Source: an uncultured Bacilli bacterium (GTDB taxonomy: Bacteria > Bacillota_I > Bacilli_A > RFN20 > CAG-449). Taken from it: a DNA stretch of 47,796 nt. The position numbers and the translations under genes are program-made. Shown in pieces: positions 1 through 47,796 of the stretch. Where the stretch lies: positions 1-47,796 of the forward strand of contig CANRPC010000011.1 in the NCBI GenBank assembly GCA_947632435.1, read 5' to 3'. The first letter of the stretch is position 1, and each line of letters begins with the position of its first letter. Below the pieces are notes generated by a model that was not told the origin of the DNA, did not search any database, and saw only the letters and a list, made by a program, of their open reading frames with translations.

Positions 1-38
1 AATTGACATACCGTACAGAAATTTTTAACAATTTATTA

Positions 39-68
39 TTGACATTTTTAAAATTTCTTGCATATAAT
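39..68 (+). promoter_or_regulatory. Strong sigma-70-type promoter of the tandem-repeat RNA
   Basis: A perfect -35 TTGACA (39-44) is separated by 18 bases from a perfect -10 TATAAT (63-68). Initiation would fall near 74-76, exactly where the first 50-bp-period repeat begins. No ORF starts close downstream, so the likely product is an untranslated RNA. Confidence 0.7.
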
Positions 69-73
69 AAGTT

Positions 74-168
74 AAAGTCCTACGTGACGATGACCTAGTC
101 CAATACTTGGCTAGGCTTATTATAAAGCCCTACGTGGCGATGACCTAGTCCAATACTTGGCTAGGCTT
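74..168 (+). repeat. Two direct repeats with 50-bp period
   Basis: The 45-bp units at 74-118 and 124-168 differ at only two positions (78/128 and 86/136) and are separated by 5 bases. The differences keep the pairing potential of the ends of each unit. No third copy is visible in the window, so this is not a CRISPR array. Confidence 0.9.
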
Positions 169-173
169 TTTTT
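74..173 (+). ncRNA. Candidate ~100-nt RNA made of two tandem repeat units
   Basis: The predicted transcript starts at the promoter at 39-68 and ends in a T-run at 167-173. It consists almost only of two near-identical units (74-118 and 124-168). Each unit can fold a hairpin: CCTAG pairs with CTAGG, a one-base bulge follows, then CCAA pairs with TTGG around a 3-base loop. In the second unit an outer AAAGCC/GGCTTT pairing followed by seven Ts would act as an intrinsic terminator; it shares two G residues with the inner stem, so the two folds compete. I do not recognise an Rfam family. It could be a small regulatory RNA or an orphan leader. Its existence as a transcript is inferred. Confidence 0.5.
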
Positions 174-187
174 ATGCTTGACAATGA

Positions 188-220
188 TTTGAAATAAATG
201 ATAGTGTCTTTTATTTCAAA
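188..220. repeat. Perfect 11-bp inverted repeat
   Basis: TTTGAAATAAA at 188-198 is exactly inverted at 210-220 around an 11-base loop. It lies between the repeat RNA and the terminator of the acetyltransferase gene. No U-run follows on either strand, so it is more likely an operator or stable hairpin than a terminator. Its function is unknown. Confidence 0.5.
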
Positions 221-313
221 TGGTTCTCATTATATTAATCTAGTTCTTTCTACATGGTAAAAGAGTACCATTTTGATAAAATGCAAGCAGTTTATATGTG
301 GGCTAAAAGTAAA

Positions 314-348
314 CAAAAACCACCAAAGTCATATAAACTTAAGTGGTT
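314..348 (-). terminator. Rho-independent terminator after the sugar acetyltransferase
   Basis: Read on the minus strand, AACCAC pairs with GTGGTT and AAGT with ACTT around a short loop. A T-rich run follows, 10 to 40 bases beyond the stop codon of the acetyltransferase. It closes the minus-strand two-gene unit 359-1790. Confidence 0.75.
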
Positions 349-358
349 ATTATTTAAT

Positions 359-949
359 TTACCATTTTTCTTTTTGCTCGTTTGGATCGAGTTCTTTTAT
401 CACTTTTGCTGGAACACCACCAACAATTACATTAGCTGGTACATCTTTAGTAACTACAGCTCCAGCAGCTACAACACTATTTTCACCAATTGTTACACCT
501 GGTGTAATTGTAACATTCATACCTATCCAAGCGTTTTTCTTTATAACAACTTTCCCATATGTATAAATTGTATGACGATTATTAAAATCATGATTGATGG
601 TGGCAATTCTAACACCTGGCGCAACTGAAACACCATCCTCAAAAATAATACCGCCAGAAGCTGATAAAATAGCTAAATGATTAATAAATACATTATGTCC
701 AAATTGAACTCTATTTCCAAAATCACAAATAAATGGGGTTAAAATTCTAACATCATCAAGCTTTCTTGAAAATAATTCTTCTAAGTATTTAATATAAGAA
801 TTATCATCAGGAGATACATTGTTTGCTTTAAAACACAAAGTTCTAGCTCTTGTCATTTCATCAACAGCTTCTTTAAAGTATTCTTCTTTGGTACTTGTAG
901 GACCGCCTTGATCCATCAATTCATAAACATATCCTTTTTTATATTTCAT
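359..949 (-). CDS. Sugar O-acetyltransferase (maltose/galactoside acetyltransferase family)
   Basis: The 196-residue protein has the layout of LacA/Maa enzymes: an N-terminal helical Mac-type segment (about residues 1-60) and then a left-handed beta-helix of hexapeptide repeats (about 70-190). The conserved INHDF stretch near residue 118 carries the expected catalytic histidine, and the C-terminal GGVPAKVIKEL is typical of the family. These cytoplasmic trimers transfer acetyl from acetyl-CoA to a sugar hydroxyl; the sugar cannot be read from sequence. The gene lies 4 bases downstream of the aldo/keto reductase on the same strand and is closed by the terminator at 314-348, so the two are probably co-transcribed. 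Confidence 0.9.
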   Translation of the reverse strand: MKYKKGYVYELMDQGGPTSTKEEYFKEAVDEMTRARTLCFKANNVSPDDNSYIKYLEELFSRKLDDVRILTPFICDFGNRVQFGHNVFINHLAILSASGGIIFEDGVSVAPGVRIATINHDFNNRHTIYTYGKVVIKKNAWIGMNVTITPGVTIGENSVVAAGAVVTKDVPANVIVGGVPAKVIKELDPNEQKEKW

Positions 950-953
950 AGTT

Positions 954-1790
954 TTATTTTTCGTATGGAATTTTCCAATTTAAAAAATTTTCTAAAGCTT
1001 CATCTGTTCTAGTATAACGCCTTTTGCCATTGTTAAGAGTTGCCATTAATGCCATATCCTCTATTGATAATTCAAAATCAAAAATATTAATATTTTCTTT
1101 AATATGGTTAACATTTTTACTGCCTGGAATAACAATAAATCCCATTTGTGTATGCCATTTTAAAACAATTTGAGCAGGATCTTTGTGATACTTATTAGCT
1201 AAAGAAACAACAACATCATTTTCTAATAAATCTTTAGTCATTCCTTTGCCACCAAGAGGATACCATGACATTATTTTAATATCATTTTTACCAATAATTT
1301 CTCTTAATTCTTCTTGAGGATAAAATTCTACTTGAATTACTTGAGGAAGAATATCATATTCTTTAAATAAATCTAAAATATATTCTCCTTCAAAATTAGA
1401 TACACCAATACTTCTAATTTTTCCTTCTTTGTAAGCTTTAATTAATGCTTCATAACCATGCCGCCAATTTCTAGTTGGTTGATGAATAAATAATAAATCA
1501 ATATAATCTAAATTTAATCTTTTTAAAGTTTCATCAACAGCATTTTCATTTTCATATTCACTTGGCCATAATTTGGTTGATACAAAGATGTCTTTTCTTT
1601 CAATTCCACTATCTTTAATGGCTCTTCCTACTGCTTTTTCGTTTCGATAAGCATTTGCAGTATCAATTAGTCGATAGCCCATCTTTAAAGCATTTAAAAC
1701 GCTATTATAAGCATCATTAGGCTCTAGTAAAAAAGTTCCAATACCTACTTGTGGCATCATTACATTGTTGTTTAATTTGATTTCTTTCAT
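954..1790 (-). CDS. Aldo/keto reductase
   Basis: The 278-residue protein is a standard-length NAD(P)H-dependent (beta/alpha)8 reductase. The catalytic tetrad is visible as Asp43, Tyr48, Lys73 and His103, in the contexts LIDTANAY, STKLW and FIHQP. The cofactor-binding IPGSKNVNHIKEN segment is present near the C-terminus. It resembles the 2,5-diketo-gluconate reductase/glyoxal reductase (YvgN) branch. A clear ribosome-binding site (TAGGAGA) precedes the ATG. The substrate is not predictable; pairing with a sugar acetyltransferase suggests general carbohydrate or carbonyl detoxification. Confidence 0.92.
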   Translation of the reverse strand: MKEIKLNNNVMMPQVGIGTFLLEPNDAYNSVLNALKMGYRLIDTANAYRNEKAVGRAIKDSGIERKDIFVSTKLWPSEYENENAVDETLKRLNLDYIDLLFIHQPTRNWRHGYEALIKAYKEGKIRSIGVSNFEGEYILDLFKEYDILPQVIQVEFYPQEELREIIGKNDIKIMSWYPLGGKGMTKDLLENDVVVSLANKYHKDPAQIVLKWHTQMGFIVIPGSKNVNHIKENINIFDFELSIEDMALMATLNNGKRRYTRTDEALENFLNWKIPYEK

Positions 1791-1815
1791 TTTATATTTT
1801 TCTCCTATATTCTAA

Positions 1816-2222
1816 TCCATTATTTTTATTAATCATCAAATAGAAGATAAAAATATTATTTGTAAAAAATGTTTGAAGAAAAATATATTTATCGGTACCT
1901 AAAATCATTTTGTCGCTGAAATGAAAAATGGCATTTATTTTAAAGATATTGATGGTCAATCTTTTTTTATGTCCAATCAAATTGGTTCTTGGAATGAAAT
2001 TGTTAAAAAACATTTGCCGAATTCTAAATTTTTCTTAGAAAATAATGATAATTTAAAAGAATTAGTTAATTCTTCGATTATTCCTTCATGTGTTACTAAT
2101 ATAACAATTAATAATAGATTAAGTAGTGATCGTATCATAAAGATGCAACTATGCTATTTTATATTGCTTATCTAAAAAAGAATGAAAATAAACTAGAAAA
2201 GTTTTTAAAAGCAATCTTGTAA
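1816..2222 (+). pseudogene. Broken ORF with N-terminal CxxC (zinc-ribbon-like), family unknown
   Basis: One frame runs from about 1816 through a CxxC pair (Cys codons at 1861 and 1870) and a stop at 1900, then continues as an apparent ORF from 1921. Near 2140 it drifts out of frame: the coherent C-terminus (DATMLFYIAYLKKNENKLEK) is in another frame and ends with TAA at 2220-2222. Joining the frames gives a plausible protein of about 130 residues with one nonsense and one frameshift lesion. I do not recognise the family. The 84-codon ORF at 1921-2175 should be treated as a fragment of it. It sits at the left edge of the decayed island. Confidence 0.6.
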
Positions 2223-2281
2223 TTATTAAAAAAATCTTGGAAATAATTTCTATGAAAAACAATTTGTAAAAAAAATGATCA

Positions 2282-2390
2282 ATAACGGCAAAAATAATAT
2301 AAATTAATATCAATAACTTTTACTTTTTTGCCGATATTGTTCTATGCTTATTTTGATGTAATATTAAATGAAATATCTATCCGTAATTAA
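2282..2390 (+). repeat. Degenerate copy of the fic leader and first codons
   Basis: This stretch aligns without gaps to 3484-3592, the promoter/leader and first codons of fic, at roughly three-quarters identity by eye. It includes the CGGCAAAA...TTTTGCCG dyad (2286-2294 and 2324-2333). The copy still encodes an initial MKYLSV and then stops. It is the relic of a second fic-type gene or a partial duplication. The two copies lie as direct repeats flanking the ATPase pseudogene. Confidence 0.75.
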
Positions 2391-2395
2391 TTGTA

Positions 2396-2446
2396 CCCCT
2401 CTTTCTTGATAAACCCGTGATTATAGGGTTTATTAAGGGGTATAAT
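2396..2446 (+). promoter_or_regulatory. Promoter with operator-like dyad upstream of the DUF6788-like ORF
   Basis: ATAAACCC (2409-2416) is inverted at 2426-2433, and the outer CCCCT (2396-2400) faces AAGGGG (2435-2440), giving an imperfect dyad of about 45 bases. It ends directly at a perfect -10 TATAAT (2441-2446). A dyad over the -35 region suggests repression, perhaps by the downstream product; that is inference. The leader then reaches the GAGGTGAT ribosome-binding site of the ORF at 2472. Confidence 0.5.
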
Positions 2447-2471
2447 GTTTATAAAGTAGCGAGGTGATAAA

Positions 2472-2756
2472 ATGAGCGAAATAGAAATGAGACAAGAACT
2501 TGCTATTCTTGAAAAAAGAATAAGTGAGTTGCCGAAAGGATATATCTCAAAAAAGACTATTTCGGGGAATAATAGATATTATCTTCGCTGGACAGAAGGT
2601 GGAAAAAGGCAGGAAAAATATATTAGTGAAACTATTGCCGAAGAATTGTATCCTCAAATTGAAGAAAGAAAACATCTTGAAAAAAGAGTTAAAGAAATAA
2701 ATGCTTTGATTGCAGTAAAAAAGGTAAATACACTAGCAGGTTTTAATAGGCGATGA
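2472..2756 (+). CDS. Small basic protein, DUF6788-like; probably the N-terminal part of a broken ATPase gene
   Basis: The 94-residue product has the pattern LPKGYISKKTI...RYYLRWTEGGKRQEKYI followed by a charged helical segment. This is typical of short DUF6788-type proteins that seem to bind nucleic acid and often sit next to mobile or accessory genes. It has a good ribosome-binding site (GAGGTGAT) and promoter. At its end the reading continues coherently in another frame (LIGDELRSFFKVAAGYKK) after a T-run near 2742, into the AAA-ATPase relic. The ORF may therefore be the front of a frameshifted longer protein rather than a complete gene. Confidence 0.55.
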   Translation: MSEIEMRQELAILEKRISELPKGYISKKTISGNNRYYLRWTEGGKRQEKYISETIAEELYPQIEERKHLEKRVKEINALIAVKKVNTLAGFNRR

Positions 2757-3056
2757 GTTGCGTTCTTTTTTTAAAGTCGCTGCTGGTTACAAAAAAGGTC
2801 TTGTTTTGCTGATTTGCAAGCTTATTTGCATGGTAATATCGATAACAAAGTTCTTATACTTTATGGTTTGAGACGAACGGAAAAAAAACGCTTATTCGTC
2901 AAGCCTTGTCGGCAATGAATGAGAACGATTTATTATGTAGTGCGATATCCTCCATCATCCTTCCTTTTATATCGTTTAAAATTCGCTCTATAATTCTTGA
3001 GCGTCTAGTAACGGATATATTTTGAAATGTAGCATCACGTTCTTTTAGAAACTAAA

Positions 3057-3371
3057 ATGGCAAATAAAACAAAACAAGTGTTTAAACTACAATTTGCAGT
3101 TGGAGAGTTTGATATGGTCGTGGTTGATGACACAAAAAACACCTGTGAAATATTTGAAATCAAGCATAGCAAAGAACGAGTTCCTGAACAACTCAAGAAC
3201 CTCAAAAATGACCAAAAATGTCGCGATACAGAATTTCGTTTTGGTAAAATTGTCGGCAAATATGTTATTTATCGTGGAGAAACTACTTCTTTTTGCGGTG
3301 TAGAATATAAAAACGTTAAAGAGTATTTGAAATCACTTACTCAGTTTTGCTTAGATAGAACTCTACTTTAG
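3057..3371 (+). CDS. C-terminal nuclease-like fragment of the broken ATPase
   Basis: The 104-residue ORF (KQVFKLQFAVGEFDMVVVDD then EIFEIKHS) matches the C-terminal domain of accessory AAA ATPases (DUF4143-like). The GEFD...EIKH pattern resembles the D-(E/D)xK core of PD-(D/E)xK nucleases. The reading frame extends upstream of the ATG as LLETKMANK to an in-frame stop, and there is no convincing ribosome-binding site. It is most likely a remnant. A terminator-like AGGCATTATAAAGCCT hairpin with trailing Ts lies at 3387-3410. Confidence 0.45.
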   Translation: MANKTKQVFKLQFAVGEFDMVVVDDTKNTCEIFEIKHSKERVPEQLKNLKNDQKCRDTEFRFGKIVGKYVIYRGETTSFCGVEYKNVKEYLKSLTQFCLDRTLL

Positions 3372-3483
3372 GAGTAAGTAAAACAGGCATTATAAAGCCT
3401 GTTTTGTCTATTGCGCGTTTTGCGCGATAACTTTTATCTTGTTTTATTATATTCTGGTGTAAAATTTGTAATATTAATTACCG

Positions 3484-3568
3484 ATAACGGCAAAAATAAT
3501 AGAAATCATAGACGATGATTTATACTTTCTTGCCGATTTTGTGCTATACTTATCGTGAGGTGATTTTG
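3484..3568 (+). promoter_or_regulatory. fic promoter with inverted repeat
   Basis: CGGCAA (3488-3493) is inverted at 3530-3535, and AAATCAT (3503-3509) at 3515-3521, forming a long imperfect dyad. Downstream is an extended -10 of the form TGCTATACT, followed by a GAGGTGAT ribosome-binding site. The Fic protein has an N-terminal helix-turn-helix domain, so self-regulation at this dyad is plausible. The dyad is also kept in the degenerate copy at 2282-2390. Confidence 0.5.
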
Positions 3569-3569
3569 A

Positions 3570-4460
3570 ATGAAATATTTGTCCGTAACCGAAACGGCAA
3601 AGAAATGGAATTTGTCTAATCGGAGCGTTAGGAATTATTGTGCACTCGGAAGAATCGACGGTGCTTTTCTGATGGGAAAGACATGGAATATTCCCGAAGA
3701 TGCGCAAAAACCTGACCGTATAAATAAAAAATCGACCATTCCCACCATCCTTTTGGAAGTGCTGACCGCCGAGAAAAACGCAAAACTTTCAGGTGGTATC
3801 TATCATAAAGTCCAGATAGAACTGACTTATAATTCCAACCATATCGAGGGTAGTCACCTTACCCACGACCAGACGCGATACATTTTTGAGACAAACACGA
3901 TCGGAATTGAAAACAGCTCGATAAGGGTGGATGATATTGTCGAAACGGTGAACCATTTTAAGTGCATTGACCTCATCATCGAGAGTGCAAAAAAGCCGAT
4001 TACGGAAGCTTTTATTAAAGAACTGCACCGTACGTTAAAAAACGGTACGACCGACGCACGGCAATCATGGTTCATGGTCGGCGATTACAAAAAGCTCCCT
4101 AATACCGTCGGGGATATGTACACGGCAAGTCCTGAGGAAGTCGCCGAAAAGATGAAGGAATTGCTTTTTGAATACAACTCAAACAAAGACAAGTCTTTTG
4201 ACGACTTGTTGGATTTTCATTACCGTTTCGAGTGTATTCATCCCTTTCAGGACGGCAACGGCAGGATTGGGCGGCTTTTACTCTTTAAAGAGTGTCTGAA
4301 ATATAATATCGTTCCATTCATCATCGACGAGGAATTGAAGCTGTTCTACTATCGCGGATTGAAGGAATGGAAAAGCGAGCGCGGATATTTGCGCGATACC
4401 TGTCTTGCCTCACAGGACAAATTCAAGACTTGGCTTGATTACTTCAAAGTGAAATACTAA
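3570..4460 (+). CDS. HTH-Fic family protein (probable AMP-transferase)
   Basis: The 296-residue protein has an N-terminal MerR/excisionase-like helix-turn-helix (about 1-50, YLSVTETAKKWNLSNRSVRNY), then a Fic domain (about 60-290). The Fic active-site motif HPFQDGNGRIGR is intact at 224-235. Upstream, SNHIEG (89-94) matches the (S/T)xxxE(G/N) inhibitory helix of class II Fic proteins, in which the glutamate blocks productive ATP binding. Fic enzymes usually transfer AMP from ATP to a target Ser, Thr or Tyr; the target here is unknown. Base composition is clearly richer in G+C than the flanking genes (lines near 4021 are about half G+C), a sign of recent transfer. It is the only intact gene of the island and is closed by a terminator at 4498-4539. 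Confidence 0.92.
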   Translation: MKYLSVTETAKKWNLSNRSVRNYCALGRIDGAFLMGKTWNIPEDAQKPDRINKKSTIPTILLEVLTAEKNAKLSGGIYHKVQIELTYNSNHIEGSHLTHDQTRYIFETNTIGIENSSIRVDDIVETVNHFKCIDLIIESAKKPITEAFIKELHRTLKNGTTDARQSWFMVGDYKKLPNTVGDMYTASPEEVAEKMKELLFEYNSNKDKSFDDLLDFHYRFECIHPFQDGNGRIGRLLLFKECLKYNIVPFIIDEELKLFYYRGLKEWKSERGYLRDTCLASQDKFKTWLDYFKVKY

Positions 4461-4497
4461 AATTTTTTGTTCCTCAACTTCTTAATACATTATAAAA

Positions 4498-4539
4498 AAA
4501 GAGGCACTATTTTATTAAGTTTTATTAGCCTCTTTTTTT
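4498..4539. terminator. Bidirectional terminator between fic and tRNA-Arg
   Basis: AAAGAGGC (4498-4505) pairs with GCCTCTTT (4528-4535). T-runs lie on both sides when read from either strand. It can stop both fic (plus) and the convergent tRNA-Arg (minus). Confidence 0.85.
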
Positions 4540-4557
4540 GATAATATCTATAAAAAA

Positions 4558-4634
4558 TGGCGTCCTCTAGCAGGCTCGAACTGCTGACCTTCCCCTTAGG
4601 AGGGGGACGCTCTATCCAACTGAGCTAAGAAGAC
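4558..4634 (-). tRNA. tRNA-Arg(CCT), CCA encoded
   Basis: Read on the minus strand, the gene folds into a full cloverleaf: acceptor GTCTTCT with AGAGGAC, D-arm TAGCTCAGTTGGA, anticodon loop CTCCTAA (anticodon CCT), T-arm with GTTCGAG. The 3' CCA is encoded. It borders the decayed island at 1800-5100, and tRNA genes are frequent integration sites; no integrase or duplicated tRNA end was found here. Confidence 0.95.
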
Positions 4635-4647
4635 AATATTTGAAATT

Positions 4648-4676
4648 AGTGTACTCTAAAATATATTTAAATTCAA
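4648..4676 (-). promoter_or_regulatory. Promoter of tRNA-Arg
   Basis: On the minus strand, TTGAAT (plus 4671-4676) is separated by 17 bases from TACACT (plus 4648-4653). This places the start about 10 bases before the mature tRNA end. Confidence 0.55.
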
Positions 4677-5127
4677 TAATTTACATTTTTTAAAATTAAT
4701 ACGTTAATTATTAATCTAAGTGCAACAAATATAATGAAAAATTATTTTTTGCTGTTGTAAAACAATTAAAAGTTTGTTTAGTAAATAGAAGGTAAAACTC
4801 CATATGAAAAAGTCCTAGAAGATTCACGGCTAGGACAAACATTCCTCGATTTTTTAGAAATAAAAAAGGTGGATTGTGATGATGTCACATTAAATCCATC
4901 TTTATTAAAAAAAATTAAAAAGTAGAGCAAATACTTTTTAATTTATAAACCCTCGAAGAAGGACAATCATCTAATTAAACTTATGTTACACTTAGTTTAA
5001 AAATTTGATTTTAGCTAAGTAATTTTTGTTATGCCTTTCTTCATTAGTTATTGTACATTATTTGAATGAAAAATAAAAACAATTAATCATTTTATTTTTA
5101 ACTATTTTTCTTCTTTTATTGTTAATG
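4677..5127. other. Gene-poor stretch with one ORF remnant
   Basis: About 450 bases hold no intact gene. The only coherent coding signal is the remnant at 4785-4925. The rest is AT-rich sequence without convincing promoters, RNAs or terminators. It forms the right edge of the decayed island. Confidence 0.5.
4785..4925 (+). pseudogene. C-terminal remnant of an unknown protein
   Basis: After an in-frame stop, codons read EGKTPYEKVLEDSRLGQTFL, then DFLEIKKVDCDDVTLNPSLL and a short lysine-rich end before TAG at 4923-4925. The amino-acid composition is protein-like, but there is no start codon or ribosome-binding site. GTCCTAG and CTAGGAC within it form a 7-bp hairpin, which may be chance. The family is not recognised. 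Confidence 0.4.
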
Positions 5128-5568
5128 CTAAATTATATTAATTGCAAAATCTTTATATTTTAATAAAACATCATCATAATCACGTATTACTTCTTTTGCC
5201 GCATTTACATAATCTAATGATACTTTATTATTATTGTTTTTTAAAAAAACAAGTCCCTTAACCATCGCGGTTTTTAACGATGAAATAATTTCTAAACATA
5301 AATAAAAATCATTTTTATTTTTAATTTTTATTTTTTCCATAAATATTGCCATTTTTTGTGTCAATTTTAATGGAGTTATATTATTATAACCTTCTTTTTT
5401 TAATAGTTCTTTTAGTTTCATTTCATGATTTACAAACAAATCTTTAGAGTCTTTAATATAACTTTTTAATTCTTTATTAATCGCAGCATTTTCATAAAGT
5501 GAAAAAATTTTATTGCCCATTTCTACCGCGGATAAAAAATCTTTCATATTTTTTTCTTCTGTATTCAT
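5128..5568 (-). CDS. Small all-helical protein, function unknown
   Basis: The 146-residue, lysine-rich protein has no signal peptide or membrane segment. It reads as four amphipathic helices (about 8-35, 37-63, 68-100 and 115-145), reminiscent of ferritin-like or DUF2383-type bundles, but I see no clear ExxH metal motifs. The only ribosome-binding-like sequence (GAAAGGA) is about 28 bases before the ATG, and the next in-frame codons upstream include a stop, so translation may be weak. It stands alone between the decayed island and groES. Confidence 0.55.
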   Translation of the reverse strand: MNTEEKNMKDFLSAVEMGNKIFSLYENAAINKELKSYIKDSKDLFVNHEMKLKELLKKEGYNNITPLKLTQKMAIFMEKIKIKNKNDFYLCLEIISSLKTAMVKGLVFLKNNNNKVSLDYVNAAKEVIRDYDDVLLKYKDFAINII

Positions 5569-5631
5569 TTTTTTAAATTAATATTATATAAATATTCCTT
5601 TCTAAATCTAGTTTTAACAAAAAATAATAAA

Positions 5632-5676
5632 TTATGAAATTTTTATATTAGTCTAAATTTATTTTACATTTCATAA
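5632..5676. repeat. Inverted repeat upstream of groES
   Basis: TTATGAAAT at 5632-5640 is perfectly inverted as ATTTCATAA at 5668-5676. It lies within 75 bases of the groES start. It is not the CIRCE operator (TTAGCACTC-N9-GAGTGCTAA) of HrcA. It could bind another regulator; this is inference. Confidence 0.35.
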
Positions 5677-5705
5677 AATGGAGTATGCAAAAAAAAGGAG
5701 CTTAT

Positions 5706-5987
5706 ATGATTAAACCATTAAATGATTTTGTGCTTTTAGAAATAGAAAATAAAGAAAAAAAGATTGGTAATATTATTATTTCTACCTCTGACAGTAAAAG
5801 GAAAACTAATCTTGGAAGAGTAATTGCTATGGGAATAGGAAAAATTGTTGATAATAAAAGAGTTCCTATTGCTTTAAATGTTGGAGAAGAAGTAATTTAT
5901 CGAGATTATGCAACATATGAGTATGAAGAAAATAATAAAAAATACTTATTAGTGCAAGAAGAAGATATTTTAGCAGTAATTCAATAA
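5706..5987 (+). CDS. groES: Co-chaperonin GroES
   Basis: The 93-residue protein (MIKPLNDFVLLEIE...) has the GroES fold pattern, including LGRVIAMGIGK, GEEVIYRDYATYEY and the C-terminal LLVQEEDILAVI. It caps GroEL and forms the folding chamber. The start at 5706 is chosen because AAAGGAG lies 5 bases upstream; an ATG 21 bases earlier has no such site. The mobile loop (residues about 18-32, IGNIIISTSDSKRKT) is unusual in sequence but keeps the hydrophobic III tripeptide that binds GroEL. It is followed after 14 bases by groEL. No CIRCE element is seen. Confidence 0.92.
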   Translation: MIKPLNDFVLLEIENKEKKIGNIIISTSDSKRKTNLGRVIAMGIGKIVDNKRVPIALNVGEEVIYRDYATYEYEENNKKYLLVQEEDILAVIQ

Positions 5988-5998
5988 GGAGCAAATAA

Positions 5999-7603
<1,605 letters not shown>

Positions 7604-7610
7604 ATAAATT

Positions 7611-7657
7611 AAAAGCATATTAATGGATGAAACTTCATCAATTTATATGCTTTTTTT
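7611..7657 (+). terminator. Terminator of groES-groEL
   Basis: AAAAGCATAT near 7611 pairs with ATATGC at 7645-7650, with further inner pairing (GATGAA/TTCATC). Seven Ts follow. Confidence 0.85.
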
Positions 7658-7752
7658 ATGATTAAAAATTTTTTCTTTTTTTTCATTTTAAGAAGGTTCT
7701 TTGTTTTTTTAATTTGCTAAGTTAAAATAAATGTATCTGGAGGGTTTAAAAA

Positions 7753-8610
7753 ATGAAAATTGGAGTAAGATTACATGATTTTGGTAAATCAGATGCTGAA
7801 ACTTTAGCAAATCAAGCAAAGGAAATTGGCTTTGATGGAGTTCAACTTGTTATCAATAAAGCTATTGAAGGCGAAACAGGATTAAAAGATAGTCTTAGTG
7901 AAGAAAAAATACAAAAAATGTCTTCTGCTTTTAAAAAACAAAATTTAGATGTTTTTATGTTAGGTAGTTATTTTAATCCAGTGCATAGTGATAAAGAAAA
8001 AGTAAAAACACTTGTTGATAAATTTAAGTATCATCTTTCTATTGCAAAATATTTTTCCTGTAAATATGTTGGATCTGAAACAGGCTCATATAATGATGAT
8101 AAATGGACTTATAATCCTTTAAATCGAACAGAAGAAGCTTTTCAAGAAGTAAAAAATATTTTTCAAGATATTTTAAATTTCGCTAAAAAAGAAAAAACAA
8201 ATGTTGCTCTTGAAGGAGCATATGGTCATTGTATGTTTGAACCTGAAAGATTAAAAAGATTATATGATGAAATCGATAATGGTTATTTATCAATTATTGT
8301 AGATGTATATAATTATTTATACATAGGTAATTATCAAGATCATGTAGAAATTTTAGAAAAATGCTTAAATTTATTTAAAGATAAAATTGTAATTTTTCAT
8401 ATAAAGGATTTTGTGGTAAAAGATAATAAATTAGAACAAGTTGCCATCGGCAAAGGACTTATGAAATGGGATATTATGCTAGAAAAAATATATAAAGTTT
8501 GTCCAAATGCTTATCTTATTTTTGAAGGAAGTAAAAAAGAAGATATGCAAGAATCGTATAATTATTTTTATGAGTTAGTTAAAAAAATTGAAAATAATGA
8601 TAAATATTGA
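7753..8610 (+). CDS. Sugar phosphate isomerase/epimerase-like TIM barrel
   Basis: The 285-residue protein belongs to the AP endonuclease 2/xylose-isomerase-like TIM barrel superfamily. Metal-ligand contexts are present: ALEGAYGHCMF (Glu after strand 5), IVDVYNYL (Asp after strand 6), FHIKDF (His) and the GKG near 240 that precedes the last ligand region. Relatives isomerise or epimerise keto-sugars, inosose or hydroxypyruvate; the substrate cannot be read. Start is set by TGGAGGG 10 bases upstream. It is monocistronic, between the groEL terminator and a convergent tRNA. Confidence 0.85.
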   Translation: MKIGVRLHDFGKSDAETLANQAKEIGFDGVQLVINKAIEGETGLKDSLSEEKIQKMSSAFKKQNLDVFMLGSYFNPVHSDKEKVKTLVDKFKYHLSIAKYFSCKYVGSETGSYNDDKWTYNPLNRTEEAFQEVKNIFQDILNFAKKEKTNVALEGAYGHCMFEPERLKRLYDEIDNGYLSIIVDVYNYLYIGNYQDHVEILEKCLNLFKDKIVIFHIKDFVVKDNKLEQVAIGKGLMKWDIMLEKIYKVCPNAYLIFEGSKKEDMQESYNYFYELVKKIENNDKY

Positions 8611-8616
8611 AATTTC

Positions 8617-8645
8617 AAAAAAAAAAGATTGATAAAAATCAATCT
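8617..8645 (-). terminator. Terminator of tRNA-Val(GAC)
   Basis: On the minus strand GATTGAT pairs with ATCAATC around a T4 loop. A run of nine or more Ts follows (plus-strand A-run at 8617-8626). Confidence 0.85.
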
Positions 8646-8658
8646 AATTAAATTCACA

Positions 8659-8734
8659 TGGTGGGCACTGACGGGATCGAACCGCCGACCTTCTGTACGT
8701 CAAACAGATGCTCTCCCAGCTGAGCTAAATGCCC
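8659..8734 (-). tRNA. tRNA-Val(GAC), CCA encoded
   Basis: A full cloverleaf is read on the minus strand: acceptor GGGCATT with AGTGCCC, D-arm TAGCTCAGCTGGGA, anticodon stem TCTGT/ACAGA around loop TTGACGT (anticodon GAC), and T-loop TTCGATC. The 3' CCA is encoded. It is a single-gene unit with its own promoter and terminator. Confidence 0.96.
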
Positions 8735-8747
8735 ATTTGCAAAGTTT

Positions 8748-8776
8748 ATTCTATAGGCATTGTTTTAATTTGTCAA
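8748..8776 (-). promoter_or_regulatory. Promoter of tRNA-Val(GAC)
   Basis: On the minus strand a perfect TTGACA (plus 8771-8776) is followed after exactly 17 bases by TAGAAT (plus 8748-8753). It lies back-to-back with the start of cca, whose ribosome-binding site begins at 8785. Confidence 0.8.
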
Positions 8777-8799
8777 GTAAAAATTAGGAGTTGTTAAAA

Positions 8800-10296
8800 A
8801 TGACAATTGAGTTGTATTTTCGTTTAGCTTCGATATTTGAAAAACATGGTTTTGATTTGTATTTAGTTGGTGGAAGTGTAAGAGATTATCTTCTTAATAA
8901 AGAATTTAATGATATGGATTTATCTACAAATGCAACTTTAGATCAAATACAAACATTTTTAAAATTTAAGACAATGTATCAAGAATTTCAATCTGGTGTT
9001 TTCGTATTTGAAAATGAGGAAATAGATATCACTACTTTAAGAAAAGAGGAAAAGTATCAAGATTTTCGTCATCCAGAAAAAATTATTTTTGTTAAATCAC
9101 CTAAAGAAGAAGTACTAAGAAGAGATTTTACAATTAATGGATTATATATTAATTCTAAAGGTGAGATTCTTGATTATGTAAACGGAAAAGAAGATTTAAA
9201 AAATCATTTAATAAGAATGATTGAAGATCCTTTAATTAGATTAGAAGAAGATCCATTAAGAATTTTAAGAGCTTTAAGATTTGCTTTTAATTTATCATTT
9301 AAAATAGAAAATAATTTAAAAAAAGCCATTTTAATAAAAAAATCATTATTAAAAAAATTAAATTATAAAAAAATCATAGATGAATTAAATAAATTTAATG
9401 GTAAGCCAAAAGAAGTTCGAAAATTTTTATATGAATATAACATTGAAAAAGTAATTCCTCTTTTTTATGAATATAAAGCAAAATTAATTTTAGATTTAAA
9501 TTGTAATGTTATAACTAAAATTTATGATAATAAAAAAGATTTAGTTAGAAATAAATATACATTTGATTTGAATAAAATGCAAAAAGGGTCTTATTTTGGG
9601 CAAGTATTTACAGTTTCAGTTGACATAAATAAAAACGATAAATTTTCTTATATAAAAAATGTTATAAATTATTATCATAAATTAATTAAAGAAAATAATT
9701 TTTTTATTGAAGAAATATATAATTATGAAGACCTTTTAAGAATTAAAAAAAATGATAAAAGGGCTGCAATTTTGGCTATAGAAGAAAATGGTATGATAAA
9801 TAATGATATTTCTTTAATAGATGAATTATTCTTTCTTGGAGTAAGAATAATAAAATTTAAAGATGAAAACTTTAATTGTTTATTTAAAACAGGAGAAGGT
9901 TTAACCGATTTTGGAAAAAAAGTTATTAATAAAATGAATGAACTTAATATGATTATTGACATTTTTTCTACAAATATAAAAAATATTGAAGATGTTTTAA
10001 AATATTCATTAAAACCAATATGTTTATCTTATGCATCAAATATATTAAATCTTGATAATGTATCAAATTTATTATTAAAAATTTATGAAAATAATAGTTT
10101 AGTAAAAATTAATTCTATTGAAGATTTATTAAAATTAAAAGAATTATTAACTATATCTTGTTTAGCATTAGAAAATCTTGATACTAATAACAACTTTCTA
10201 AAAAACTTAAGCAACAACTTATCAAAAATAGACTTAAATAAAATTTGTTATTTAAATTTTTTTGATTTGTTTAAAAAAAATCAAAATGCTGTATGA
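8800..10296 (+). CDS. cca: CCA-adding tRNA nucleotidyltransferase fused to a degenerate M19 dipeptidase-like domain
   Basis: The 498-residue protein begins as a class II CCA-adding enzyme: LVGGSVRD at 22-29, catalytic aspartates in NDMDLS (D38, D40), RRDFTINGL at 107-115 and EEDPLRILRALRFAF at 149-163. These form the head and neck that add or repair the tRNA 3' CCA. After about residue 225 the usual body/tail helices are replaced by a segment that follows the membrane (renal) dipeptidase fold, peptidase M19: a DxHxD-like site at 231-236 (DLNCNV), RAAILAIEENG, LFFLGVRIIKF, GEGLTDFGKKVINKMNELNM and KPICLSYASN at 405-414. The metal ligands look lost (HxD reads NCN, the later His sites read IFS and SYAS), so peptidase activity is unlikely. 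The start is the ATG at 8800, 9 bases after TAGGAG; a TTG at 8791 is less likely. Confidence 0.9.
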   Translation: MTIELYFRLASIFEKHGFDLYLVGGSVRDYLLNKEFNDMDLSTNATLDQIQTFLKFKTMYQEFQSGVFVFENEEIDITTLRKEEKYQDFRHPEKIIFVKSPKEEVLRRDFTINGLYINSKGEILDYVNGKEDLKNHLIRMIEDPLIRLEEDPLRILRALRFAFNLSFKIENNLKKAILIKKSLLKKLNYKKIIDELNKFNGKPKEVRKFLYEYNIEKVIPLFYEYKAKLILDLNCNVITKIYDNKKDLVRNKYTFDLNKMQKGSYFGQVFTVSVDINKNDKFSYIKNVINYYHKLIKENNFFIEEIYNYEDLLRIKKNDKRAAILAIEENGMINNDISLIDELFFLGVRIIKFKDENFNCLFKTGEGLTDFGKKVINKMNELNMIIDIFSTNIKNIEDVLKYSLKPICLSYASNILNLDNVSNLLLKIYENNSLVKINSIEDLLKLKELLTISCLALENLDTNNNFLKNLSNNLSKIDLNKICYLNFFDLFKKNQNAV

Positions 10297-10308
10297 AAGA
10301 ATAAATAG

Positions 10309-10317
10309 TGCTATACT
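10309..10317 (+). promoter_or_regulatory. Extended -10 promoter for dnaD-nth
   Basis: TGCTATACT at 10309-10317 is an extended -10 element (TGnTATAAT type) 20 bases before the dnaD ATG. Similar elements precede fic and fba. No good -35 is visible, as is normal for extended -10 promoters. Confidence 0.45.
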
Positions 10318-10336
10318 TTATTAGGCGAGGTTAATT

Positions 10337-10990
10337 ATGGATACGCTTAAAATTCAATATTTAGATTATCGTTATTTATTAGTGGAAAATTATAAAAATT
10401 TAGGTTTAAATGAACAAGAACTTGTAGTTTTACTTTTAATTGATAATGTTGAAAAAGAAAAACCAACGCTTGTGACTTCCGATCAACTTGCTCTTAAAAT
10501 GGCGATAGATGAAAAAGAAATTGATAAAATTCTTGTTTCTTTATTAGAAAGAAAATTTTTAAGTTATATTACTTTAAATGATATTATGGTTTTATCAATT
10601 CAAAATACAAAAGAAAGAATTATAGAATTAATTAAACGTGATCTTTTACTTTCTCCTTCTTCTGATTTATTAAAAAATAAAGAAGAAGAATTAACAAAGA
10701 TATATAAATGTTTTGAAGAAAAAATGAAAAGAACTCTTACATCAATAGAATTTGATGCGATACATTCTTGGTTACAAGATGGGGTTAAAGAAGAACTTAT
10801 TCTTGAAGCTTTAAATGAATGCGCTTTAAATAATAAGTATGTTACTATCAAAGCTGTAGATAAATTAATTATTAAAAAACTTACTAGTAATGATAGAAAA
10901 AAAGAAGGATATAGTATCGTCGATGAACATAATAAAAAAGATATAGATGAAATGATTGAAATCGCTTCATATGATTGGATGCATGATTAA
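10337..10990 (+). CDS. dnaD: DnaD-like primosome protein
   Basis: The 217-residue protein has a DnaD N-terminal winged-helix domain (about 1-100, with LNEQELVVLLLIDN) and a C-terminal DnaB_2/DDBH2 helical domain (about 115-185) ending in the SWLQDGVKEELILEAL motif. DnaD loads replicative helicase at origins and restart sites with DnaB and DnaI in Bacilli. It is followed directly by nth, the Bacillus gene order, which supports the assignment. Confidence 0.88.
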   Translation: MDTLKIQYLDYRYLLVENYKNLGLNEQELVVLLLIDNVEKEKPTLVTSDQLALKMAIDEKEIDKILVSLLERKFLSYITLNDIMVLSIQNTKERIIELIKRDLLLSPSSDLLKNKEEELTKIYKCFEEKMKRTLTSIEFDAIHSWLQDGVKEELILEALNECALNNKYVTIKAVDKLIIKKLTSNDRKKEGYSIVDEHNKKDIDEMIEIASYDWMHD

Positions 10991-11632
10991 ATGGATAAAA
11001 AAATAATTAATATATGTAATTATTTAGATAATATTTTACCCAATGCAAAATGTGAATTAATTTATCATAATGATTTTGAACTTCTTATCGCAGTAATTCT
11101 TTCTGCTCAAACAACAGATAAAAAAGTAAATACTGTTACACCAATATTATTTAAAAATTACCCTAATCCTCAAGAACTTGCCAAAGCTAAGCAAAAAGAT
11201 GTTGAACAAATTATTAAAATATTAGGCCTTTATAAAAATAAAGCAAAAAATATTATTTCTTGTGCAGAAGAATTAGTAAGTAAATATGATAGTAAAGTAC
11301 CGTCTAATTTTGATTCTTTAATATCTTTAAGTGGTGTAGGGTTAAAAACTGCAAATGTTGTTTTAGGAGAACTTTTTAATTATCCAGTTATTGGAGTTGA
11401 TACACATGTAGAAAGAGTTGCTAAAAGATTAAATTTGGCAAGAACAAATGATAAGCCTTATGAAGTAGAAAAGAAATTAGAGAATAAAATTCCACCTCAA
11501 AATCGTGTCAAATTCCATCATCAAATGATTCATTTTGGTAGATATTATTGTTTAGCTAGAAATCCAAAATGTGCAAATTGTGAATTAAAAACTCAATGTA
11601 AATATTATCAAAAAATTAATAAGTTGAAATAA
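10991..11632 (+). CDS. nth: Endonuclease III
   Basis: The 213-residue base-excision glycosylase/AP lyase has the helix-hairpin-helix LSGVGLKTANVVLGE with the catalytic Lys, the GVDTHVERVAKRL stretch with the catalytic Asp, and a C-terminal 4Fe-4S cluster signature C-x6-C-x2-C-x5-C (CLARNPKCANC then C). It removes oxidised pyrimidines from DNA. It starts at the base after the dnaD stop codon and overlaps the 3' end of the convergent ponA by 17 bases. Confidence 0.96.
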   Translation: MDKKIINICNYLDNILPNAKCELIYHNDFELLIAVILSAQTTDKKVNTVTPILFKNYPNPQELAKAKQKDVEQIIKILGLYKNKAKNIISCAEELVSKYDSKVPSNFDSLISLSGVGLKTANVVLGELFNYPVIGVDTHVERVAKRLNLARTNDKPYEVEKKLENKIPPQNRVKFHHQMIHFGRYYCLARNPKCANCELKTQCKYYQKINKLK

Positions 11633-13937
11633 TGAATAATGAACCATGAATATCAACATTTTCTTTGTAAGTTTCCATTATTTCAATTGCGTATATATCA
11701 TGCTTTAAAGGGATAAAAAATTCATTAGTTTCAAAAAAATATGTTTCTGAATTGAAATCCAAATCATGATAAGTTACATAATAACCTTTATTTCCAAAAA
11801 ATGTGCTATAAACATCATTATTGATTTCAGGAAGAGAAAAGAAAATTTCTTTATCAAGATAAAGTGGCTCAATATTATTAATGACATTAAAACTAGGTGC
11901 TTTTAAAACTTCTTTAATAGCATTTTCTTTTTTTACAGTAATAGTCTTTAAAAATTGTTTTGGAACATAAGTATTTGGTAAAAAAGTTCCTTCTTTACAT
12001 ACTACGACATCTTGTTTAATCATAGAATCTGGTTTTGCAAAATTTTGTTCTTTAATTTCACATTTTTTCATAATACTATTGAAAAGTAATTTTGGGTATT
12101 TTCTTCTTGCATCATTATAAGTGAAATATGTTTTTTCACCTTTTATTGGTTCATCAAATCCTGCCCAAGTAACTATTGTATAATTTAAAGAATATCCTGC
12201 AAACCAACTATCTTTATCTGCATTACTTGGGAAATTATAATTATTTATAGTTGATTTATCATATGCATTAGTTCCTGTTTTTCCAACGCAGTTTATATTT
12301 GTTGGAAAAGCTTGATTAATATTTAAATAATTATTTTTTCGAACATTTTCTAAAGTTGAAGTAATAAGATAACTTGCTTCTTTAGATAGAACTTGTTTTG
12401 ATGATTCTTCATCATGGTTATAAATTACTTCATTAGTGTCAAGCAAAGTAATTTTTTTAATAGTAGAAGCTTTTTTAAAAACACCATTTCTTGGCAATAT
12501 ACTATAAGCATTACATAAGTTTATAGGACTAACTCCATAAGTCATACCTCCAATGGCATATGGGTAAGAAAAAGTTCCATTGTCCATTAAATTAATGCTT
12601 TTTAAATAATCTACAACTTTATCTTCACCTATTTTTTTTATTACTTTTTCAAGAGTATATAATGTTGATGTATTTCTAGAATAACCAATCGCATCAGTTA
12701 AGGTTATTTCACCTAAATATTTTTTATCAGCATTATGAACTGTGATATTTGATTTTGGATATGTATAAGGTTCATCTTCGACCATAGTATATTCATGATA
12801 ATTAAGATATTCCATTGCTAAAGCATATGTAAAAATTGGTTTCATTGTTGAGGCAGGTTGACGATACATGTGATAACTTCTATTGTAAAGGCGCATACCA
12901 TTATAATTTCTCCCCCCAATTAAAGCAGTTATCCCTTCAGTTTTATTATCTATTACACAAGAAGCAATTTGAGTAAGATTATCATGAAATTCAAATTCTT
13001 TTCCTGATTGAACATCATCTAAATAATGTTGCAAAGAAGTATCTAAATATGTTTCTATTTTCATTGGTCTTTCAAATGGAGAATAAGATGTAATTTTTTC
13101 AGCTTCTTCGTAAACAACATCTAAATAAGCTTGATAATTATAATTTTTTTCTTCTAAATTTGACCCTTTTTCTATCACAAATTCTTTAGCATGTGTTTTT
13201 TTTGCTAAATCGCATTCTAATTTTGTAATATAATTTAATTCATACATTTTATCTAGAACAATATTTTTTCTTTCATTTGCTCGATCGATATATTTAAATG
13301 GTGAATATAAAGATGGCGATTTGACAAGTCCTGCAAGTAATGCACATTCTGGTAAAGTTAATAATTCTACATCTTTATTAAAAAAACGATGGGCAGCATA
13401 ATTTATTCCAGGCATTGTAGCATCAAAATAAATACGATTAAAGTATAATTCAAGAATTTCTTCTTTACTATATTCTTGCTCTAATTGATATGAAAGATAG
13501 GCTTCTTGAATTTTTCTTTTTAAAGAAACTTCATTTGTTAAAATTAAATTTTTTACTAATTGTTGCGTAATGGTACTTCCACCTTGACGAGTTTGGGATG
13601 ATATATTATTTATTAAAGAACGTAAAACCCCTTTATAATCGACCCCTTTATGAGTAAAAAATGTTTGATCTTCAATACTTATTAATGCATCAATTAAATA
13701 TTGAGGTATTTTTTCATATGGTATTATTTCTTTATTTTTATCTTTAAATGATTCGATTTGTCTTCCTGTAACATCATATATTTCAGTTGCTAAAGGATTT
13801 GTAAGAATTTGAATTTCTTTTTTATCAATTGTATTTATTGCATAAAAAATATATCCTGTGACCGAAGAAAAAAGAGCAAAAAATATAATGCAAAAGATAA
13901 AAAATGTTTTATTTAATATTTTCAGTAATTTTTTCAT
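11616..13937 (-). CDS. ponA: Class A penicillin-binding protein 1
   Basis: The 773-residue bifunctional wall synthase has an N-terminal membrane anchor (about 10-35). The GT51 glycosyltransferase domain shows SIEDQTFFTHKGVD (Glu89 catalytic) and RQGGSTITQQLVKN. The transpeptidase domain has STMK at 363-366, SRN at 420-422 and KTG at 553-555. It polymerises and cross-links peptidoglycan outside the membrane. It overlaps the end of recU by 29 bases, the conserved recU-ponA pair of Bacilli. Its presence shows the organism keeps a wall. A beta-rich extension follows the transpeptidase. Confidence 0.96.
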   Translation of the reverse strand: MKKLLKILNKTFFIFCIIFFALFSSVTGYIFYAINTIDKKEIQILTNPLATEIYDVTGRQIESFKDKNKEIIPYEKIPQYLIDALISIEDQTFFTHKGVDYKGVLRSLINNISSQTRQGGSTITQQLVKNLILTNEVSLKRKIQEAYLSYQLEQEYSKEEILELYFNRIYFDATMPGINYAAHRFFNKDVELLTLPECALLAGLVKSPSLYSPFKYIDRANERKNIVLDKMYELNYITKLECDLAKKTHAKEFVIEKGSNLEEKNYNYQAYLDVVYEEAEKITSYSPFERPMKIETYLDTSLQHYLDDVQSGKEFEFHDNLTQIASCVIDNKTEGITALIGGRNYNGMRLYNRSYHMYRQPASTMKPIFTYALAMEYLNYHEYTMVEDEPYTYPKSNITVHNADKKYLGEITLTDAIGYSRNTSTLYTLEKVIKKIGEDKVVDYLKSINLMDNGTFSYPYAIGGMTYGVSPINLCNAYSILPRNGVFKKASTIKKITLLDTNEVIYNHDEESSKQVLSKEASYLITSTLENVRKNNYLNINQAFPTNINCVGKTGTNAYDKSTINNYNFPSNADKDSWFAGYSLNYTIVTWAGFDEPIKGEKTYFTYNDARRKYPKLLFNSIMKKCEIKEQNFAKPDSMIKQDVVVCKEGTFLPNTYVPKQFLKTITVKKENAIKEVLKAPSFNVINNIEPLYLDKEIFFSLPEINNDVYSTFFGNKGYYVTYHDLDFNSETYFFETNEFFIPLKHDIYAIEIMETYKENVDIHGSLFIISTY

Positions 13938-14499
13938 TGAAATAGACCTTTTCTACAGCGTCCAAATATTTTAGACGAGGAATATAGCCTTGTTCAATTA
14001 AAACTCCTTTTTCACGAATTAATGATAATGGTATTGATTGTCTTTCGTTTAAAGTAATTATTTCAATAATATATTTAGCATCAATAAGGTAAACTTCATT
14101 AAGTGATGAAAAATATATTAAAAAGAATGCAATTCCTCCATGCTTTTTAACTCTTTGCAAATGTAAAACTTGATGTTTAGAAATATTGTGCAAAGCTAAA
14201 GAAGTTTTTGATTGAGTTTCTTTACATTCAAAATCAATGTATTTTCCCTTATATACCCCATTGTAATCAGTCGTGGATTGTTTTTCAAAATAGGCATCTT
14301 TTATACGGCAATTATGTTGATAATCTACTTTAACAATATGAATTGGTGTTGGTCTTTTATAAATTACAGCAATATCATTATCTAAATAATATTTATTTGA
14401 AGAATTTACAACATTTTCAAAATCCATTCCACGATTAGAATAATCAATTTTGTTTTCTTCTAGATTTAAATTGGTATTTACATAAGGGTATTTAACCAT
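13909..14499 (-). CDS. recU: Holliday junction resolvase RecU
   Basis: The 196-residue protein carries NRGMDFENVVN near residue 22 and the nuclease core STTDYNGVYKGKYIDFECKE (about 77-96), whose Asp, Glu and Lys form the PD-(D/E)xK-type site. RecU cleaves four-way DNA junctions in recombination and chromosome segregation. An AAGGAGG ribosome-binding site precedes the ATG. It is upstream of and translationally overlapped with ponA. Confidence 0.95.
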   Translation of the reverse strand: MVKYPYVNTNLNLEENKIDYSNRGMDFENVVNSSNKYYLDNDIAVIYKRPTPIHIVKVDYQHNCRIKDAYFEKQSTTDYNGVYKGKYIDFECKETQSKTSLALHNISKHQVLHLQRVKKHGGIAFFLIYFSSLNEVYLIDAKYIIEIITLNERQSIPLSLIREKGVLIEQGYIPRLKYLDAVEKVYFNEKITENIK

Positions 14500-14544
14500 A
14501 TATCCTCCTTGGACCTATATTTAGTATGAAATTTTTCAAATTAT

Positions 14545-15273
14545 TTATACTAAATAATCGCTTATAAAACATTCAAAATCCTGTTTTGTTACTGTTTCAT
14601 TTTTTTCAAGTTTGTTTAAAATTTGTTTTATTGGCTGAGGAAAAATTTTACTTTGATATAATAATTTTTCGTATTGTTGCTTTACGATATTTTTTTGATT
14701 TAAGAAGTTAATATATAAATTTTTTAAATCAATAGCGTCATTTAAAGGATTATGACTTTCACCTACTGGCTGAGCATTAAAAAATTTCAAATAATTAATA
14801 AGGGAATAAGGGTTATTATTTTCATCGCGTATATATTGAGAGATAAAAGCTAAAAAATCAAAAGTATTATTTAAAATTTTATGACAAATTTCAATATCTT
14901 TTGGCTGTGAAAATTTTGCACTTTCTATTAACATCTTGGCATCATTAGAACCAAAAACTATATAACTCGAATGATCAAAATCATCACCGACATACTCTTT
15001 TAACTTTAATAGAGCATCATTAAAACTTATTCCATTTTGAGCAATTAAATCTTCATCAATATGAGTTAAAGATTTAATTATTCTTCCTATAGGATTTTGG
15101 GCAAAAACATAAACTAGTAAACCATTTTTTTCTTCTTCGATAATGTTTGCATTTTCATCTAATTTGCATTTTATTGCTCCAAGAGCAATTACTTCATGCG
15201 AAAATTGAGTTCCTTCTAAATCAAGAAAAACTGCTGTTTTGTGCCCTTTTAATAGTTTTTTTAAAGTTTGCAT
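14545..15273 (-). CDS. DEDDh-type 3'-5' exonuclease (DnaQ/KapD-like)
   Basis: The 242-residue protein has the three Exo motifs: FLDLEGTQ with Asp and Glu (about 17-22), FGSNDAKML with Asp (about 108-112) and ESHNPLNDAIDLKNLY, where His and Asp complete the DEDDh site. Such enzymes trim DNA or RNA 3' ends. It is unlike a full PolC and resembles stand-alone exonucleases such as KapD. The start has an AAGGTGA site. It lies upstream of recU on the same strand with 45 bases between them. Confidence 0.85.
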   Translation of the reverse strand: MQTLKKLLKGHKTAVFLDLEGTQFSHEVIALGAIKCKLDENANIIEEEKNGLLVYVFAQNPIGRIIKSLTHIDEDLIAQNGISFNDALLKLKEYVGDDFDHSSYIVFGSNDAKMLIESAKFSQPKDIEICHKILNNTFDFLAFISQYIRDENNNPYSLINYLKFFNAQPVGESHNPLNDAIDLKNLYINFLNQKNIVKQQYEKLLYQSKIFPQPIKQILNKLEKNETVTKQDFECFISDYLV

Positions 15274-15385
15274 GTTTTTTTCACCTTAGTAAGTATACTT
15301 AATTTAAAAAAAAAAATAAATATTTGCTTAAAAATTGCTCATTTATAAAAGAAAAAATTTAATTTTCTTGATAGTTTTATTGTTA

Positions 15386-15407
15386 ACAAAAGAATAAAGT
15401 TCTCATA
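15386..15407 (+). promoter_or_regulatory. Possible sigma-K-type sporulation promoter
   Basis: AC at 15386-15387 followed by exactly 16 bases and CATA at 15404-15407 fits the core of the Bacillus sigma-K consensus (AC-N16-CATA). The start would be about 30 bases before the Cys-rich protein gene. The motif is short, so this rests on context. Confidence 0.4.
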
Positions 15408-15444
15408 TAAATAATTGAGTGTAAAACTCGAGAGTAGGTGAATT

Positions 15445-15948
15445 ATGTTTCAAGGAAATTGTAATCCAAGAATGCCAAGAGTTAATTTTAACCCTTGCTG
15501 CAATCAACAACCTGTAACATCATGCATCAATTGCGGTTTGCTTGTAAGTTTACAAAGTAATGTTGAAGTAGCTTGTCTTTGTTCACAAGTAACTTTTACT
15601 GCAACAATTACTAATGAATCCGATGTCGTGGCAAGAAATGCTACCTTAATTCTCCCATTAGATGGTACTTTTGCTTTATTAAAGAATACAGTTGTTGTCA
15701 ATGGACAATCAGTTGCTGTTGAAAACTTAGATCAAGTACCATTAGGCGATCTTGAACCAGGCGGTACAGCAACTGTTACATATACAGTTGTTGTAATGGA
15801 AAATAAGCGTTATGTCTATTCACGCGCGGTTGTTACAACTTGCATTTGCTGCTGTTTTGAAAGCAAAGTAGTAAATGTTGCTTCAAATTTACATTTATTA
15901 CAAGTTTGCCCATGTTGTTCATGTGGTTCAAATAACGTTACTGATTAA
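15445..15948 (+). CDS. Cys-rich DUF11-like protein, probable spore coat or exosporium component
   Basis: The 167-residue protein has a beta-sandwich centre of the DUF11 type (about 38-125: VEVACLCSQVTFTATITNES, then LEPGGTATVTYTVVV) flanked by Cys clusters: CC at 18-19, CxxC at 27-30, CLC at 44-46, a CICCC group near 133 and CPCCSC near 155. No signal peptide is visible, which argues against normal secretion and fits assembly in the mother cell. Proteins of this composition occur in spore coats and exosporia of Bacillota. The possible sigma-K promoter and the organism's CotE/SpoVS support that reading, but the function is inferred. Confidence 0.6.
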   Translation: MFQGNCNPRMPRVNFNPCCNQQPVTSCINCGLLVSLQSNVEVACLCSQVTFTATITNESDVVARNATLILPLDGTFALLKNTVVVNGQSVAVENLDQVPLGDLEPGGTATVTYTVVVMENKRYVYSRAVVTTCICCCFESKVVNVASNLHLLQVCPCCSCGSNNVTD

Positions 15949-15956
15949 TATTTCTT

Positions 15957-15998
15957 AAGGTCTAATTTAACAAAATCCATGTTAATTGGACCTTTTTA
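15957..15998 (+). terminator. Terminator of the Cys-rich protein gene
   Basis: AAGGTC-AATT-AAC pairs with GTT-AATT-GACCTT with small bulges. A T-run follows at 15992-15997. Confidence 0.85.
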
Positions 15999-16000
15999 TA

Positions 16001-16030
16001 TTGCTTTTTTAAAATATTATTAAGTATAAT
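16001..16030 (+). promoter_or_regulatory. Promoter of gpsB-rnpB
   Basis: TTGCTT (16001-16006), an 18-base spacer and a perfect TATAAT (16025-16030) precede the TAAGGAG ribosome-binding site of gpsB. It probably also transcribes rnpB, which starts at the gpsB stop codon. Confidence 0.65.
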
Positions 16031-16053
16031 AATATTGTTCTAAGGAGAAAAAA

Positions 16054-16416
16054 ATGGGTTTAAAGCTTAAACATAATGCAGATTCTATTCTTGAACATGA
16101 ATTTCAAGCTGTAAAAAATGGTTATGATCCTTTTGATGTTGATTCTTTTTTAGATGAAATTGTCACAGATTATGTAGCAACACAGCAATTTTTATTAAAA
16201 AATGATAAGTTAATTGAAAATTTGCAAAGGGAAAATACTGATTTAAAAAATTCAGTTGAAAAACTAGAAATTGAAAATGCTTTATATAAATCAAAATTTA
16301 AATCAGTAGCGGAAAATGATAATGTTTCTTTAGCTAACATAGACCTATTAAAACGAATTTCTGCTTTAGAAAACGCTTTATATAAATTAGGCAAAGATCC
16401 TAATGAAATAAAATAA
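16054..16416 (+). CDS. gpsB: Cell division protein GpsB (DivIVA family)
   Basis: The 120-residue coiled-coil protein begins with the DivIVA/GpsB lipid-binding domain (residues 10-38, ILEHEFQAVKNGYDPFDVDSFLDEI), followed by a long coiled coil (about 45-85) and a short C-terminal helical domain. GpsB is a membrane-associated hexamer that couples division to class A PBPs, here probably the ponA product. Its position directly before rnpB is the Bacillus order, which separates it from DivIVA itself. Confidence 0.88.
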   Translation: MGLKLKHNADSILEHEFQAVKNGYDPFDVDSFLDEIVTDYVATQQFLLKNDKLIENLQRENTDLKNSVEKLEIENALYKSKFKSVAENDNVSLANIDLLKRISALENALYKLGKDPNEIK

Positions 16417-16748
16417 CTGACCTAGACAATCGCTAGTAATTCTAGAGGAAAGTCCATGCTCACACAACCTGTGATGGATGTAGTGCTTGTGCTAGAGGAA
16501 AAAATAACTCTAGGTAGGTGGGAGCACCTAACGGCGAGGAAAAACCTAAATCTTAAGACATGGTTTGTACTCATAAAGTGCCACAGTGACGTAGTTTGTT
16601 AGAAATAACAAAGTGGAACGCGGTAAACCCCTCAAGTGAGAAACCTAAATTTGGTAAGGGAAGTAGACTATAGAAACGAATAGATGTCTGCATGCATTTG
16701 CATAGATAAATGATTGTCCTAGACAAAACATGGCTTATAGGGTCAGTA
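16417..16748 (+). ncRNA. rnpB: RNase P RNA, Bacillus (type B) class
   Basis: The catalytic RNA of tRNA 5' processing is recognised by universally conserved segments: GAGGAAAGTCCATGCTC near 16441, AAGTGCCACAGTGACG near 16577, GTGGAACGCGGTAAACCCC near 16612 and ACAAAACATGGCTTA near 16722. The P1 helix CTGACCTA (16417-16424) pairs with TAGGGTCAG (16738-16746), fixing both ends. At about 332 nt it is compact for the ~400-nt type B form. It starts on the base after the gpsB stop codon, so it is probably released by processing of a longer transcript. Confidence 0.95.
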
Positions 16749-16770
16749 CTCAATTTAAGGTGGTGAAAAA

Positions 16771-17367
16771 ATGAATTTGCCAAATAAAATAACTATATGT
16801 CGTTTAATTGCTGTAATTATAATAGATATTTTACTTTTAATTCCATGGCATAAATTTTTTTCTATACCTTCAATTCCTGTTTTAAATATTGATGTGATTT
16901 TTTTAATTGTTTTGCTTTTATTTTTACTTGCCTCTATAAGTGATTATCTTGATGGACATATTGCAAGAAAATATAATTTAGTTACAAATTTTGGAAAATT
17001 TATGGATCCAATTGCAGATAAATTATTAATTAATTCGGTATTTATTATTTTAACGCAAGTTGGACCAATAAAAGTTCCTGTTGTTATTCCAGTAATAATG
17101 ATTTCTCGTGATATTATCGTGGATGTTTTAAGAATGCTAGCTATGGAGCAAAAACAAGTTCTTGCTGCGAATATTTTTGGAAAAGTAAAAACTGTTTTAC
17201 AAATGGTTGCTATCATATTTGTTTTACTAAATGATTTTCCTTTTTCTTTGTTAAATTTAAAATATCCAATAGCTTTAATTATTTGTTATTTAGCAATGAT
17301 TTCTTCAATAATATCTGGTATTATTTATATTATTCAAAATAGAAAAATTTTAAAGGAAACAAAATAA
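16771..17367 (+). CDS. pgsA: CDP-diacylglycerol--glycerol-3-phosphate 3-phosphatidyltransferase
   Basis: The 198-residue integral membrane enzyme has several hydrophobic helices and the CDP-alcohol phosphotransferase signature DG-xx-AR-x8-G-x3-D-x3-D, seen as DGHIAR...GKFMDPIAD near residues 63-88. It makes phosphatidylglycerol phosphate, the committed step to anionic lipids. An AAGGTGG site precedes the ATG. It is the first gene of the pgsA-cinA-recA order shared with Bacillus. Confidence 0.95.
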   Translation: MNLPNKITICRLIAVIIIDILLLIPWHKFFSIPSIPVLNIDVIFLIVLLLFLLASISDYLDGHIARKYNLVTNFGKFMDPIADKLLINSVFIILTQVGPIKVPVVIPVIMISRDIIVDVLRMLAMEQKQVLAANIFGKVKTVLQMVAIIFVLLNDFPFSLLNLKYPIALIICYLAMISSIISGIIYIIQNRKILKETK

Positions 17368-17832
17368 ATGTATCAAAAAATTATAGATTTATTAAAACTA
17401 AAAAATTATACCTTAGGCTCAGCAGAAAGTTTTACTGGAGGTCTATTTGCAGCGACTATAACTTCTTATCAAGGAGTTTCTTCTTTTTTCAAAGGTGGAT
17501 TAGTAACATATTGGAGTGAACTAAAAAAAACTATTTTGAATGTAAGTGAAGATACCATTAATCATTTTGGTGTTGTTTCTTCAAATTGTGCTTTAGAAAT
17601 GGTAAAAAATGTAAAACAAATTTTAAATGTTGATATTGCTGTTTCTTTTACGGGCAATGCAGGACCATCAACTTTAGAAAATAAACCTTGTGGTTTAGTT
17701 TATATTGGTATTAATTTTAAAGATGATATTAATGTTTATGAATTAAATTTAAAAGGTTCAAGAGAAGAAGTGAGAAAACAAGCAGTTTCTTTTGCTTTAA
17801 AAAAAATTGAAGAAAAATTATTAAAAGATTAA
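17368..17832 (+). CDS. cinA: CinA C-terminal domain protein (NMN amidohydrolase PncC-like)
   Basis: The 154-residue protein contains only the C-terminal deamidase domain of Cin[34 protein letters not shown] and GLVYIGI. It deamidates nicotinamide mononucleotide in pyridine nucleotide salvage. Bacillus CinA is about 416 residues, with an N-terminal MoaB-like/COG1058 domain that is absent here. The protein is complete as a stand-alone PncC. It starts on the base after the pgsA stop, with its ribosome-binding site inside pgsA, and precedes recA as in many Firmicutes. Confidence 0.9.
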
Positions 17833-17864
17833 ATTTTAAGAATTGTATTATTAGGAGATTTATT

Positions 17865-18878
17865 ATGGCAGAAAAAATGAAAAATAAAGATGATAAATTA
17901 AATGAAACTTTGTCGAATATTGAAAAAATGTTTGGTAAGGGCTCTGTTATGAGATTAGGTGAAAAACCAAATCTTGATTTAGATACTATTCCTTCAGGAT
18001 CTATTTTATTAGATTCTATTTTAGGAATTGGAGGTTATCCAAAAGGAAGAATTATTGAAATTTTTGGACCTGAATCTTCTGGTAAAACAACATTAGCCTT
18101 AAGTGCGATTGCCGAATGTCAAAAACAAGATGGTAGAGCAGCCTTTGTTGATGCTGAACATGCAATCGATCCAGTTTACGCAACTAAATTAGGTGTAAAT
18201 ATTGATGAATTAATTCTTTCGCAACCAGATAATGGTGAACAAGCATTAGAAATTGTAGAAATGTTAGCTAAATCTGAAGCAATTGATTTAATTGTAGTGG
18301 ACTCAGTTGCCGCGCTTGTTCCTCAAGCAGAATTAGATGGAGTTATGACAGATTCTAATGTTGGGTTACACGCTAGATTAATGTCTAAAGCCATGCGTAA
18401 ATTGGCTGGTGTTTTAAATAAATCTAATTGTACAGTAATTTTTATCAATCAATTGAGAGAAAAAGTAGGCGTTATTTATGGAAATCCAGAAGTAACAACA
18501 GGTGGTAGAGCATTAAAATTTTATGCTTCGATTCGTATTGATATCCGTAAAGGAGAAGTTATTAAAGAAGGAGATACTATTTTAGGAAATTCCATAAATA
18601 TTAAAGTCGTTAAAAATAAAGTAGCACCTCCATTTAAACAATGTAAAGTTGATTTAATTTATGGACAAGGATTTTCTAGAACTTCAGAACTTCTTGAACT
18701 TGCTTTAATTCAAGGCTTGGCATCAAAATCAGGATCTTGGTTTGATGTATTAGGTGAAAGAGCAGGACAAGGTAAGGAAGCTGCAAAAAAATATTTAGAA
18801 GAACATAAAGAAGTTGCCGAAATTCTTACACAAAAAATTTATGAAAATCTAGGCTTAAAAAATCAAAAAGAGAATTAG
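17865..18878 (+). CDS. recA: Recombinase RecA
   Basis: The 337-residue protein is full length and highly conserved: [15 protein letters not shown] (Walker A, near residue 66), [10 protein letters not shown], the [12 protein letters not shown] Walker B, loop L1/L2 regions and [20 protein letters not shown]. It drives homologous recombination and SOS induction. TAGGAGA precedes the ATG. No LexA-type (CGAAC-N4-GTTCG) box is visible in the short upstream gap. A terminator follows at 18911. Confidence 0.98.
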
Positions 18879-18910
18879 ATTTATAGTTTTACATCATTAA
18901 AAATTTCATA

Positions 18911-18947
18911 CCATTTACTTTTATATAATAATTGTAAATGGTTTTTT
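18911..18947 (+). terminator. Terminator of the pgsA-cinA-recA operon
   Basis: CCATTTAC (18911-18918) pairs exactly with GTAAATGG (18934-18941). Six Ts follow. The stretch 18948-19176 up to rny holds no ORF; it contains an ATATCT/AGATAT inverted repeat near 19118-19140 of unknown role. Confidence 0.9.
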
Positions 18948-19176
18948 AATTTATTATTAGCTAACGTAAATAATTGAATTTTAGAAAAAACATTTTTTTC
19001 TTTTTTTATTAATGATATAATTTTAAAGGTTGAGAAATCGATCAAGTAAGAAATTTGTTTAATTTTTAATAAATTTATTTTATTGAAATATATTATGCAA
19101 TATCTAATTTAAATTGTTATATCTTTAAGTCTTGGAGATATAATTGTTTTTTTAAAAGACTAGAAAAGAGGATAAA

Positions 19177-20820
19177 ATGGAATATTTTATTGTTATTGGT
19201 ATTCTCATTGGTTTAATCCTTGGATGTGTTATTACATTTTTAGCTTTAACCTTTCTTGCAAAGAAAAAAAAGAGTGAAGATGAAGCAAAAGCTGATAGCA
19301 TAATCAAGGCTGCCGAAGAGAAAAAATTAAATGCAGAAGAAAAAATAAAATTAGCAGAAGAAAAAATAGCAAATGCAAATGAAAAAGCAAACGATATTTT
19401 AGCTAAAGCAATGCTTGAAGCTAAAAATAAAACTTATGAATTAAAACTTGCTGCTGAAGAAGAAATTAAAGAGAAAAAATTAGAAGTTGTTGAAATTGAA
19501 AATAAACTTAATCAAAGAGAAGCTTCTTTTGAAAAAAGGGATTTAGCTTTAATCGAAAAAGAAAATCTTTTAGAGCAACGTGAAAATCATCTTAATGAAA
19601 AAATGTTGGAAGCAGAAAATAAATTAAAAGATGCTGAAACAAAAGAAAATGAAGCTCAAGTTAAATTAGATTCTATAGTAGAAGAACTTGAAAAAGTTGC
19701 TCAGATGACAATAGGTGAAGCAAAAGATGAAATTTTTGCTCGTGTAGAATCACAAATGTCACAAGAAATTGCTTTATATCAAAAGAATAAAGAAGAAGAA
19801 GCAAAAGAAGTTGCTGAAGAAAAAGCAAAAAATATTCTTGCCTTATCGATTGCTAAATATTCTCAAGAAGTTACTACAGAAAAAACAGTTTCTGTTGTTT
19901 CATTACCAACTGATGATATGAAAGGTAGAATAATTGGTAGAGAAGGAAGAAATATTCGTACACTTGAACAAATGCTTGGTGTTGATATTTTAATTGATGA
20001 TACACCAGAAGTAATTACAGTGTCTTGTTTTGATCCAATACGTAGAGAAACAGCAAGATTAACTCTTGAATATTTGATTAAAGATGGAAGAATTCAACCT
20101 GGAAGAATTGAAGAATTAGCGGAAAAGGCTAAACAAGATGTTCAAAAATCAATTCATGAAGCAGGTATTAATGCGGCATTTAAATTAGGACTTCCTCGTA
20201 TTAATAAAGATTTATTGGATTATGTAGGTCGATTGAAATACAGAACTAGTTATACGCAAAATATTTTAGATCACTCTATACAAACTGCATATTTAGCAGG
20301 AATTATGGCCGCAGAATTGGGCTTAGACCAAAATTTAGCTAAACGAGCTGGATTATTACATGATATAGGAAAAGCTGCTGACTTTGAATTAGATGGAAGC
20401 CACGTTGAAATTGGTTCTCGACTTGCAAAAAAATATGGTGAGCCTGATATTGTAATTAATGCGATTGAAGCTCATCATGGTGATGTAGAAGCAAAATATA
20501 TTTATTCATATTTAGTACAAGCCGCGGATACTTTATCAGCCGCTAGACCTGGCGCTAGAAATGAAACATTAGAGAATTACATTAAACGTATTGAACAATT
20601 AGAAAATGTTTGTAAAGAGTTTGAAGGGATTTCTTCAGCGTATGCTTTGCAATCAGGTCGTGAAGTACGTGTTATGGTAGTACCTGAAAAAGTCGATGAT
20701 TTGAAAGCATATTCTCTTGCAAGAGAAATAAAAGACAAAATTGAAAATGAAATGACTTATCCAGGACAAATTAAGGTTTCTGTTATACGTGAAGTTCGTG
20801 CGACTGAGACAGCAAAATAA
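19177..20820 (+). CDS. rny: Ribonuclease Y
   Basis: The 547-residue endoribonuclease has an N-terminal membrane helix (about 3-27) and a long Lys/Glu-rich coiled coil (about 30-200). A KH domain follows with GRIIGREGRNIRTLEQ near 250, then an HD domain with LLHDIGKA near 400 and EAHHGD. It starts mRNA turnover at the membrane. It is followed by a terminator and ymdB, the Bacillus ymdA-ymdB order. Length and all domains are standard. Confidence 0.97.
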   Translation: MEYFIVIGILIGLILGCVITFLALTFLAKKKKSEDEAKADSIIKAAEEKKLNAEEKIKLAEEKIANANEKANDILAKAMLEAKNKTYELKLAAEEEIKEKKLEVVEIENKLNQREASFEKRDLALIEKENLLEQRENHLNEKMLEAENKLKDAETKENEAQVKLDSIVEELEKVAQMTIGEAKDEIFARVESQMSQEIALYQKNKEEEAKEVAEEKAKNILALSIAKYSQEVTTEKTVSVVSLPTDDMKGRIIGREGRNIRTLEQMLGVDILIDDTPEVITVSCFDPIRRETARLTLEYLIKDGRIQPGRIEELAEKAKQDVQKSIHEAGINAAFKLGLPRINKDLLDYVGRLKYRTSYTQNILDHSIQTAYLAGIMAAELGLDQNLAKRAGLLHDIGKAADFELDGSHVEIGSRLAKKYGEPDIVINAIEAHHGDVEAKYIYSYLVQAADTLSAARPGARNETLENYIKRIEQLENVCKEFEGISSAYALQSGREVRVMVVPEKVDDLKAYSLAREIKDKIENEMTYPGQIKVSVIREVRATETAK

Positions 20821-20825
20821 TTCAT

Positions 20826-20849
20826 AAAGGCCTTATATAGGCCTTTTTT
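20826..20849 (+). terminator. Terminator between rny and ymdB
   Basis: AAAGGCCT is inverted perfectly to AGGCCTTT around a five-base loop. Ts follow. The ymdB ribosome-binding site begins only two bases later, so read-through probably supplies ymdB. Confidence 0.85.
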
Positions 20850-20860
20850 AAGAGGAAAAT

Positions 20861-21637
20861 ATGAATATATTATTTATTGGTGATATAGTAGGAAAACTAG
20901 GAAGAAAAGTATTAAAAGAACACTTAGAAGATATTATACATGAATATGAAGTCGATTTTGTAATTGCAAATGGCGAAAACGTAACTCATGGTAAGGGTTT
21001 AGTTAAAGAACATATGCTTGAACTTATTTCTCTTGGTATTGATGTAATTACTTTAGGTAATCATGCTTTTGCAAAAAAAGAACTTTTTGATTACATAAAT
21101 GATTATGATGAAATTATAAGACCAGCAAACTTTCATCAAGAATTTCCTGGTAAAGGTAGTAATGTCTTTAAATTTGAAAATAAAACTATTCGTGTAACTA
21201 ATTTATTAGGTAGTGTATTTATGAATATGAATGTTGCTAATCCTTTTGATACTTTAAAAAATATTGTTGATTCAGATGATTCAGATATTCATATAGTGGA
21301 CTTCCATGCTGAAACAACAGGTGAAAAATACGCTTTAGGATATGCTTTTGATGGCAAAATTACTGCCCTAATTGGTACACATACTCATGTAGCTACTGTG
21401 GACAATCGTATTTTGGAAAATGGAACAGCATATCAATCTGATGTAGGAATGGTCGGTCCTAATGAAGGAATTTTAGGTGTTGATAAAGAAGCTGTTATCA
21501 AAAAATCATGGACAGGACTTCCTAGTGTTTTCCAAGTAATGGAAAAAGGAGAGATAATATTTTCTGCGACATTATTGAAAATTGATGACTATACAAATAA
21601 AGTAAAACAAATTGAAAGAATTCAAAAAATATTTTGA
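20861..21637 (+). CDS. ymdB: Metallophosphoesterase YmdB
   Basis: The 258-residue binuclear-metal phosphodiesterase has FIGDIVGKLGR at the start (Asp ligand), IANGENVTHGKGL, LGNHAFAKKE, VDFHAETTGEK and GTHTHVATVD. YmdB hydrolyses 2',3'- and 3',5'-cyclic nucleotides and in Bacillus controls biofilm and late adaptive responses together with RNase Y. Length is typical (about 264). It lies between rny and spoVS. Confidence 0.94.
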   Translation: MNILFIGDIVGKLGRKVLKEHLEDIIHEYEVDFVIANGENVTHGKGLVKEHMLELISLGIDVITLGNHAFAKKELFDYINDYDEIIRPANFHQEFPGKGSNVFKFENKTIRVTNLLGSVFMNMNVANPFDTLKNIVDSDDSDIHIVDFHAETTGEKYALGYAFDGKITALIGTHTHVATVDNRILENGTAYQSDVGMVGPNEGILGVDKEAVIKKSWTGLPSVFQVMEKGEIIFSATLLKIDDYTNKVKQIERIQKIF

Positions 21638-21695
21638 TTTATTCCTTCTAAACTTTTAAAAAAATTCATAGGATTAAGAAGGAGGAAAATAAAAT

Positions 21696-21959
21696 ATGAT
21701 CGAACAAATGAAAGTTGCATCATCATCATCCCCTTCATCAGTAGCGGGGGCCATTAGTTCTATATTTAGAACTCAAACACATTTAGATATTGATACTGTT
21801 GGTGCTGGATCATTAAATCAAGCTATTAAGGCCATAGCAATAGCAAGAGGATTCTTAGTTCCAAGCGGTATTGATTTAGTTGTTTCACCATCATTTAAAG
21901 AAATTGAAATTGATGGTAAAGAAAAAACAGCGGTAAGATTACATATTGAAAAAAAATAA
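21696..21959 (+). CDS. spoVS: Stage V sporulation protein S
   Basis: The 87-residue protein matches SpoVS along its whole length: KVASSSSPSSVAGAISSIFR, the invariant GAGSLNQAIKAIAIARGF, VPSGIDLVVSPSF and EIDGKEKTAVRLHIE. SpoVS is an Alba-like nucleic-acid-binding protein needed for spore coat assembly and progress past stage V. A strong AAGGAGG ribosome-binding site precedes it. It is one of the clearest signs that this AT-rich organism sporulates or descends from spore formers. Confidence 0.96.
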   Translation: MIEQMKVASSSSPSSVAGAISSIFRTQTHLDIDTVGAGSLNQAIKAIAIARGFLVPSGIDLVVSPSFKEIEIDGKEKTAVRLHIEKK

Positions 21960-21977
21960 TTAGAAAAGGAAAAGTAA

Positions 21978-23426
21978 ATGAAAGAAGCAATATATAGCAC
22001 TCCTTCATTAAAGGAAGCAAGAAAAAGAAGCAAAAATAAAGTTGAAACAATAAATGCAGAATTAATTATTCCCGATCGATTAAGTTTATTTGCTAATGGG
22101 AAAAAATATTTTATTCGTACTTATGGCTGCCAAGCAAATGTTGTTGATTCGGAAAATATTGCAGGTATTTTAGAAAAAATTGGCTTCATAAAATGTGATG
22201 ATCCATTTACTTCAGATATTGTAATTTTGAATACATGCGCAGTTAGAGAAAATGCAGAAGAAAAAGTATTTGGGGAAATAGGTTCTTTAAAACGTTTAAA
22301 ATCACTTAATGAAAATGCTATTATTGCTTTATGTGGTTGTATGATTCAAGAGCCACATATTGTTGAAAAAATAAGAGAAAAATATCATCAAACTGATTTA
22401 CTTTTTGGTACTCATAATATTAATAGATTGCCTTTATTATTAGATGAAGTTATTTTTGCTCATCATAGAGTAATTGAGGTTTTATCAAAAGAAGGGGAAA
22501 TTATTGAAAATTTACCTGTTGTTAGAGAATCTAATTTTAAAGCATTTGTTAATATTATGTATGGATGTGATAAATTTTGTACTTATTGCATAGTTCCTTA
22601 TACAAGAGGTAAACAAAGAAGTAGAAAAATTGAAGATATTTTAAAAGAAGTTAAAGAATTAAAAGAAAAAAATTATCAAGAAGTTACACTTTTAGGACAA
22701 AATGTTAACGCATATGGAAAAGATTTGAATGATAATTTAACTTTTGCTGTATTGCTTGAAGAAGTAGCAAAATTAAATATTCCACGCATTCGTTTCACAA
22801 CATCTCATCCATGGGATTTTCAAGATGAAATGTTTAGAGTTATTTCTCAATATAAAAACATAATGCCATATATTCATTTGCCTTTACAATCGGGAAGTAA
22901 TGCTATTTTAAAAAAAATGGGAAGAAGATACACTAAAGAATCGTATATGGATTTGGTAACCCGTTTAAAAAAGATCATTCCTAATGTAAGTTTGTCAACG
23001 GATATAATTGTTGGGTTCCCAAATGAAACAGAAGAAGATTTTCTTGATACTTTAGAAGTAGCAAAATTCTGCGAATATGATAGCGCATTTACTTTTATAT
23101 ATTCTCCTCGAGTTGGTACACCTGCAGCTTTAATGCAAGATGATGTAACACGTAGTGAAAAAAATAAAAGATTTAATCGTTTGGTGGAAACATTAGAAAT
23201 TTCGATTAGTAAAAAAGCAAAAGAATATGTTGGAAAAACAGTTGATGTTCTTGTTGATGGTTTTTCTAAAAAAGGAAAGGATATGCTATCAGGATATACA
23301 GAAGGGAATAAACTTGTTAATTTTCAAGGTAATGCTTCTTTGATTGGTAAAATTATTCCAGTTAAAATAATTGATTCTCATACCTATTCTTTAATCGGAG
23401 AAGTTTCTGATGAATACAAATATTAA
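21978..23426 (+). CDS. miaB: tRNA-2-methylthio-N6-dimethylallyladenosine synthase
   Basis: The 482-residue radical-SAM methylthiotransferase has the N-terminal UPF0004 domain with three cluster Cys (TYGCQAN, LNTCAVRENAEEK, CGCMIQE), the radical SAM motif CDKFCTYC and PYTRGKQRSR, and a C-terminal TRAM domain (about 410-480). It adds the methylthio group at A37 after MiaA prenylation; miaA is also in this window. It overlaps ymcA by 17 bases. Confidence 0.96.
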   Translation: MKEAIYSTPSLKEARKRSKNKVETINAELIIPDRLSLFANGKKYFIRTYGCQANVVDSENIAGILEKIGFIKCDDPFTSDIVILNTCAVRENAEEKVFGEIGSLKRLKSLNENAIIALCGCMIQEPHIVEKIREKYHQTDLLFGTHNINRLPLLLDEVIFAHHRVIEVLSKEGEIIENLPVVRESNFKAFVNIMYGCDKFCTYCIVPYTRGKQRSRKIEDILKEVKELKEKNYQEVTLLGQNVNAYGKDLNDNLTFAVLLEEVAKLNIPRIRFTTSHPWDFQDEMFRVISQYKNIMPYIHLPLQSGSNAILKKMGRRYTKESYMDLVTRLKKIIPNVSLSTDIIVGFPNETEEDFLDTLEVAKFCEYDSAFTFIYSPRVGTPAALMQDDVTRSEKNKRFNRLVETLEISISKKAKEYVGKTVDVLVDGFSKKGKDMLSGYTEGNKLVNFQGNASLIGKIIPVKIIDSHTYSLIGEVSDEYKY

Positions 23427-23721
23427 AAAGACAATTGATGAATTTCTTTTAGCATTTAAAAATCATAAAGTTGTAAAAAAGTATTTAATTTTGAAAGAAA
23501 AGTTATTAGAGGATCAAGAATTTGTAAAATTAAAAAATCAGAAAAAAAATGCTCAAAAAAATTTAGCGCTTTCTATAAATAAAGAAAATTATAATAAAGC
23601 CAAACAAGAATTTTTAAAAGCGAAAGAAGAATATGAAAATTACCCTTTATATATTAATTATTTGGAATATTATGAAGAAGTTAAAGTCTTGTTAAAGGAA
23701 ATTGAATTATATTTAAAATAA
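23410..23721 (+). CDS. ymcA: YmcA/RicA (YlbF family)
   Basis: The 103-residue helical, Lys/Glu-rich protein fits the Com_YlbF fold and occupies the exact Bacillus position between miaB and cotE. RicA (YmcA) works with YlbF and YaaT in a complex that binds RNase Y and affects mRNA maturation, sporulation, competence and biofilm. The similarity in sequence is moderate; the synteny makes the call. It starts inside miaB. Confidence 0.8.
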   Translation: MNTNIKKTIDEFLLAFKNHKVVKKYLILKEKLLEDQEFVKLKNQKKNAQKNLALSINKENYNKAKQEFLKAKEEYENYPLYINYLEYYEEVKVLLKEIELYLK

Positions 23722-23743
23722 GTAAATTTTATACCCTTTATTT

Positions 23744-23752
23744 CATAAAATA
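23744..23752 (+). promoter_or_regulatory. Possible sigma-E/sigma-K -10 element upstream of cotE
   Basis: CATAAAATA at 23744-23752 fits CATAnnnTA, the -10 of mother-cell sporulation sigma factors, 20 bases before the cotE start. The -35 match is weak. In Bacillus cotE is controlled by sigma-E and sigma-K, so this is plausible but unproven. Confidence 0.35.
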
Positions 23753-23771
23753 TGTTATAAGGGGGTTTTTT

Positions 23772-24293
23772 ATGTATAAGGAAATCGCAGCAAAGACACT
23801 TACTGGCAAAGGCCGTCTTTCTTATTTTTTAGAAAAAGAATTACATTTAGATGATGATGTTTCTAAACTTTTAGGATGTTGGATTATTAATTTGGAATAT
23901 AAAGAAAAAGTAATTAACAAAGATGTATATTTAATTGGTTCTTATTCAATTCAATTATGGTATGCCTTAAATAATGATCAAAAATCATCAGTTTATGAAG
24001 AAAAAATAGACTTTAATGAAAAAGTTTTAATGGCCTATAGAGATTTAGAAGTTTTAAATGATGAAATGTTTATCAAAGTATTTATTTCTAAATATCCAAC
24101 TTGTATAGGAATGGATTTAGATGAAAATAAAAATATAAAAATTAAAATTGAAAGTTTGTTTTTTTTAGATGTTTTTCAAGAAGCAATTCTTTTTGTTGCA
24201 TGCCAAGATAAAGGAAATGATAACATTTCACTAGATGAAGAAATATTAATGAATGTTAATCCTAATTATTTAGTTGAAAAGAATAAAAAATAA
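23772..24293 (+). CDS. cotE: Spore coat morphogenetic protein CotE
   Basis: The 173-residue protein aligns with Bacillus CotE: YKEIAAKTLTGKGR at the start, LGCWIINLEYKEK, LIGSYSIQLWYAL, the YRD segment, PTCIGMDLDE, and the acidic tail with VNPNYLVE near the end. CotE builds the outer coat on the mother-cell side of the forespore. It sits between ymcA and mutS as in Bacillus. The strongly acidic C-terminal run of Bacillus CotE is shorter here. A GGGGG-containing ribosome-binding site precedes the ATG. Confidence 0.92.
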   Translation: MYKEIAAKTLTGKGRLSYFLEKELHLDDDVSKLLGCWIINLEYKEKVINKDVYLIGSYSIQLWYALNNDQKSSVYEEKIDFNEKVLMAYRDLEVLNDEMFIKVFISKYPTCIGMDLDENKNIKIKIESLFFLDVFQEAILFVACQDKGNDNISLDEEILMNVNPNYLVEKNKK

Positions 24294-24371
24294 AAATTTC
24301 CTTATTAAAATTTTTTAAATACTTAAATTTTTATCTTTAAAATGATAAAATTTTTTTGTAGGTAAAAAATT

Positions 24372-26906
24372 ATGGAAGTAAAATACACACCAATGATGCG
24401 GCAATATCTTGCAATCAAAGAAAAACATAAAGATACGTTAATTTTATTTCGATTAGGGGATTTTTATGAATTATTTTTTGAAGATGCTAAGATAGCTTCA
24501 AGAGAACTTCAATTAGCATTAACAGGAAAAAGCGCGGGTGTTGAAGAAAGAGTTCCAATGTGTGGAGTTCCACATCATGCGATTAATTCATATATTGATA
24601 AATTAATTGCAAAAGGATATAAAGTTGGCATAGTCGAGCAATTAGAAGATCCAGCTTCTGCAAAAGGTATTGTGGAAAGAGATGTAATACAAATCATTAC
24701 TCCTGGATGCAATATTGATATAAAAGAAAAAGATAATAATTATGTGGCTTGTGTTGAATTAAATAAAGATTGTTATACTTTTGCATATTGTGATATTTCA
24801 ACAGGTGATTTATTTGTTGAAAATTTAGAAAAAAATATTGGAATAGTTATTAATGAGCTTGAAAATTTATCGATTAGAGAACTTATAGTTTCTACTTCAT
24901 TTCCTTCACAAGACATAATGGAAATAAAGAAAAAAAGAAATATTCTTATTTCATATGAAAATAATAATGAAATCACTATTGAACATGAATATATTTTAAA
25001 TGAGATTAAATCACTTTTTCAGCAGAAATGTATTGTTAGGCTTTTAAATTATTTAAAAAATACTCAAAAACGTGATCTTGATTATATGAAAAAGGCTAGA
25101 GTTTTAATTAATAATGATAATTTAACTATTGATGCTTTTTCAAGAATTAATCTTGAGTTGATACGGACAATTCGCAGTGAAGAAAGTTATGGAACGTTAT
25201 TTTGGTTCTTGGATAATACGAAAACTAATATGGGTTCACGATTATTAAAACAATGGATTGTTAAACCAAGTTGCAATATAAATGAAATTATTACAAGACA
25301 AAATATTGTCAGTTCCTTTATTGAAAATTTCTTACTTAGAGATGATATAAAACAAGATTTAAAAGAGATTTATGATATTGAAAGATTGATTGCCAAAGTA
25401 AATTTTGGTTCTGCTTCAGGACGTGATCTTTTGCAATTAAAAAAGTCATTAAGTATTGTTCCTAGTTTGACTTCACATTTGAAAGCATTAAATTGTAAAG
25501 AAATTAATTCTTTAAAGCAAATTGATTATGATTTTACTTCACTTGTTTCTTTATTAGAAAAGGCAATAGATGATGATGCACCTTTAACGATTAAAGAAGG
25601 TGGCATTTTTAAACGTGGATTTAATAAAGATTTAGATGAATTATTAGATATAGCTTTAGATGGGAAAAATTTTGTATCTTTATTAGAAGCTAAAGAAAAA
25701 GAAAGAACAGGTATAAAAACTTTAAGAATAGGTTATAATCGAGTATTTGGTTATTATATTGAAGTATCTAAAGGAGCAGTAAGTTCTATTCCTGATGAAT
25801 GGGGCTATGAAAGAAAACAAACTACAGTTAATTCTGAACGTTTTGTATCTAAAGAGTTAAAAGAACAAGAAAATAAAATACTTAATGCTGAAGAAAAAAG
25901 ATGTTCTTTAGAGTATGAATTATTTTTACAAATTAGAAAGAAAGTTACGGAATATACTGCTTTAATTCAAGATTTTGCTTCATTTGTATCTTATATTGAT
26001 TGTCTTCTTTCTTTCGCGGAAACTTCATTAAACGAACATTTTATTCGTCCAATTTTTAATGAAGAAAGAAATATTAAAATTATTAATGCTAGACATCCAG
26101 TTATTGAAAAAGTAATGGGAAAAGGTAAATATGTTGCAAATGATATTAAAATGGATAAAAATACAGATATTTTAATTATCACTGGCCCAAATATGGGTGG
26201 AAAATCAACATATATGCGTACTTTTGCACTTATTACTATATTATGCCAAATTGGCTGTTATGTTCCTGCAGATTATTGTGAAACTATGTTATTTAATTCG
26301 ATATTTACAAGAATTGGTGCTTCGGATGATTTAGTTTCAGGCCAATCAACTTTTATGGTAGAAATGGCAGAAACTAATTTTGCCTTAAGACATGCTGATC
26401 AAAATTCATTATTAATTTTTGATGAAATTGGTCGTGGAACTGCGACTTTTGATGGTATGGCTCTAGCGGAAGCAATTCTTGAATATATAGCAACTCAAAT
26501 TGGCGCAAAAACATTATTTTCAACACATTATCATGAAATAACTAAAATTGATGAGAAAATACCAACTTTAAAAAATATTCACGTTGGTGTTAGTGAAAAT
26601 GCAGGAGATGTAACTTTTTTATATAAAGTTGAAGACGGGGCTATGAATAAATCTTATGGTATTCATGTTGCTTCTCTTGCTTCATTACCTAAATCTTTAT
26701 TAAATAGGGCAAAAGAAATTCTTTCTAGCTTTGAAATTGAAAATATCGATATTACTAAAGGTAATGTAATGAAAAAAGAAAACGAAACTGAAAAACAATG
26801 GGTTCAAGAATTGAAAAAACTTGATCCTCTTTCACTATCTCCTTTAGAAGCTTTAAATTATTTGTTTACATTAAAGCAAAAAATGAAGGAGGAAAACGAT
26901 GGCTAA
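24372..26906 (+). CDS. mutS: DNA mismatch repair protein MutS
   Basis: The 844-residue mismatch sensor has the Phe-x-Glu mismatch-reading motif in GDFYELFFEDA (about 27-37) and connector, lever and clamp regions. Its ATPase domain shows ITGPNMGGKSTYMRTFA (Walker A, near 605), DLVSGQSTFMVEM and LIFDEIGRGTATFDG. It pairs with MutL, whose start overlaps its last codons by 8 bases (translational coupling). Its ending is consistent with a beta-clamp-interacting tail, but I see no certain motif. Confidence 0.98.
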   Translation: MEVKYTPMMRQYLAIKEKHKDTLILFRLGDFYELFFEDAKIASRELQLALTGKSAGVEERVPMCGVPHHAINSYIDKLIAKGYKVGIVEQLEDPASAKGIVERDVIQIITPGCNIDIKEKDNNYVACVELNKDCYTFAYCDISTGDLFVENLEKNIGIVINELENLSIRELIVSTSFPSQDIMEIKKKRNILISYENNNEITIEHEYILNEIKSLFQQKCIVRLLNYLKNTQKRDLDYMKKARVLINNDNLTIDAFSRINLELIRTIRSEESYGTLFWFLDNTKTNMGSRLLKQWIVKPSCNINEIITRQNIVSSFIENFLLRDDIKQDLKEIYDIERLIAKVNFGSASGRDLLQLKKSLSIVPSLTSHLKALNCKEINSLKQIDYDFTSLVSLLEKAIDDDAPLTIKEGGIFKRGFNKDLDELLDIALDGKNFVSLLEAKEKERTGIKTLRIGYNRVFGYYIEVSKGAVSSIPDEWGYERKQTTVNSERFVSKELKEQENKILNAEEKRCSLEYELFLQIRKKVTEYTALIQDFASFVSYIDCLLSFAETSLNEHFIRPIFNEERNIKIINARHPVIEKVMGKGKYVANDIKMDKNTDILIITGPNMGGKSTYMRTFALITILCQIGCYVPADYCETMLFNSIFTRIGASDDLVSGQSTFMVEMAETNFALRHADQNSLLIFDEIGRGTATFDGMALAEAILEYIATQIGAKTLFSTHYHEITKIDEKIPTLKNIHVGVSENAGDVTFLYKVEDGAMNKSYGIHVASLASLPKSLLNRAKEILSSFEIENIDITKGNVMKKENETEKQWVQELKKLDPLSLSPLEALNYLFTLKQKMKEENDG

Positions 26907-28695
26907 AATACATGTAATGGATTCACGCTTGGCAAATATGATTGCCGCGGGTGAAGTTATCGAACGACCTTCATCAGTAATTAAAGAGCTTGTAGAAAAT
27001 TCTATTGATGCTCACGCAAAACATATTGAAGTTTCAATACAAAATGCGGGAAAAAATTTGATTTGTGTTAAAGATGATGGTGATGGCATGGATAAAGATG
27101 ATGCCACATTATGCTTTAAACGACATGCATCAAGTAAGTTATATGATGAATATCAACTTTTTAAAATTAAAACTATGGGATTTAGAGGTGAAGCTCTTCC
27201 CTCAATTGCATCAATAAGTAAAGTTACTTTGTATACTTCAACAGGTAATGGAGTGGGAAGTAAAGTAAGTGCTTTTGAAAATGAAGTTAAAAGAGAAGAT
27301 TATAAAGCAATTAAAGGGAGTATATTTGAAGTAAGAGAACTTTTTTATAATACACCAGTTCGTTTAAAATATTTAAAAAAAGATTATACAGAAATTTCTT
27401 CATGTATTGAAGTAATGCAACGATTAGCACTTGCTAATGTAGATATTTCTTTTGATTTTTATATTGATGGTCACTTATCATTTTCTACACCTGGAAGAGG
27501 TAATCTTTTAGAAGTTATTGCTAGATTGTATGGAAGTGCCACGGCAAAAAAATTGGTTGAAATTAACTTAGAAACATTGGAATATAAAGTTAAAGGTTAT
27601 ATTTCAAAACCAGAATTAACGCGCGCGAATAAATATTTTATGATTACAAATATTAATAAGCGCAATGTTTATTTACCAAAAGTGCAAAAAATAATTATTG
27701 ATGCTTATAAAGATTATTTGTTTTCTTCACAATATCCAATTTGTGTCTTAGATATTGAAGTTGAACCTTCTCTTGTCGATGTTAATGTTCATCCATCAAA
27801 AAAAGAGGTTCGTCTTTCATCAGAGGAAATATTATTTGATTTAATTTCCAAGGGAATAAAAGAAAAACTACAAGAAATCAATCTTATTCATAATGTTGAA
27901 ATAAAACAAAAAAAGGTTGAAAATGTCTCTCTTTTTGATACCAAAAATAATGATGTCGATGTTTTTCGACCTACAAAACAAAATGATTTTTTAATTTTAC
28001 ATGATTCGGAAATTGTTAATGAAACTAATAAAGAAATTAAATTTGAAGAAAAAAATTTTGAAGAAAAGAAAGAAGAACCAATTTTAAAAAAAGAAATAAA
28101 AGAAAAGATAATTCCTGAATGGAAAGTGATAGGCCAAGTGATGAATACTTATATCATCTACGAAGGTAATGACGGATTTTATATTATGGATCAACATGCG
28201 GCAATGGAAAGAATAAATTATGAAAAATATCAAAATTATTATAATTCACATTATGATATTGTCGAGCCTTTAGTCCCATTAATTATTGATTTATCGCTTT
28301 CAGAAATGAAAAAATTCACAAAAGAAAGACAAGTTGCTTTAAAAAATATTGGGCTTGATATTGAAGAATTTGGCCCAACATCTTTAAGGATAAATTCATA
28401 TCCAACATTTATCGATGAAAAAAATAATACTTTTAATTATTTACAATCGATTATTATGGATATAATAAATGATAATAAAGTTGATATTAAAGAATTAAGA
28501 AGACATGTAATTGCAACTTTAGCGTGTAAAGCATCGATAAAAGCAAATGATAAATTGAATGAGATGGAAATGGAATCATTGTATAAACGATTATTTAATT
28601 GCGATAATCCATCTTGTTGTCCCCATGGTAGACCAACAATTATTCATTTTACAAAATATGACATCGAAAAGCTGTTTAAAAGGACAGGGATATGA
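26899..28695 (+). CDS. mutL: DNA mismatch repair protein MutL with endonuclease site
   Basis: The 598-residue protein has the GHKL ATPase motifs (IAAGEVIERPSSVIKELVEN, VKDDGDGM, MGFRGEALPSIAS), a charged linker (about 330-410) and a C-terminal dimerisation domain. The nuclease motif DQHAAMERINYE matches DQHA(x)2E(x)4E, and the CPHGRP motif is present, so it should nick DNA itself as in organisms without MutH. It overlaps mutS (8 bases) and miaA (4 bases). Confidence 0.97.
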   Translation: MAKIHVMDSRLANMIAAGEVIERPSSVIKELVENSIDAHAKHIEVSIQNAGKNLICVKDDGDGMDKDDATLCFKRHASSKLYDEYQLFKIKTMGFRGEALPSIASISKVTLYTSTGNGVGSKVSAFENEVKREDYKAIKGSIFEVRELFYNTPVRLKYLKKDYTEISSCIEVMQRLALANVDISFDFYIDGHLSFSTPGRGNLLEVIARLYGSATAKKLVEINLETLEYKVKGYISKPELTRANKYFMITNINKRNVYLPKVQKIIIDAYKDYLFSSQYPICVLDIEVEPSLVDVNVHPSKKEVRLSSEEILFDLISKGIKEKLQEINLIHNVEIKQKKVENVSLFDTKNNDVDVFRPTKQNDFLILHDSEIVNETNKEIKFEEKNFEEKKEEPILKKEIKEKIIPEWKVIGQVMNTYIIYEGNDGFYIMDQHAAMERINYEKYQNYYNSHYDIVEPLVPLIIDLSLSEMKKFTKERQVALKNIGLDIEEFGPTSLRINSYPTFIDEKNNTFNYLQSIIMDIINDNKVDIKELRRHVIATLACKASIKANDKLNEMEMESLYKRLFNCDNPSCCPHGRPTIIHFTKYDIEKLFKRTGI

Positions 28696-29564
28696 TTTTT
28701 GTTATAATAGGCCCTACAGGAAGTGGTAAATCTCAACTTGCTATAAAATTGGCTTTAAAATACAATGGTATTATTATAAATGGTGATGCATTTCAAGTCT
28801 ATCAAGAAATGGATATTGGAACAGCAAAGCCTACTGAAGAAGATTTTAATTTAGTTGAGCATTATCTTTATAATGTATTTTCACCAACTTATGAATTTTC
28901 AATTTATGATTATCAAAAAATTTTACGAGCTGAATTAAAAAAACATCCAAATAAAAATATTTTTATTGTTGGAGGTTCTGGATTATATCTTAAATCAGCA
29001 CTTTATGATTTTTCATTTGTAGAAAATAAAGATTTTAATATTAATTTTGATAAATTAACAAATGAAGAACTTTATGATTTATTAAAAAAAGTTGATGAAG
29101 AATCTTCATTAAAAATACATATGAATAATCGAAAAAGAGTATTAAGAGCATTAGAAATTTTTTATTCATCAGGCAAAAAGAAATCGGAAATTGAAAAAAA
29201 ACAAGAGCATAAATTAATTTATGATGCTGTTTTTATTTCTTACAACTTATCTAGAGAAGAATTATATCAAAGAATTGATAAACGTGTTGATGAAATGGTG
29301 GAAAAAGGTCTTTTTTTTGAAGTAGAAAATCTTGTAAAAAAATATGGTAGTAATTTAAAAGCTTTTCAAGCCATTGGGTATAAAGAAATTATACATGGAA
29401 AAGAAAATAAAATTTCCCATCAAGAAATTATAAATTCCATTAAAAAAGCATCAAGAAATTATGCTAAAAGGCAAATCACTTATTTTAAAAATCAATTGCC
29501 AGTTATATGGATTTCAAATGAGAAAGAAGCTTTTGAAATAGTAGAAAATAAATTAACTCATTAA
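28692..29564 (+). CDS. miaA: tRNA dimethylallyltransferase
   Basis: The 290-residue enzyme has the P-loop GPTGSGKSQLA at the N-terminus, GDAFQVYQEMDIGTAKPT, the VGGSGLYLKSAL segment and the C-terminal QAIGYKEII...NYAKRQITYFKNQ motif. It prenylates A37 of tRNAs reading UNN codons, making the substrate of MiaB. The GDAFQVY form replaces the more usual DS(M/R)QVY; both keep the catalytic Asp. Four-base overlap with mutL indicates co-translation. Confidence 0.96.
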   Translation: MIFVIIGPTGSGKSQLAIKLALKYNGIIINGDAFQVYQEMDIGTAKPTEEDFNLVEHYLYNVFSPTYEFSIYDYQKILRAELKKHPNKNIFIVGGSGLYLKSALYDFSFVENKDFNINFDKLTNEELYDLLKKVDEESSLKIHMNNRKRVLRALEIFYSSGKKKSEIEKKQEHKLIYDAVFISYNLSREELYQRIDKRVDEMVEKGLFFEVENLVKKYGSNLKAFQAIGYKEIIHGKENKISHQEIINSIKKASRNYAKRQITYFKNQLPVIWISNEKEAFEIVENKLTH

Positions 29565-29626
29565 TTTATTTAAATTAAAAGCTTTTAAACATATAATTTT
29601 ATATAGAATCTTTGTGAGGTGTTATT

Positions 29627-31231
29627 ATGTTAGAATCGATATATCAAATTGCAAATAAATTAGGCATAGATGAAAAATACGTTGAACCATATGGAAAATA
29701 TAAAGCTAAAATTGATCTTTCTATTATGGATGAATTAAAAAATAATAAAGATGGCAAACTTGTTTTAGTTACGGCAATTACACCAACTAAATCTGGTGAA
29801 GGTAAAACAACTATGTCAATTGCTTTACAAGAAGGGTTGAGAAAATTAAAACAAAATTCTTTGCTTTGTTTAAGAGAACCTTCTCTAGGACCAGTTTTTG
29901 GTTTAAAAGGCGGGGCTACAGGTGGAGGAAAAGTTACAGTAGAACCAAGTGAAGATATAAATTTACACTTTAATGGAGATATGCATGCTTTAACTAGTGC
30001 GATAAATCTTATAGCCGCGGTTATAGATAATGAATTATATCAAGGAAATTCTTTAAATATTGATAAAGATAGAATTGTTTGGAAACGGGCAATGGATATG
30101 AATGAACGCACATTAAGAAACATTATTATTGGACGTGGTGAAAAAAATGGTGTTGAAAGAGAAGCGGGATTTTTAATTACTGTTGCAAGCGAATTAATGG
30201 CGGTTTTTTGCTTAGCAAAAGATCAAGATGATTTTATTGCAAGAGTTAATAAAATTACAGTTGCTTATACTCTTGATAATAAAAGATTAACTATAAAAGA
30301 TTTTAAAATTTCAAAGGCTATTTTAAAATTAATGAAAAATGCCTTAAAACCTAATTTGGTTCAAACAGGCGAAAATAATCCTTGCTTAATTCACGGAGGT
30401 CCTTTTGCAAATATTGCTCACGGATGCAATTCATTAATAGCTTTAAAAATGGCATTAAAATTAAGTGATATTGTTGTTACTGAAGCAGGTTTTGGTTCTG
30501 ATTTAGGTGCAGAAAAATTTTTAGATATTTTGTCACAAGTTGGTTCATTACATCCAGATTTATGTGTTATGGTAGCTACTTTAAAGGCTTTAAAACTTCA
30601 TGGTGGAGAAGATTATAGTAATTTAAATAATAAGAATCTTGAAGCCTTAAAAATTGGAATACAAAATTTGAAACAGCATTTAGAAAACATGAAAAAATAT
30701 AATCTTGAACCTATTATTGCTTTAAATAAATTTGCACTTGATGATGAAGAAGAACTTAATTTTATTAAATCTTGGGCCAAAAAAGAAAATTATAAAATTG
30801 CTCTTGTTGAAGGCTATGAAAAAGGTGGAGAAGGCTCTATTGATTTAGCAAAGTTGGTAATTGAAAGCTTAAAAAAACCTAGTGATTTTCACCCTTTATA
30901 TAAAAAAGAATTACCTCTTATCGATAAAATAAATTTAATTTGTAAAGAAATCTATCGCGCGGATAAAGTTGTTTTTTCTGATATTGCATTAAAAAAATTA
31001 GAAGAGTATTCTCAAGAAGGATTTAATGAAAGTTATATATGCATGGCAAAAACTCCAGCTTCTTTTTCAGACAATGATAAATTATTAAATACTCCACGAA
31101 ATTTTAATATTAATGTTAGAGATGTAAGTCTATCTTCTGGTGCTGACTTCATTGTATGTTTAACAGGAAATATTTTGACTATGCCTGGACTTCCAAAAAT
31201 TCCAGCCGCGGTAAAAATGGAGAATGAGTAA
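29627..31231 (+). CDS. fhs: Formate--tetrahydrofolate ligase
   Basis: The 534-residue enzyme is slightly shorter than the usual ~556. The ATP-binding loop TPTKSGEGKTT, LREPSLGPVFGLKGGATGGG, FNGDMHALTSAINL and the C-terminal TGNILTMPGLPKIPAA are all present. It makes 10-formyl-THF from formate, THF and ATP. It is followed after two bases by folD, so the pair interconverts the one-carbon pool for purines and formyl-Met. TGAGGTG lies at the start. Confidence 0.97.
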   Translation: MLESIYQIANKLGIDEKYVEPYGKYKAKIDLSIMDELKNNKDGKLVLVTAITPTKSGEGKTTMSIALQEGLRKLKQNSLLCLREPSLGPVFGLKGGATGGGKVTVEPSEDINLHFNGDMHALTSAINLIAAVIDNELYQGNSLNIDKDRIVWKRAMDMNERTLRNIIIGRGEKNGVEREAGFLITVASELMAVFCLAKDQDDFIARVNKITVAYTLDNKRLTIKDFKISKAILKLMKNALKPNLVQTGENNPCLIHGGPFANIAHGCNSLIALKMALKLSDIVVTEAGFGSDLGAEKFLDILSQVGSLHPDLCVMVATLKALKLHGGEDYSNLNNKNLEALKIGIQNLKQHLENMKKYNLEPIIALNKFALDDEEELNFIKSWAKKENYKIALVEGYEKGGEGSIDLAKLVIESLKKPSDFHPLYKKELPLIDKINLICKEIYRADKVVFSDIALKKLEEYSQEGFNESYICMAKTPASFSDNDKLLNTPRNFNINVRDVSLSSGADFIVCLTGNILTMPGLPKIPAAVKMENE

Positions 31232-31233
31232 AT

Positions 31234-32058
31234 ATGAAATACTTACTCGGTAAAGAAATTGCTGAAAAAATAAAATTAGATTTGCAACAAAAGATAGCTT
31301 TGTTAGATGAAAAACCAAAGTACGCTATTTTATTAAATGAAGATGATAGTTCTTCAGTTCATTATGTTTTATCACAAAAAAAATTAGCAACTCAATTAGG
31401 TATCGATTTAGATGTTTTTTCTTTAAAAAGTGATGAAAATGAATATATTTTAAAAATAAAAGAACTTAATAATGATTCTTCTTATGTTGGGATTTTAATT
31501 ACTAGACCTTTATTTAAAAATGCAAATGAAAAGAAGATTCTTTCATATTTAGATCCAAATAAAGATATCGATGCAGTAAATTCAACTTTTTTTGGAAAAT
31601 TATTAATGAATGAAAATTATTTATTTCCTCCTGCTACTTCAGAAGCGGTAATGTTAATGCTTGAACATTATAAAATAAATGTAGATGGAAAAAATGTTTT
31701 AGTTGTTGGAAGAAGTCTTTCTGTTGGAAAACCAATTGCATTATTATTACTTAATAAAAATGCAACCGTAACAATTGCCCATTCGCATACTAAAAATTTA
31801 AATGAACATCTTGCAAAAGCAGATATTGTAATAGTTTCAATAGGAAAAGCACAATATATTGATGGAAAACTTTTAAAAGATGGTGCTATTGTCTTAGATT
31901 GCGGAATCCATTATTTAGATTCAGGTATTGTAGGTGATGTAAAAGTTGATGAGAAGTTATCGATGATAAGTAAAGTACCTGGTGGAATTGGCCCAATTAC
32001 ATCTATATTGCTAATGGAACACATTTATAAATGTTATATGGTAAATAAACATGATTGA
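31234..32058 (+). CDS. folD: Bifunctional methylenetetrahydrofolate dehydrogenase/cyclohydrolase
   Basis: The 274-residue protein has the FolD Rossmann motif VVGRSLSVGKPIALLLL, the cyclohydrolase-region VHYVLSQKKLA (the usual catalytic Y-x3-K as YVLSQK), DIDAVN, FPPATSEAV and PGGIGPITSILLM. The common P(C/A)TP segment reads PPAT, a mild divergence. It converts 5,10-methylene-THF to 10-formyl-THF. It follows fhs, and the next gene (DUF951) starts inside its last codons. Confidence 0.94.
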   Translation: MKYLLGKEIAEKIKLDLQQKIALLDEKPKYAILLNEDDSSSVHYVLSQKKLATQLGIDLDVFSLKSDENEYILKIKELNNDSSYVGILITRPLFKNANEKKILSYLDPNKDIDAVNSTFFGKLLMNENYLFPPATSEAVMLMLEHYKINVDGKNVLVVGRSLSVGKPIALLLLNKNATVTIAHSHTKNLNEHLAKADIVIVSIGKAQYIDGKLLKDGAIVLDCGIHYLDSGIVGDVKVDEKLSMISKVPGGIGPITSILLMEHIYKCYMVNKHD

Positions 32059-32248
32059 AAAAGATAGTTATGATTTAGGTTCTATCGTTGAGATGAAAAA
32101 ACCACATCCTTGTATTAATCGTACAAAAATTTTTGAAATTACAAGAATGGGCGCAGATATAAAAATTAAATGTTCTGGATGTGGCAATATCATAATGTTA
32201 AGCCGTCAAGATTTTGAAGAAAAAGCAAAAAAAATTATAAAAAAATAA
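32051..32248 (+). CDS. DUF951 family protein
   Basis: The 65-residue protein matches DUF951: VEMKKPHPC...FEITRMGADIKIKCSGCGNIIMLSRQDFE. The CxxC pair and preceding Cys suggest a small zinc-binding OB or ribbon fold. The function is unknown. In Firmicutes the gene usually lies directly before ychF; here two ABC transporter genes separate them, indicating later insertion. It overlaps folD by 8 bases. Confidence 0.9.
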   Translation: MIEKDSYDLGSIVEMKKPHPCINRTKIFEITRMGADIKIKCSGCGNIIMLSRQDFEEKAKKIIKK

Positions 32249-32256
32249 CAAAAAGT

Positions 32257-32291
32257 AAAAAACCTCTTAATTGTATTTTTAGGAGGTTTTT
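32257..32291 (+). terminator. Terminator-like hairpin containing the next gene's ribosome-binding site
   Basis: AAAACCTC (about 32259-32266) pairs with GAGGTTTT around a 14-16-base loop. A T-run follows and leads straight into the ATG at 32294. The right arm holds AGGAGG, the ribosome-binding site of the ABC gene. The hairpin may therefore both limit transcription and hide the site. Confidence 0.65.
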
Positions 32292-32293
32292 TT

Positions 32294-34222
32294 ATGGATT
32301 TTTTTCGCTTTGAAGAATTAGAAAAATCTTTTTCTCTTCAATTGCTTTTTCAAAATATATCTTTTAGTTTTCCTCAAGTTGGTTTTATATCATTACTTGG
32401 AAATTCAGGCTCAGGAAAAACAACTTTGTTTTATTTATTAACAGGATTAGAAAGAAAAGATAAAGGACAAATTTTTTATCAAGGAAAAGAATTAAAAACA
32501 GAAAATGATTTTCGACTATTTCGTAAAGATTGTTCTTTTGTATTTCAAGAATATGGAGTATTAAATTATTTATCAGGTTATGAAAATTTAAATTTAGGTG
32601 GCTATGATTATGAGAAAATATCTTTAATTGAAAAAGAAAAATTAAACAAAAAAGTTGGTTTATTATCAGGCGGAGAAAAGCAACGTTTAGCTTTATTAAG
32701 AACTATAAATATGAATAGTAAAATAATTTTTTGTGATGAACCAACAGGATCACTTGATGAAAAAAATGGCATTCTTATAATGGAAGAATTAAAAAAACTT
32801 TCTAAAGACAGATTGATTATAATGGTAAGTCATAATAAAGAACTTGTTGAAAAATATTCAGATATTATATTATCACTAGAAAATAAAAGCCTAAAATTAA
32901 TAAAGACAAATAAAAAATTATATAGTAAAACAAATAATTTAAAAGCAAAAAAACCAAATTTGGCTAATAATATAAATATTTCTTTTAAATCATTTTTACA
33001 AGATAAATTAAAATTACTTTTTACATTTATATCTTTAATTTTAGCTTTTGCCTCAATTTTATTAGTTTTAAATTTAAAAGATTCTGCACATGAAACTATT
33101 GTAAATGCTACGCATACTTTTGCGGATTATAAACGTCTAAAAGTTTGTGAAATTGAAAATAACAAAATTGAAGGAACATCATTTTCTTTAAGTAAAATGA
33201 AAAGACCAAAATTAAATCAAATTAAAGAAAAAATAGAAAATCTTGCTGATATTGAATACAATTTAGACTATTTTCTTTCTTTAGCAAAAATAAATTATCG
33301 AAAAGAGAATATTAATATGAACATATTATCTTTTCCTTTTGGAAGTGGTTTAGAAGATTTAAGAATTAATCAACAAGCAAAAAAAATTTTTCAAAATTTA
33401 GAAGAGCCAATTGAAATTGATATTAGACAAGAAGTTTATACAAAATATAAAAATAAAATTTACAAAGATGAAGTTAATTTATCGCTTAAATGTTATGTGC
33501 ATGAAATTTATGAGGAATTTAATTTCTTAAATTATCCATGTATTTTTATTTCTCATGATGCTTTGAAAAATTATATGAAGGGTATAGAATTAACATCTTT
33601 ATCAAAAAGTAGGAATGTTTTTACCTCTTTATATGATCGTTATTCTTCATTTAGTGAAGAAGATGATGCATACACTTCTTATTCATTTTATGTTGATGTA
33701 AAAAATGTAGAAAATGTTGAAGAAGTTATTAATAAATTAGAGGATATGGAAAATATAAGTGTTGAATCTCGAGCCATTCAAACACAAAAATCATTAAATT
33801 CAAGTTTTCATTTAATTGATATATTGATGACAACTTTTGCTTTTATATCTTTAATTTTAGTCGTGGCTCTTTTATATTTAATGCTTTTATCATCTTTTCA
33901 AAGTCGAAAAAAAGAATTTGCTATATATCATACTCTAGGATTAACCTTTAATGATTTTTTAATTTTTATTGTTTTGCCTAATTTTTCTTTGCTTACTTTT
34001 TCGTACTTTTTTTCATTTATTTTTTATAAATTAGGTGGAATGTATTTAAATTCTTTATTTTTTAAATTTTTTGAATGTAATATTTTTACGAATAAATTTT
34101 TTTCATATAAAAACATTATTTTACATTTGATTTCGCTTTTTATTGTTTCTTTATTATTTTCTTTGTGGTTTGCTTTCAAAAGCCAAAAATTAAAAGTAAG
34201 TGAGGTTATTAAAAGTGAATAA
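32294..34222 (+). CDS. ABC transporter, fused ATPase and FtsX-like permease (first of a pair)
   Basis: The 642-residue protein has a short ATPase domain (about 1-205): Walker A GNSGSGKTT at 36-44, LSGGE signature at 124-128 and Walker B IIFCDEP at 144-150. A permease half follows: one membrane helix near 235-258, an extracytoplasmic domain, and three helices near the C-terminus (about 505-530, 550-585 and 610-635) in FtsX/MacB topology. Such MacB-type transporters move peptides, lipoproteins or antibiotics or transmit force rather than pumping small solutes. It overlaps the next ABC gene, with which it probably forms a heterodimer. Confidence 0.9.
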   Translation: MDFFRFEELEKSFSLQLLFQNISFSFPQVGFISLLGNSGSGKTTLFYLLTGLERKDKGQIFYQGKELKTENDFRLFRKDCSFVFQEYGVLNYLSGYENLNLGGYDYEKISLIEKEKLNKKVGLLSGGEKQRLALLRTINMNSKIIFCDEPTGSLDEKNGILIMEELKKLSKDRLIIMVSHNKELVEKYSDIILSLENKSLKLIKTNKKLYSKTNNLKAKKPNLANNINISFKSFLQDKLKLLFTFISLILAFASILLVLNLKDSAHETIVNATHTFADYKRLKVCEIENNKIEGTSFSLSKMKRPKLNQIKEKIENLADIEYNLDYFLSLAKINYRKENINMNILSFPFGSGLEDLRINQQAKKIFQNLEEPIEIDIRQEVYTKYKNKIYKDEVNLSLKCYVHEIYEEFNFLNYPCIFISHDALKNYMKGIELTSLSKSRNVFTSLYDRYSSFSEEDDAYTSYSFYVDVKNVENVEEVINKLEDMENISVESRAIQTQKSLNSSFHLIDILMTTFAFISLILVVALLYLMLLSSFQSRKKEFAIYHTLGLTFNDFLIFIVLPNFSLLTFSYFFSFIFYKLGGMYLNSLFFKFFECNIFTNKFFSYKNIILHLISLFIVSLLFSLWFAFKSQKLKVSEVIKSE

Positions 34223-36962
34223 ATATATTTTAGAAATTAAAAATGTTACCAAAAAATTTAATGACATTTTATTATTTGAAGATGTTAATATTAAATTTTC
34301 TTCATGTGGATTATATGGTTTGCAAGGAGAATCTGGTTCAGGTAAATCTTCATTTTTATATCTTATTTCTTTATTAGATCAATATTATCAAGGTGAAATA
34401 ATTTATTTTGGAAAAAATATTAAAGATATTAAAACTAAAGATGAATTTATAAATAAACATATTGGCTTTGTTTATCAAAATCCAATTTTTATTCCCGATT
34501 TAACTCTAGATGATAATTTAGCACTTGTAAGAAACGAAAACAATGTTATTAAAATAAAGAATCTTTTAAAAACAGTTGGGTTAGAAGAAGCAAAATTAAA
34601 AAAAATAAATATGCTATCAGGTGGAGAAAAAATGCGACTTTCTATTGTCAGAAGCCTATCAAATAATCCAGAAATTCTTCTTTGTGATGAACCAACAGCT
34701 TCACTTAATGAAGAAAATGCAAAACTTATCATGGATATTTTAAAAAAAGAAAGTTTAAAGCGATTAGTTATAATTGTTTCTCATGATCAAAAATTATTAA
34801 AAGAATATGCGGATTACATATATGAATTAAAAAACAATAAAATTAATTTAATTTTAAAAAAAGAAATAAAAAACACTCCAGAAATAAATGAAAAAAAGAC
34901 ATTAAACAAATTAAAATTTAGTTTTATTATTAAATATATATTTGCAAAATTTAAAAGTAAAAAATGGCAAACTTTTATTTGTTTATTTACATTATGTATT
35001 AGTTTTTTTACAATAGGTTTTTCTTTTTTACTAAAAGAAGAAATTTCTTCTGAAGTTAAAGAAACTTTTTCATCTTTTATGGATGATGATGAAATATGTT
35101 TAAAAGGTGAAGAAATTGAAGAAAAAAATGAAATTAATTCTGTGAGTATTAATGAAGCTCAAGATGTAATATTACATTCTGAATATTTTTATGATTGCAA
35201 TTATTTATATCAAGGAGATTTTGAAAATCAATTCAAAGATGCAAATTATTTAACATTGCTTTGTGAAAATTCGATCACTTTTTATGATGTCGGATTTCGA
35301 AGTGTTATTGAATCAATTTTAATTTCTGACATTCCTTTTGGGGATAAAATTTATCCTTATAGATTACAAAATTTAAATTTTGATGAAGGAGTTCTTGGGT
35401 TAAGAAATAAAGATATTATTAAAATTTGTTCAGCTTTAGATTTAGAAGAAAAAAATGTAAATGCTTTAAGTAATTATTTAACTTATCACACAATTGATTT
35501 TTGCTTTACATTTCAAAATGAAGATTGGAATTATAATAATGAAGTTTTATTTCGCATGCGTGGCTTTTTCTTGACAAATGAAAAAATAATTATTGCTCAT
35601 AGTGAAAAAAATTATGTGGAAAATTTCGTTGAAACTAAAATGAAATTACCAATTTCAACTGATTTAAAACGCGTAGAGTATCTTCCTTGGACAATAAAAA
35701 GAGCCACATATATAAGAGTAAAAAAAGAATATGAATATAAAGCATTAAAAGAGTATTTTTTTAGTGATTATTATATGTATTATGATCTTAAAAAGGTAAC
35801 AGGAAATTTAAATTCTTCCTTTTTAGATTCTTCTTACCACCAAGGTAAATATATTTTAACATATGCTTCAAAAGGTAAAATACCTTATTCCAATATTCAG
35901 CAAATGATTAACGATAAAAATATTTTAAATGCCTTTCCTGTCGGCAAACATTATCCATTAATAAAAGAAGCTATGGCAAGTGGATTTAGTAATTCAATAT
36001 TTTTAGCAAGCAATCAAGAAATTTTATTTAATATAGAAAACTATTATAGCGAAATTAAAGAAAATGTTGATTCTTTAGATTTATCAAAAATTGAATTTGC
36101 AAAAAATGTTTCTTATGGTAATCTTATTACTTCAGCTTTACAAAAAGGGGTTAAATTAGAAACAAAAAAACCAAAATTATTATCTGGAAGATATCCTCTT
36201 GATGAAAATGAAATTATGATATCAACAATTCTTGCTAAAAAACTTTTTAAAAAAGATTATGGAGTAAATGAAAGAATTTATTTAATGTTTCATGATTATG
36301 ATGAAATTTTTTTAAATCAATTTAAAACTTCTTCTTTAATAATAAGTGGTGTTTTTGAGGACAATTATGAGAAAATTTATCAAGAGGAATATTGGTATCC
36401 TATTTTTATTTCATTAAATTTTAATTATCCCTTAGAGGAGATTTATGTAAATTCATTTATCTGTAGGTCAGATTTAACACCTAATAGTTTAAATAATATT
36501 TATGATAATTATTTTTTTGAAAAACCACTTGAAGAAATTTATCAAAGTGTTGATTCCGTTATTGAAATGATACAGATTATATTAAATGTCTTTTATGTTT
36601 TAATTTATTTAATTTCTTTTGGAATTTTATTTATTACTTTACAAAACATTATGCATGAAGCCGAAAAAGAAATTGGTATGTTAAAAAGTATAGGTATAAA
36701 GAAAAAAGAAGTCTTTTTACAATTTTTAACGTATGGATCATGTTATACAGTAGTGGCATTATTTAGTTCATTAATTTCTTTACTTTTTATTAATTTCATT
36801 CTTAGAGTATTTTATTTTAATTTACCATTTACTTCTTTAAATATTAAACCTTATTTAATAATGATTATTAATGCATTGATTTTAACAATTCCATTAAGTG
36901 TTGTAGAAATTATTTTACCATTAAAAAAAGATGCATTGAGTTTATTAAAACGTTATTATTAA
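34215..36962 (+). CDS. ABC transporter, fused ATPase and FtsX-like permease (second of a pair)
   Basis: The ~915-residue protein has the same layout as its neighbour: ATPase with GESGSGKSS, LSGGEKMRLS and ILLCDEPTASLNEE, one membrane helix near 250-275, a very large extracytoplasmic region (about 280-790) and three C-terminal helices. The start is set at the GTG at 34215, nine bases after GAGG and overlapping the previous stop by 8 bases; a GTG 15 bases earlier is less well placed. The insertion is several hundred residues longer than in the partner, hinting at an external ligand or wall contact. No two-component regulator is adjacent. Confidence 0.88.
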   Translation: MNKYILEIKNVTKKFNDILLFEDVNIKFSSCGLYGLQGESGSGKSSFLYLISLLDQYYQGEIIYFGKNIKDIKTKDEFINKHIGFVYQNPIFIPDLTLDDNLALVRNENNVIKIKNLLKTVGLEEAKLKKINMLSGGEKMRLSIVRSLSNNPEILLCDEPTASLNEENAKLIMDILKKESLKRLVIIVSHDQKLLKEYADYIYELKNNKINLILKKEIKNTPEINEKKTLNKLKFSFIIKYIFAKFKSKKWQTFICLFTLCISFFTIGFSFLLKEEISSEVKETFSSFMDDDEICLKGEEIEEKNEINSVSINEAQDVILHSEYFYDCNYLYQGDFENQFKDANYLTLLCENSITFYDVGFRSVIESILISDIPFGDKIYPYRLQNLNFDEGVLGLRNKDIIKICSALDLEEKNVNALSNYLTYHTIDFCFTFQNEDWNYNNEVLFRMRGFFLTNEKIIIAHSEKNYVENFVETKMKLPISTDLKRVEYLPWTIKRATYIRVKKEYEYKALKEYFFSDYYMYYDLKKVTGNLNSSFLDSSYHQGKYILTYASKGKIPYSNIQQMINDKNILNAFPVGKHYPLIKEAMASGFSNSIFLASNQEILFNIENYYSEIKENVDSLDLSKIEFAKNVSYGNLITSALQKGVKLETKKPKLLSGRYPLDENEIMISTILAKKLFKKDYGVNERIYLMFHDYDEIFLNQFKTSSLIISGVFEDNYEKIYQEEYWYPIFISLNFNYPLEEIYVNSFICRSDLTPNSLNNIYDNYFFEKPLEEIYQSVDSVIEMIQIILNVFYVLIYLISFGILFITLQNIMHEAEKEIGMLKSIGIKKKEVFLQFLTYGSCYTVVALFSSLISLLFINFILRVFYFNLPFTSLNIKPYLIMIINALILTIPLSVVEIILPLKKDALSLLKRYY

Positions 36963-37030
36963 ATAATTAAAAAACTAGTAAGATAATTTTATATATGCTA
37001 AACTTTAAAAGAAATTGAAAGAGGTATCTT

Positions 37031-38137
37031 ATGGGACTAAAAGCAGGAATTGTTGGATTACCAAATGTTGGAAAATCTACTTTATTTAATGCAATAACAA
37101 ATGCACACGTAGAAGCGGCTAATTATCCTTTTGCTACGATTAAACCAAATTCTGGTATTGTTGAATTAAATGATATTAGAGTCGATGAGCTTGTTAAAAT
37201 ATTTAATCCAAAGCGTGTTGTAAAGGCAACATTTGAATTTATTGATATTGCAGGACTTGTTAAAGGTGCTTCACAAGGTGAAGGATTAGGAAATCAATTT
37301 TTAGCAAATATTCGTAATGTTGATGCAATTTGTCATGTTGTTAGATGTTTTGAAAATGAAGATATTATTCATGTCGAAAATTCTATTAACCCTTTAAGAG
37401 ATATAGAAACGATTAATTATGAATTAATTTTTGCAGATTTAGATACAATTAATAAACGTCTTGGAAAAGTAGAAACAAAAGCTCGTACTGCGAAAGATAA
37501 AGAATCTATTTTAGAAGTAGAAGTTCTTACAATATTGAAAGAAAATCTTGAGAAAGGTATTCTTGCAAGACTTATAGATTTTAAAGATGAACAGAAAAAA
37601 ATAATTGCAAATTATGCCTTACTTACTATGAAACCAGTTATTTATGTTGCTAATGTTTCAGAAGAAGATTATGGAAATTTAAATAACTGTAAATATTATC
37701 AAGATGTCAAAAAATATGCGGAAAAAGAACAAGCGGAAGTAATAGCTATTTCTGCTGCGATAGAAGAAGAATTATCTTCATTTTCTAAGACGGAAAAAAT
37801 TGAATATTTAAAGGAATTAGGTGTTGAAAAAACAGGTCTTGATCGCTTAGTAGATACAACATATCATCTTTTAAACTTAGCGACATTTTTTACTGTTGGT
37901 GAAGATGAAGTAAGAGCGTGGACTTTTAAAAATGGGATGAAAGCACCTCAATGTGCAGGAATTATTCATACAGATTTTGAAAAAGGTTTTATTCGTGCTG
38001 AAACATATTCATATGATGATATTAAGATACATCGTTCAGAAAAAATTTTAAAAGAACTTGGAAAAATTAGAAGTGAAGGCAAAGACTATTTAGTACAAGA
38101 TGGCGATTGTTTGTTAATTAGATTTAATAATAGGTGA
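37031..38137 (+). CDS. ychF: Ribosome-binding ATPase YchF
   Basis: The 368-residue Obg-family P-loop protein has GIVGLPNVGKSTLFNAIT, the characteristic NYPFATIKPN, DIAGLVKGASQGEGLGNQFL, a helical insertion and the C-terminal TGS domain (about 280-368, with FTVGEDEVRAWT). YchF hydrolyses ATP in preference to GTP and affects start-site selection and stress responses. GAGGTATC stands before the ATG. It is linked to ispF by a 6-base gap. Confidence 0.97.
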   Translation: MGLKAGIVGLPNVGKSTLFNAITNAHVEAANYPFATIKPNSGIVELNDIRVDELVKIFNPKRVVKATFEFIDIAGLVKGASQGEGLGNQFLANIRNVDAICHVVRCFENEDIIHVENSINPLRDIETINYELIFADLDTINKRLGKVETKARTAKDKESILEVEVLTILKENLEKGILARLIDFKDEQKKIIANYALLTMKPVIYVANVSEEDYGNLNNCKYYQDVKKYAEKEQAEVIAISAAIEEELSSFSKTEKIEYLKELGVEKTGLDRLVDTTYHLLNLATFFTVGEDEVRAWTFKNGMKAPQCAGIIHTDFEKGFIRAETYSYDDIKIHRSEKILKELGKIRSEGKDYLVQDGDCLLIRFNNR

Positions 38138-38143
38138 AATAAG

Positions 38144-38620
38144 ATGATAAAAGTTGGATTTGGAAGAGATATTCATGCTTTCAGTGATGAAGGTAGAGAT
38201 TTAATTATAGGTGGAATAAAAATTCCTTTTGAAAAAAAAGTTTTAGCAAATTCTGATGGTGATGTGCTTTTTCATGCTCTTGCGGAAGCATTACTTGGTA
38301 GTTTAGGAATGTTTGACTTAGGAACTTATTTTCCCGAAACAAAAGAATGCGAAAATATGGATTCAAGTTTAATTGTCAAAAAAGTTTTAAGCTTTATGCA
38401 TGAAAAAAAATTCCATTTAGTTAATGTTGATATTTCTCTTATCTTAGAAAAACCAAGACTAAAAGATTATATATTAAAAATAAAAAATAATGTAAAAAAT
38501 ATTTTAAATTTAGATGATGAATGTGTTTCTATTAAAGCTCAAACAAATGAAAAAATGGATTCTGTTGGTAAAAATTTAGCGATTGAATCTTGTTGCGCAT
38601 TACTTATTGAAAGCGATTAA
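38144..38620 (+). CDS. ispF: 2-C-methyl-D-erythritol 2,4-cyclodiphosphate synthase
   Basis: The 158-residue protein has the zinc ligands of IspF in GRDIHAF (Asp and His) and FHAL (His), the SDGDVLFHALAEALLG helix, FDLGTYFPE and the C-terminal TNEKMDSVG segment. It catalyses a step of the non-mevalonate isoprenoid pathway in the cytoplasm. The usually invariant Asp after HA-x-x is Glu here, and the GDIG turn reads FDLG, so it is a divergent member. Its stop region overlaps the convergent PBP gene by 4 bases. No other MEP genes are in the window. Confidence 0.9.
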   Translation: MIKVGFGRDIHAFSDEGRDLIIGGIKIPFEKKVLANSDGDVLFHALAEALLGSLGMFDLGTYFPETKECENMDSSLIVKKVLSFMHEKKFHLVNVDISLILEKPRLKDYILKIKNNVKNILNLDDECVSIKAQTNEKMDSVGKNLAIESCCALLIESD

Positions 38621-40452
38621 TTAGTATAATATAAATAAGAATGTTCTTTTGTTATGCTATTATATAATCTAAATGGTGTAACTGAAGTGGTGATATTAAA
38701 ATAAGAATTTGTATTATCAAGATATTTACCTATGCGATAAAATATTTCTCTTGAAAGATATCCTTTTGTTAAATAGGTATTATCATCGCTTCCAACATAA
38801 ACCCCAATAGTATAATTTTTATTAAATCCGATTACCCAAGATGATGAGTTAGTGGATCCAGTTTTAGCACCATAATTATCGGAAATATAGTAATTCATTA
38901 ATGAAGGAGAAGCATAAGTTTTTAAATTTTTGTCGAATGGAGCTCTTAAAAGATGACGAATAATTTCTGCTTCTTTTTTAAATAATAATCGTGTTCCAAT
39001 ATTACTATTGGCTTTGTATAGAATATTTTTTTCATCTTTAAGAATACGTTTTATTAATTTAGGTTTGTAAAATATACCTCCTGAAGCAATGCAATTATAA
39101 ATAGATGTTAATTCTAATAATGATAAAGAATTTGCCCCCAAAGCTAAAGTTATATTATCAACATCAACATCAACATGAAAAGACTCTAATAAATCAATTA
39201 AAGGAGTTAAACCAAGTGCTAGTAAAGTTTTTACAGCATAAATATTATCGGACATTGCTAATGCTTCTAAAAGGGTAATTTTTCGATTCGCATATATTTC
39301 ACCTGCATTAGAAACGTTATAATCGCCATAATCTTTTATTTTAAAAGTTGTCTTTTCACTTGTTAATTCTTTTAATGGAGTAAATCCATTTAATAAAGCT
39401 AAATAATAAAGTAAAGGTTTAATTGTGCTACCAATCTGTTTTTTTGCATTAACCGCTCTGTTGAAAGAAGAAGTTTGATAATCTTTTCCGCCAATTAAAG
39501 AAATTACTTTTGAAGTAGATCCTTCCATAATTACAACTGCAGTATTATAATTTTCAAAATTTATTTTTTCGATAATACCTTTAACATAATTTTGTATGTC
39601 ATTATTTAAATATGTTTCTATTGTTAATCCTTGTAAATAATTACTTTCTGTCAATAAATTATTGTTTTTAATTTCTTGCATGCAAGCATCTAAATAATAA
39701 TCATCAATACCTTGTTGGGCTTTTGAATTTTGTTTTACTAAGTTGAAATCAGTTTCAAATGCGTGATAAAATTCATCAATAGTTATAATTTTATTTTTTT
39801 CTAATGTTTTTAATATTTGAAAAGTTTTTTCCTTTGCTAAATTTAAATTAATGTAAGGGGAATAATTATTTGGTGAATTTAAAATTCCTATTAACATTGC
39901 TTGTTCATATAAAGATAATTCATTGACATCTTTTGCAAAATAATAATAAGAAGCTGTTCTTAAACCATATACACCATGAGCAAAATAAGTACAATTCAAA
40001 TAATATTCTAAAATTTTTTCTTTTGTTAAAGCACTTTCTAATTTTAAAGCATAAATAATTTCTTTAAATTTTCTTGTAATTGTTTTTTCATTATTTAAAA
40101 AAAGCATTCTTGCTAGTTGCATAGTAATAGTGCTCCCACCTTGTGTAGAAGAAGAAAAAATGTTATGAAAAGTACTTTTTACAAGACGAAAAAAATCAAA
40201 TCCGTTATGTTTAAAAAAATTTTTATCTTCGATACATAAAAGGTAGGAAATAAAATTAGTAGGTACTTCTTCATAAGTAATATATAATCCCTTTTTCTCA
40301 TGTAATGTATTTATTATTATATTATTTTTGTCATCTTTAAAAACAACTTCATAAGGATGATATAAGTTTATATCGTCTAAAAGATAAAAATATAAAAAAG
40401 GTGTTAAAAAAATAATAAAGGTACTAAATATTAAAATTTTTTTCTTTTTCAT
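38617..40452 (-). CDS. Class A penicillin-binding protein (second)
   Basis: The 611-residue bifunctional peptidoglycan synthase has a membrane anchor (about 5-25) and a GT51 domain with CIEDKNFFKHNGFD (Glu75 catalytic) and TQGGSTITMQLARM. The transpeptidase has STIK at 343-346, SDN at 402-404 and KTG at 531-533. It is shorter than the ponA product and resembles the PbpF/PbpG group, which in Bacillus acts in germ-cell-wall synthesis during sporulation; that role is only a guess. It is transcribed alone, opposite to its neighbours. Confidence 0.93.
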   Translation of the reverse strand: MKKKKILIFSTFIIFLTPFLYFYLLDDINLYHPYEVVFKDDKNNIIINTLHEKKGLYITYEEVPTNFISYLLCIEDKNFFKHNGFDFFRLVKSTFHNIFSSSTQGGSTITMQLARMLFLNNEKTITRKFKEIIYALKLESALTKEKILEYYLNCTYFAHGVYGLRTASYYYFAKDVNELSLYEQAMLIGILNSPNNYSPYINLNLAKEKTFQILKTLEKNKIITIDEFYHAFETDFNLVKQNSKAQQGIDDYYLDACMQEIKNNNLLTESNYLQGLTIETYLNNDIQNYVKGIIEKINFENYNTAVVIMEGSTSKVISLIGGKDYQTSSFNRAVNAKKQIGSTIKPLLYYLALLNGFTPLKELTSEKTTFKIKDYGDYNVSNAGEIYANRKITLLEALAMSDNIYAVKTLLALGLTPLIDLLESFHVDVDVDNITLALGANSLSLLELTSIYNCIASGGIFYKPKLIKRILKDEKNILYKANSNIGTRLLFKKEAEIIRHLLRAPFDKNLKTYASPSLMNYYISDNYGAKTGSTNSSSWVIGFNKNYTIGVYVGSDDNTYLTKGYLSREIFYRIGKYLDNTNSYFNITTSVTPFRLYNSITKEHSYLYYTN

Positions 40453-40669
40453 TTCATTTGATAGATATTATTATTTATACCTAGTTTCTTCCTTTCTTTA
40501 TTAAATCTAAAGAATAATTTTCATTTTCTCATTCTTCTTATTTAGTATGGTATTATTAATAAAAAGTAACCAAAAAATAAAGAAATATATTTTATAAAAA
40601 TATATAAAATAAAATTTTCATATTGAAAAAAGGGGCTTAATATTGTAGACTTGCTTAATGAGGGATGGT

Positions 40670-41083
40670 ATGGAAAAAAGAAAAGTAAAGATGATTTCCT
40701 ACATCAAAAATGCTGAAGAAAATGAGTTTGAAAAAAGCACTTATGAAGGAGAAGAAATTTTTCTAAAACTTCCTTCACAAAAAAATTTTAAATTCGTATC
40801 TAATGAAGGTATAAGAATTGTGAGAATAAATTTTTCAGATAATTTGAAAATAAAAGAATCACATAATAATGTAAATTTGGAAATTAATTTTCAAGAAAAT
40901 AATTTTGGATTAATGAAGTATATTCAAGAATTTAATAAGAGAAAATATCAAACTTCATTTAAAACAAAGTTAATAGAATTCAAAAATAATACAAATGAAA
41001 TTTTTATTCATTATCTTATTCTTGATGATTTATTAAAAACAATGGTAGAAACAAAAATATTTCTACAAATAGGAGAAATTTAA
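40670..41083 (+). CDS. YwiB-like DUF1934 family protein
   Basis: The 137-residue protein is read as a beta-barrel of the DUF1934/calycin-like type (residues about 3-135, ending LDDLLKTMVETKIFLQIG). It lies directly before argS, the position of ywiB in Bacillus, which supports the call more than the sequence does. Function is unknown. The start at 40670 is chosen because AGGGATGG lies just upstream; an ATG 12 bases earlier overlaps that site. Confidence 0.75.
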   Translation: MEKRKVKMISYIKNAEENEFEKSTYEGEEIFLKLPSQKNFKFVSNEGIRIVRINFSDNLKIKESHNNVNLEINFQENNFGLMKYIQEFNKRKYQTSFKTKLIEFKNNTNEIFIHYLILDDLLKTMVETKIFLQIGEI

Positions 41084-41084
41084 A

Positions 41085-42716
41085 ATGATATCAAATGAAG
41101 AAAAATTGAAATTAGCCATTAAAGATTCATTGTTAAAATTAGGTATTGAAACTAGTTTAGACTCTATAATTATTGAACGTTCTAAAGAAAAAATTCATGG
41201 CGATTACGCGACTAATATTGCAATGAAAAGTGCAAAAATATTAAAAAAATCTCCGCAGAATATTGCTCAAGATATAATATCGCATTTAGATTGTTCGGCG
41301 ATTGAAAAAGTTGAAGTAGCAGGTCCTGGTTTTATTAATTTTTTTATGAAACAAGAATGCCTAAGTTCTACACTTCAAATAATAAATGATTTAAAAGATG
41401 CATATGGTAGTTCTAATTATGGTAAAAGAAGTAAAATAAATGTTGAATTTGTATCCGCTAATCCTACAGGTGATTTACATTTAGGTCATACAAGAGGCGC
41501 GGCAATTGGCGATAGTATTTGTCGTTTGTATTCTTTTATTGGTTTTGATGTTACTAGAGAATTTTATGTTAATGATGCTGGTAATCAAATTAATAATTTA
41601 GCAAAATCAATTAATGTTCGTTATCATGAAGCCTTTTCAGATTTTTCACTTCCATTTCCAGAAGATGGTTATCATAGTGATGACATAAAAAATATTGCTG
41701 CAATAATTAAAGATGAAGTTGGCGATAAATATTTAGATAATTCTTTTGAAGCTATGCAATATTTTAAAACACGTGGAACAGAATTAGAATTAAAAAAATT
41801 AAATGCTGACTTAAAGATGTTTAGAGTTAATTTTGATGTTTTTTCTTCGGAATTAGCAATTAGAAATCGTGGAGAAGTAGATAATATATTAAAAAAATTA
41901 AAACCATATACTTATATTGAAGATAATGCTACATTTTTAAAAACTACAGATTTTATGGATGATAAGGACCGTGTAATAATTAAATCAGATGGAAGTTATA
42001 CTTATTTACTTCCAGATATTGCTTATCATTATAATAAATTACAAAGAGGATTTTCCTTATGTATTGATGTTTTAGGTGCAGATCATCACGGGTATATTAA
42101 TCGTATGAAATCATCTTTACAAATGTTAGGTTATTCTAAAGATGTATTGGAAATAGAGCTTATTCAAATGGTACGTTTATTTAAAGATGGAAAAGAATAT
42201 AAGATGTCTAAACGTACTGGAAATGCTGTTTCTTTAAAAGAATTATGTGAAGAAGTAGGAATTGATGCAGTAAGATATTTCTTTGTTTCGCGTGGTGCTT
42301 CTTCTCATTTAGACTTCGATTTAGACTTAGCAAGTAAAATGGAGTCATCTAATCCAGTATTCTATGCCCAATATGCACACGCTAGACTTTCTAAGGTTTT
42401 AGAACAAGGTAAAGAATATAATTATGATTTTTCGGGTAGTTTATTAAATGAAGATAAAGAAAAAGAATTAATGAAAATTATGGATGATTTCCCAAAAGAA
42501 GTATTAAATGCTGCGCTTCAAAGAGCGCCATATAAAATGACAAATTATATTCAAAAATTAGCAACGGCAATACATGAATTTTATACTTTATGTCGTATTG
42601 TTGATGGCAATAATATTCCATTGACAGAAAATCGTTTAGCTTTAGCAAAATGTGCTAAACAAGTCATGAAAAATGCTTTAAATCTCATCGGTGTAAGTGC
42701 ACCAGAAAGAATGTAA
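41085..42716 (+). CDS. argS: Arginyl-tRNA synthetase
   Basis: The 543-residue class I synthetase has the N-terminal Add-1 domain (about 1-95), the HIGH-type signature HLGHTRGAAIGD, the KMSKRTGN (KMSKS) loop and the C-terminal helical anticodon-binding domain with FYAQYAHARLSK. It charges tRNA-Arg; one acceptor, tRNA-Arg(CCT), lies at 4558-4634. It is followed by rpoE after 13 bases. Confidence 0.97.
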   Translation: MISNEEKLKLAIKDSLLKLGIETSLDSIIIERSKEKIHGDYATNIAMKSAKILKKSPQNIAQDIISHLDCSAIEKVEVAGPGFINFFMKQECLSSTLQIINDLKDAYGSSNYGKRSKINVEFVSANPTGDLHLGHTRGAAIGDSICRLYSFIGFDVTREFYVNDAGNQINNLAKSINVRYHEAFSDFSLPFPEDGYHSDDIKNIAAIIKDEVGDKYLDNSFEAMQYFKTRGTELELKKLNADLKMFRVNFDVFSSELAIRNRGEVDNILKKLKPYTYIEDNATFLKTTDFMDDKDRVIIKSDGSYTYLLPDIAYHYNKLQRGFSLCIDVLGADHHGYINRMKSSLQMLGYSKDVLEIELIQMVRLFKDGKEYKMSKRTGNAVSLKELCEEVGIDAVRYFFVSRGASSHLDFDLDLASKMESSNPVFYAQYAHARLSKVLEQGKEYNYDFSGSLLNEDKEKELMKIMDDFPKEVLNAALQRAPYKMTNYIQKLATAIHEFYTLCRIVDGNNIPLTENRLALAKCAKQVMKNALNLIGVSAPERM

Positions 42717-42729
42717 AAGGAGGAAGATG

Positions 42730-43128
42730 ATGATTAAATCAAATTTAGATGTAGCATATGAAATTATGCAAAAAAGTAAGAGTTCAGTTCCATTTAATGA
42801 ACTTTGGCAAGAAGTATGTAAAATACAAGGATATAGCGAAGAAGAAGCTAAAACTAAAATGGGAAAATTTTATACAAATTTATTCATGGATGGAAGATTT
42901 GTTGCTTTGGAAAAAAATAATTGGGAATGGAATTTACGTGATCGATATACTTTTGATTTAGCTCATATTGATTTAGATAATGATGAAGATGAAGATAGCG
43001 ATAATGAAGCAGATTCTAATGACAATATGTCTGATGATAATGAGTCTTATAATTCTGATTATGATGAAGATGATGAAGATGAACTCGATGATGAAGATGA
43101 GGAAGACCAAGACGAAGAAGAATATTAA
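42730..43128 (+). CDS. rpoE: RNA polymerase delta subunit
   Basis: The 132-residue protein has the N-terminal HARE-HTH winged-helix domain (about 1-75: SSVPFNELWQEVCK...FYTNLFMDGRFVALEKNNWEW) and a C-terminal tail that is almost entirely Asp/Glu (about 80-132), the hallmark of delta. Delta speeds recycling of RNA polymerase in Gram-positives. The start is set at the second ATG after AAAGGAGG; an apparent start 33 bases earlier lies inside argS and has no site. Gene order argS-rpoE-fba is typical. Confidence 0.93.
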   Translation: MIKSNLDVAYEIMQKSKSSVPFNELWQEVCKIQGYSEEEAKTKMGKFYTNLFMDGRFVALEKNNWEWNLRDRYTFDLAHIDLDNDEDEDSDNEADSNDNMSDDNESYNSDYDEDDEDELDDEDEEDQDEEEY

Positions 43129-43188
43129 TATATTCCGTTTTTTTGATTTTGTGCTATAATATTTTTAACTATAGGAGGAAAATATATT

Positions 43189-44043
43189 ATGCCACTAGTT
43201 AGCATGAAAGAAATGCTTATAAAAGCAAAAGAAGGCAAATATGCAGTCGGTCAATTTAATATTAATAATGTCGAATGGACCGCGGCAATATTAGAAAAAG
43301 CGGAAGAATTAAGATCACCTGTTATTCTTGGAGTAACAACAAGCGCTAGTAAATATATGGGTGGTTGGAATACTGTAGTTGGACTTGTAAGAGGGTTAAT
43401 GATTGATAAAAAAATCACAATCCCTGTTGCTTTACATGTTGATCATGGTGACTCATTTGAATCATGCAAAGCTGCAATTGATGCTGGGTTTACATCAGTA
43501 ATGATTGATGCTTCAAAATATCCATTAGAAAAAAATATTGAAATTGTTAAAGAAGTTGTTGATTATGCTCATTTACGTGGTGTTTCAGTAGAAGCCGAAT
43601 TAGGCCATGTAGGTGGGCAAGAAGATAATGTTGTCGCTGAAGAATTATATGCCATACCAAGCGAATGTATTAGACTTGTAAACGAAACAGGAGTTGACTG
43701 TCTTGCTCCAGCTTTAGGATCTGTTCATGGACCTTATAAAGGTGAACCAAAATTAGGTTTTAAGGAAATGGAAGAAATTGGTAACACATGTGGAGTTCCA
43801 CTTGTTCTACATGGTGGATCTGGCATACCAGAGGATCAAATTAAAAGAGCAATTTCTTTAAAAACAGCAAAAATTAATGTTAATACAGAATCTCAACAAG
43901 CATGGACAAAAATTGTACGAGAAGTTTTAAAAAATGATAGTAAAGTTTATGATCCTCGTAAAATTATAGGTCCAGGAAAAAAAGGTATTGCTGAAGTTGT
44001 AGAAGTCAAATGTAAAATGTTTGGCTCTATAAATAAAGCTTAA
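43189..44043 (+). CDS. fba: Class II fructose-bisphosphate aldolase
   Basis: The 284-residue zinc-dependent aldolase has HVDHGDS (zinc and catalytic region), [33 protein letters not shown] and [15 protein letters not shown] with NVNTESQ. It cleaves fructose 1,6-bisphosphate in glycolysis. An extended -10 (TGCTATAAT) lies upstream near 43151-43159, and a TAGGAGGA site precedes the ATG. It is closed by the terminator at 44048. Confidence 0.96.
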
Positions 44044-44047
44044 AAAT

Positions 44048-44070
44048 AAGGCATGAAAAGTGCCTTTTTT
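44048..44070 (+). terminator. fba terminator, overlapping the apparent start of the next ORF
   Basis: AAGGCA (44048-44053) pairs with TGCCTT (44061-44066) around a seven-base loop. More Ts follow. The longest form of the next ORF would start on an ATG inside this hairpin (44053), which argues for the later ATG at 44077. Confidence 0.85.
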
Positions 44071-44076
44071 AAAATT

Positions 44077-45795
44077 ATGTTAGATATAGAAAATAAATTA
44101 ATAGAATTAATAAAAAACAATCAAATAATTACTATTTTTGGACATGTTTTTCCTGATGGTGATTGTTATGGTTCACAAATTGGATTGAAGGAATTACTTA
44201 AAATCAATTTTCCAGAAAAACAAATTTATGCTTTGGGAACTGGATTTATTAAAATGATACCTTTATGTGGTAAAATGGATGAAGTCTCCGATGAAATTAT
44301 AGCTTCTTCATTAGCTATTGTTTTAGATTCATCTACTTTTGAACGCGTAGAGGATCAAAGATTTTCTTTAGCAAAAGAAATATTTTTTATAGATCATCAT
44401 GTTAAGACAATAAATCATGAGCCATCGATTATTTTAGAAGATAAAATTTCTACGACAGAAATTATCGTAGAATTAGCAAAAACTTTTAAATTCAAATTTA
44501 ATAGTTTAAGTGCAACAGCTTTAATGCTAGGTTTAATAACTGATGGAGGTCGCTTTTTATATAATCCTAGTGAAAGTGAATTTTCAAATGCAACTTTCTT
44601 ATTAAATAACAAAGCTGATTTAAATGCGATATATGATATACTTTATGAAACTACAAAATTAGATTTATCATTTAAAGGATATTATTATTCTCATTTTAAA
44701 GAAGGAAAAGGTTTTTTATATATTATTTTTACTAAATCAGAATTAGAATCATTGAATATAAGTGCTCATAAAGCTGCAATTAATGTAAATCTTTTAGCAA
44801 ATTGTAAAGATTATCCTGTTTGGGCAGCATTTAGTGAAAATGAAGATGGCACTGTGAAAGCGGAATTTCGTTGTAAACAAGAATATGATGTTTCTTCATT
44901 AGCTATCTATTTTAATGGAGGAGGTCATAAATGTGCTTCGGGTTGCACGTTGAGTTCACTTTCTGAAATTGATAAAGTGTTACAAAAATTGGAGGAATTA
45001 GTTAATCCTTTTTATCATGAAGAATTAAAAGCAATGATTAATGCAGGATTATTAGCAAGAGAAGAAATTTTAAAAATATATAATACCGATTTCCAAGTAG
45101 AAATTAAAAGTGATAATTCACCTGTAACTCTTGCAGATAAAGCCGCGGATAAAATGATATCTTCTTACTTAAAAGAAAAATATCCAAATTATGCTTTTTT
45201 AACCGAAGAAAGTATCGATGATAAAAAAAGATTAACTAATAGATATTGCTTTATAATAGATCCTGTTGATGGAACAAAAGATTTTGTAGCTAAAAATGGT
45301 GAATTTGCTACAAATATTGCACTTTGTAAAGATCATGAAATTGTTGTAGGCGTGGTTATTATACCATTTACAGGGGAAATTTATTATGCGATAAAAAATC
45401 ATGGTGCATATTATTTAAAAAACAAAGATTCTGAACCAGAAAGAATCCATGTTTCCAATAAAAAAGATAATTTGACATTATATTTATCAAGATTTCATTT
45501 TACTGAAGAGGAAATAAAACAAATGAAATTATTTCCAAAAATTACAAAATATGAACAACATGGTTCATCATTAAAAGCATGTTATATTGCTCATGGAAAA
45601 GGAGAACTCCATTATCGCCTTTCATCAGGAACTAAAGAATGGGATATTGCTCCAATTCAATTAATCGTGGAAGAAGCAGGTGGTATTTTTATAAAACCAG
45701 ATGGAACTCGATATAAATTTAATCGTGATGATGTTTATAATCATGAAGGATATATAATAGCTAATTGTAAAGAAAATATTTTACTAAAAAAATAA
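44077..45795 (+). CDS. Fusion of NrnA-like DHH/DHHA1 phosphoesterase and CysQ-like IMPase-family nucleotidase
   Basis: The 572-residue protein has two complete enzymes. Residues 1-310 are a DHH/DHHA1 nanoRNase/pAp phosphatase of the NrnA type: HVFPDGD at 23-29, IDHH at 105-108, LITDGGRF near 153 and GGGHKCASG at 281-289. Residues 315-572 are an inositol-monophosphatase-fold protein closest to CysQ/SuhB: TLADKAAD at 351-358, the EE pair at 377-378, DPVDGTKDF at 395-403 and EWDIAPIQL at 521-529. NrnA degrades 2-5-nt RNAs and dephosphorylates pAp; CysQ dephosphorylates pAp. All visible metal-ligand motifs are intact in both halves. The start chosen at 44077 avoids the terminator hairpin, but no good ribosome-binding site is seen. 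Confidence 0.9.
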   Translation: MLDIENKLIELIKNNQIITIFGHVFPDGDCYGSQIGLKELLKINFPEKQIYALGTGFIKMIPLCGKMDEVSDEIIASSLAIVLDSSTFERVEDQRFSLAKEIFFIDHHVKTINHEPSIILEDKISTTEIIVELAKTFKFKFNSLSATALMLGLITDGGRFLYNPSESEFSNATFLLNNKADLNAIYDILYETTKLDLSFKGYYYSHFKEGKGFLYIIFTKSELESLNISAHKAAINVNLLANCKDYPVWAAFSENEDGTVKAEFRCKQEYDVSSLAIYFNGGGHKCASGCTLSSLSEIDKVLQKLEELVNPFYHEELKAMINAGLLAREEILKIYNTDFQVEIKSDNSPVTLADKAADKMISSYLKEKYPNYAFLTEESIDDKKRLTNRYCFIIDPVDGTKDFVAKNGEFATNIALCKDHEIVVGVVIIPFTGEIYYAIKNHGAYYLKNKDSEPERIHVSNKKDNLTLYLSRFHFTEEEIKQMKLFPKITKYEQHGSSLKACYIAHGKGELHYRLSSGTKEWDIAPIQLIVEEAGGIFIKPDGTRYKFNRDDVYNHEGYIIANCKENILLKK

Positions 45796-45808
45796 ATAAT
45801 CTTTTATT

Positions 45809-45842
45809 AAAAAACATATCTTTTTATAGGTATGTTTTTTTT
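45809..45842 (+). terminator. Terminator of the NrnA-CysQ fusion gene
   Basis: AAAAAACATA (45809-45818) pairs with TATGTTTTTT (45831-45840). The T-run continues to 45842, just before the next gene's ribosome-binding site (GAAAGG). Confidence 0.8.
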
Positions 45843-45853
45843 GAAAGGTTTTT

Positions 45854-46750
45854 ATGAGAGCGTTTATTTTTGATAAATTTGGATACTATGAAGATGATGA
45901 ATATGGTATAGAATTTGATTATAAAGGGTGGCATTTTCAATTAGAACTTACAGATAGAACAGAACAAGATGTATTTAAGATGAAAGAATTTTTAAAAAAT
46001 AGCACATTGTATTTTCCTAATTTTGGCGCTGATATAATTTCTTCACGCGATAATAAATTAATTGTAGATTCTAATTTTGGCCGTGTTTCTTTAGTGAGTG
46101 TTAAAAATGGAAATTATAATCTTAATGATATTTATACTTTTCATAAAGCTTTTGTTAATTTTGCCTCCACATCTTCATATAAAATATCATATATAAAAAA
46201 AGTATGGGAAACTAAAACTGATCATATTGAAGAAAAAATTTTGCCTAGAATAAAATATAACGATAATACTTATTCTATGCTTATGGAAAATATTGCTCAT
46301 GCCTCTGGTTTAGCAGAAAACGCTATACAATATTTGATGGATACTATTACTTTTTATGGTGATAATGTTTTAGATATTACATTAACACATAAAAGGTTAA
46401 CAGATAAAAATACATATACATTTTTAAATCCATTTAATATGGTTGTTGATTCTCCTGCAAGAGATTTAGCGGACATTATTAAATATGATTTGTGTGATTT
46501 TGCAACATTTCAAAATTTTTTAAGTAATTATAATTTATCAAAATCAAGCGCAAGTATTTTATTAGCACGTTTACTTTATCCTACAGAATTATATGATATG
46601 CTTGAAGAACATCATCTTGTGAAGCATGATATTTCTTCTCGTATAGTTCATTATTATAAAAATCGGGATAAAATGATGCAAAAAATAAAAAAAGTCCACG
46701 ATTTTCTCGTTGACTCTTATCAAATTAAACCTATTGAATGGCTAAATTAA
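45854..46750 (+). CDS. Degenerate CotS/YutH-type spore coat protein (APH kinase fold), putative
   Basis: The 298-residue protein has no signal peptide. Its second half resembles the aminoglycoside phosphotransferase-like fold of CotS/YutH coat proteins: LDITLTHKRLTDKNTYTFLN stands where a catalytic HGD would be, then FNMVVDSPARDLADIIKYD (metal-binding strand region), then SSASILLARLLYPTELYDML. The HGD-type catalytic Asp appears lost. In Bacillus yutH neighbours the NifU-like yutI; here nfuA is the convergent neighbour with a 4-base overlap, which supports the call. It is probably a structural coat protein without kinase activity. Confidence 0.55.
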   Translation: MRAFIFDKFGYYEDDEYGIEFDYKGWHFQLELTDRTEQDVFKMKEFLKNSTLYFPNFGADIISSRDNKLIVDSNFGRVSLVSVKNGNYNLNDIYTFHKAFVNFASTSSYKISYIKKVWETKTDHIEEKILPRIKYNDNTYSMLMENIAHASGLAENAIQYLMDTITFYGDNVLDITLTHKRLTDKNTYTFLNPFNMVVDSPARDLADIIKYDLCDFATFQNFLSNYNLSKSSASILLARLLYPTELYDMLEEHHLVKHDISSRIVHYYKNRDKMMQKIKKVHDFLVDSYQIKPIEWLN

Positions 46751-46989
46751 ATTTGAGGTTTTTCACTTACAGATTTAACAGCTTTTATCCCAGGAACTTC
46801 TTCCATTAAAATAATACCAACACCTTCTTGAAGTGTTTCATCTATTAAGGCACATCCTTCACAAGCGCCTACCATTTTAACATAAACTATTCCATCAATA
46901 ACTGAGTCAAAAATAACGTCGCCACCATCACGATTAATAAATGGTCTTATTTTATCTAATGCTGCTTCAATTTGTTCTTCTATGCTCAT
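46747..46989 (-). CDS. nfuA: NifU-like Fe-S cluster scaffold (NfuA/YutI)
   Basis: The 80-residue protein is a single NifU C-terminal domain: IEAALDKIRPFINRDGGDV, VYVKMVGACEGCALIDETLQ with the cluster-binding CxxC, and IKAVKSV. It holds a 4Fe-4S cluster for transfer to apo-proteins. The ATG at 46989 is chosen because GAGGG lies upstream; a longer ORF reaching 47040 would run into the tRNA operon terminator. Confidence 0.93.
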   Translation of the reverse strand: MSIEEQIEAALDKIRPFINRDGGDVIFDSVIDGIVYVKMVGACEGCALIDETLQEGVGIILMEEVPGIKAVKSVSEKPQI

Positions 46990-47027
46990 AAATATTACCC
47001 TCACTAATATAGTATTAATGTTTTTAA

Positions 47028-47052
47028 TAAAAAAAGCCAATAAATTTGGCTA
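47028..47052 (-). terminator. Terminator of the tRNA operon
   Basis: On the minus strand AGCCAA pairs with TTGGCT around a five-base loop. Seven Ts follow (plus-strand A-run 47028-47034). It also has Ts on the other side, so it may work in both directions. Confidence 0.8.
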
Positions 47053-47062
47053 ATTTTTTTAA

Positions 47063-47148
47063 TGGTGCCCAGAACCAGACTTGAACTGGCACGATCTTGC
47101 GATCGCAAGATTTTAAGTCTTGTGCGTCTACCATTCCGCCATCCGGGC
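47063..47148 (-). tRNA. tRNA-Leu(TAA), CCA encoded
   Basis: It reads GCCCGGA...TCTGGGC for the acceptor stem. The anticodon stem CAAGA/TCTTG surrounds loop CTTAAAA (anticodon TAA). A long variable arm (about GCGATCGCAAGATCGTGC) marks a class II tRNA. It is the last gene of the five-tRNA minus-strand operon. Confidence 0.96.
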
Positions 47149-47151
47149 AAA

Positions 47152-47227
47152 TGGTGACTCATACGCGACTCGAACGCGTGACCCCTTGATTAAAAGTCAA
47201 GTGCTCTACCAACTGAGCTAATGAGTC
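47152..47227 (-). tRNA. tRNA-Lys(TTT), CCA encoded
   Basis: The acceptor is GACTCAT/ATGAGTC. The anticodon stem CTTGA/TCAAG surrounds CTTTTAA (anticodon TTT). D-arm TAGCTCAGTTGGTA and T-loop TTCGAGT are normal. Confidence 0.97.
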
Positions 47228-47238
47228 AAAATATATTT

Positions 47239-47314
47239 TGGCTGGGGTAGCTGGAATCGGACCAGCGAAATGCTAGAGTCAAAGTCTAGTGCCTTACCGC
47301 TTGGCTATACCCCA
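47239..47314 (-). tRNA. tRNA-Gln(TTG), CCA encoded
   Basis: The acceptor TGGGGTA/TACCCCA starts with T, as is usual for tRNA-Gln. The anticodon stem CTAGA/TCTAG surrounds CTTTGAC (anticodon TTG). Confidence 0.96.
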
Positions 47315-47317
47315 AGA

Positions 47318-47402
47318 TGGTGGAAGAAGGCGGATTTGAACCACCGAACCCAATGGGAACTGATTTACAGTCAGCTGCGTTTGGCCACTTCGCTATTCTT
47401 CC
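47318..47402 (-). tRNA. tRNA-Tyr(GTA), CCA encoded
   Basis: The acceptor is GGAAGAA/TTCTTCC. The anticodon loop CTGTAAA has anticodon GTA. A long variable arm (CCCATTGGGTT) is present, as in bacterial tRNA-Tyr. Confidence 0.96.
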
Positions 47403-47409
47403 ATTTACA

Positions 47410-47485
47410 TGGTGGATGTTATAGGGCTCGAACCTATGACCCTCGCCGTGTAAAAGCGATACTCTCCCAGCTGAGCTAAACATCC
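47410..47485 (-). tRNA. tRNA-Val(TAC), CCA encoded
   Basis: The acceptor is GGATGTT/AACATCC. The anticodon stem TCGCT/GGCGA surrounds TTTACAC (anticodon TAC). It is the first gene of the operon Val-Tyr-Gln-Lys-Leu. Together with tRNA-Val(GAC) at 8659 it gives two valine isoacceptors in the window. Confidence 0.95.
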
Positions 47486-47517
47486 TTAAAATATACATGT
47501 TCTTTACATGCTTTAAT

Positions 47518-47546
47518 AATATAGCAATTTTAAGACTGTTAGTCAA
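47518..47546 (-). promoter_or_regulatory. Promoter of the five-tRNA operon
   Basis: On the minus strand TTGACT (plus 47541-47546) is separated by 17 bases from TATATT (plus 47518-47523). This lies about 33 bases before the mature tRNA-Val. Confidence 0.75.
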
Positions 47547-47796
47547 TTTAAATTTTAAAAAAATTGCTAAATTTTTCCTTAAAGTTATATTTTTGTTATT
47601 TTTCAAGTTTATAAGATTACTTTTTACTAATTTTAAGACAAATTTTGATAAATAAGTTCACAATTTTACAATTGTAATATTTTTGAGTTCCCAACTTTAG
47701 AAGTTAGACCACAAAAAACGATGTAATCCAAAAAAAATTTATTAATTTTATATACGTAGTATATGTCACCAAAATATGGTGATTTTTTTATTGTCA
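47547..47796. other. Right-edge non-coding stretch ending in a plus-strand terminator
   Basis: No credible ORF is present. At the extreme end TCACCA (47766-47771) pairs with TGGTGA (47777-47782) around a five-base loop. Seven Ts follow, a typical intrinsic terminator on the plus strand. No gene precedes it on that strand inside the window, so it may end a small RNA or act for a gene beyond the edge on the other strand. Confidence 0.5.

Follow-up and report, generated by a model that had tools for sequence, protein, structure and literature searches.

The window analysed here, a stretch of 47,796 nucleotides from an uncultured Bacilli bacterium (GenBank assembly GCA_947632435.1, contig CANRPC010000011.1), harbors on its forward strand an open reading frame of 498 codons that starts with an ATG at 8800 and whose stop finishes at 10296; a TTG at 8791 is an alternative start, adding three residues. 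In the encoded protein, the head and neck of a class II CCA-adding enzyme continue in frame into a Peptidase_M19 barrel. The nucleotidyltransferase head (residues 1-139, 8800..9216), with its catalytic motifs intact, matches PF01743 at residues 20-139 (E 1.8e-31). It is followed by the neck (residues 140-200, 9217..9399, boundary drawn by eye), by a linker lying outside both Pfam matches and modelled as a helix (203-211) and then coil (residues 201-227, 9400..9480), and by a degenerate barrel (residues 228-452, 9481..10155) that matches PF01244 (Peptidase_M19) with an E-value of 2.8e-28 and 99 bits against a cut-off of 26. The barrel end (residues 453-498 and stop, 10156..10296) is shortened by deletions relative to both sister proteins and has lost the GSDFDG (DFDG) loop. 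Downstream on the same strand (10337..11632) stand two genes that we take to be DnaD-like and endonuclease III (Nth)-like, found in the same order 3' of the CCA gene in most relatives.

The head motifs GG..RD, DxD and RRDFT are all present, both in alignments and in the PF01743 match, and residues G24, G25, R28, D29, D38/D40, R107, R108, D109 and N113 are invariant across fusions and short homologues. The same holds for E150, D151, R154 and R157 of the neck, which carries the nucleotide-selecting EDxxR motif as EDPLR (150-154), and for R81, E83, Y86, D88 and R90 of the flexible loop, to which H91 and P92 are added among the aligned fusions. When solved structures were searched by phmmer, residues 13-210 aligned with CCA-adding enzymes at an E-value near 1e-33 (the alignment to 1miv and 6ibp reaching about residue 210), and residues from about 228 to 454 aligned separately with dipeptidases. 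The class II head and neck motifs reported in an earlier note on this DNA are thus borne out by the PF01743 match and the invariant residues. An A-adding or CC-adding enzyme, or a poly(A) polymerase relative, would also share the PF01743 head, PcnB models do score the protein at 138 bits, and loss of the C-terminal part could change specificity. However, the best NCBIfam model is that of a CCA tRNA nucleotidyltransferase (NF009814, 202 bits, under its cut-off of 290; for comparison, 203 bits for the short homologue L017 and 312 for the full-length L180), the protein is the sole PF01743 protein found in its genome, and it possesses the flexible loop, which bacterial CC-adding enzymes lack (PMC7014341). 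We therefore consider such a different specificity unlikely.

According to Pfam (no match to PF12627 or PF13735) and to the structure model, the window protein lacks the helical body and tail with which such enzymes bind the acceptor and T arms of tRNA, and an M19 barrel stands in their place. This open reading frame is the only PF01743 gene and the only PF01244 gene detected in the genome, where a search for another CCA enzyme or for an M19 gene on its own found neither. AlphaFold2, run with a 14-sequence alignment, predicted the whole protein with a mean pLDDT of 89.8 and a pTM of 0.85, residues 228-498 forming a barrel, and gave similar values for the sister protein L033, whose M19 ligands are complete (90.0 and 0.87). 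For a chain of two domains, a pTM this high suggests that their arrangement is fixed. In a Foldseek search with the window model, CCA enzymes rank first through the head and neck and M19 dipeptidases come next (3lu2, E 4e-13, TM 0.75 by target length; 1itq; 3id7). Structure prediction of the C-terminal part had been set beforehand as a check, and it matched solved M19 dipeptidases rather than body and tail helices; profile, model and Foldseek thus agree with the earlier assignment of this part to the M19 dipeptidases.

The metal site of this barrel is largely gone. With ligand roles assigned after renal dipeptidase, the HxD site has become NCN (residues 234-236, 9499..9507), so that positions 232, 234 and 236 read DNN in the window and DHD in all 12 aligned relatives, with H234 and D236 both replaced by N. 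The first metal histidine of the aligned relatives is replaced by serine (H390S, 9967..9969) and the second by tyrosine (H411Y, 10030..10032), whereas the equivalent of the bridging glutamate (E328, 9781..9783) is kept in 13 of 13 aligned sequences. The replacement of metal-binding His and Asp residues, already proposed from the sequence, is hence confirmed for four of five ligands, to which the loss of the DFDG loop must be added; the complete dinuclear site (HxD, E, H, H) and the DFDG aspartate are present in the 12 other aligned fusions. Judged by its residues, the barrel is dead as an M19 enzyme, and only in the window lineage, and dipeptide hydrolysis by the window protein would not be expected.

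Homologues with the same architecture, which the earlier note had suggested looking for, were found in 14 other genomes of the window's family (genera g1, g3 and g4), as fusions of 543-563 aa free of any frameshift. All M19 ligand residues are present in the 12 of them that are in alignment A1, and L012 and L014 also read as intact, making the catalytic ligand set complete in 14 of the 15 fusions. Every M19 found in the family is a fused copy, no free-standing one being found there, and when 395 genomes were sampled evenly across the class, no fusion outside this family (f1) stood among the matches listed. A merging of two neighbouring genes by misassembly or frameshift, conceivable in a draft genome of 42 contigs, was ruled out, since 14 further genomes share this in-frame fusion; five of the loci lie on named public contigs (scan of genome contigs), and no free-standing M19 was found in the family. 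The fusion is thus neither chance nor artefact, the latter having a practically negligible probability. Since 14 relatives combine the fusion with intact ligands, the dipeptidase was probably active when it was fused, and its activity was later lost only in the window lineage.

Genus g2 of the same family encodes a CCA-type enzyme of 325-328 aa with an extra C-terminal part of about 110 aa (L113:5123-6106, L114:4186-5169, L115:5040-6014), and no M19 gene was detected in its genomes. When this extra part was compared with M19 by hhalign, the score was 22.1, shuffled queries reaching 20.9 at the 95th percentile and 22.6 at most; BLAST and HMMER revealed no clear M19 remnant there, short resemblances not being collinear. 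A tree of DnaD and Nth grouped g1, g2 and g3 apart from g4, with weak support (0.78).

Short enzymes are widespread in the order. Outside the window's family, 39 genomes of the order gave a match, and the CCA frame measured 203-266 aa in 28 of them, at least 362 aa in 10, and was fragmented in one; the frames listed outside the order, in the same even sampling of the class, are mostly of about 360-460 aa. Similarly, a contig scan disclosed dozens of CCA-type enzymes of 197-252 aa in metagenome-assembled genomes, mostly followed by a DnaD-like gene. Among the enzymes scanned with Pfam, no short one had PF13735 or reached the PF12627 threshold, whereas four full-length ones had both. Head-and-neck enzymes with a length of about 200-250 aa (L038-L055, L057-L062 and others from the contig scan, and also those of genomes G018-G057) usually have DnaD-like and Nth-like genes downstream. 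Frames of intermediate length, longer than head and neck and shorter than full length (298-303 aa), were seen in G092, G097 and G098 (L179, L173 and L171), and G059, G060, G065 and G066 harbor a short frame together with one of 430-469 aa, the long enzyme having possibly been acquired beside the short one. Since most of the order has only head and neck and no replacement domain, tail loss probably came first and needed no substitute; body and tail would thus have been lost before the fusion. These minimal enzymes may be of greater importance than the fusion itself.

The body and tail are regarded as the half of class II CCA enzymes that binds tRNA (PMC3925840, PMC8563995) and recognize the acceptor and T helices of tRNA (PMC3925840); in genomes with encoded CCA, the enzyme has a repair and maintenance function (PMC7014341). 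The seven tRNA genes of the window encode CCA, as had been noticed before, and direct reading showed the same for every one of the 41 tRNA genes detected genome-wide, in agreement with the repair role proposed at that time and pointing to a repair-only function. The order was surveyed with a T-arm-plus-CCA pattern over 279 genomes, most of which gave about 20-40 matches; G041, G052, G067 and G065 gave only 3, 3, 3 and 4, respectively. The first three encode CCA enzymes of 440-445 aa with PF12627, PF13735 and HD domains, and 5 of the 30 tRNAs read from them had an encoded CCA, while G065 (69% complete) presents a short CCA copy and a frame of 430 aa. A full-length HD-type enzyme alongside tRNA genes mostly devoid of encoded CCA is thus found at L165, L177 and L180 (genomes G067, G052 and G041, respectively). 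In the order, the four genomes found to be poor in encoded CCA belong to two genera and each have a full-length enzyme, which also occurs in some genomes with encoded CCA. Encoded CCA is likely the reason for the short enzymes of the order, and the link, drawn from those four genomes of two genera and uncorrected for kinship, is a strong lead.

The barrel has changed faster than the head in the window lineage. For head and neck, the window protein is 52% identical to each of two sisters, which share 58.5% with each other, with no clear acceleration; the M19 core is 50% identical between window and sisters and 74% between the sisters, and is therefore accelerated in the window. About ten window-specific indels preserve the reading frame (the alignment is uncertain near the C-terminus), and the window copy has a deletion of 28 aa as well as further ones. 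Such figures could denote a barrel in neutral or near-neutral decay, in which a dispensable dipeptidase lost its site and what is left has no role any more and is disappearing; the loss of four of five ligands, the indels and deletions and the drop in core identity all fit this explanation, the short enzymes of the order show that the head can do without a barrel, and genus g2 lives without any detected M19. However, there is no stop codon over about 270 codons, whereas neutral simulations on a 203-codon stretch of the sisters' barrels, mutated to a similar identity loss, gave a mean of 4-6 stops and none in at most 1.5% of runs (P at most 0.015); moreover, the indels are in frame and the structure model is highly confident in the barrel. 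We thus regard decay as a serious but somewhat unlikely explanation. The absence of stops and the in-frame indels point to retention of a folded product under relaxed constraint on catalysis, and the window lineage has probably retained the dead barrel as an appendage that still folds; from the lack of stops and the predicted fold, it would probably serve as a scaffold.

The earlier note had proposed that the retired barrel took over the role of the tail, holding or positioning the tRNA or dimerising the enzyme. The barrel does occupy the position of body and tail, the pTM of the window and sister models (0.85-0.87) would agree with a fixed arrangement, and M19 dipeptidases are commonly dimers. 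This proposal is not supported: most of the order lacks body and tail and has no replacement, the ligands were kept in 14 of 15 fusions, and no gain of tRNA-binding positive charge was seen in the dead barrel, whose net charge (+4) falls within the range of intact relatives (-6 to +6, one intact sister having +6) and thus gives no sign of a new RNA-binding surface. A substitute for the tail is accordingly quite improbable, and for the present role of the barrel a folded scaffold ranks before decay and decay before tail substitution, although in the window species the barrel may be structural or dimerising.

The reading we lean to, and find moderately probable, is that of a repair-only head and neck enzyme to which an M19 domain was fused at the vacated C-terminus, the dipeptidase site being lost later and the barrel kept as a scaffold. 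The tRNA genes would first have encoded CCA, leaving the enzyme to repair only frayed 3' ends; the relaxed demand would then have allowed the loss of the tRNA-gripping body and tail in most of the order; an M19 gene would next have been joined in frame behind the neck in the family ancestor, giving a protein with two complete sets of active-site motifs. The order of these three steps, the enzyme activities and the present role of the barrel we infer, whereas the domains, the state of their motifs, their distribution, the encoded CCA and the faster change of the barrel come from computation. Finally, the window species would have lost the dipeptidase site, its barrel being still translated, predicted to fold and probably serving as a rigid scaffold or stabiliser of the repair core. 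In this reading the window protein is the cell's only detected tRNA nucleotidyltransferase. The wider proposition, namely that encoded CCA made body- and tail-less enzymes possible in most of an order of uncultured gut Bacilli, that one family placed its sole M19 on the vacant C-terminus, creating an enzyme with two activities, and that in the window species the dipeptidase died and was kept structurally, is put forward tentatively, with slightly less than an even chance.

Many genomes seem to do without the half of class II CCA enzymes that binds tRNA, apparently those with encoded CCA. This makes a minimal repair enzyme directly testable and offers a test, set up by nature, of how small a part of a tRNA-mending enzyme suffices. 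The series formed by enzymes with no M19, with a complete-site M19 and with a dead-site M19 asks in turn whether a dead enzyme is kept structurally or is decaying. The earlier note knew of no described fusion of a CCA enzyme with M19, and indeed neither such a fusion nor naturally body- and tail-less class II enzymes were found described in the open-access literature searched, most subscription journals being outside its scope; the single paper that came up for the fusion deals with pcnB.

Compared with known systems, the window protein is, by its sequence, a variant drawn from two known families that keeps a CCA-enzyme core without body and tail and an M19 fold without its metal site. It shares head, neck, motifs and flexible loop with the class II CCA enzymes of B. 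stearothermophilus (1miv) and P. halocryophilus (6ibp/6qxn), but has an M19 barrel after the neck, and NF009814 covers little beyond its head and neck. Short enzymes such as L017, L038 and L041, from the same order, resemble it in head and neck (36-53% identity) and usually in downstream genes, but end after the neck. With the M19 dipeptidases Lmo2462 (3lu2), human DPEP1 (1itq) and that of S. coelicolor (3id7), it shares PF01244 and the fold, although its barrel is shortened, stripped of most metal ligands and placed behind a nucleotidyltransferase. The closest counterparts are the CCA-M19 fusions of its relatives (L033-L037; L002-L015), which present the same architecture and downstream genes and are 35-47% identical to it, but are longer and retain complete M19 ligands.
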